Shown here one piece after another: positions 1 to 32,700 of a stretch of DNA of 32,700 nucleotides. The DNA is taken from contig JAAZXA010000048.1 of the NCBI GenBank assembly GCA_014240385.1, positions 1 to 32,700 on the forward strand, in the 5' to 3' direction. The position numbers were made by a program, and so were the translations under genes. The notes below the pieces were generated by a model, which saw only the letters and a list, made by a program, of their open reading frames with translations, did not search any database and was not told the DNA's origin. Numbering within the stretch: the first letter of the stretch is position 1; every line of letters begins with the position of its first letter. This DNA comes from Methanobacteriota archaeon (lineage in GTDB: Archaea > Thermoplasmatota > Poseidoniia > Poseidoniales > Poseidoniaceae).

Positions 1-3
1 CGT

Positions 4-24
4 AGCGGCTGCGTTGCAACCGCT
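4..24 (+). terminator. Hairpin, possible terminator of an upstream gene
   Basis: AGCGGCTGC and GCAACCGCT form a 9-bp stem (one G-T wobble) around a 3-base GTT loop. On the plus strand it is followed by TCGTTATTTTCC, a moderately T-rich tract. It could end a plus-strand gene lying before the window or a minus-strand transcript of the glycosyltransferase. No gene is supported in bases 1-125; the 60-aa ORF at 14-196 has no recognisable features. Confidence 0.35.
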
Positions 25-125
25 TCGTTATTTTCCGGCGGCGGCAGATATGGTATCAATATTACCGAGGTATGAAAGGAATATGGGAATATTGAGTATA
101 TACATGGAAAGCAGCAGCCCCGTTT

Positions 126-1100
126 TCAAGTGGAATAAAACTTCAACCATTCATCTTGCATTACATTCAAAGGTTTTTCAATTACCTGTTCATTGAACTC
201 TGCAGACTTAATTGCATTACTCCAACCATCTATGTTCAATGATTCAACAATATTCACGTTTGAAACAACTTCAGCAACAGCCGCACTCCCCAACACTGGC
301 AACCCACAAGCTTGCGCCTCAAGCACAACCATCGGCTGGCACTCAAACTGTGAAGGCACCAACAACATAGCCGATTCATTGAGCAACAGCCGCTTCTCCT
401 CCTCGCTAACCCACCCCAGAGCATTCAACCAGCCCTGACTCGAATAAGGAGCCGCCAGAGCATGCGAGGAATCAATTCCAGTCATCATCAACTGTAGTTC
501 AGGATTTGTCTTGCGCGCCATTTCCACTGCCTTTATGGCAAGCCCCGCATTTTTGATGGGATCGTCCCTTCCCATGAATAAAATTTGATTTTTCTTTCTC
601 TCGACACCCTCCATCCTGACATCTGGGTCAACTGGATTATGCATTATGGTGGAATCACCAACCCATTCTTCGAGCCTATCATGCCAGACCTGAGAAAGAG
701 TTACAACTCCAATTCCGTCCATCGAACAAATCCTCTTAACTTCATTTCCAGCACCCATCCTACAGAATTCATCGAAACGACCACTGTGAATGTGGATTAC
801 TACTTTCACTCCAACTTTCCTTGCCAGTAGTGCAACCCGTTTTTTCCTCCACCAAGAATAATCTGAGGCAGTATGGATATGAACTAAATCTGGAGGATTT
901 GATTTTAACCGCCTGATAAGAGCCTTCCTTGCCTTTCTCCAGCATAGTAACTTCGCTAGATTGCTTCCCTCGACGTGCGTAGCCAAAGTCTCTGCATTCC
1001 AACCATCAGGAGGATTTTCACTCAATAGACGAATGACCGATGCTATTCCTCCTTTGGTATTGACTGGCCCAACGTGGAGCACCGTCATTACCTCGGACAT
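126..1100 (-). CDS. Glycosyltransferase family 4 (GT-B fold)
   Basis: A 324-residue retaining glycosyltransferase that probably transfers a sugar from a nucleotide donor to a surface glycan or glycolipid on the cytoplasmic side of the membrane. The N-terminal half begins with a Rossmann strand and a Gly-rich turn (HVGPVNTKGGIASV) and has the usual DLVHIH strand near residue 72. The C-terminal donor-binding half starts with ILFMGRDDPIKNAGLAI (about 173-189) and has the E-x7-E signature FECQPMVVLEAQACGLPV (E253, E261), as in GT4 enzymes. Length is slightly short for the family but both lobes are present. The ATG at 1100 lies about 30 bases from a TATA-like box with no Shine-Dalgarno, so a leaderless transcript is plausible. 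It is divergent from the GT2 gene at 1192, which suggests a glycan locus continuing left of the window. The acceptor cannot be named. Confidence 0.88.
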   Translation of the reverse strand: MSEVMTVLHVGPVNTKGGIASVIRLLSENPPDGWNAETLATHVEGSNLAKLLCWRKARKALIRRLKSNPPDLVHIHTASDYSWWRKKRVALLARKVGVKVVIHIHSGRFDEFCRMGAGNEVKRICSMDGIGVVTLSQVWHDRLEEWVGDSTIMHNPVDPDVRMEGVERKKNQILFMGRDDPIKNAGLAIKAVEMARKTNPELQLMMTGIDSSHALAAPYSSQGWLNALGWVSEEEKRLLLNESAMLLVPSQFECQPMVVLEAQACGLPVLGSAAVAEVVSNVNIVESLNIDGWSNAIKSAEFNEQVIEKPLNVMQDEWLKFYST

Positions 1101-1125
1101 GGTTCCGACGAATCCCTTCGACTTT

Positions 1126-1140
1126 GAGAATATATGGGAG
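1126..1140. promoter_or_regulatory. Possible shared TATA element of divergent glycosyltransferase genes
   Basis: GAGAATATATGGG lies in the 91-bp gap between the two divergent glycosyltransferase starts. The AATATAT core is close to symmetric and could serve both directions. Read to the left it is about 30 bases from the ATG at 1100 (leaderless spacing). Read to the right it would start a transcript near 1158, leaving a leader of about 34 bases before the ATG at 1192. This is inferred from spacing only. Confidence 0.4.
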
Positions 1141-1191
1141 AGCTCCCTATTGTAGCGAGCATCTCAAGAGAGGATAGGTTGGCCAGAGGCC

Positions 1192-2400
1192 ATGATAGAG
1201 CCCCAAGCCACACTGGCATTGGGGGAATTAGCGCTTGCGGGATTAGCCGCCGGCCCATTCATCCTACATCGATACCGTATAGCAAAATGGCTGAAACTCA
1301 AGCCTCTAAAACCATCTTCGATTGAAGCCAAACTAAAGATGACACTCATTCTACCGGTATGGAATGAAGAGGAAATAATATTGTCAAAACTGGAAAACCT
1401 CGCAAGTCAAGAATATCCCCGTAAAGACTTGGAATTACTCATTATCGATTCAGCATCTACAGATGAGTCGATGGCGATAGTGAAATCCTGGCTAAAGGAG
1501 AAGCCAAAGGCATTTCCAAACCACAAGATAATCGAGATGGAAAAGAGGTTGGGCAAAACTGAAGCCATTCGTCAAGCAATAATTGCTGCAGATGAAAAAA
1601 GTGAAGTCATCGCAATGACTGATGTTGATGCAACATTTCCTCCCGATTCATTGAATAGATTGGCATCTTGGTTTTCAGACCCAGAAATTGGTGCAGTAGG
1701 TGGAACCCCACAGCGTAGTTCTGTAGAAGAAAAGGCCCATACCGAGATGGAAACTACTTATCGAGATTTATTCACCATGCAGAGAATAGCCGAGTCGCGA
1801 ATTGATAGCACTCCTTTTCTCGAAGGTTCTATTGCTGGTTTCAGGCGAAGCATGGTGGATGTAGATTTATTGAATGTGTATTCAAATGCTGACGATTCAC
1901 AATTAGCAACTATGGTTAGGCTGAGGGGAGGGAAGTGTATTCAGGATAGCGAATTATGTTTTGATGAAATGACACCACCTAGTAATGCTGGGCGGAGGTC
2001 TCGTAAAACCAGGAGGGCACAAGGCCTGTGCCGCCATTTGTGGAGGAATCGTAGTGCTTGGTTCAGTAAACAACATGGAAAGTTCGGCTCAATCATAGGT
2101 AATCAAGCGATGATGCATCTCATTGCACCGTGGCTAGTCCTAATGGCTGTTTTACTTGGAATAAGTAGATGGGTTATTCAAATACAAACTGGAAGTTATT
2201 TTGAAGAATGGTATTTGGCCTTATTAGTGATTGAATTGACTATAATCGTCGCTTGGTTTGGTGTCATATTCAATCTAAAGATCAAAGGAATTGGTTTCTT
2301 GCAGATGTTCCTTGATTCAATAACTAATTTGATGATTGCTCAATTCCTCATCTTGAGAGGTAAGAGTTTGCATGTTTGGAATAAACCTGAAAGAGGCTGA
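1192..2400 (+). CDS. Membrane glycosyltransferase family 2
   Basis: A 402-residue inverting GT-A glycosyltransferase of the processive/membrane type. The catalytic domain runs from about residue 50: LILPVWNEEE opens the nucleotide-binding fold, LLIIDSASTDES is the typical GT2 strand, and DVD (D144, D146) is the metal-binding DxD. NADDSQLA and RRAQGLCRHLWR (about 264-275) resemble the later catalytic acidic motif and the Q/RxxRW-like motif of synthase-type GT2 enzymes. A short hydrophobic N-terminal stretch and three C-terminal membrane helices (about 303-323, 338-362, 367-390) place the active site at the inner membrane face. It may extend a surface polysaccharide or glycolipid. It is divergent from the GT4 gene, and a T-run follows its stop. 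Substrate unknown. Confidence 0.88.
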   Translation: MIEPQATLALGELALAGLAAGPFILHRYRIAKWLKLKPLKPSSIEAKLKMTLILPVWNEEEIILSKLENLASQEYPRKDLELLIIDSASTDESMAIVKSWLKEKPKAFPNHKIIEMEKRLGKTEAIRQAIIAADEKSEVIAMTDVDATFPPDSLNRLASWFSDPEIGAVGGTPQRSSVEEKAHTEMETTYRDLFTMQRIAESRIDSTPFLEGSIAGFRRSMVDVDLLNVYSNADDSQLATMVRLRGGKCIQDSELCFDEMTPPSNAGRRSRKTRRAQGLCRHLWRNRSAWFSKQHGKFGSIIGNQAMMHLIAPWLVLMAVLLGISRWVIQIQTGSYFEEWYLALLVIELTIIVAWFGVIFNLKIKGIGFLQMFLDSITNLMIAQFLILRGKSLHVWNKPERG

Positions 2401-2426
2401 TTGCCAAGGTTTGATTTGCTAATAGT

Positions 2427-2434
2427 ATTTTTTT
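2427..2434 (+). terminator. T-tract terminator after the GT2 gene
   Basis: ATTTTTTTGGG, a run of seven T, begins about 27 bases after the GT2 stop codon. Archaeal RNA polymerase terminates on T-tracts without needing a hairpin, so this is a reasonable 3' end for the plus-strand transcript. Confidence 0.45.
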
Positions 2435-2442
2435 GGGTAACG

Positions 2443-2516
2443 AAAAAAAGCCCCCGAGGCGGCCGAAGCCGCCTCGAGGGCGCCGTATTCAGAGTTGTGC
2501 TATTGCTCCAACTCTG
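2443..2516 (-). terminator. Tandem hairpins plus U-tract ending the pilin transcript
   Basis: Read on the minus strand after the pilin stop, there are two hairpins in series. The first is CAGAGTTG/CAACTCTG (2490-2497 with 2509-2516, 8 bp). The second is a GC-rich stem at 2451-2480 (about 12 bp with one mismatch, CGAA tetraloop in plus-strand reading). The second is followed at once by CTTTTTTTCG on the minus strand. A strong GC stem plus a U-run looks like a bacterial intrinsic terminator, unusual for an archaeon, and may also protect the 3' end of an abundant mRNA. Confidence 0.7.
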
Positions 2517-2559
2517 TCTTCTGAATTTGCGCGTGTATCACTATGTTCTTTGCTAATGC

Positions 2560-3042
2560 TCAGAGCATGTGTACGGCTTCTGACATAACGACGTCGCCGT
2601 TGTTCTTTACACGTACAGTTAGTGTGCAGTCAGCGTCGCAGAATGTGCCACCAGTGCTGGTAATGATGATTGTCTCACCCTTTTCCCAGCTGGTTCCGTC
2701 TTCTCCACCGTGTTGGCTAGCAACGCAGTCGCCACCAGATCCATCAGGGTTTGCACAGGTTGTTGGTACGCTGTCCTTGATGATCTCAATCTGGACAAGT
2801 GCCCAGTCAAGGTCTGCTCCGTTTCCGAAGGTCAAGGTCATTAGACCTGCGTCTGTTTCTACATCATCAGAGTGGTCAGCTGCGGTTAGCACATACATGC
2901 TTGGTCCGTCGCTTTGGTTTGAGCTAGCGAGATCGCTTGCCCATACGTATAGCACTCCTGCAAGAACCACAGTAATTGCGACCATCAAGATGGTAGCGAT
3001 AACCGGGCTCACGGCTTCTTCGTTCTTCATTTCGTTCTTCAT
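2560..3042 (-). CDS. Archaeal type IV pilin-like protein (Pilin_N family)
   Basis: A 160-residue secreted structural protein. Its N-terminus is a short charged leader (MKNEMKNEEA) followed by VSPVIATILMVAITVVLAGV, the class III signal/hydrophobic helix of archaeal pilins. Prepilin peptidase would be expected to cut near the A|V junction, and the helix would form the filament core. The rest is a beta-rich head with four cysteines in two close pairs (CANPDGSGGDC and CDADC), suitable for disulfides. The start at 3042 is supported by GGAGGA seven bases upstream; a second in-frame ATG at 3030 is less well placed. The gene has its own TATA-like box, a strong Shine-Dalgarno and a hairpin terminator, and it uses GC-ending codons more than its neighbours, so it is probably highly expressed as a single gene. 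No secretion ATPase or platform gene is nearby. Confidence 0.85.
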   Translation of the reverse strand: MKNEMKNEEAVSPVIATILMVAITVVLAGVLYVWASDLASSNQSDGPSMYVLTAADHSDDVETDAGLMTLTFGNGADLDWALVQIEIIKDSVPTTCANPDGSGGDCVASQHGGEDGTSWEKGETIIITSTGGTFCDADCTLTVRVKNNGDVVMSEAVHML

Positions 3043-3050
3043 ATTGTTGT

Positions 3051-3060
3051 CCTCCTCCCC
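3051..3060 (-). promoter_or_regulatory. Strong Shine-Dalgarno of the pilin gene
   Basis: On the minus strand GGGGAGGAGG lies 8 bases before the ATG at 3042 (extending to GGAGGA seven bases before it). It is by far the most complete Shine-Dalgarno in the window, fits high expression, and fixes the start at 3042 rather than 3030. Confidence 0.7.
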
Positions 3061-3091
3061 GTTAGGGGGGCACTTTGCGGAGAGTAGATGT

Positions 3092-3105
3092 TGTATTTAA
3101 TACTG
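3092..3105 (-). promoter_or_regulatory. TATA-like box of the pilin gene
   Basis: The minus strand reads AGTATTAAATACAA here, an AT-rich archaeal TATA-type sequence. Transcription would start about 25 bases downstream, near 3070, giving a leader of about 28 bases that contains the Shine-Dalgarno. Assigned from motif and spacing only. Confidence 0.5.
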
Positions 3106-3266
3106 TTGCCGCAGCACTTCGCGTAGACCCCCTGAAAACGCTCAACTGCAACCTATTTCCGAATTATGGTAGCGGGTAAATAATAACGCCAGATGGTGGT
3201 ACAGTCCATTTGTAAGCGCGATGAAATTTCATTTCGCGATATTCTATTGAGATTTTCATACAGTTT

Positions 3267-3310
3267 GCACTAAAAGTAACATCCTATTGTTTAGTGCTTT
3301 AAGATGTTAC
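3267..3310. repeat. Interleaved inverted repeats (H-type pseudoknot topology)
   Basis: GCACTAAA (3267-3274) pairs perfectly with TTTAGTGC (3290-3297), and GTAACATC (3276-3283) pairs perfectly with GATGTTAC (3303-3310). The order is A-B-A'-B', with spacers of 1, 6 and 5 bases. In RNA this is an H-type pseudoknot with two 8-bp stems. In DNA it is two dyads whose centres are 11 bp apart, about one helical turn, which would also suit stacked operator sites. Confidence 0.65.
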
Positions 3311-3335
3311 AAGTGATATTGGGACAAATCAAGGT

Positions 3336-3400
3336 GAACAGGGTGAGAGCCCAAGAAGAGGGGATGGGATGCACTCAACGAGAAACCCGCAGCCCTGTTC
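3336..3400. ncRNA. Candidate structured RNA stem (unassigned)
   Basis: GAACAGGG (3336-3343) and CCCTGTTC (3393-3400) are perfect complements closing a purine-rich 49-base interior that itself holds GGG-TGAGAG-CCC. ACTCA inside the loop (3373-3377) could also pair with TGAGT outside it (3405-3409), a second possible pseudoknot. The strand, ends and function are unknown. It lies 26 bases after the interleaved repeat and may belong to the same RNA. Confidence 0.35.
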
Positions 3401-3485
3401 AGTGTGAGTCAAAGGCCGATGGTGTATAATCGTTATGACCCGCACGTGTAAAATCAATCAATTAGGTATGTGAATAGCCCTTTCA

Positions 3486-4499
3486 TCATTCTACTGTCAA
3501 AACCTCTGGCCCACCAGGAGTTATCATTACAGTATGTTCGAATTGGCCAATCATTCCACCATCGGCACAACGTAGGCCGTGATAAGTTTCCAAGTAACGG
3601 ATTTGGATTAGTTTCTTAACCAGTGCGTTCCACTTACTTTTCCGGCTCATCTCGTCTGCTTCAGGGAATGGTTTCTCCAATAGCGGGAAGGCCCACCTTT
3701 CTGCGAAAGGTAATGTTCCATAGCGTTCTTCAAGATTCCTTGCTAGTTGAGCACCCAATGGTTTCAACTTTTTCTTTTGTAAAGCCTTTCTCCATTGAAC
3801 ATCACCAGTAACTCGGTAGATGTTTGAAGAGTTCCGCGGGGGGATGTTTTCGATCAAACCTTGTTCACCGGTTGTGCAGAAGGGTTCAACAGCATAGATT
3901 GAACCTTCTTCGACCACTCCCTTGAAGGCAGAATTTTCAGCACCACAACGATACGAGGGCACAGAAACCCCAGCATGTAATATCCATGGTTCCAATTGGT
4001 GGCCGCAAAGATTCCTAATCGGGTTGAATCCTGCGTCTATTGCAGATTGACCGGCTGCAGCTCCAACTTTATGCCAGGGTGTTCCGGGGTGCATGACTTC
4101 GATAGCGCAATCCCTTGCTTCTTTTGAAGCACGGATCTGGTCGGTATGTTCCCCTCCATTGCCAACTTCAACGGTCAAGGCATTATCACCAATACAACCA
4201 TGAATGTGAACACCGATATCCAACTTCACTAAGTCGCCTTTCTGGAAGACCATATCGCCTTCCCATCCCTCAGGTGGAGTTAATGCGTGGTCAGTAGTAT
4301 AGTGGGCGGCGATTTCATTGACAGAAATAGTAGAAGGGAAGGCAGGCTTACCCCCATGGCGGTGAATGTATCTTTCCGCAGACTCTATTACTTGATGCCA
4401 AGTTTTCCCTACCTGAATTTCATCTTTGATGGCTTCCAGTGCGCGGCGAGCAACATGACCTGCGTCACGCCAATGCTTCACCTCTCCCTCGACCTCCAT
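3486..4499 (-). CDS. map: Methionine aminopeptidase, type II
   Basis: A 337-residue cytosolic metalloprotease that removes the initiator methionine from nascent proteins. It has the pita-bread fold residues in order: H66 (NEIAAHYTT), metal ligands D94 and D105 in VKLDIGVHIHGCIGDNALT, H167 in CGHQLEPW, E205 in YAVEPFCTTGEQG and E321 in FEHTVMITPGGPEV. The insertion between the GHQ and E205 motifs and the helical segment around residues 235-300 mark it as the type II enzyme of archaea and eukaryotes. The ATG at 4499 lies inside the end of the upstream YrdC/Sua5 gene (22-base overlap), so the two are co-transcribed and probably translationally coupled. Both are core protein-synthesis functions. 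Confidence 0.95.
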   Translation of the reverse strand: MEVEGEVKHWRDAGHVARRALEAIKDEIQVGKTWHQVIESAERYIHRHGGKPAFPSTISVNEIAAHYTTDHALTPPEGWEGDMVFQKGDLVKLDIGVHIHGCIGDNALTVEVGNGGEHTDQIRASKEARDCAIEVMHPGTPWHKVGAAAGQSAIDAGFNPIRNLCGHQLEPWILHAGVSVPSYRCGAENSAFKGVVEEGSIYAVEPFCTTGEQGLIENIPPRNSSNIYRVTGDVQWRKALQKKKLKPLGAQLARNLEERYGTLPFAERWAFPLLEKPFPEADEMSRKSKWNALVKKLIQIRYLETYHGLRCADGGMIGQFEHTVMITPGGPEVLTVE

Positions 4500-5341
4500 G
4501 CCATCACGTCTTTAGTAGGTACAACGCCTTCTCTCATAACGGTTGCCGAAGATGTGCTTGACAATCCTAGTTGGACTAATGTGCTAGGGGGGCCCCCTTC
4601 GCATTCCCCAACTAGCACTGCGTTCTTTGGAAGGCCAAGTGACTCAGCGGCTAAAAACAAATTACTGCTAACTGGAGTCCCAGCAAGATTAGCACTTGTT
4701 GCAGTTATTGGCCCAACACACTCTGCTAATTTTTTTGCAAGGGGGTGGGATAAAATTCGAATCGCCATCATCTTCCCACCTAAACGTTGGTCTTGTTCGT
4801 TAATCGCATCCATTAGAAGAGTAATAGAACCAGGGGTAAACGAATCTAAAAATTCTTGAGCATGTTCAGGAACCTTCACCAGTTGTCGTACATCATCAAG
4901 GGCTGCAACTCCTAAACTAACAGGTTTTGAAGCATCTCGCGACTTTACTTTAAACAAACTATCGAGTCCTTCTTTTGTAGGCAGGCAAGCCAAGCCTGGT
5001 TGAGTAGAAGTTGGAAAGACAACCACTTCATTGGATTCCAACCTTGAAATCAAGTGAGTTGTAATTTCCATCATTACCCATTCAGTAGTATGCAGTTTTG
5101 CAATTTCTTTAGCCATCTCACTAGTCTCGGTCTTGATTAATAATTTGCCGCTTGGATAGAGAGTCAATTTCGCCTTGCCTTCAAAGATATAGCAGAACTT
5201 AGTTTCAATCCTCAACTTCCAACCAGCAGCGGTTATTTTGCTTGCAACCTCTGCAAGGTTAACCGCTTCAACATTTTTTGGAATAACTTGCCAAGAGGCT
5301 TTGGAACTACACATTTCCAAAATGTAGTCCTCTTCGTTCAT
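4478..5341 (-). CDS. YrdC/Sua5-type threonylcarbamoyl-AMP synthase with N-terminal domain
   Basis: A 287-residue protein. From about residue 100 it is a YrdC domain, which makes threonylcarbamoyl-AMP from threonine, bicarbonate and ATP for the t6A base of ANN-decoding tRNAs. Visible motifs are VVFPTSTQPGLACLPTKEG (substrate pocket), KSRDASKPVSLGV (in place of KxRxxxKPL), FTPGSITLLM, ITATSANLAGTPV (SAN motif) and STLVQL near the end. The first ~95 residues form an extra domain with a beta hairpin (AKLTLYPSGKLLIKTETS) that I do not recognise. The usual C-terminal Sua5 domain is absent. Some YrdC paralogues (YciO) have other or unknown roles, so the t6A assignment is probable rather than certain. 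It overlaps map by 22 bases. Confidence 0.82.
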   Translation of the reverse strand: MNEEDYILEMCSSKASWQVIPKNVEAVNLAEVASKITAAGWKLRIETKFCYIFEGKAKLTLYPSGKLLIKTETSEMAKEIAKLHTTEWVMMEITTHLISRLESNEVVVFPTSTQPGLACLPTKEGLDSLFKVKSRDASKPVSLGVAALDDVRQLVKVPEHAQEFLDSFTPGSITLLMDAINEQDQRLGGKMMAIRILSHPLAKKLAECVGPITATSANLAGTPVSSNLFLAAESLGLPKNAVLVGECEGGPPSTLVQLGLSSTSSATVMREGVVPTKDVMAWRSRER

Positions 5342-5377
5342 GCTATCACTGAATAATGTGACCTTACGTACTACTTT

Positions 5378-6553
5378 TCAATTCTGTGGCGGATCTGTAG
5401 GTGGACTAGCAGGTGGTGCTGAAGGTGGACCAGATGGTGGTGCTGAAGGTGGACCAGCAGGTGGTGCTGAAGGTGGACCAGACGGGGGAGCACTAGGTGG
5501 CCCTGCTGAAGAGTTAGTAGGCGCTTCTTGAGGGGGACCAGTAGGGGGCGCTTGGGAGTTTGTTTGAGCCATTATAATAGCCATTGGATCATTATTTGGT
5601 GGACCAGCAGGTGGTGTTTGGGGTGCGGCCATAGGTGCTGTTGGGGGAGCCTGTGGTGGCCCGGTTGGCATTTCCAAAGAGGGAGTAGGTGCAGCAACAG
5701 GTGATTCAGGTGGCCCCGCAGGTGGTGCTTGGGGTGGGGCCATAGGCGCTGTTGGGGGAGCCTGTGGCGGCCCGGTTGGCATTTCCAAAGAGGGAGTAGG
5801 TGCGGCAACAGGCGGTTCAGGTGGCCCCGCTGGTGGTGCTTGGGGTGGAGCCATAGGTGCTGCTGGCGGAGCCTGTGGTGGTCCGGTTGGCATTTCCAAA
5901 GAGAGAGTAGGTGCGGCAACAGGTGGTTCAGGCGGTCCTGCTGGAGCAGATAGCGGCATCAGAGGTTCAACCGGCGTGATTGGTTCAAGTGATTCAGATA
6001 GAGATGCAGTAGATATGTCATCCATGACATTGATTCTTGTACTTCCACCTTCGTCGTGTTCGGCTTCATACTCAACTAAGTCGATATGCCTAGAATCTAT
6101 TAGTTCACGTTCACTTGTAGAGCCAAATGTATCCATGCCTAAATCAAATGCGCCACCAAACAGCCCCTCTCCCATTGATGATTTAGGAGTTCTAGTAGGG
6201 TCTGCTTTCTTCAAAGTAAATTCAGAATGATGGGGGCCGATATCTATCGAGCGTCTTCCACCTACAGAATTGTGCCATAGCCGAAAATTCCAATCTCCAC
6301 CCATTATTGAAAAATTGAATTCAAATGTACGTGATAACCCTGGGCCTATACTTGTGATTGCATCAGTTGGAGTGAATGATGTGCCTTCACTGGTTTCGAT
6401 TAAAGGCTCAAGTTGGCCCATTGGAATACTTGCTTCATTTGAGACTTCAACCAGTACATTGATGACATCCCTATCATCATCATCTATTTCCATACTGACT
6501 GATATCAGACGTGCAATTAATGCGCCACTTCGACCAAAGTGTGATTCGCTCAT
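5378..6553 (-). CDS. Proline-rich tandem-repeat protein, unknown function
   Basis: A 391-residue protein not assigned to a family. Residues 1-130 look like a folded beta-rich domain. After an acidic linker the C-terminal ~190 residues are low-complexity Pro/Ala/Gly. First come three copies of a 37-residue unit containing SLEMPTGPPQAPP, then short 8-residue units of the GPPSAPPS type to the end. There is no signal peptide or membrane helix, so it is probably cytosolic, or a scaffold with a long extended tail. The start ATG at 6553 follows GGGAG at about 5 bases. It lies 36 bases upstream of the YrdC gene on the same strand, so it may be the first gene of that transcript. The acidic pieces between domains (SRHIDLVEYEAEHDEGGST) suggest disorder. 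Confidence 0.8.
   Translation of the reverse strand: MSESHFGRSGALIARLISVSMEIDDDDRDVINVLVEVSNEASIPMGQLEPLIETSEGTSFTPTDAITSIGPGLSRTFEFNFSIMGGDWNFRLWHNSVGGRRSIDIGPHHSEFTLKKADPTRTPKSSMGEGLFGGAFDLGMDTFGSTSERELIDSRHIDLVEYEAEHDEGGSTRINVMDDISTASLSESLEPITPVEPLMPLSAPAGPPEPPVAAPTLSLEMPTGPPQAPPAAPMAPPQAPPAGPPEPPVAAPTPSLEMPTGPPQAPPTAPMAPPQAPPAGPPESPVAAPTPSLEMPTGPPQAPPTAPMAAPQTPPAGPPNNDPMAIIMAQTNSQAPPTGPPQEAPTNSSAGPPSAPPSGPPSAPPAGPPSAPPSGPPSAPPASPPTDPPQN
5400..5519. repeat. 24-bp tandem repeat, 5 copies (8-aa unit)
   Basis: Copies of GGTGGACCAGNNGGTGGTGCTGAA begin at 5400, 5424, 5448, 5472 and 5496, an exact 24-base period. It encodes GPPSAPPS/A repeats at the C-terminus of the Pro-rich protein. The outer copies are more diverged than the middle ones, as expected for expansion by slippage or unequal exchange. 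Confidence 0.9.
5596..5945. repeat. 111-bp tandem repeat, about 3 copies (37-aa unit)
   Basis: The marker GGTTGGCATTTCC starts at 5663, 5774 and 5885, an exact period of 111 bases, with partial unit sequence on both sides. The copies differ at only a few, mainly third-codon, positions. Each unit encodes a 37-residue Pro-rich block. The near identity points to recent duplication or ongoing homogenisation. Confidence 0.92.
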
Positions 6554-6630
6554 GCCACTCCCTACTTTCCCTACGTATGATGAATCCTTTTTGGGGCTTG
6601 TGCAAACACGCTTGAAGTCTTAACAATAAA

Positions 6631-7182
6631 TTAACGAAGCATCGCCCTTGTTGCCGGAGGAAGTGACCAATCAACTGCAGCGACAGTATGATGAGCAAAA
6701 TCAATCCTTGAACGGTGTGATTCATCGTTTTTAATTTTCACTAGGTCTCTCAAACCAAACCAAAATTGACCGATAAGGGGGATGGCATACTTTGTTTTTG
6801 AAATAGCCCTACGTCCCCAATGAATTCTGCCCAGCGGAGTAGCATCATCATGAACTAATGCGATGTGAAACCAGCGTTGACCAAGCGACCTCCCCATCCA
6901 TAATCCTGTATACTTGAAGTATAGCCAGTGGCTGGTAAATAATACTAACCAATGAAGCAAGACAATATGCGGTGCCTTGGTAATGCCGCTGATACTATAA
7001 GTCCAAAGAATGAAAGTTCCACCAGTTGTAATCATCAATATTCCCATGATGAAAATAACATCTAGGATGTAAGCACCTATGCGCTTCCAAGCATTGGCTA
7101 GTAGGACACCTTCAGGGACTTCCCCTGACACCAATTGACGAGCCACATTGGCAGGGTGGAGGGTGACGGGGTCGTTTGCCAT
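6631..7182 (-). CDS. RDD family membrane protein
   Basis: About 183 residues. RDD-family signatures are KRIGAYILDVIFI at the first membrane helix and GRSLGQRWFHIALV after the second pair of hydrophobic segments. At least three hydrophobic segments are visible (VIFIMGILMITTGGTFILW, IVLLHWLVLFTSHWLYF, and a weaker one near PLIGQFWFGL). RDD proteins are small integral membrane proteins; some have been linked to ion or proton exchange, but a specific role cannot be given here. The ORF track begins at a TTG (7212). The ATG at 7182 is preferred: a TATA-like AAGTATAGTTAC near 7230 would place the transcript start around 7203, giving a short leader. It is followed on the same strand by the Pro-rich protein gene after 77 bases. 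Confidence 0.8.
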   Translation of the reverse strand: MANDPVTLHPANVARQLVSGEVPEGVLLANAWKRIGAYILDVIFIMGILMITTGGTFILWTYSISGITKAPHIVLLHWLVLFTSHWLYFKYTGLWMGRSLGQRWFHIALVHDDATPLGRIHWGRRAISKTKYAIPLIGQFWFGLRDLVKIKNDESHRSRIDFAHHTVAAVDWSLPPATRAMLR

Positions 7183-7345
7183 GAGGGCCGCGGCGGGGCG
7201 GGCGGTTGTCAACTTTGAGCCTAAAGGTTGTAACTATACTTGCAAAGGCGTTTGATTAAACAAAGGCCCAATACATCGAGAAACAGAACTTCTCTATACT
7301 ATACAGAAGAAAATCATGTATTATTGTTATTTACTTTTGCTGGAA

Positions 7346-9346
7346 TCAGGATTTTAGATGCCAAGCCATCAAACCCTTTTCATCTACCCAATCCAACCAC
7401 GATGCCCAGGTTGGGTCATGGCGCAAAGTGCGAGAATCTCCAACTACGACAAGACCACGTTTGGCGCGTGTCATCGCCACATTCAACCTCCGTCTGTCCT
7501 TCAAGAAGCCAACCTCTCCTTCTGAATTTGATCTAACTGTAGACATAATGATAAATTCTTTTTCACGGCCTTGATAACCATCGACAGTCTTCACTTCTAG
7601 GCCATGGAATGGTTCCCCTTCGGCTAATCCCCCTGCATCTTCGAAGAGGTCATTGAGCAACCGAACTTGGCCTGCATATGGGGAGATGACACCGATATCA
7701 GAGGTCTGGAGTTCCATTGCATCAAGAACACCTTTTACCAACTCAACAACGCAACCAGCTTCATCCATATTTGAACGACTACCGCCCATTTCATCAACTA
7801 TTTCAGTTCCTTCAACCGGCACGAAAGCAACCGGGTTTTCCCAATCAGGCCAGTTGATTCCAGCGGGAGCAGTTCTCAGTTTGGCAGATTCACCATCTTC
7901 CAATCTGCCTTCGTAAAACCTTCCACTAGGGAAATCTCGTATTGCTGGATGCATTCGGTATTGGGTTTCCAGCATATTAGTGGGTAACCCCGCTTCTATC
8001 AATCTCTCGAACAGGCTTCGGTTCAGGCCACCTTCTTCGGCCCTTCGAGAGATGACTGTTGGAGGCAATTGACGGTGGTCCCCCACCAATACGACTTGCC
8101 TTGCTCCTCTAACTAAAGGGACAAGTGTTGATGGCTCACTGGATTGGGTTGCCTCATCTATCAAGACGAAAGGAAAGCGCCTGTGTCCAAGCATTTCATG
8201 TCCAGACCCAATGCATGTTGCACAGATAACATCAGCATCATCGAGAACATCCTCCGCCATCTTTCTTTCAAGCCGTTTGACTTCTTTCCAACCTTTGTTG
8301 AGGTCACGGTGGGCTAAGCCTTTTTCCCGACCTTTAAGGTTCTTCAATTCACTTTGTACTTCTTCGAGGTAGTCTTTCTCCATCTTCACCTTTTCTTGAT
8401 CTGGATGTTCTGCAATACGTGCATCCATAGTTGCCGAGCGTAAGTTTTCTCTAACCTTTACCGGTTGTCCTAGCCGTACAGCCATAACTTCATTTTCAAG
8501 CAAGCCGTTGAGTAAATTATCAACCGCTACATTTGATTCCGCACACACTAGGATAGGACCCATCCCTCGCTTCACCCAAGTTCTTACTAATTGGACTGCA
8601 GTATGCGTTTTCCCCGTCCCTGGTGGGCCTTGGATAATAGATAACTTTGATTTTAAGGATAATTCCACGGCTTCTTTTTGAGAGTCATTTAGAGGATATT
8701 TAGAGAGATTGATTCTATCTATTTGTTTCTTCAAGCCACCAATATCAGGAGTTTGAGAGGCAGCTGCTTCGATGTCGTGCACCCTTGCCATGATGATGTC
8801 ACGCAAGGGGGTGCCCATCTCTGAATCATCAGAATGAAAGGCATCTAGAGCATTTTGCATTCTATCATGGGCGACTCTATTTGCTCCCTTGTCAATTCTC
8901 CAAACTCCCTTCCGTAGGGCCTCTGGTCTTTCTTTGAACACCACCCTGATACGTTTGCGGTTTCGGTCAAGGACGATCCCCTCGTCGCATCTTTCCTCCA
9001 TCGGCCTTGAACGGCTTAGAATAACAATGTCTCCATGGCGGAATCCATGCCATGGAAGGTTGTCTCCACTTTGGGCTGAGAATGAGATGATTGGGTCGCC
9101 AAAAAAGCGGCCGTTAGGCTTAGCTAGTAAATTAAAGAGAGAAAGGCCAGCCTCTGATAGGCGTTTATTGGTCCAAGTTTTCCAGCGTTTTTGCATTAAT
9201 TGTAATTCATCATCTAATTCCCATTTTACGAGTGCTTTGAACAACTCATAATGCTCTTGGCTTCTACGCCATTGGATTTTATTTTCGGGAAGCTCTCTAT
9301 CCCGCTTTGGACCGGGGGATATACGCCGAACATTGTCTCGGCCCAT
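7346..9346 (-). CDS. Superfamily 1B helicase, IGHMBP2/Upf1/Dna2-like
   Basis: A 666-residue ATP-dependent nucleic acid helicase, probably 5'-3'. The N-terminal region carries the beta-barrel seen in IGHMBP2/Upf1 helicases (about residues 95-150). Helicase motifs follow in order: Q-motif region (NDSQKEAVELSL), motif I GPPGTGKT (240-247), motif Ia ICAESNVAVDNLL-type, motif II VLIDEATQSSEP, motif III VVLVGDHRQLPPTV, motif IV LETQYRMHPAIRDF, motif V TVDGYQGREKEFIIMSTVRS and motif VI RRLNVAMTRAKRGLVVVGD. All catalytic motifs are intact. It could act in DNA replication or repair, or in RNA metabolism; archaeal members are poorly characterised. The start at 9346 is an ATG without a clear Shine-Dalgarno. 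The gene is divergent from the zinc-ribbon gene. Confidence 0.93.
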   Translation of the reverse strand: MGRDNVRRISPGPKRDRELPENKIQWRRSQEHYELFKALVKWELDDELQLMQKRWKTWTNKRLSEAGLSLFNLLAKPNGRFFGDPIISFSAQSGDNLPWHGFRHGDIVILSRSRPMEERCDEGIVLDRNRKRIRVVFKERPEALRKGVWRIDKGANRVAHDRMQNALDAFHSDDSEMGTPLRDIIMARVHDIEAAASQTPDIGGLKKQIDRINLSKYPLNDSQKEAVELSLKSKLSIIQGPPGTGKTHTAVQLVRTWVKRGMGPILVCAESNVAVDNLLNGLLENEVMAVRLGQPVKVRENLRSATMDARIAEHPDQEKVKMEKDYLEEVQSELKNLKGREKGLAHRDLNKGWKEVKRLERKMAEDVLDDADVICATCIGSGHEMLGHRRFPFVLIDEATQSSEPSTLVPLVRGARQVVLVGDHRQLPPTVISRRAEEGGLNRSLFERLIEAGLPTNMLETQYRMHPAIRDFPSGRFYEGRLEDGESAKLRTAPAGINWPDWENPVAFVPVEGTEIVDEMGGSRSNMDEAGCVVELVKGVLDAMELQTSDIGVISPYAGQVRLLNDLFEDAGGLAEGEPFHGLEVKTVDGYQGREKEFIIMSTVRSNSEGEVGFLKDRRRLNVAMTRAKRGLVVVGDSRTLRHDPTWASWLDWVDEKGLMAWHLKS

Positions 9347-9474
9347 GCAATTGGCAACATGTTCAGCAAAAGGAGGTTTCCGGTCCTAATTCTGTATTCT
9401 TATTCAATTTACTTGATAGTACAGCAATCGGTCAGTCTTATACAGGATTGTTAGGCCGAAGACCTGAGGAAATC

Positions 9475-10647
9475 ATGTTCCGCAGGCGGTCTAAGGGTGA
9501 CGGGCGCAAGCGCCGTTCAACCAGTCGCACCTGTCCTTTTTGTGACGCAGAGAATCCACTTGATGCAGAATCTTGTCATCAGTGCTATTATGAATTAAAT
9601 AAAAAGGCCAAGGATCAAAGCAGCGCTTCTTCCGACACTCCCAAGGATTCCCTTTGGGGGGAATTGATGCGAGAAGTAATCCCTGGTGCGGAAGATGAAT
9701 TAGTTATGGAAACCAGAAGTATGGATGAAATGACCTATGAAATAGATGAGTACGATACCGTTGGAGATGATGAAGTGATTATCATGTCGGAAGGCGGTCC
9801 AAGTTTTGAAGAAATTCTTGACTCGGCTCAGTCCGCTGAAGAAGAAAGAGCAGATAGAGCATTGATGTCTTTAGCAACCCCCACTATTGCCGAAACAACT
9901 GCAATTCAGGAAGATGATATTGAACCCCCACTTCCCACACCGGAATCCACTGTTCCAGCAGCAATGATTCCACCTCCACTCCCAAGCACCAACCTTTTTT
10001 CAGAGGATAGCCTAGATGATGACCTCGATGAGATAATCGCTGCTGCTACTGTTGCAACCCCTGTTTCTGAACCTGCACCTCCAGTGGCTGTTCCAACACC
10101 GCCACCTTTGCCGCCCACTCCTGCCCCTGCCCCTGCTCCAGTGCAAGCCCCCACCCCTCTGCCTGTGCCAACACCAGTTCTGACAATACCCTCCATCCCA
10201 CCGCCACCATCGGCTTTTCAGATTCCAACTCCTGTCGTTTCAACTCCTCCTCCAGTAGTTCCTGTACCCTCTATTCCAAGTTTAGCGCAAGTGAATGGTG
10301 CCAGTGCTCCTAGTTCTCCAATCCCCACTCCACAAGTTGCTTCGCAAGCCAATGGCACTATTTGGCCTTGGCCACAGGCTGAATTATGGGATCAACGAGA
10401 CTTGCGAAGAGGGATTATCGAGGCGATGGAACTAGCAGGCCGCGGAGATAGAGCCTCTGCATTATCGACTTTAGATAGAATTGGCCCTCACCTTGGGGAG
10501 AGTATGGAGGCTTTGCACCATATCGGAGCATTATTGCATACTCTTGGTCGTGGAGAAGAAATGAGAAAGATGGTGAATGCCGCTGTTGCAACCTACCCTA
10601 GCGACCCCAATGTTTCAACAGCAGCAGCCGTTCTCCTGCAATCATGA
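9475..10647 (+). CDS. Zinc-ribbon, Pro-rich linker and TPR-like protein
   Basis: A 390-residue protein of unknown function with three parts. A basic N-terminus (RRRSKGDGRKRR) precedes a CxxC-x(10)-CxxC zinc ribbon (CPFCDAENPLDAESCHQC, about residues 20-37). An acidic middle then leads into a long Pro/Ala/Val linker (about 155-290). A helical TPR-like C-terminus contains repeats such as AMELAGRGDRASALSTLDRIG and ALHHIGALLHTLGRGEE. It has no signal peptide or membrane segment. The start is set at the ATG at 9475, preceded by GAGG at 5 bases and a TATA-like TCTTATACAGG near 9436. The longer ORF from 9307 adds 56 residues with no conserved character and overlaps the divergent helicase start. Its stop overlaps the next ATG (ATGA), so it heads a three-gene operon. 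Confidence 0.8.
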   Translation: MFRRRSKGDGRKRRSTSRTCPFCDAENPLDAESCHQCYYELNKKAKDQSSASSDTPKDSLWGELMREVIPGAEDELVMETRSMDEMTYEIDEYDTVGDDEVIIMSEGGPSFEEILDSAQSAEEERADRALMSLATPTIAETTAIQEDDIEPPLPTPESTVPAAMIPPPLPSTNLFSEDSLDDDLDEIIAAATVATPVSEPAPPVAVPTPPPLPPTPAPAPAPVQAPTPLPVPTPVLTIPSIPPPPSAFQIPTPVVSTPPPVVPVPSIPSLAQVNGASAPSSPIPTPQVASQANGTIWPWPQAELWDQRDLRRGIIEAMELAGRGDRASALSTLDRIGPHLGESMEALHHIGALLHTLGRGEEMRKMVNAAVATYPSDPNVSTAAAVLLQS

Positions 10648-11237
10648 TGATAACGCGAGCCACCCCTTCACTGCGGCTGGGCTCGGAATTTATCTTACGG
10701 CCAGTGCACCGCAGATTGCTGAAAGCGGTACTATCCGCATATGCAGAAGACCCCATAGGGGCTAGAGCAGCACTTCCATGGCTGAAAGGAGAGGACGACA
10801 TTACCCACCAAATGGCAGACTTTCTTTTCGAGTTAGAGATTCACAGCAACACGGGCAGGATTCATTTCTGGAGCATTCATGAAAAGGATAATTCAGAGAC
10901 TTTCGTTGGAATGGTGGGCCTCGGGGATGAATTAGTATTGAAAAAGACCAACTGGAATCTCGGATATTGGGTCAGACCAACTTATCGAAAGAGAGGGATT
11001 GCACAAAGAGCGGTATCAGAAGTGTTCGAATGGCTATCTTCTCGCCCTGAAGATTTACTTATCGAGATTACCGTTCATCCACATAACCCTGCAGGATTGA
11101 AAACTTGCAAGGGAATTTGTGATGCTTGGGGTGGCAAGGTAATGGAACCAGAATTATACCCAATAGAAATCAATAATCGCACGGTGCTCCATCACTTACA
11201 TCTCATTTCATTGCCCCTTGATAATGAAGAGAAGTGA
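10644..11237 (+). CDS. GNAT acetyltransferase, RimJ/RimL type
   Basis: A 197-residue acetyl-CoA-dependent N-acetyltransferase. The N-terminal LGSEFILRPVHRRLLKAV strand-helix, the VGMVGLGDEL strand, NWNLGYWVRPTYRKRGIAQRAVSEVFEWL (acetyl-CoA pyrophosphate loop, RKRGIA in place of RxxGxG/A) and the ITVHPHNPAGLKTCKGICDAWGGK segment are the typical RimJ/RimL pattern. Relatives acetylate protein N-termini, ribosomal proteins or small molecules; the substrate here is unknown. It starts at an ATGA overlap with the zinc-ribbon gene, and the deacetylase start follows its stop within 5 bases, so the three genes are one transcription unit. Confidence 0.88.
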   Translation: MMITRATPSLRLGSEFILRPVHRRLLKAVLSAYAEDPIGARAALPWLKGEDDITHQMADFLFELEIHSNTGRIHFWSIHEKDNSETFVGMVGLGDELVLKKTNWNLGYWVRPTYRKRGIAQRAVSEVFEWLSSRPEDLLIEITVHPHNPAGLKTCKGICDAWGGKVMEPELYPIEINNRTVLHHLHLISLPLDNEEK

Positions 11238-11241
11238 GGTT

Positions 11242-12039
11242 ATGGTGCCAAAACTCTGGTTGACAGTGGATAGCGACGATATTCGCCATATTCCGCGCCA
11301 TCAGGGACATCCGAAAAGAAGTAAGAAGAAATTAGCAGAACCATACCGAGGTACTGAGCCAAGTCCAGACTTATTGCTAGGAATGAAGGGCTTTTCAAAA
11401 TGGATTAATGAGGGTGGTAGTGCAACATTGTTTGTTATTGCAGAACAATTGGAATCCCTTGACTTCTCTAAATGGTTGGAAGAATTATTATTGACAGAGA
11501 GAGTTTTGATTGCTTGCCATGGGCTTTCTCACCGGTCATGGTCGGCATGGGGGGAAGATACAGAGGGCTTTTCTCAAGCCTTGGATGATGCGACATTGAG
11601 ATTGAAAGAGTTTGGTGGGAAGTATTGGCGGCCTTGGTTCCGCGCCCCTGCGGGGTATATTGCGCCTTGGATGGCAGAAGTTTTGGCAGCCCAAGGGTAT
11701 CTTGTCGACTCCTCAGTAAATGAAACCTGGTTAACGAGAAGGAAAACTGGACCACGAAATTCTTGGAATGTGGTGAAGAAGGCAGTTAAAGAAGCTGGAC
11801 TTATTGAGCGAGAGTGGCTAATAAATAGTGAATTTGGGTTGAAATTACCGGTATGCGGCCCAGCCTTGCACACTCCACTCCTGAAAACAATTTCAAAGCG
11901 CTCATGGCGTTCTGTTTCTTCATTGGAAAAGGCCCATTCTATGGATGTGGAAAACGCAGACTGCGACGTAGTTACTGTATATTGGCACATCTTAGATCAC
12001 GCTCGGAAAAAGGGCGATTGGACCCCACCTTTTGTGTAG
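11242..12039 (+). CDS. Polysaccharide deacetylase (NodB/CE4-like)
   Basis: About 265 residues. CE4-type motifs are LTVDSDDIRH (motif 1, VDSDD in place of TFDDG), LIACHGLSHRSW (motif 2, metal-binding H-x(3)-H) and WRPWFRAPAGYIAPWM (motif 3, RAPAGY for RxPxGY). Such enzymes remove N-acetyl groups from amino-sugar polymers with a metal cofactor. There is no signal peptide, so an intracellular sugar substrate is more likely than a mature wall polymer. The ORF track starts at TTG 11218. The ATG at 11242 is preferred because GTGAGGT lies just upstream and motif 1 follows closely; the ATG at 11224 is an alternative that would overlap the GNAT gene. A T7 run at the stop codon probably ends the transcript. 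Confidence 0.8.
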   Translation: MVPKLWLTVDSDDIRHIPRHQGHPKRSKKKLAEPYRGTEPSPDLLLGMKGFSKWINEGGSATLFVIAEQLESLDFSKWLEELLLTERVLIACHGLSHRSWSAWGEDTEGFSQALDDATLRLKEFGGKYWRPWFRAPAGYIAPWMAEVLAAQGYLVDSSVNETWLTRRKTGPRNSWNVVKKAVKEAGLIEREWLINSEFGLKLPVCGPALHTPLLKTISKRSWRSVSSLEKAHSMDVENADCDVVTVYWHILDHARKKGDWTPPFV

Positions 12040-12046
12040 TTTTTTT
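12040..12046 (+). terminator. T-tract terminator after the deacetylase gene
   Basis: The stop codon TAG at 12037-12039 is followed directly by TTTTTTT. This separates the three-gene unit from the Hc1-like gene 50 bases on, which therefore probably has its own promoter, although no convincing TATA box is visible in the short gap. Confidence 0.45.
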
Positions 12047-12097
12047 GAGGAACTGTCACCCTAATGCTTTTGGAGGGTCGACTACGGCAGGGGTTCT

Positions 12098-12277
12098 ATG
12101 TCTGTAGAGGCCATGGTTCAAGGAATGATTGACGATTTGACTGCCGCACTTGGTGATGCTGTAAAGCATGACAAGGGCAACTCCGCTGCCGGAACTCGCG
12201 TACGTAAGGCTATGCAGGGCGCAAAAGCAGCTGCACAGGATGTCCGTACAAAGGTTCAGAGCGACAAGAACGCTTGA
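12098..12277 (+). CDS. Hc1-type histone H1-like small basic protein (not in ORF track)
   Basis: A 59-residue ORF, just too short for the supplied track, running from the ATG at 12098 to TGA 12275-12277. The first 27 residues are a short, slightly acidic helical segment (MVQGMIDDLTAALGDAVKH). Residues 28-58 contain NSAAGTRVRKAMQGAKAAAQ followed by DVRTKVQSDKN. This matches the signature I know from bacterial histone H1-like Hc1 proteins (roughly N-K-A-A-G-T-R-V-R-K-x-M-Q-x-x-K-x-x-A-Q-x-I-R). Such proteins bind DNA as nucleoid components. Codons are strongly biased to CGC/CGT, GGC, AAG and AAC, unlike the AGA/AAA/GGA-rich neighbours, as expected for an abundant protein. No clear Shine-Dalgarno precedes it (GGCAGGGGTTCT). 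It is convergent with the GT-C gene. Confidence 0.82.
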   Translation: MSVEAMVQGMIDDLTAALGDAVKHDKGNSAAGTRVRKAMQGAKAAAQDVRTKVQSDKNA

Positions 12278-12286
12278 TTTCTAAAA

Positions 12287-13915
12287 TCAATTTGTTTTGG
12301 ACCATATGGTCCAATCACCGCCACCATTCATCAAAGGTGCGGATGCCTTCTTACTAACACTCCACCCTTCAATTTCAACTTGAATGTTAGGGGAGATGAC
12401 AAGCCAGTTAACATTGGAAAGGTTTCCACGATTCTCAATTACGGTTTGATTTACAATTTCGTCTTGCCAATCAGTAGTATCAGCACGCCAGTGTCCTGTG
12501 ATATTTCTACTTCCATCTGCATCAACTTGTAAATGGAATGAATATAACCAATGCATTCCCAATGTGGAATCGCTGATGAATAAGAAGTCCTCTTCATCTT
12601 CCATCTCTTCTGAAAGATATTCTGCAGCCTCACTGGTCCAGGACGTTTGCCCATGAATTGCAGCAAAAAATGACAAAGGTAGGATTAAGCATATCCCCAC
12701 TAAAACAGGTTTCCATAATATTCCGAGGTTTTGCAACCCTTCGACATCATTAGGATTAGCCTTCTCTTTCCCACTGGTTAGTTGCCTGACTCTCATTATG
12801 TACCAGAAGCATGGAATCATCAAGATAGTGGCATAACGGCCATTATTCCCTAATGTCCAAACCATCCATGGCCATTCTGCATTCCATAATAGAGATTCAT
12901 GAGTCCACAATGAAGCAACATAGAGGATAATTGCAGTAGTCATCCCACCAATTACCGCAGCTAAAAGGCCGGCTTCTCTATCGATTATCGTTGTCGATGA
13001 AGCAAGACTTTCTTTGAGGAATGGCCATAATACCATCCCAAATATCATGAATATCAAAACTACATCGATTAGGGAAAAAAATACTGCAGAGGAAAACCTC
13101 AATGGTGCTCTACGAAGTGCTGAGAAGGTACTACCTTCGCCAGCGGCTAATGCAAAACCAAGGAAAACAAGAACTACCAATGAACTTGAAGCAATAAAAG
13201 CCCGATGTGGGCGTCTAGTAACTTTGGTTAACAATTCATTTGATCCATCGATTGCAAATACAATGAATCCTAACATGAATAAAAGCACTGAAGTTGTAGG
13301 GTCAATTCCTTTTACAGTCGCCCCAAATAATACTGCACATGGAGCCATTAGCCAAAGGAGTGGCATTCCTTTCCCCCCAGTTCTTAACCCTAATATCAAG
13401 GCCAGCATGGCGATACTAATTGCAATTAACATGAACTCTTCAGGATAAACGCGACCTGATGCAAAAATCAGAGCAGGGTTAACACTGGCAAGAGCGGTTA
13501 GTCTCGTAGCAGCCCCAGTTCCATACAATCTTTCTGTGGACTTCCAAATTGCGAACAGCATCAAGGCAGTCATCATCATGGCGCCAGTTTGAATGGAATC
13601 AACATCATGCCCCATAAAATCAAACCATATTCCAAGCCAAGCATGCCAAGCCCAATACCTTCCACCCACATCTGGGCTGTAATTTGGATCTGATGACTCA
13701 GGGTCGATAGGTCGTGTATGGCCCCAATCCAACTTTGCTTCACCAGTACCATCTTCGACGGTGACATAGGTTGAATGAATATAGGCGTCAAGCCCCAATT
13801 CGCTACTTGATGTAGCAATAATATGGAGAATTATTCCCACCATAAATAGGATACTCCAGAAGCGGTTACTTTCTGGATTCCACCAAGGCAGGCTTGCTTC
13901 TTCCTCCTCCATCAA
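12287..13915 (-). CDS. Polytopic membrane protein, probable GT-C glycosyltransferase
   Basis: A 542-residue protein with about ten predicted membrane helices. The first helix (FWSILFMVGIILHIIATSS) is followed by an extracytoplasmic loop with ELGLDAYIHSTYV, an acidic motif like that of GT-C mannosyl- and pentosyltransferases using lipid-linked donors. The next loop holds HTRPIDPESSDPNYSPDVG and aromatic residues. Helices continue to about residue 425, then a ~120-residue C-terminal soluble domain faces outward and carries several N-x-S/T sequons. By fold resemblance it may glycosylate exported proteins or lipids, but no single family motif is decisive. The start codon is the ATG at 13915 or the adjacent one at 13912. 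It lies 39 bases after FEN-1 on the same strand. Confidence 0.6.
   Translation of the reverse strand: MMEEEEASLPWWNPESNRFWSILFMVGIILHIIATSSSELGLDAYIHSTYVTVEDGTGEAKLDWGHTRPIDPESSDPNYSPDVGGRYWAWHAWLGIWFDFMGHDVDSIQTGAMMMTALMLFAIWKSTERLYGTGAATRLTALASVNPALIFASGRVYPEEFMLIAISIAMLALILGLRTGGKGMPLLWLMAPCAVLFGATVKGIDPTTSVLLFMLGFIVFAIDGSNELLTKVTRRPHRAFIASSSLVVLVFLGFALAAGEGSTFSALRRAPLRFSSAVFFSLIDVVLIFMIFGMVLWPFLKESLASSTTIIDREAGLLAAVIGGMTTAIILYVASLWTHESLLWNAEWPWMVWTLGNNGRYATILMIPCFWYIMRVRQLTSGKEKANPNDVEGLQNLGILWKPVLVGICLILPLSFFAAIHGQTSWTSEAAEYLSEEMEDEEDFLFISDSTLGMHWLYSFHLQVDADGSRNITGHWRADTTDWQDEIVNQTVIENRGNLSNVNWLVISPNIQVEIEGWSVSKKASAPLMNGGGDWTIWSKTN
12297..12314. repeat. Perfect 18-bp palindrome at a convergent gene junction
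   Basis: TTGGACCATATGGTCCAA is its own reverse complement. It lies over the last codons of the GT-C-like gene (encoding WTIWS) and just beyond the Hc1-like stop. It could be a 3'-end hairpin for either transcript, but with no loop and no T-run this is weak. Confidence 0.5.
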
Positions 13916-13954
13916 TAGGAGGGGGCGGCTATCTACTGTTCAATAATTCTCTTA

Positions 13955-14971
13955 TTAAAATTGGAATAATGAGGATTGACCGGTACTTCTTATTCGTCCA
14001 CTAAGGCGTTTCATATTTCTCTCAAAGCGCTTTTCTCCAAATTCAAATTCATCGATAAGGAAATTGCGCAATTCCGTTTCATCGACGTTCCCTTGTTGCA
14101 TTGAATCAACATCACAGGCTGGATGATTGAGGAATATTTCTCGGATTTCCGCGAGTCTTTCTGGAACATCTTTTTCTTTTACTTGGCAAATAGTTTCAAT
14201 ATCTCCGTGTTCTTTTATCAATTTCAGACCTGTTTTTGGACCGATTCCCTTTATTCCAGGGTGGAAATCCGTTCCTATCATGATTGCCAAATCAACCAAT
14301 TGTTCTCGACTAAGTTGATGCTCTGACAATAAATCGTCTAGAATTATTCTCTCGGCACTGACTACCCTCCCCATTCTCTTACTGCCATGGCTCATTAAAT
14401 TTCGAATTAATATTGGAGAGCCATAAAGGAGCGCATCCCAATCTTGGGTAGCAACGATATCGATTTCACCTCGCCTAGCCATAACTGCCGCCTGTCCCTC
14501 TCCTTCTGCAGCAGCATCTACCCATGGAACACCTAGTAAATCGAGTAATTTTTTGGTTTGGGTTTGCATTTCAGGAGTATAATTTGCGGCCCTTTGGCCC
14601 ATTTTCTGGGCTCTTTCATAATCACCTTCAGCCAGTGCCTCTTTCCACTCTTTTTCGGCTTTAACTCTGCGCGCTCTGCGCTGAGCTATCACATCAGTCT
14701 TCAATTCAGGATGTTTTCCGTCAAAGACGTAGACTGGTTTTAATCCAAGTTCAAGGAGAGTAGTAGTTCTCTCCAGAAAGCCCATCAAATGAGCAACTGG
14801 CTGACCTTTGGAATTTGTCAATGGCCCGCCATCACCTTCAGCACCACGGTTTCGCATACTTGTAATGAATTTAAATGCAACGAGAAAGGCATCGATTCCG
14901 ACCGTCTTCCCTGCTAATTCCTTGAGATCAAAAGATTGAGCATCAACAAGATCTCGAAGATTACACCCCAT
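13955..14971 (-). CDS. fen: Flap endonuclease 1
   Basis: A structure-specific nuclease that removes 5' flaps during Okazaki-fragment maturation and excision repair. Acidic metal ligands appear in order: GIDAFLVAF (D27 in the chosen numbering), VFDGKHPELK (D84), DAAAEGEGQA (two Glu), ATQDWDALLYG (two Asp) and IMIGTDFHPGIKGIGPKTGLKLI (Asp plus helix-hairpin-helix). The C-terminus QSSLFQF is a PIP box for the sliding clamp. The ORF track starts at TTG 14977. The ATG at 14971 is better because it gives MGCNLRDLV, matching the MGxxxxxL start of archaeal FEN-1, whose N-terminus sits in the active site; GAGGT lies 9 bases upstream. The upstream gene ends at TGA 14974-14976, two bases before the ATG, so translation is probably coupled. 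Confidence 0.94.
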   Translation of the reverse strand: MGCNLRDLVDAQSFDLKELAGKTVGIDAFLVAFKFITSMRNRGAEGDGGPLTNSKGQPVAHLMGFLERTTTLLELGLKPVYVFDGKHPELKTDVIAQRRARRVKAEKEWKEALAEGDYERAQKMGQRAANYTPEMQTQTKKLLDLLGVPWVDAAAEGEGQAAVMARRGEIDIVATQDWDALLYGSPILIRNLMSHGSKRMGRVVSAERIILDDLLSEHQLSREQLVDLAIMIGTDFHPGIKGIGPKTGLKLIKEHGDIETICQVKEKDVPERLAEIREIFLNHPACDVDSMQQGNVDETELRNFLIDEFEFGEKRFERNMKRLSGRIRSTGQSSLFQF

Positions 14972-14973
14972 CC

Positions 14974-16521
14974 TCAATCTACCTCGTACTCATCTTCTTC
15001 TTCTATCCATTCTAGAGAAGCATTTGAGGCTCTATATTGCAAAAACCCTCCAATAGATAAGAATAGAATTCCAGCCGCAATTCCTGAATAAATTGGTGTA
15101 TTCAACCAAGTTGGATCAAGATTAGTAACTGTAATCGCACCTTCAGGAACCACATGGATGACTGAATTCCCATTACCAATACTGACTAACGTGGTATCAT
15201 TAGTAGGGGCTGCGTTATTTCCATCACCGGTTGTTCCCCAAGCTGGCACAACATCGCTACAACTTCCGCATTTTTTGACGAGTTTAACATCAATAATTAC
15301 ACCATGTCCTTCAGATGGATCAACTGCCAGTAATGAGAAGAAGCCTTGAATTTTTGACAAGCCGTGTTTACTGGTTGCACTAGGGTCAGAAAATGTCTCC
15401 ACATACTGGTCAAGTCCAAGGCCGTAAACGAACATGCTATCTTTCCCTTTAGAAGTATTAACATCCACACTATTTGAATAAACAGAATCCAGCGGTATCC
15501 ATATTTGAAATTCATCATTCAAATTTAGGCCGGTGAGGAATTGGTCATTGGCATTTCCAAGGCTTGCTAATTGATCTAATGTGTGGATGCTCTTGCCCAG
15601 TTTCGCCTCATCATATGGTAAGGACATGACCACTACCGGCATGATACTCAATGAAATCATCAAGCCAATCATGGTAACCAGAATAGCAGGAACTTTCCAA
15701 GCAAGCCCTGGAATGAAGGCGATTGATAGGACTCCCACAGCTATCACTGAAATAGCCCAAATAATTGGATTAAAGAGACTATAACCCTCTACATCCACTT
15801 CTCCAAAACCCAAACTTTGTGAGGCAAATGGGCTTTCATAGGACCCACCTTCTGGTATTTCAACAACGAATTCTTCAGGTGGTAAGGCGGGAACATTCAA
15901 GTCAAAATCTTGGTTAAGATAGAGTGTATATCCACCACTGAAATCATGTGGCTTGGTAAATTCAATCCGCACACCGAGAGTTACATTTTCTTCAATTTCA
16001 TCCATATCATGACTGACGTTATACTCGTAAAAATTAGTTGTACCTTCTGAAGGGCCAAGAACCATCACACCACCTATGACACTTTGACCATACATGATAT
16101 CGATTCGAACTTCCTTTGTGCAAGTTTGACTTTCAGGGCAATTGATTGTCAGAGTGAAATCTCCACTGAATGGTATCCCTTTGTCAAGTCTGACTACTCC
16201 TGGATAAGGGGCACTGCCGGTAAAGGTGAATGCACGCTTTCCACCACCGCTAGTGGCCTGGCCAGGGATATTATCTTCAAAAAAACTATCATCAGTCTCA
16301 CTATCTTGACCAGCATGTGTCCAAGTTTCCCAAGTTGAATATTGTCCCGCACCTTGTATTCCAAACATCGACATATGTTTGTTGAGGTGTGAGGTAGGGG
16401 TGCCTCGAGGGGGCTCTTCTTGATTTAGCGCCTCATCAGCAAAAACAGTTGCAGAAAGAAGAGGAAGTAATAGGATGAGGAAGCAGGCCAAGTAGGAAGC
16501 CAAGCGCGGATACCCCTTCAT
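14974..16521 (-). CDS. Secreted/membrane-anchored protein of unknown function
   Basis: A 515-residue protein, not assigned to a family. It has a typical signal peptide (RLASYLACFLILLLPLLSATVFADE), then an extracytoplasmic beta-rich domain to about residue 250 with a Cys pair in NCPESQTC. Two or three membrane helices follow (WAISVIAVGVLSIAFIPGL and VPAILVTMIGLMISLSIMPVVV), then a second outer domain of about 175 residues containing CGSC. A last membrane helix (GIAAGILFLSIGGFLQY) leads to a very acidic cytoplasmic tail (EWIEEEDEYEVD). Several N-x-S/T sites in the outer parts fit a glycosylated surface protein. It precedes FEN-1 and the GT-C-like gene on the same strand with a 2-base gap to FEN-1; the functional link is unclear. 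It is divergent from the methyltransferase gene. Confidence 0.78.
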   Translation of the reverse strand: MKGYPRLASYLACFLILLLPLLSATVFADEALNQEEPPRGTPTSHLNKHMSMFGIQGAGQYSTWETWTHAGQDSETDDSFFEDNIPGQATSGGGKRAFTFTGSAPYPGVVRLDKGIPFSGDFTLTINCPESQTCTKEVRIDIMYGQSVIGGVMVLGPSEGTTNFYEYNVSHDMDEIEENVTLGVRIEFTKPHDFSGGYTLYLNQDFDLNVPALPPEEFVVEIPEGGSYESPFASQSLGFGEVDVEGYSLFNPIIWAISVIAVGVLSIAFIPGLAWKVPAILVTMIGLMISLSIMPVVVMSLPYDEAKLGKSIHTLDQLASLGNANDQFLTGLNLNDEFQIWIPLDSVYSNSVDVNTSKGKDSMFVYGLGLDQYVETFSDPSATSKHGLSKIQGFFSLLAVDPSEGHGVIIDVKLVKKCGSCSDVVPAWGTTGDGNNAAPTNDTTLVSIGNGNSVIHVVPEGAITVTNLDPTWLNTPIYSGIAAGILFLSIGGFLQYRASNASLEWIEEEDEYEVD

Positions 16522-16612
16522 CAGTCCCGCGAATCAAACCTCCATCAAGAGGTTGTCCCATCATCGATTTCCTATGGAATACCTGAAGAGTAGAGGATAG
16601 CCGCCAATAACC

Positions 16613-17653
16613 ATGGGAGGCAACTATCTTGTCATTGGTAGTGGCTGGCACCCAACGTTGTTCCATGCAGAAGTAGAGTCGTTGACGAATGCACAAATAA
16701 TTACCCATAGTGATAGGATTGTTGAAATAAATAAAATTGAAAACCTTGAAAAGTCTGCAACTGTGAACCAAGTTTTGGCTTCATGGCATAAAGGTGATAT
16801 TTTCGATTATGAAGAAAAATTTGAGCAATGGCTGGATTCGGTTAACCTTGATAACAAACGTAGTATTGCTGTAAAATGTACGCGCCATGGCGAAAAGACT
16901 CCTACTGTGCGAAAGGTAGACATCGCTACTAAGATGGGAGCATTTCTTTCTTCACGAGACTTTAAAATCGACTTGACCAGTCCCGAGCAAGTAATCGAAG
17001 TAATAATTGAAGGTGAGTTAATTTTCTGGGGTCTGCCTCATTTTGATTCCCCTCCAAGGACAGGATGGAAAGATAGAGTAGCAACAGCAAGGCCTTTTTT
17101 CAAACCGGTTAGCCTTGATCCAAGGCAAGCCAGATTAATGTTCAATTTATGTGCTGCAAAATCCCTCCTCTTAGACCCCATGTGTGGAACTGGGGGCATA
17201 TTAGTTGAGGCATCTCTATGTGATATTCAAGCAATAGGAGTTGACCTAGACCCGGAAATGGTGGCAGGGACGAAGAAAAACATCGAATGGTGCAATGGCC
17301 AAGCAGAAGTCATCTGCGGCGATGCAACAAGGCTTGCCGATTTAGGAATCACAGGAATAGATTCAGTTTGTTTTGACCCTCCGTATGGCCGTAATGCTTG
17401 GCTTTCAGACAAAGGGGTGAATTTTTTCTCTAAGGTTTTGAATTCCATTAACGAAGTTTGTAATGTAGATGCTACATTGTGTTGTATGCTACCAGCATCT
17501 GCAGACGGTAGTAGTGTGATTGATGGAGAATACCATGTAATGGAAGAACTATTCTTGAAAGAAGGCTGGCAAATTGAACAATATTGGTTTATTCCCGTAC
17601 ATTCTAGTCTTGGCCGTCTACTCGTGCGCGCAAAGAGGCTTGATGCTGAATAA
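16613..17653 (+). CDS. tRNA (guanine10-N2)-methyltransferase, TrmG10/Trm11 family
   Basis: A 346-residue SAM-dependent RNA methyltransferase expected to make m2G/m22G at position 10 of tRNA. The N-terminal ~170 residues form the variable RNA-binding part with a THUMP-like core ending in VIIEGELIFWGLP. The bridge ATARPFFKPVSLDPRQARLMFNL is characteristic of this group. The Rossmann MTase domain shows DPMCGTGGILVEA (SAM-binding motif I), GVDLDPEMVAGTKKNI (motif II), GDATRLADLG (motif III) and FDPPYGR (motif IV, N6/N2-type DPPY). No Shine-Dalgarno is evident before the ATG at 16613, which suggests a leaderless or short-leader mRNA. Its 3' end overlaps the convergent Cys-cluster gene by 50 bases. 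Confidence 0.88.
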   Translation: MGGNYLVIGSGWHPTLFHAEVESLTNAQIITHSDRIVEINKIENLEKSATVNQVLASWHKGDIFDYEEKFEQWLDSVNLDNKRSIAVKCTRHGEKTPTVRKVDIATKMGAFLSSRDFKIDLTSPEQVIEVIIEGELIFWGLPHFDSPPRTGWKDRVATARPFFKPVSLDPRQARLMFNLCAAKSLLLDPMCGTGGILVEASLCDIQAIGVDLDPEMVAGTKKNIEWCNGQAEVICGDATRLADLGITGIDSVCFDPPYGRNAWLSDKGVNFFSKVLNSINEVCNVDATLCCMLPASADGSSVIDGEYHVMEELFLKEGWQIEQYWFIPVHSSLGRLLVRAKRLDAE

Positions 17654-18041
17654 TCGAATCTAAACTTAACAAAGCCAGCCTTTGTTCTTCGCTTGCTTCG
17701 GGAAATTCATCTCGATAAGGGCATAACTCATCTTTGAAAACTAAATCTTTCATATCTAAAACTACGGGATATGAACGGCAACCAGAAGGACGATGAGAAT
17801 GTATTTTACAAGTTCCAGAGGCATCTTCGGCTGATGAATCAGTTTTCAAAAATACGCAGGCTCGAGTCTTTGGGTCATTGGCTAATTCAAGTACAAATGA
17901 AGTTTCAGCCAATGGTTTGGTGAATTGAGAAATCTCCAACCCGGTATGTTTTGAGATTTTTTTTGCGTCTTCTTGACTCAATGGCATCTGGGTTTCTCGG
18001 CAGCATTTACTGCAACCATGTAGCAAACACGGCGAGTCCAT
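17604..18041 (-). CDS. YkgJ-type cysteine cluster protein (UPF0153)
   Basis: About 145 residues. It has the Cys cluster of the YkgJ/UPF0153 family: CLLHGCSKCC at the N-terminus, CVFL and CKIHSHRPSGCRSYPVV in the middle and ELCPYR further on. These cysteines probably bind zinc or an Fe-S cluster; family function is not established. The ORF track begins at TTG 18071. The ATG at 18041 (MDSPCLLHG) is chosen because family members start shortly before the first Cys. It is divergent from tRNA-Arg and convergent with the TrmG10-like gene, whose last 50 bases it overlaps, so the two mRNAs are antisense at their 3' ends. Confidence 0.8.
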   Translation of the reverse strand: MDSPCLLHGCSKCCRETQMPLSQEDAKKISKHTGLEISQFTKPLAETSFVLELANDPKTRACVFLKTDSSAEDASGTCKIHSHRPSGCRSYPVVLDMKDLVFKDELCPYRDEFPEASEEQRLALLSLDSIIQHQASLRARVDGQD

Positions 18042-18097
18042 GTTTCCACGAGGTGAAGCCGCTGCTTTCAAAGGGAGGGAGTGGCGCCACTCGGTTT

Positions 18098-18171
18098 GGG
18101 CAATTAGGGTAGCCTGGATATCCTGACGGGCTTCGGACCCGTCGACGCGGGTTCGAATCCTGCATTGCCCG
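18098..18171 (+). tRNA. tRNA-Arg (anticodon TCG)
   Basis: A complete cloverleaf. Acceptor GGGCAAT pairs with ATTGCCC (7 bp). The D-arm is GGGT/ATCC. The anticodon stem ACGGG/CCCGT encloses CTTCGGA, giving anticodon TCG (Arg, CGN family). The T-arm GCGGG-TTCGAAT-CCTGC has one G-T pair. G at 18171 is the discriminator and CCA is not encoded, as usual in archaea. No intron is seen. A T-rich GTATTTTAGC follows and could terminate the transcript. Confidence 0.93.
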
Positions 18172-18290
18172 TATTTTAGCGGTTCGACCTAGACTCGAAA
18201 TAATACCAAACAATATTACAACCATATACGGTGTAGATTAGTGTTTGACGCCATCAATTAGCATCAGCCAACCACTAAAGAACTCCATTC

Positions 18291-19400
18291 TTATTTTTTA
18301 GGCACCGGCCAACCATCACAAGGCCAGTTCAGTCCACGCCTACTCCAACAAGAAACATCATCACCACCCCAATCAAAATTCTCTACTAACTCTAATCCAG
18401 CATCACGATATTCAGCATCAGAAATCCCTAATGGAAGTCCTTCATCAAAATCAACATCAGCATGAATAGTAATCACTCTATCAATCATTCCAGCATCTAA
18501 GAACAACTTGGCAGTTGTAGGTCCACCCTCAAGTAATACTTCTTGGCACCCTTTGTCGCCAAGAATATCCAAAACTTTCCCGATATCAAATATGCCATTT
18601 TCACAAGACATTCGGAGGGCCCAGCGCCCTTCTAATTCAGTTGCATGAATAATTAGTGTATCTCCTCCATCTGTTAGCATCTTACAATCCATCGGTATCC
18701 TTGCTTGACTATCGAGGACTACTCTCAGTGGTTGCCCTGAATGCCCAACATTTACTCGGCGGACATTTAGCGATGGGTCATCTCTCAACACTGTGGCGAT
18801 TCCAACGATGACAGCATCAACAGAGTTTCTTAGATGATGCACATTGTCTAGCGATTTCTCAGAAGTAAAACGTCTGGAGGAACTTGTTAAATCATCAACA
18901 TTACCAGAATTATCTACAGCAATTTTGAGAGTAACTAACGGCCTTTTATTCTCGCACCAATTTAGGAAGGATTGCATTTGTTGATTTGCTTCTTTTTCCA
19001 TCAGTCCAACCTTTACTGTAATCCCGGCTTCAAGCAATACTTCGATACCTTCTCCTCTGACGGTTGGGTTACTATCTCGGTGTGCAACGATGACCTTTTT
19101 CACACCAGCCCAAAGCAATGATTCAGTGCAGGGTGGAGTTCTACCAAAATGGTTGCATGGTTCTAGAGTAACGAAAGCAGTTGCACCGTTTGGAGAGTGT
19201 CCATTTTTCTCAGCATCATGAATAGCCATCTGTTCAGCATGTAAGCCTCCTAGATGATCATGCCACCCCTCGGCGATAATTTCATTATTCTTCACTAATA
19301 CACAACCAACCAATGGATTTGGTCGTACCTTACCTTGACCACGCTCTGCAACCTCAATTGCGCGTGCCATGAAAGAATACTCCTCCTCGCTCCAAGACAT
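18291..19400 (-). CDS. ribD: Bifunctional RibD: pyrimidine deaminase/reductase (riboflavin)
   Basis: A 369-residue cytosolic enzyme carrying out two riboflavin-pathway steps: deamination of the diaminopyrimidine ribosylamino phosphate, then NADPH reduction of its ribose. The N-terminal cytidine-deaminase-like domain (1-145) has RPNPLVGCVLV, HAE (H54, catalytic E56) and PCNHFGRTPPC (C82, C91) for zinc. The C-terminal reductase domain (about 150-355) has PLVTLKIAVDNSGN, the DAVIVGIATVLRDDPSLNVR NADPH loop, LRVVLDS and EVLLEGGPTTAKLF. Length and order match the bacterial RibD fusion. The route usual in archaea relies on separate, differently organised enzymes, so acquisition from bacteria is plausible. 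It is divergent from the lipid-kinase-like gene. Confidence 0.93.
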   Translation of the reverse strand: MSWSEEEYSFMARAIEVAERGQGKVRPNPLVGCVLVKNNEIIAEGWHDHLGGLHAEQMAIHDAEKNGHSPNGATAFVTLEPCNHFGRTPPCTESLLWAGVKKVIVAHRDSNPTVRGEGIEVLLEAGITVKVGLMEKEANQQMQSFLNWCENKRPLVTLKIAVDNSGNVDDLTSSSRRFTSEKSLDNVHHLRNSVDAVIVGIATVLRDDPSLNVRRVNVGHSGQPLRVVLDSQARIPMDCKMLTDGGDTLIIHATELEGRWALRMSCENGIFDIGKVLDILGDKGCQEVLLEGGPTTAKLFLDAGMIDRVITIHADVDFDEGLPLGISDAEYRDAGLELVENFDWGGDDVSCWSRRGLNWPCDGWPVPKK

Positions 19401-19477
19401 CTGATTCAGGTTGCGGAGTCATCGATTACTCAAGAGGGTGGCGACTGCTTCAAGTCCTTCAGCCCTCCTCCCCCACC

Positions 19478-20512
19478 ATGGCATCGATGCATTGTATCAT
19501 CAATCCCGCTGGTCGCGATGGCAGCACTGGTAAACGCTGGCCCAAAATACTGAAGCGATTGGAAGAGGATGGATGGGATGTAGAGGCACACATGACAGAA
19601 CGTGTAAGTCATGCCACAGAAATTGCTTATGAACTTCGAAACCGCTTTGAAAATGATGATTCAAAACCCCTCATCGTTGCAGTTGGGGGCGATGGGACTG
19701 CACATGAGGTTGCGAGCGGTTTACGCGGCTCATCATTGGTGTTGGGGCTGATACCAACAGGTTCAGGAAATGATTTGGCAATGGCGCATGGATTACATCG
19801 CAAAAAGATGGATTTAACTTACCGGACTTTACTGAATGGAATTGACCGCAGCATTGGAGCTTTGAGACTTGAGGGTAAAGCAGCACCAGATGTGGCAGGC
19901 TATCCAGCACCAAAAGTACGTGCTTGTGATGGGCCAGTTGAAGTAGAAGGAAATGTAGTCAGGTGGGTGTTTTTAGAATCAGATTGTGGAGTTACCTCAT
20001 TGACAAGTCGAGCAAAACTGACAAGAGCAAAATGGATTCGCGGCAGTATGAAGTACACATATCTTGGGTTAACAGAAGTATTGAAGTGGAAAAAACGCCA
20101 AGCTTGGATAAAAATCGATAATGAAGAGCCAAAAACAGGCGTTCTTTCGATGGTTGCTTTCACGATGTGTGAAACCTTTGGGGGTGGCTACAAAGTTAGC
20201 CCAAAGGCCTCACCTCAAGCAAAACACGGACATTTAACAGTGGCATTGAACCTCTCTAAACTTCAGATGATTAGGCTCATGGGTCCATTGCGAAAAGGCA
20301 AGCACGTCAATATGTGGGATATCAGCCATGGGCCTGCACAACGCTTAGAAATTCGAGCATTAGATAGAGATGGCAATCCTACAGATCTACCACACACTCC
20401 ACCGCTCTTTGTACAAAGCGATGGAGAACCTTGTATTCAAACTCCAGCGATTCTACAGTTCATGCCTGACCAATTATTGGTTAGGGGTGCTCAGAAAGTT
20501 GATTGGGCCTAA
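19478..20512 (+). CDS. Diacylglycerol kinase catalytic-domain protein
   Basis: A 344-residue lipid-kinase-like protein. The N-terminal nucleotide-binding domain has CIINPAGRDG, the hallmark GGDGT (70-74) in VAVGGDGTAHEVASGL, and LIPTGSGNDLAMAHGL (about 90-105), all typical of DAGK_cat/sphingosine kinase proteins. The C-terminal beta-sandwich is recognisable from the GGGYKVSPKASPQAKHGHLTV-like segment and QSDGEP near the end. There is no signal peptide; it probably acts at the inner membrane face, phosphorylating a lipid or polyprenol-like alcohol, but the archaeal substrate is unknown. A basic stretch around residues 180-215 may contact the membrane. It starts 77 bases from the divergent ribD and ends two bases from the convergent lipoprotein gene. 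Confidence 0.88.
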   Translation: MASMHCIINPAGRDGSTGKRWPKILKRLEEDGWDVEAHMTERVSHATEIAYELRNRFENDDSKPLIVAVGGDGTAHEVASGLRGSSLVLGLIPTGSGNDLAMAHGLHRKKMDLTYRTLLNGIDRSIGALRLEGKAAPDVAGYPAPKVRACDGPVEVEGNVVRWVFLESDCGVTSLTSRAKLTRAKWIRGSMKYTYLGLTEVLKWKKRQAWIKIDNEEPKTGVLSMVAFTMCETFGGGYKVSPKASPQAKHGHLTVALNLSKLQMIRLMGPLRKGKHVNMWDISHGPAQRLEIRALDRDGNPTDLPHTPPLFVQSDGEPCIQTPAILQFMPDQLLVRGAQKVDWA

Positions 20513-20514
20513 AC

Positions 20515-21975
20515 TCAAAGGTCAAAGTTTGAGAAGTCATCATCATCAGCCATCGAAGGCCTACGCCTGCGTTGTTGAGGCTGTTCCTGTGGCTGTTGTT
20601 GTTGAGGCTGTGCCTGTTCCCGGGGGGCCGTTCTTCGATTTTGAGGAGGGGACCTTTGTTGAGGTGCTTCTCGTTGTGGAGGACTTGACCTTTGTGGGGG
20701 CGAGGATCTTTGAGGTGCTTCACTACGAGCGGGTTCTGAACTTGAGAAATGTTGGCGACCACCACCAGGAGGTCCACTTTGACGCCCTCCACCGCCACCG
20801 ATTATTCCGTCAACAAAACTGCTCGCTTCAGATGACATATCCGCGAGCTTCTCCTGCATATCAACGGCTTCATCAGTTATGATGACTCCACCTCCGCTCA
20901 TCTCCATTGTATTTTGTGAAAGACCAGGCCCTGAACTCAATACATTATCGAGACTGAAACCCTTGATGTCTTGATCAGCAACTTTGGCAACCTTAGGGCC
21001 ACTCTTTTTCTTTCCAATGGCTTCAATTTCCAAACCTTCACTTCTGGCTTCTTTGATATCTTTCTTGACTGCTTTCGCTTTCATCACTCGGTCTTTACCA
21101 AGTAGCATTGCAGCAGCCGTGGCTGCGCTCTTACGCTGCATCGTTGTTGACAGAATAAAGAGGCCAAATGCCCCACCTCCACCAACAGCCATCAAGGATA
21201 TGATGTATATCCAACGGCCAAGAATAGGAACATCTCCGTTAACCCATTCTTCATCATCTTCTCCATCCATTGAAATTACGGTGTTATCTTCTCCAATCGT
21301 CAACTTAGTCAATAACATGACCTTGCCACCTGGGCCTTTGACTTTACAACCAAGAAGATTCGCTTCTTTGGGCAATCCTTCGTTTCGAATATCTCCATCT
21401 GCAACAGATTCAAGGAAATACCCTTCGAATTCAACTTCCTCATACCATTTTAATGCAGCCATTCCATCTTGGATATTTTCTGTAGCAGGAATTATCCCCA
21501 TAGTTACAAATCCTTTGTCATCCTTCAATTTCGGCTCTCCGAGAGTAGTTGGTGAAAGTGGGCTGCCTTTACCTCCCATTGCTGGGTCCGCCCAATCTTT
21601 GACATTGACTCGAGTGGCTGCATCACCAGGAATGATTTCAGTCTGTACAATCACAACAGTTGTAACTGCTTTGAGTAAATCAAATGCTTCTAAAGGCCTA
21701 CCTGCACCTTGTAAATAGTGATGAAATTGGCTTAATTGACCGCTGAAATAAAACGGGTCACTAGTGTCATTTTCACACCCCATCTTCGTCATTTCATAGG
21801 TATTATCTTCACCTTCTCCTAATTTTGTCACGATTGTGACAGCGTCCTTTTTGACCTTGACATTATACTCGCCACTACTTTCACCCCATGCAGCCATATC
21901 TGTGCCTAAACAGCCAGAAAGTGGAACAAAAAGCATGATTAGCAGTACAAGCAATGCCATCCGAGCGCCTCGCAT
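20515..21975 (-). CDS. Lipoprotein with single membrane helix and Q/R/P-rich cytoplasmic tail
   Basis: A 486-residue protein of unknown function. The signal peptide ends in a lipobox-like LSGC (RMALLVLLIMLFVPLSGC), suggesting a lipid-modified Cys. An extracytoplasmic domain of about 230 residues follows, then one membrane helix (WIYIISLMAVGGGGAFGLFIL, about 252-272). The cytoplasmic part begins with a basic helical segment (KDRVMKAKAVKKDIKEAR) and ends in a ~100-residue low-complexity tail rich in Gly, Pro, Gln, Ser and Arg (for example PPQRSSPPQREAPQQRSPP), closing with an acidic DDDDFSNFDL. A lipobox plus an internal helix makes it double-anchored. It is a single-gene unit between the convergent DAGK gene and tRNA-Ser. 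The tail is probably disordered. Confidence 0.75.
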   Translation of the reverse strand: MRGARMALLVLLIMLFVPLSGCLGTDMAAWGESSGEYNVKVKKDAVTIVTKLGEGEDNTYEMTKMGCENDTSDPFYFSGQLSQFHHYLQGAGRPLEAFDLLKAVTTVVIVQTEIIPGDAATRVNVKDWADPAMGGKGSPLSPTTLGEPKLKDDKGFVTMGIIPATENIQDGMAALKWYEEVEFEGYFLESVADGDIRNEGLPKEANLLGCKVKGPGGKVMLLTKLTIGEDNTVISMDGEDDEEWVNGDVPILGRWIYIISLMAVGGGGAFGLFILSTTMQRKSAATAAAMLLGKDRVMKAKAVKKDIKEARSEGLEIEAIGKKKSGPKVAKVADQDIKGFSLDNVLSSGPGLSQNTMEMSGGGVIITDEAVDMQEKLADMSSEASSFVDGIIGGGGGRQSGPPGGGRQHFSSSEPARSEAPQRSSPPQRSSPPQREAPQQRSPPQNRRTAPREQAQPQQQQPQEQPQQRRRRPSMADDDDFSNFDL

Positions 21976-22085
21976 GGGCTACACGAGGTTCGACTTGATT
22001 TGAAAAACAATCGCTTCGAACTTTTTTGTAAAGAGGTACCTTAACCTGTTCTTTCAAGACCAGAAGGCGCCTCGGATGGCTAATT

Positions 22086-22167
22086 GCGGAGATCGCATAG
22101 CCTGGTATCGCGCCGGATTTGAAATCCGGTGGTGTAAGCCGCGGGAGTTCGAATCTCCCTCTCCGCG
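22086..22167 (+). tRNA. tRNA-Ser (anticodon TGA)
   Basis: A class II tRNA. Acceptor GCGGAGA pairs with TCTCCGC. The anticodon stem CCGGA/TCCGG encloses TTTGAAA, giving anticodon TGA (Ser, UCN). An extended variable arm (about TGGTGTAAGCCGC) and a T-arm with TTCGAAT follow. G at 22167 is the discriminator, and CCA is not encoded. The long variable arm independently supports serine identity. Confidence 0.93.
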
Positions 22168-22187
22168 CTTATAGATCAAATATCAAA

Positions 22188-22257
22188 GCGGAGATGCGAT
22201 CCGAACTAGGCGAGAACTGAAGATTAATAATCGAAATAATCGTTCTGAGCGTAGTTC
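22188..22257. other. Stem-loop region between tRNA-Ser and sco
   Basis: GCGGAGA at 22188-22194 repeats the 5' acceptor strand of the tRNA and is complementary to its 3' strand. Next, GAACTA (22203-22208) pairs with TAGTTC (22252-22257), AGAAC with GTTCT, and GATTA with TAATC. Together they form one long imperfect hairpin of about 55 bases. It may be a 3'-end structure for the convergent sco transcript, a tRNA trailer structure or a small RNA; no T-run settles it. Confidence 0.4.
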
Positions 22258-22298
22258 TGAAAGACCAATCATCACTACACAGTGAGTATTCTGAAGCA

Positions 22299-23810
22299 TT
22301 ACTCAGTAAGCCGACGATTTGTAATGATAACAGCCCCTAACCCAGCAATCAGTGTCATAACCAAACCTAGGGCAGGAACTGTCTCTTCTCCAATAGTTTC
22401 ACTCTGTAGGGTTTGGGCATCCTCAATCAAATTCTCAGAACTCCAACCTGAGCCAATATAGGCTAAGCGCTTGTCATGCTCTTCATCGAGAATATATATG
22501 ACTGCATTATGAATAATGGTGTAATTTGTCTCTCCATGCCCCATAGTGTGGTCCATACTTTCATTGCCCATACTCTGATCCATGCCCTCATGACTCATTG
22601 CATCAACGGGAGAAGGAATAAGGGATACATCAGAATAATTTGCAGCCCAAGCCAAGTGAGTTGTATTTCCAACTTCTACGCTGTCAATTCCAACCATTGC
22701 TTCTTCCCAAGCAGCATTTGTAGCATTCCATGAATAGAGTTTCCACCACCATGAACCATCTGAAGGTGATTGCTTATTATCAATCATTGAAGAGCCATGC
22801 CCCCATTGTTCATGATAGGTGAAATTGTAGGAGATATTAGCATCATCAAATACAGCACTTGTCAAATTCCACCCACTTGCATCATCAGGAAGAGTCTCAA
22901 ATGCAACAGAATGTGATTTTACATATCCCCCCTCTCTAAAGTGAAGGGGTGGGGAAAGTAAACTAAAGTTTGAATTATTTGCGACCCAAGCAATTTGTGT
23001 TGAAGAATTAACTTCAATCGAATCGATTCCAACTTGTGAATCTTCCCAAGAAGAATTACTTGCATTCCAAACTAATAATTTCCACCACCAAGACGAATCA
23101 GAAGGAGAACCAAATCCATCAATTTCAGTCATTCCATGGCTCCATTGCTCATTAGTAGTATAATTATACGAAATATTATTTGCATTGAAAGCAGCAGTAG
23201 TTAGATTCCAACCAGTCTCATTCGATGACAAAGAAGAATCAGCGGAAAAATAGATACTTGATGAATTATCGGGATTTAGAACTGAAACTTGATTGATCGG
23301 AGTTGGATGTAAAATGCTTAAACTGTTGAAATGTTCCATTTCTTCATCATATGATTTGTTAACTCTGATTCCAAAATCACTCCATACGTCTTCCAATTGT
23401 TCAGGGCTTCCAGTCAAGTGAGGCCAATCGGCACCATGGGTTTCAGAATATTCAGCCAACCTCGACACATTATCAAACCCAGGGTCCATCGTTATCGAAA
23501 CAAATTTGATATCATCACCGAGTTCATTTGATGCAGTGCGCAACTTGGAAGTATCCAAAGGGCAAACATCGGGGCAACTTGTGAAGATGAAATTTACAAC
23601 TGTAATGTTCCCCTTCAAAGAAGAGAGAGAAAAGTTACTATTATCGCGGTCTATCAAAGAGAAATCACCCGCATTCCCGCTTGCTAGTGGAGTGCCATTG
23701 TATTCATCTCCACTGATTTCTCCTGACGGTGAATTATCGAGACAGCCTGCGAGAGGGGCAGCAAGTAAAACTAGGACAATAGCAAAGGTTGACGCTTTCA
23801 AATTATTCAC
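22299..23810 (-). CDS. Sco1/SenC copper chaperone lipoprotein with large insertion
   Basis: A 503-residue extracytoplasmic copper protein for CuA assembly of the adjacent oxidase. The signal peptide ends in LAGC (C23). The Sco thioredoxin fold starts near residue 48 and has FTSCPDVCP with copper ligands C79 and C83, then VSITMDPGFDNV and WPHLTGSPEQLEDVW. After about residue 190 the fold is interrupted by two tandem ~90-residue copies (199-290 and 312-403), each with GWNLT, WWWKL, VGIDSxEV and AW motifs. A Met/His-rich segment follows (MSHEGMDQSMGNESMDHTMGHG). The expected terminal Sco strand with the third copper ligand then appears: TIIHNAVIYILDE (H434). H168 is an alternative ligand. The C-terminus is TVPALGLVMTLIAGLGAVIITNRR, a membrane helix plus basic end like archaeal surface-anchor signals. 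The start codon is GTG, 7 bases after coxD. Confidence 0.88.
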   Translation of the reverse strand: MNNLKASTFAIVLVLLAAPLAGCLDNSPSGEISGDEYNGTPLASGNAGDFSLIDRDNSNFSLSSLKGNITVVNFIFTSCPDVCPLDTSKLRTASNELGDDIKFVSITMDPGFDNVSRLAEYSETHGADWPHLTGSPEQLEDVWSDFGIRVNKSYDEEMEHFNSLSILHPTPINQVSVLNPDNSSSIYFSADSSLSSNETGWNLTTAAFNANNISYNYTTNEQWSHGMTEIDGFGSPSDSSWWWKLLVWNASNSSWEDSQVGIDSIEVNSSTQIAWVANNSNFSLLSPPLHFREGGYVKSHSVAFETLPDDASGWNLTSAVFDDANISYNFTYHEQWGHGSSMIDNKQSPSDGSWWWKLYSWNATNAAWEEAMVGIDSVEVGNTTHLAWAANYSDVSLIPSPVDAMSHEGMDQSMGNESMDHTMGHGETNYTIIHNAVIYILDEEHDKRLAYIGSGWSSENLIEDAQTLQSETIGEETVPALGLVMTLIAGLGAVIITNRRLTE

Positions 23811-23817
23811 CTGAAAT

Positions 23818-24168
23818 TCAAGCAGCCCAAGGAGGTAAGCACCAACTTGGGAAGTTATCTACTCCTCCGGGGTTAGAAAGGCCGATCCCGTAGATCATTA
23901 AGGCTACAAAAAATAGTGGAAATACTGCGGTTTTTGTGAAGATAAATGGGTCTCCTCTCAAGTGCATAAACCACCCAGCGATACCAAAAGCCTTGATGAC
24001 CCCAACACCGATTAGAATTGCCCATGTGGTATACTTCTCCAACTCTATGTAAACCGCTCCAACTTCGATGACTGTGAACACCATCAGCATTACGAAATTA
24101 AAGTTGTAAATATCCCCAAAAGGTTTTGCAAGCGCTTTTTCCCAGCCAGCTAATTGATGATCTCCCAT
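23818..24168 (-). CDS. coxD: Cytochrome c oxidase subunit IV (prokaryotic type)
   Basis: A 116-residue small membrane subunit of the heme-copper oxidase. It has three hydrophobic segments (FVMLMVFTVIEVGAVYI, WAILIGVGVIKAFGIAGWFM, FPLFFVALMIYGIGL). The second ends in GWFMHLRGDP, matching the conserved xxFMHL motif of caa3-type subunit IV proteins. It has no cofactor ligands and is thought to stabilise the complex. GAGGTG lies seven bases before the ATG at 24168. It sits between coxC (15-base gap) and sco (7-base gap) in the same operon. Confidence 0.85.
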   Translation of the reverse strand: MGDHQLAGWEKALAKPFGDIYNFNFVMLMVFTVIEVGAVYIELEKYTTWAILIGVGVIKAFGIAGWFMHLRGDPFIFTKTAVFPLFFVALMIYGIGLSNPGGVDNFPSWCLPPWAA

Positions 24169-24183
24169 TCATAACACCTCTTT

Positions 24184-25311
24184 CTAATACAAATAAAACG
24201 CGGGGAATATAGCCACCCAAGCCAAGTCAACAAAGTGCCAGTAGAGGCCGAAGTATTCGATACTCTGGGCATTGTCTTCATTCCAGCCTCCGTTTTGAGC
24301 CTTGAAACAAAAGAAACAGAGAATAATTAGACCTGCGAACACGTGGAACCCGTGTGCTCCAGTTGAAACATAGAAAATCGAAGCAGACAAACTGGTTTTA
24401 ATTGTGAAATCTTGGTCGTTGATTAAATGGTCCCACTCAACTAACTTCAGCACTAAAAACAGAGTCCCTAGGACAAGTGTCGCAACGAGGTTATTCCTCA
24501 CTGCACGGCGTTGGTCAGGCATCCACATCTGCATAAACTTGGTCTTTGGCTTGACGTATGATGAAGCAGAAGCATACTTCAGAGCAAGTACTACTGTGTA
24601 TGAGGATAGAATTAGGGCGAAAGTGTTGATTGCGCCAGGAAGTAGTGTCCAGAAGTTGTGGGTGACGTATTCTGATGCTACGATTACGTAGTTATCCGAA
24701 CAAACACCGAGCGATGGGTCTTCTCCAATCGAGTTGCATGTTTCATCCCAATGGGTAGTCCATCCAAGGCGCATCCTCAAGTAAGAACTGAAGAATGAAC
24801 CGAAGACCATACATTCTGACATTAGGAAGATCCAAATTCCGACCTTTCTGACATCCATACCACCGTAGGGTTGACCCAAAGATTTCATTTCATGTTTACC
24901 ATCATTTGGATAATCTTCTCTCCACCAATTGAATATGGCAATGAAAACAATGAGTAAACCAAGCATGAGGATGAGGTAAGATTCAACAAACCCATAGAGG
25001 AATAACATCAGACCAAAGGCCATAATAATCGGAGAAAATGAGTCGTGATGGGCATGTTCGTCATGGCCATCGCCATGGTCGTCCCCGCTTGCTTCAACTG
25101 AACTGTTGACTAAACCAGCGATAACTCCCATTATGCCATAGAATCCAATCAGGATAGAGCCCACCAAAGCACCCACATTTAGAGCGTGAATATGAGCCAT
25201 CTCTGCTCCGAGGTGAACGGCGAATAGGCCGCCAGATATTCCTAGGAGAGCAATACCAATTCCCACACTCCCCATCCATGGGCTCTCATTGTTATTGGTG
25301 TGTTCACTCAT
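24184..25311 (-). CDS. coxC: Heme-copper oxidase subunit III with N-terminal extension
   Basis: A 375-residue membrane protein. From about residue 150 it is a standard subunit III: KVGIWIFLMSECMVFGSFFSSYL, LLPGAINTFALILSSYTV, FYVSTGAHGFHVFAGLIIL and YFGLYWHFVDLAWVAIFPAFYLY are all conserved. It supports stability and proton uptake of the oxidase. The first ~135 residues add about four extra hydrophobic segments (GIGIALLGISGGLFAVHLG, ALVGSILIGFYGIMGVIAGL, IIMAFGLMLFLYGFVESYLI and LLIVFIAIFNW) and a His/Asp-rich loop DDHGDGHDEHAHHD that may bind metal. It overlaps the coxA stop (ATGA) and is followed by coxD. Confidence 0.93.
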   Translation of the reverse strand: MSEHTNNNESPWMGSVGIGIALLGISGGLFAVHLGAEMAHIHALNVGALVGSILIGFYGIMGVIAGLVNSSVEASGDDHGDGHDEHAHHDSFSPIIMAFGLMLFLYGFVESYLILMLGLLIVFIAIFNWWREDYPNDGKHEMKSLGQPYGGMDVRKVGIWIFLMSECMVFGSFFSSYLRMRLGWTTHWDETCNSIGEDPSLGVCSDNYVIVASEYVTHNFWTLLPGAINTFALILSSYTVVLALKYASASSYVKPKTKFMQMWMPDQRRAVRNNLVATLVLGTLFLVLKLVEWDHLINDQDFTIKTSLSASIFYVSTGAHGFHVFAGLIILCFFCFKAQNGGWNEDNAQSIEYFGLYWHFVDLAWVAIFPAFYLY

Positions 25312-27605
25312 TTCTTCACCCCCTTCTTCTCACCGATTGCCCAGAATCTCTTGGCAAGTTTTGTGACGAATCCATCAGGGTGATGCTCAGTATTTGCATC
25401 TTTCTGGATAGGTATTTCTGCAAACGAAGGAGTTGGTGGAGGCGAAGTTGTAGACCATTCAATAGACCATCCGCCCCACGGGTCTGGACCTGCCTCTTGA
25501 CCTTTCTTTTGACTGTAAATCATATTAACAACCATAATCAAATTTGAGAGGCCGAAGATGATTGCCCAGATTGTAATTGTCATATTTAGGTCGCCATAAC
25601 CAGAATCAACAGCATAAGAGTGAGTCCTTCTCGGCATCCCCATTATTCCTAGGCGGTGCATTGGCCAGAAGGCAGCATTGTATGAGATAAAAGCAGTAAG
25701 GAAATGTAGCAATCCTAGTTTTTCATTGAGTAATCTTCCTGTCCACTTGGGATACCAGTAGTAAATTGCTGAAAACAATCCGAATACAACGCCACCAACG
25801 AATACATAGTGGAAGTGAGCGACCACGAAGTAGGTGTCATGGAAGTGCATATCAAGACCTGCAACTGGGAAGAACATACCTGAAATACCACCTAGGGTGA
25901 ATGTTAGCAAGAACCCGAGTGCCCACAAAGTATGAGTTTTCATGACCAAAGATCCACCCAAAAGAGTAGCAAGCCAATTGAATACCTTCACTCCAGTTGG
26001 TAGAGCAACAAGCATCGTAGCCGCCATCATCAAGAAGCGTAATTTTGGATCCATGCCACTAGTTAGCATGTGGTGCCCCCAAACAATGAACCCAACAACA
26101 CCAATTCCGGCCATTGCATAAACCATTGACTTGTAGCCGAAAATTGAACGCCTTGCGCTTGTTGCGAGTACCTCAGAGACTACACCAAATGCCGGTATAA
26201 CAACAACATATACTTCGGGATGACCAAAGAACCAGAACAAGTGTTGGAATAAGATAGGATCACCGACATTCGTAGCAAAGAACACAGAACCGATAGTCCT
26301 ATCCAAGAACATCATCAAAACACCAATGATTAGTGCCGGTAATGACATGAAGAGCATGAACATTGAGATTAGAATACTCCATGAGAAAAGAGGCATCTTC
26401 ATCCAACTAACTCCATGTCCGCGCATTGTGAAGAAGGTAGTGATGAAGTTAACACCCGATAGAGTAGAAGAGGCTCCAAGCAGTATCATTCCTCCCACGA
26501 ATAAAGTTGTACCAGCGTTTGCGGACATATCAGCACCACCTGTTGAAGTAGAATAAGGCGGATACATAACCCAAGTAATATCTGCTGCTTGACCACTAAA
26601 TATCCCTGCAAAGAGCATGAATGCAGCAGGCGGAAGTAACCAGAAACCAAGTGCGTTTACACGAGGGAAAGCCAAATCTTGTGCACCTATTTGCAATGGC
26701 ACGATGTAGTTAGCAAATCCTGCAATCATAGGCATGGCTGCTAAGAATACCATTGTTGTACCATGTAGAGTGAAGAATGAGTTGTATTCTTGTTCGGTTA
26801 AGAAATCATTCATCGGAATTGCTAATTGAATACGGAAAAGAAGGGCAAGAACTCCACCAACTAAGAAGAAGAGTAATCCAAAATTAAGGTAGAGTAGTCC
26901 AACCCCCTTGTGATCGGTAGTAGTCATCCAACCCTTAAGCCATTGGCCAAAGTTAGCCATGCTGAAGCCATCTGGGTTTCGAAGATAGAAGACGTACAAT
27001 GCAGCCAAGGTCATTAGAGAAATAACAAGAAGTACGACTGAAAGTAAGACCACCATTGCACGCTTGCTTTCTACCACTTCCTGAATTGGGCCGGCATTTA
27101 CTCCAGCAACATCATATGAAGTTCCAGCGAAGGCATCGCCTTGAGGTGAAACATCGCCATTGACAGCATTGCCCCAGACTTTGAATTCCACAACTTTTGT
27201 ATCGTCGGCAGGGGAAGTCCAAACCATATCCCAAGAACGCTGGTCATTTCCCTCGGCAGTATGAGTTAAACCACCATCCAAAGTTTGGATTTTTGCATCA
27301 TCATATACTATTGTGCCCTGATTTACTGTTAGTCTAAATCCACCTTGGTTTGCATCGCCAATTATTTCATCATTGACAACGCTTATTGTCAAGTTGTACT
27401 CGGTGCTTGCATTGAATGAATCTGGTAATCCAATGATTGTGACACTGGTGGCATCAGAAGCAGTGTGACAATAACATCCATCATCTGCTCGGCTATCGAT
27501 TCCACCCTTTTCAGCAGTGAACTGAGGAGTGGCAATTAGGGCAATACCAATTATTGCTAACAGGAATACTGCCCTTCCGCTGATACGTGTCTTGGATAAA
27601 AGCAT
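25308..27605 (-). CDS. coxA: Heme-copper oxidase subunit I (A-type) with secreted N-terminal domain
   Basis: The 765-residue catalytic subunit reducing O2 to water and pumping protons. The core (from about 225) has low-spin heme ligands H281 (FFTLHGTTM) and H599, heme a3 ligand H597 (VVAHFHYVF), and CuB ligands H462 in GHPEVY plus H511/H512. E464 and the H462-Y466 pair in GHPEVY mark the A1 subtype. Unusually, residues 1-180 are a signal-peptide-like helix followed by an outer domain beginning DDGCYCHTAS (C44, C46, H47) and continuing as an Ig-like beta domain (LPDSFNASTEYNLTISVV, GGFRLTVNQGTIV). An extra helix (181-207) then leads into the core. The domain resembles extracellular Reeler/choice-of-anchor folds, a tentative match. 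The start overlaps the coxB stop (TGATG). Confidence 0.95.
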   Translation of the reverse strand: MLLSKTRISGRAVFLLAIIGIALIATPQFTAEKGGIDSRADDGCYCHTASDATSVTIIGLPDSFNASTEYNLTISVVNDEIIGDANQGGFRLTVNQGTIVYDDAKIQTLDGGLTHTAEGNDQRSWDMVWTSPADDTKVVEFKVWGNAVNGDVSPQGDAFAGTSYDVAGVNAGPIQEVVESKRAMVVLLSVVLLVISLMTLAALYVFYLRNPDGFSMANFGQWLKGWMTTTDHKGVGLLYLNFGLLFFLVGGVLALLFRIQLAIPMNDFLTEQEYNSFFTLHGTTMVFLAAMPMIAGFANYIVPLQIGAQDLAFPRVNALGFWLLPPAAFMLFAGIFSGQAADITWVMYPPYSTSTGGADMSANAGTTLFVGGMILLGASSTLSGVNFITTFFTMRGHGVSWMKMPLFSWSILISMFMLFMSLPALIIGVLMMFLDRTIGSVFFATNVGDPILFQHLFWFFGHPEVYVVVIPAFGVVSEVLATSARRSIFGYKSMVYAMAGIGVVGFIVWGHHMLTSGMDPKLRFLMMAATMLVALPTGVKVFNWLATLLGGSLVMKTHTLWALGFLLTFTLGGISGMFFPVAGLDMHFHDTYFVVAHFHYVFVGGVVFGLFSAIYYWYPKWTGRLLNEKLGLLHFLTAFISYNAAFWPMHRLGIMGMPRRTHSYAVDSGYGDLNMTITIWAIIFGLSNLIMVVNMIYSQKKGQEAGPDPWGGWSIEWSTTSPPPTPSFAEIPIQKDANTEHHPDGFVTKLAKRFWAIGEKKGVKK

Positions 27606-28507
27606 CAGGCTTCACCTCCACAAATATTGGAGCTAACAACTGTAATCTGAGCCGTCATGTAAGCATGTTTCATCCCACAGTATTCTGCACAAACTACATC
27701 GTAAGTACCAGTTTCCTGAGGTGTGAAGTAAAGTATGGTTTCCAAATTTGGAACAACGTCTTCTTTGACTGCCCACTCTGGCAAGAAGAAGGCGTGTAAG
27801 ACGGCATCAGCATCACCTACTCTTTCACTGGTCATCTTTAATTTGATTTCTTTGCCACATGGGACATAAACTTGGCCTGATTCGCCGGTTCCTGCGGCAT
27901 AGCGTGTATATTCATGAACCACATTCCCTTCTTCGTCCTTGACCGTAATCTCAAGGATTTCTTGCAAATCAATTATTGTATCAACATGCCCTTCACCATC
28001 GGTAATATTGAATTCACCACTAGCCGGTTCGTTTGACCACTTGACGGTTAGATTAACTTGTGCAGAACCAGATGAAATTGCAATCCGACCATCCGAAACG
28101 CCAATATTCACTGGATATAGTAGCCCTTCTGAAGATTCTTCAACTATAATTGGCTCGGTATATTTGAATTCCCAATTCCATTGGGTTGCAATAGCCTCGA
28201 CAACAAATGCTTCATCATCGCTTGGAGAATTACCCCAGTCCTCATATAGAGAATTCCAAGAAACGATACAGAGGTAACCGATTAGAATTGCGGGAATGAT
28301 GAACCATGCCATCTCCAATTTAAAATTCTCTCTTTCTTTTGGAAATACACCCGGTTCCAACTTCTCAAGTGTTGATTCATCAACCATCCCTTTTCGGAAT
28401 CGTAAAACGGCATAAAACATCCATACAAAGACAATTGCACCGACGATAATCGACCAAAACATGAACGTATCATATAATCCTACGAATGTAGTGTACTCAG
28501 CAGGCAT
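27605..28507 (-). CDS. coxB: Heme-copper oxidase subunit II (CuA)
   Basis: A 300-residue membrane-anchored subunit that takes electrons from the donor at its binuclear CuA centre. Two N-terminal helices (FWSIIVGAIVFVWMFYAVL and MAWFIIPAILIGYLCIV) precede a cupredoxin domain with WNWEF. CuA ligands are H238 (VLHAFFLPEW) and C273, E275, C277, H281 and M284 in CAEYCGMKHAYM, so CuA is complete. There is no fused cytochrome c. An insertion of about 60 residues between the early beta strands (around TVKWSNEPASGEFNITDGEG) makes it longer than minimal forms. The ORF track starts at TTG 28537. The ATG at 28507 is preferred because GGGAG lies 5 bases before it (TTTGGGAGTATTCATG). It is the first gene of the cox operon. 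Confidence 0.94.
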   Translation of the reverse strand: MPAEYTTFVGLYDTFMFWSIIVGAIVFVWMFYAVLRFRKGMVDESTLEKLEPGVFPKERENFKLEMAWFIIPAILIGYLCIVSWNSLYEDWGNSPSDDEAFVVEAIATQWNWEFKYTEPIIVEESSEGLLYPVNIGVSDGRIAISSGSAQVNLTVKWSNEPASGEFNITDGEGHVDTIIDLQEILEITVKDEEGNVVHEYTRYAAGTGESGQVYVPCGKEIKLKMTSERVGDADAVLHAFFLPEWAVKEDVVPNLETILYFTPQETGTYDVVCAEYCGMKHAYMTAQITVVSSNICGGEA

Positions 28508-28620
28508 GAATACTCCCAAACTGATGGCGGGAGTCAACCACTCATGAACATTATCCTTACACCTCTACGAGGTGGAGCGACTATGGGTAATTCAATGAGC
28601 ACCACCTTGAGTCGGGAATC

Positions 28621-28944
28621 ATGGGGGATTGTAGTGCCGCAATCAACCTCTTGGACGAGGGAGTAATGATTGCGATAGAAGTACAACCAGGGGCTCGCCA
28701 TGAGGGCTTGGTAGGTTTCAATGAATGGCGCCAGAGGCTGCAAATTGCAGTTCGTGCGCCACCTCAAGATGGCAAGGCTAATTCTAGCATTCTCGACCTC
28801 TTTTCAGAACTACTTGAATTGCCCGTTTCAAGAATAAAAATTAGCAGTGGACATACTTCGAGAAAGAAAGCCATAATGATATCTGAATCTTCATTTGAAG
28901 AAATAGTAGAGAAAATCAATGATTTACTCCATGAGGTATCTTGA
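28621..28944 (+). CDS. DUF167/YggU family protein (UPF0235)
   Basis: A 107-residue small protein. AIEVQPGARHEGLVG, LQIAVRAPPQDGKANSSILDLFSELL and ISSGHTSRKKAIMI are the conserved DUF167 segments (VxPxA, APPxxGKAN, GxxSRxK). The family has a compact alpha/beta fold and is widespread in bacteria, archaea and eukaryotes, with no agreed function. The start at 28621 gives a slightly long N-terminus; ATG 28666 is possible. It is divergent from coxB. Its stop overlaps the start of the Toprim gene (TGATG), so the two are co-translated. Confidence 0.88.
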   Translation: MGDCSAAINLLDEGVMIAIEVQPGARHEGLVGFNEWRQRLQIAVRAPPQDGKANSSILDLFSELLELPVSRIKISSGHTSRKKAIMISESSFEEIVEKINDLLHEVS

Positions 28945-29396
28945 TGCCAAATAAAAGTGAAAGATTTCGTTTAGCAGCACAAGCATTAGCATTTGCTCGC
29001 ACAAGAAATAGGTCAGGCATACCAATATTAGTAGAAGGAAAAAAGGATAGAAGAGCATTACAAGCATTGGGATTCACTGGGCCAATGGAATTAGCGAACA
29101 GAGGTTGGTCGATGGAACGCCTCGCAGGCTGGTTTGCAGAGCACCTTCAAAATGACAAACCAAAAGATGGCAAAGCCCCACTTATCTTATTGATGGATTG
29201 GGATAGGACAGGTGGAAGGCTACAGAGTGACTTACGCAGACGCTTGCAGGCCCTTGACATTCAAGTCGATGAAGAATTAAGAAGAACATTGTCTAAAGTG
29301 TTGAAACCTGAAACTAGAGTTGTTGAGAGCCTATATTCTATGGCTGATGAATTATTAGAACAAATTGAATTACTTGATTATTTAGAGGAAGAGTAG
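28944..29396 (+). CDS. Small Toprim-domain protein (UPF0292-like)
   Basis: A 150-residue protein with one Toprim domain, as in primases, topoisomerases and nucleases of the RNase M5/OLD kind. PILVEGKKDRRALQALGF holds the catalytic Glu (E31), and ILLMDWDRTGGRL holds the DxD pair (D85, D87), so metal-binding residues are intact. Archaeal members of this size are listed as UPF0292; their substrate is unknown, but a nucleic-acid phosphotransfer or cleavage reaction is expected. The track start at 28941 is a TTG; the ATG at 28944 overlaps the DUF167 stop and has GAGGT five bases upstream, so it is preferred. Confidence 0.88.
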   Translation: MPNKSERFRLAAQALAFARTRNRSGIPILVEGKKDRRALQALGFTGPMELANRGWSMERLAGWFAEHLQNDKPKDGKAPLILLMDWDRTGGRLQSDLRRRLQALDIQVDEELRRTLSKVLKPETRVVESLYSMADELLEQIELLDYLEEE

Positions 29397-29433
29397 GCGT
29401 CTTATTCATCAATCTAAACATCTCCCCTTCGCT

Positions 29434-30843
29434 ATGGCCGGCGCACTACTCTCTCCTGAGTGGTTTGCTTTCTTATCTCTAATTAGTGGTGCAATCTTGG
29501 TTTTTTGGCCAATGATTCACATGCGTCTTAACGAGGAACATCACCCAATATGGCCTAAAATCGACCATTATTTACCTTGGATACCGGGATTATCCATATT
29601 TTTTGTTTGGCTATTAGATATTATTGCCCACCTAACCCTTGATATGGATCAACAAAGAGTAGCAACCCGATTGACTGAAGAATCTTCAATAATTAGTAGA
29701 CTTGCTGTAGCCCTAACTGGTTGGACTTCTTGGGCGTTACTGGTGATGGTTGGATTTGGGGCCCACTTAGCAATGACAGTTACAGTTCTTGACCAGAAGG
29801 GAGAGATAGCAGGCGATAGTCATCGAATTCACGATGCAGCACTAATTTGGTTTGGGGTTTTCTGGGTGATGATGATGTTTGCATTAATGCCTGCGAATCC
29901 TTTCCAACAATCCAATTTTGACATCCCTTCACAAATTCCACCCCCACCATCAATGTGGGATGTATTGCTAATGACTCCAACAGTATTGTTGGCTGGTTGG
30001 ATGATTGGATTTGGAATTCTTCACTTGGCAGACTGCACTTGTACAGCCCACTGGCCAGATAGCATTTCTCGGCCTCACCCAGCAACTGGCTGGTTTGTTG
30101 CTCTCCCAGTAGCAGGAATTCTTCTCGGCTTCACCCTTGAAGACCTCAATACGGTCTCAGATGGAATGGCATTGACAGACCTCATTCTTGATGAAGTTCA
30201 TGGAAGAAGAACCGCCTTTTTGTTGGCTTTTAGTGGTACATTAATCCTGACAAGTTGCGCTCTGCAAACTAGTATTGTCGGTGCGTATCGTACACGAGTT
30301 GGCACAGGGCGTTGGAAAGGATTAGCCGCATCAGTAACTCATACCATTATCTGGATTTTATTCGCAGGTTGGGCAATTCTCTCCGGCCTCCCTGGGGTAG
30401 ATACCTCTTGGGGTGCAATATCCTTGTTAGCCCGCCTAGCAACCCCGCTCCTTCTTATTGGCGCGATTGGTTTACTAATTCCACAAATTGGTTTTGATGA
30501 TAAAGCGAGGCCAGAATTATGGGGATGGACCTTGTTGTTGATGTTAGCAGCCCCAGCACTTGCTTTATGGGAGCCGCGCACAGCACTCATCTCCCTTATA
30601 TTGCTACCAGCACTATCGCTGGGAATTCTTATTCCTGCAATATTTGAATCAGATGTGCGGCTTTCAAAGAAAAGGAGAACAATTTGGACCATAACCATCT
30701 TGGTTGTTGATGTGTTTATCATCTCAACCCTCATTCTTTTTGCTTTTGATTATGTTGGAATGATTGTTGTTATCCCAGGCTTACTTCTTTCAACCCTCTT
30801 CCCTGGAATAATGGTTCATGCATGGCCTGAACATATCGATTAA
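29434..30843 (+). CDS. Polytopic membrane protein, unknown function
   Basis: A 469-residue protein with about twelve hydrophobic segments spread over its whole length, beginning with WFAFLSLISGAILVFWPMI and ending with MIVVIPGLLLSTLFPGIMV. Loops are short; one contains HLADCTCTAHWPDS and another PSQIPPPPSMWD. No transporter, enzyme or channel motif was recognised. There is no signal peptide beyond the first helix and no large soluble domain. It starts 37 bases after the Toprim gene with no visible Shine-Dalgarno, so it may be leaderless or the third gene of that unit. Confidence 0.75.
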   Translation: MAGALLSPEWFAFLSLISGAILVFWPMIHMRLNEEHHPIWPKIDHYLPWIPGLSIFFVWLLDIIAHLTLDMDQQRVATRLTEESSIISRLAVALTGWTSWALLVMVGFGAHLAMTVTVLDQKGEIAGDSHRIHDAALIWFGVFWVMMMFALMPANPFQQSNFDIPSQIPPPPSMWDVLLMTPTVLLAGWMIGFGILHLADCTCTAHWPDSISRPHPATGWFVALPVAGILLGFTLEDLNTVSDGMALTDLILDEVHGRRTAFLLAFSGTLILTSCALQTSIVGAYRTRVGTGRWKGLAASVTHTIIWILFAGWAILSGLPGVDTSWGAISLLARLATPLLLIGAIGLLIPQIGFDDKARPELWGWTLLLMLAAPALALWEPRTALISLILLPALSLGILIPAIFESDVRLSKKRRTIWTITILVVDVFIISTLILFAFDYVGMIVVIPGLLLSTLFPGIMVHAWPEHID

Positions 30844-30876
30844 CGGTAATAATACAATACTTGACAAAAGTCATTA

Positions 30877-31302
30877 TTGTTGATTTTTGACCCCGAACTC
30901 TTATCAATGCAACTAATGGGCTCAGGGTTTGGGAATCTTAGATTTCCAGATGGGATGGGAAACATGGGCAGAGCCTTTAGGGAAGGAATAGTACCCGAAA
31001 AACGGGTGCGGTTTAAGCATAAGATATCACGATTTGTTGGCCTTGGCAGTAGAGCGAAAGTCAGTAAAATTAGCGAGGGCCCACTAACTCGGGTTCCAGC
31101 TATGATTACAATAGAAGACGATGAATGGATATGGGAGCAGGTAAGCCAAGAGATTCTTGCCTCGCTTTCACACAGATTAATGATTCAAGGCTCAGATGGT
31201 AAGCCTAGGCCACTTGGATGTACAGCCGATTTCGACACCGCTCTTGCTTTGGCCAAAGAAATGGCCAATGATGGCGAAGTAGTTTTGATAGAGGCTATCT
31301 AA
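30877..31302 (+). CDS. Small protein of unknown function
   Basis: Up to 141 residues. It is Gly/Met-rich near the start (GSGFGNLRFPDGMGNMGRAF), then has a basic middle (KKRVRFKHKISRFVGLGSRAKV-like) and a C-terminal alpha/beta portion (MITIEDDEWIWEQVSQEIL and CTADFDTALALAKEMANDGEVVLIEAI). No family recognised and no membrane segment. The ORF opens with TTG at 30877; the first ATG is at 30907 and another at 30916. A TATA-like TAATAATACAATAC near 30847-30860 would start transcription around 30880, which favours a leaderless TTG or a short leader before 30907. The start is therefore uncertain. It is followed after 10 bases by the NSUN-type methyltransferase, so they probably share a transcript and possibly an RNA-related role. 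Confidence 0.65.
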   Translation: MLIFDPELLSMQLMGSGFGNLRFPDGMGNMGRAFREGIVPEKRVRFKHKISRFVGLGSRAKVSKISEGPLTRVPAMITIEDDEWIWEQVSQEILASLSHRLMIQGSDGKPRPLGCTADFDTALALAKEMANDGEVVLIEAI

Positions 31303-31312
31303 TCCGCCCTTT

Positions 31313-32700
31313 ATGGTCGACGTAGACGAAGTACGCGACTTACCAATTAGTGGGCTTGCTAAACAGCTTGACCACGATATGGAAAAATGGTTTCTTCACG
31401 CGACCAAAGAACTTCCAGAAACCCTACGTATCAACTCTCTAAGGGCAGACCGTGATTGGACAAGAGAACAGGTTGAAGCGATGGGCGGCAAAGCCCTGCC
31501 TTGGTATCCCGATGGTTGGGCCTACACCATGCCTTGGTTGAGAAGAGAGACTCCAGATGAACTCCGAGACCTCTACATCAAATTACATGAAACAGGGCGA
31601 ACAACAAGACAAGAATCAGCATCAATGCTTCCAGTCATTGCATTATCGCCACAAAAAGGAGAAAAAATCCTTGACATGTGTGCATCCCCTGGTTCAAAAT
31701 CAACTCAACTTAGCGAGATGATGGAAGATACAGGACTTGTAGTTGCAAATGACGTTTCATCGGGCCGTCTCAATACCTTAGTAACCAATCGCGGTAGAGT
31801 TAGCATCGCCAATATGATGCTGACGAGACATGATGGCCGCCACTTCCCTGCAGTGCCAGACCCGGGATTTGACGCAGTTCTTGTTGATGCACCGTGTTCA
31901 GGCAGCGGAACCATGCGTAAGAATAAACACGTTTGGTGGGATTGGAAAGAATCCTCAGGACAATCGCTAAGAAGACTACAACTCGATATCTTACGAAGGG
32001 CTTGTGCTTTGCTCAAACCTGATGGCAGATTAGTATACTCGACTTGTTCATTTGATCCAATAGAAAATGAAGGGATAATCAACCAAATTCTCGAAGAAAA
32101 CGAAGACCTCGAACTGCAAAAAATTGATGTCAAAACAGTCTTCCCCGGACTAAAGGTAAGACAGGGTTTAAGCAATTGGAAGACTGAAAAATTCAATTGG
32201 AATAACGACTCATTGAAACACTGTATTCGTATTGCTCTAGAAGACAATGATTCAAGCGCTTTTTTCCTTGCTTTGTTGCATCTAAAATCAAAAGAGGAAA
32301 CCGCTAAGGCAATGGCCCCAAAGTTCCCAATTTCCGAGATGAAAGTTCATGACCAACCACAACAGGATAATCGACTACCCTCTCCTTGTCCATCAGAAGT
32401 AATAGATGAAGTGTGTAAGCATTGGAATATTCAAGAACCGGAGAAGTGGTCATGGTGGCAACGCGGCAAGAAGCTTGCCATCTCAACTCCAATGGCCCGT
32501 CAATGGCTATGGGATTCACCTCGAACTCTCAAGAGAAGAAGTAGACTTCCAGGAGGTCATTGGCATCCACTCAATATTATTCACGCAGGGACAACCGCTT
32601 TTCAATCAGGAAAGAGTGGTATGAGGCCCCGTTCAGAAGCCGTACCCTTGCTAACCGACCAAATCCAATCAAAAATTAAGATAGAAAAATCATTAATGCA
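31313..32700 (+). CDS. NSUN/Trm4-type tRNA (cytosine-5) methyltransferase, truncated by window end
   Basis: An open frame of 462 codons running off the right edge, so absent from the ORF track. It is a SAM-dependent RNA m5C methyltransferase of the NOL1/NOP2/Sun family. Motif I is DMCASPGSKSTQLSE (about 121-135), motif IV VDAPCSGSGTMRKN with Cys195, and motif VI VYSTCSFDPIENE with Cys245; the latter two are the Cys pair needed for catalysis and release. The SGSGTMRK spacing and the HVWWDW that follows resemble eukaryotic Trm4/NSUN2 more than bacterial RsmB/RsmF, so tRNA is the likely target. A C-terminal region of about 200 residues, possibly PUA-like, follows with a basic KRRSRLPGGHWHP segment and is incomplete here. 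It begins with ATG at 31313 after the small unknown gene. Confidence 0.9.
   Translation, partial: MVDVDEVRDLPISGLAKQLDHDMEKWFLHATKELPETLRINSLRADRDWTREQVEAMGGKALPWYPDGWAYTMPWLRRETPDELRDLYIKLHETGRTTRQESASMLPVIALSPQKGEKILDMCASPGSKSTQLSEMMEDTGLVVANDVSSGRLNTLVTNRGRVSIANMMLTRHDGRHFPAVPDPGFDAVLVDAPCSGSGTMRKNKHVWWDWKESSGQSLRRLQLDILRRACALLKPDGRLVYSTCSFDPIENEGIINQILEENEDLELQKIDVKTVFPGLKVRQGLSNWKTEKFNWNNDSLKHCIRIALEDNDSSAFFLALLHLKSKEETAKAMAPKFPISEMKVHDQPQQDNRLPSPCPSEVIDEVCKHWNIQEPEKWSWWQRGKKLAISTPMARQWLWDSPRTLKRRSRLPGGHWHPLNIIHAGTTAFQSGKSGMRPRSEAVPLLTDQIQSKIKIEKSLM

Follow-up and report, generated by a model that had tools for sequence, protein, structure and literature searches.

A Conserved Small RNA of Thermoplasmatota Predicted to Pair with the Intercistronic Region of a Ribbon-Helix-Helix Operon

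Results

A small RNA gene between map and a type IV pilin gene

The window, by which we mean the whole stretch of 32,700 nucleotides analyzed here, comes from a member of the Poseidoniaceae and contains an intergenic region between the genes for a type II methionyl aminopeptidase (map) and a type IV pilin. A search with positions 3200-3470 against 59 relatives revealed a strongly conserved short stretch, 3332-3400, that is matched in both families of the order Poseidoniales and that in many relatives is seen beside the 3' end of map. The alignment of 49 relatives and the covariance model R1 point to a small RNA (sRNA) gene on the minus strand, and the features of the region, in window coordinates, are as follows.

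2560-3042, minus strand: type IV pilin gene, the other flank of the intergenic region
3267-3310, no strand assigned: interleaved inverted repeats reported previously; letters confirmed, not conserved, outside the conserved RNA
3330-3402, minus strand: predicted antisense sRNA gene, modelled core of ~70-75 nt; 88.3 bits and E 3e-19 with R1, and alignment of 49 relatives
3336-3343, minus strand: closing stem P1, 3' arm CCCUGUUC; variants as for the 5' arm
3342-3349, minus strand: antisense block 1, CUCUCACC; its predicted partner is GGUGAGAG, immediately 3' of the stop codon in the ribbon-helix-helix (RHH) gene; lineage covariation, 0/5000
3358-3360, minus strand: apical stem P2, 3' arm CUC, partner of 3374-3376
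3361-3373, minus strand: apical loop of 13 nt, invariant (UGCAUCCCAUCCC); forms antisense block 2, predicted to pair with the start-codon region of the target
3374-3376, minus strand: apical stem P2, 5' arm GAG; pairs with 3358-3360 around the 13-nt loop
3393-3400, minus strand: closing stem P1, 5' arm GAACAGGG; 8 bp, compensatory and G.U variants
3424-3437, minus strand: predicted BRE/TATA promoter CATAACGATTATAC; fixed spacing without indels in 49 genomes
3486-4499, minus strand: map; NCBIfam match slightly below the curated cut-off

The predicted RNA begins at about 3400 and ends at or beyond 3330. The center of the TATA element lies ~26 nt before its 5' G, the first base of the closing stem, as expected in archaea for transcription starting at that base, and A or T accounts for 94-100% of the 49-relative alignment at positions -34, -33, and -29 to -26. 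Among the same 49 relatives P1 shows double compensatory changes at four of its eight pairs and, read in minus sense, a change from A-U to G-U at one pair in ten sequences, while P2 is mostly Watson-Crick or G.U across the sequences. By manual count there are 3 broken P1 cells when the alignment is read as minus-strand RNA versus 16 when it is read as plus-strand RNA; a plus-strand RNA, which the reading direction of the core had initially suggested to us, was dropped on the TATA position, the G.U pattern, and the T-runs. None of the 49 Poseidoniales sequences departs from the loop UGCAUCCCAUCCC, and neither do 39 sequences taken from other families of the Thermoplasmatota. The window sequence on its own gave an uninformative fold energy.

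Rfam covariance models gave no match to the window region or to 14 related loci, and at locus L206 they gave chance-level matches only. Three assignments were rejected: RNase P RNA (no Rfam match, and RNase P RNA is on another contig), an SRP-like or other Rfam RNA (no Rfam match), and an H/ACA guide RNA (no ACA box 3' of the closing stem). The sequence after P1 is ACCU or ACUU in Poseidoniales and mostly varied and C/T-rich in the outer families. Two further observations concern the RNA gene and its surroundings. One Poseidoniales genome carries two tandem copies of the RNA ~1.3 kb apart (L031; G044:C4, 81062 and 82388), the second with a degenerate promoter and an altered stem. In the window itself, a strong G+C-rich inverted repeat, gcccccgaggcggc...gccgcctcgagggc, lies at 2447-2485 between the convergent glycosyltransferase-like and pilin genes and is terminator-like.

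The interleaved inverted repeats at 3267-3310

The preliminary description had proposed an H-type pseudoknot, rarer than expected by chance, in a gene-free region upstream of the pilin. Its letters are exact: the A-B-A'-B' order, GCACTAAA-A-GTAACATC-CTATTG-TTTAGTGC-TTTAA-GATGTTAC, comprises two inverted repeats, each a perfect 8 bp, its loops measure 1, 6, and 5, and it is the sole 8+8 bp interleaved pair of the window when loops of up to 8, 12, and 12 are allowed. Dinucleotide shuffles bear out the rarity, with such an arrangement in 1 of 150 whole-window shuffles and in 1 of 5000 when the intergenic region alone was shuffled, statistics to be read with the caveat that the element was picked after the fact. 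The region does lie between protein genes (map and the pilin gene) but is not free of genes, given the minus-strand RNA gene predicted at 3330-3402.

The pseudoknot does not pass the check suggested along with it, conservation or compensated change of its stems in close relatives: it fails in the one relative that can be aligned and is absent elsewhere. The pseudoknot part of the query 3200-3470 found no match in the search of 59 relatives. G005, the closest relative (82% identity over 271 bp), is the only one that can be aligned at the pseudoknot, and there stem A is broken (AGTGTAAA/TTTAATGC) without simple compensation; of stem B, arm B' is kept while arm B has one mismatch and one G.U. The G005 region also carries an insertion, and a shifted 5-bp alternative pairing is present. 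A search of the corresponding flank in the other 48 relatives found a 6+6 bp pseudoknot in none. Given the 5-bp alternative and only two alignable sequences, the case against the pseudoknot is weak rather than closed; as judged from these sequences the element is real as letters and unsupported as function. A regulatory RNA, one of the roles originally suggested, does seem to occupy the same intergenic region, although it is not the pseudoknot: its predicted gene lies 20 bp away on the opposite strand and would be transcribed toward the repeats, which in the window species are possibly within its 3' read-through tail. We found nothing to connect the sRNA with the pilin: across order and phylum it is conserved regardless of that gene.

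Distribution of the small RNA

Model R1 detects the RNA in 242 of 319 Poseidoniales genomes, in 31 of the 35 that are of high quality, and in all 22 genera. In a sample of the phylum Thermoplasmatota 157 of 293 genomes match, ~86 of the matching genomes (manual count) being outside Poseidoniales with E values of 1e-7 to 1e-3. These outer matches are nearly all single in a genome and full length, and many have a TATA element ~30 nt upstream and a 3' T-run, with closing stems that differ around the same loop; for these reasons we do not regard them as chance. A single-sequence helix search gave longer closing helices in the outer-family RNAs than in shuffles (mean 9.8 versus 7.1), the difference not being significant for every sequence. 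RNAalifold found no structure in the outer-family MAFFT alignment because the stems are misaligned in it. Family f16 has additional copies of the RNA, or sequences close to it (L251, G466:C11:7792; L244; L245), and some genomes thus hold paralogs.

A scan of all GTDB representative contigs for an exact 18-mer returned at least 118 stretches, and among those listed nearly all are from Thermoplasmatota, including Methanomassiliicoccales, or from plausible misnamed members; one Pirellulales record was discarded as a chance match (15 bits). The RNA is absent from the sister lineage f3 of the same class (G321, G386, G396, G447, G452, and G526) although more distant families have it, a sequence pattern that suggests loss.

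The putative target lies downstream of an RHH gene

The 14-mer GAGGGGATGGGATG, which is complementary to a segment of the RNA, has an exact second occurrence in most genera of the first family. Without exception this occurrence falls in the gap that opens at the stop codon of an RHH gene and reaches the ATG of a small downstream frame. Protein searches found orthologs of this CopG/CdrS-like RHH protein in 50 of 59 genomes, in both families, and all 50 have a recognizable antisense site in the post-stop gap. The RHH domain family PF01402 is above its cut-off for most of the RHH proteins tested, from Poseidoniales and outer families, and just below it for two. The RHH locus is separate from the RNA locus, on other contigs or at distant places, and the site has one fixed orientation relative to the RHH gene, opposite to that in the RNA. 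The RHH gene is absent from the assembly of the window's genome, which is 83% complete, and for the cognate pair of this genome we relied on G005, which has the same core RNA.

A protein-coding frame was considered for the motif beside the RHH gene and ruled out, as its reading frames differ between genera; the motif is therefore a nucleotide-level element. A conserved frame of ~40-80 amino acids with the motif G-F-x-G/A-L-R-x-R-A follows the RHH gene throughout Poseidoniales (L118-L167), and two of its proteins gave no match in Pfam. In Poseidoniales ftsZ is not beside the RHH gene and lies elsewhere.

Complementarity between the two loci follows lineage

In the 43 genomes with both partners, identity to the target is 12-18 of 19 nt in block 2 and 9-16 of 17 in block 1, with the block 2 placement wrong in one genome, G028, where the site is nonetheless visible. 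Lineage-specific changes are shared by both loci, namely AGGAGGAAGCC in genus g5, GGTGGAGACA in G035, CAGGGGCGAGAGACG in g15, and GATGGGATGCACAC in g17. Cognate duplexes have a predicted energy of -74.5 kcal/mol versus -66.1 (sd 1.1) when partners are swapped between genera, and none of 5000 permutations was as good. The same holds for block 1, which lies outside the invariant loop (cognate identity 11.9 versus 10.2 of 17, sd 0.23; 0/5000 permutations), and its mismatches are of the G.U-compatible type in 85 cases versus 33 of the A.C type; these comparisons are of ungapped blocks, a gapped local-alignment wobble test having given noise. Block 2 gave no covariation signal because it is invariant on the RNA side. 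Outside the order the swap test gave 12/5000, and with all families taken together 0/5000. Judged from these comparisons, RNA-target pairing is well supported.

Sites in other Thermoplasmatota families

Searching 30 outer genomes for the antisense 15-mer, two mismatches at most being allowed, gave ~7 places per genome, the sRNA gene counted, versus ~1 for the reversed control. In families f16, f34, f44, f21, and f37 the order is RHH gene, site, ftsZ, with the RHH gene directly upstream of ftsZ. The site in f16, f34, and f44 is ~60 nt before the ftsZ start and not on it; another stretch of the f16 gap, AACTACCAG, is complementary to CUGGUAGUU in the f16 RNA. In f21 as many as three sites stand in tandem. 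The f8 site is 4-5 nt after the RHH stop codon with no ftsZ behind. No site was found near ftsZ in f17, f30, and f29. The RHH protein of f16 (L252) has haloarchaeal CdrS as its best NCBIfam match, at 36.7 bits versus an equivalog cut-off of 100, and the CdrS search with the Poseidoniales RHH gave no match.

Some loci show additional arrangements. Between RHH and ftsZ at L269 (G339) the antisense site occurs three times in tandem, with hairpin-like repeats after the later copies. The complement of the loop also occurs inside GTGGGGGA...TCCCCCAC stem structures at L240, L248, L242, and L247, those at L242 and L247 being just after a gene that reads like ribosomal protein P1/L12. It is possible that these structures are further targets or sponge RNAs.

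Discussion

Based on the comparative data presented herein, we consider it highly probable that the minus strand of 3330-3402 encodes an antisense sRNA, conserved and acting in trans, which would mask the stretch between the cistrons of an RHH (cell-division) operon. We propose that the RNA is expressed from its own BRE/TATA promoter as a minus-strand transcript of ~70-75 nt and that in the cell it would pair with the intercistronic region after the RHH stop codon. Pairing would mask translation initiation of the downstream cistron or alter the stability of its mRNA, and the sRNA may thereby tune the output of the RHH operon, which in many relatives is a cell-division operon. From the position of the site, start-codon masking appears to fit Poseidoniales best, where the site reaches the downstream start codon. 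In f16, f34, and f44, with the site ~60 nt before ftsZ, simple start-codon masking cannot be the whole mechanism, and an effect on coupling or on stability is just as likely in such families. We infer the direction of regulation from sequence. More tentatively, and leaning slightly against it, we put forward a wider version in which an ancient, phylum-wide antisense RNA exerts post-transcriptional control over the RHH-ftsZ operon in Thermoplasmatota and also acts on several GGGAUGGGAUGCAC-bearing mRNAs.

The same pairing might have another outcome, in that the site on the RHH mRNA stabilizes or activates the message, or sponges the sRNA away from other targets. We judge this unlikely, to a degree that still leaves it a real contender. 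It would account for the several sites per outer genome and the tandem sites at some loci (three at L269), as well as for the f8 site, 4-5 nt past the RHH stop and away from ftsZ, and it has a precedent in sRNA154 of Methanosarcina mazei, which stabilizes some mRNAs and blocks others (PMC5867862). However, the Poseidoniales site ends on the downstream start codon, for which repression is the simplest outcome.

It is very improbable that a protein, perhaps that of the RHH gene, instead binds the conserved element as DNA at the two loci, with no RNA-RNA pairing involved. A shared core at the RNA gene and next to the RHH gene is what a binding site would predict, but such a site leaves aside the fixed promoter, the RNA-type compensatory and G.U changes in P1, the G.U-biased mismatches, the lineage-specific matches of 17 nt or more in two blocks, and the fixed orientation of the site at the RHH gene, opposite in the RNA. 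We give equally little credence to the idea that the repeats at 3267-3310 have a function of their own, as RNA or as two operator dyads ahead of the pilin gene: perfect stems, found in 1 of 150 window shuffles, and a minus-sense B hairpin followed by TTTT, which could end the sRNA transcript in the window species, are set against a stem A that is broken in G005 and an equivalent that is absent from 48 other relatives, in a comparison of only two alignable sequences. Least credible is a plus-strand RNA acting as a ribosome-binding-region decoy for a translational repressor protein, with CsrA/RsmZ-like logic, for although the RNA locus, read on its plus strand, looks like the target, the TATA/BRE and T-runs indicate the minus strand and more P1 pairs are broken in a plus RNA.

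With the antisense sRNA as the preferred reading, the RNA has two of the marks of a trans-encoded sRNA, namely its own promoter apart from the target and covarying complementarity to an intercistronic or initiation region. On this comparative evidence it is a new family of a known kind, the depth of conservation and the target being unusual. The RNA, its promoter, its target, and their lineage-by-lineage covariation were all obtained from comparative genomics alone, in a phylum that includes the abundant marine group II archaea and the gut and rumen Methanomassiliicoccales. If phylum-wide control of RHH-ftsZ and further mRNAs is true, this would be the most widely conserved archaeal trans-acting regulatory RNA so far; to our knowledge none more widely conserved is known.

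No earlier report of the 3330-3402 RNA was found in the literature searched, where Tan1 was compared by description only. Tan1 is an abundant 229-nt noncoding RNA of marine group II detected by RNA-seq, with, in the available text, six homologs at 75-79% identity and a complex structure (PMC5069720). It shares its archaeal group with the RNA described here but is three times longer. A review notes how difficult it is to find what intergenic sRNAs of archaea act on, very few of their targets having been characterized (PMC5867862). The sRNA41 of M. mazei masks ribosome-binding sites inside polycistronic mRNAs, and loop 2 of sRNA154 carries an anti-RBS sequence (PMC5867862). Both are intergenic, trans-encoded archaeal RNAs (PMC5867862), and the overall architecture predicted for the RNA described here resembles that of these RBS-masking sRNAs. 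They differ in that sRNA41 and sRNA154 are from Methanosarcina, with nitrogen and ACDS targets, whereas the present RNA is phylum-wide, has an invariant loop, and has an RHH/ftsZ-type target. M. mazei sRNA162, according to the available text, differs in both organism group and type of target gene, a carbon-source regulator (PMC3510493, PMC5867862).

A close parallel to the target is the haloarchaeal cdrS-ftsZ2 operon, which is described as widely conserved in archaea and whose known control, by CdrL and CdrS, is transcriptional (PMC7439475). As in that operon (PMC7439475), an RHH regulator gene is directly upstream of ftsZ in f16, f34, f44, f21, and f37. The systems differ in that Poseidoniales ftsZ lies elsewhere and that the searched text of PMC7439475 mentions no small RNA. 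The sRNA proposed here would provide a concrete RNA-level control point for an RHH regulator that adjoins ftsZ in many families, the haloarchaeal work having so far been at the level of transcription.
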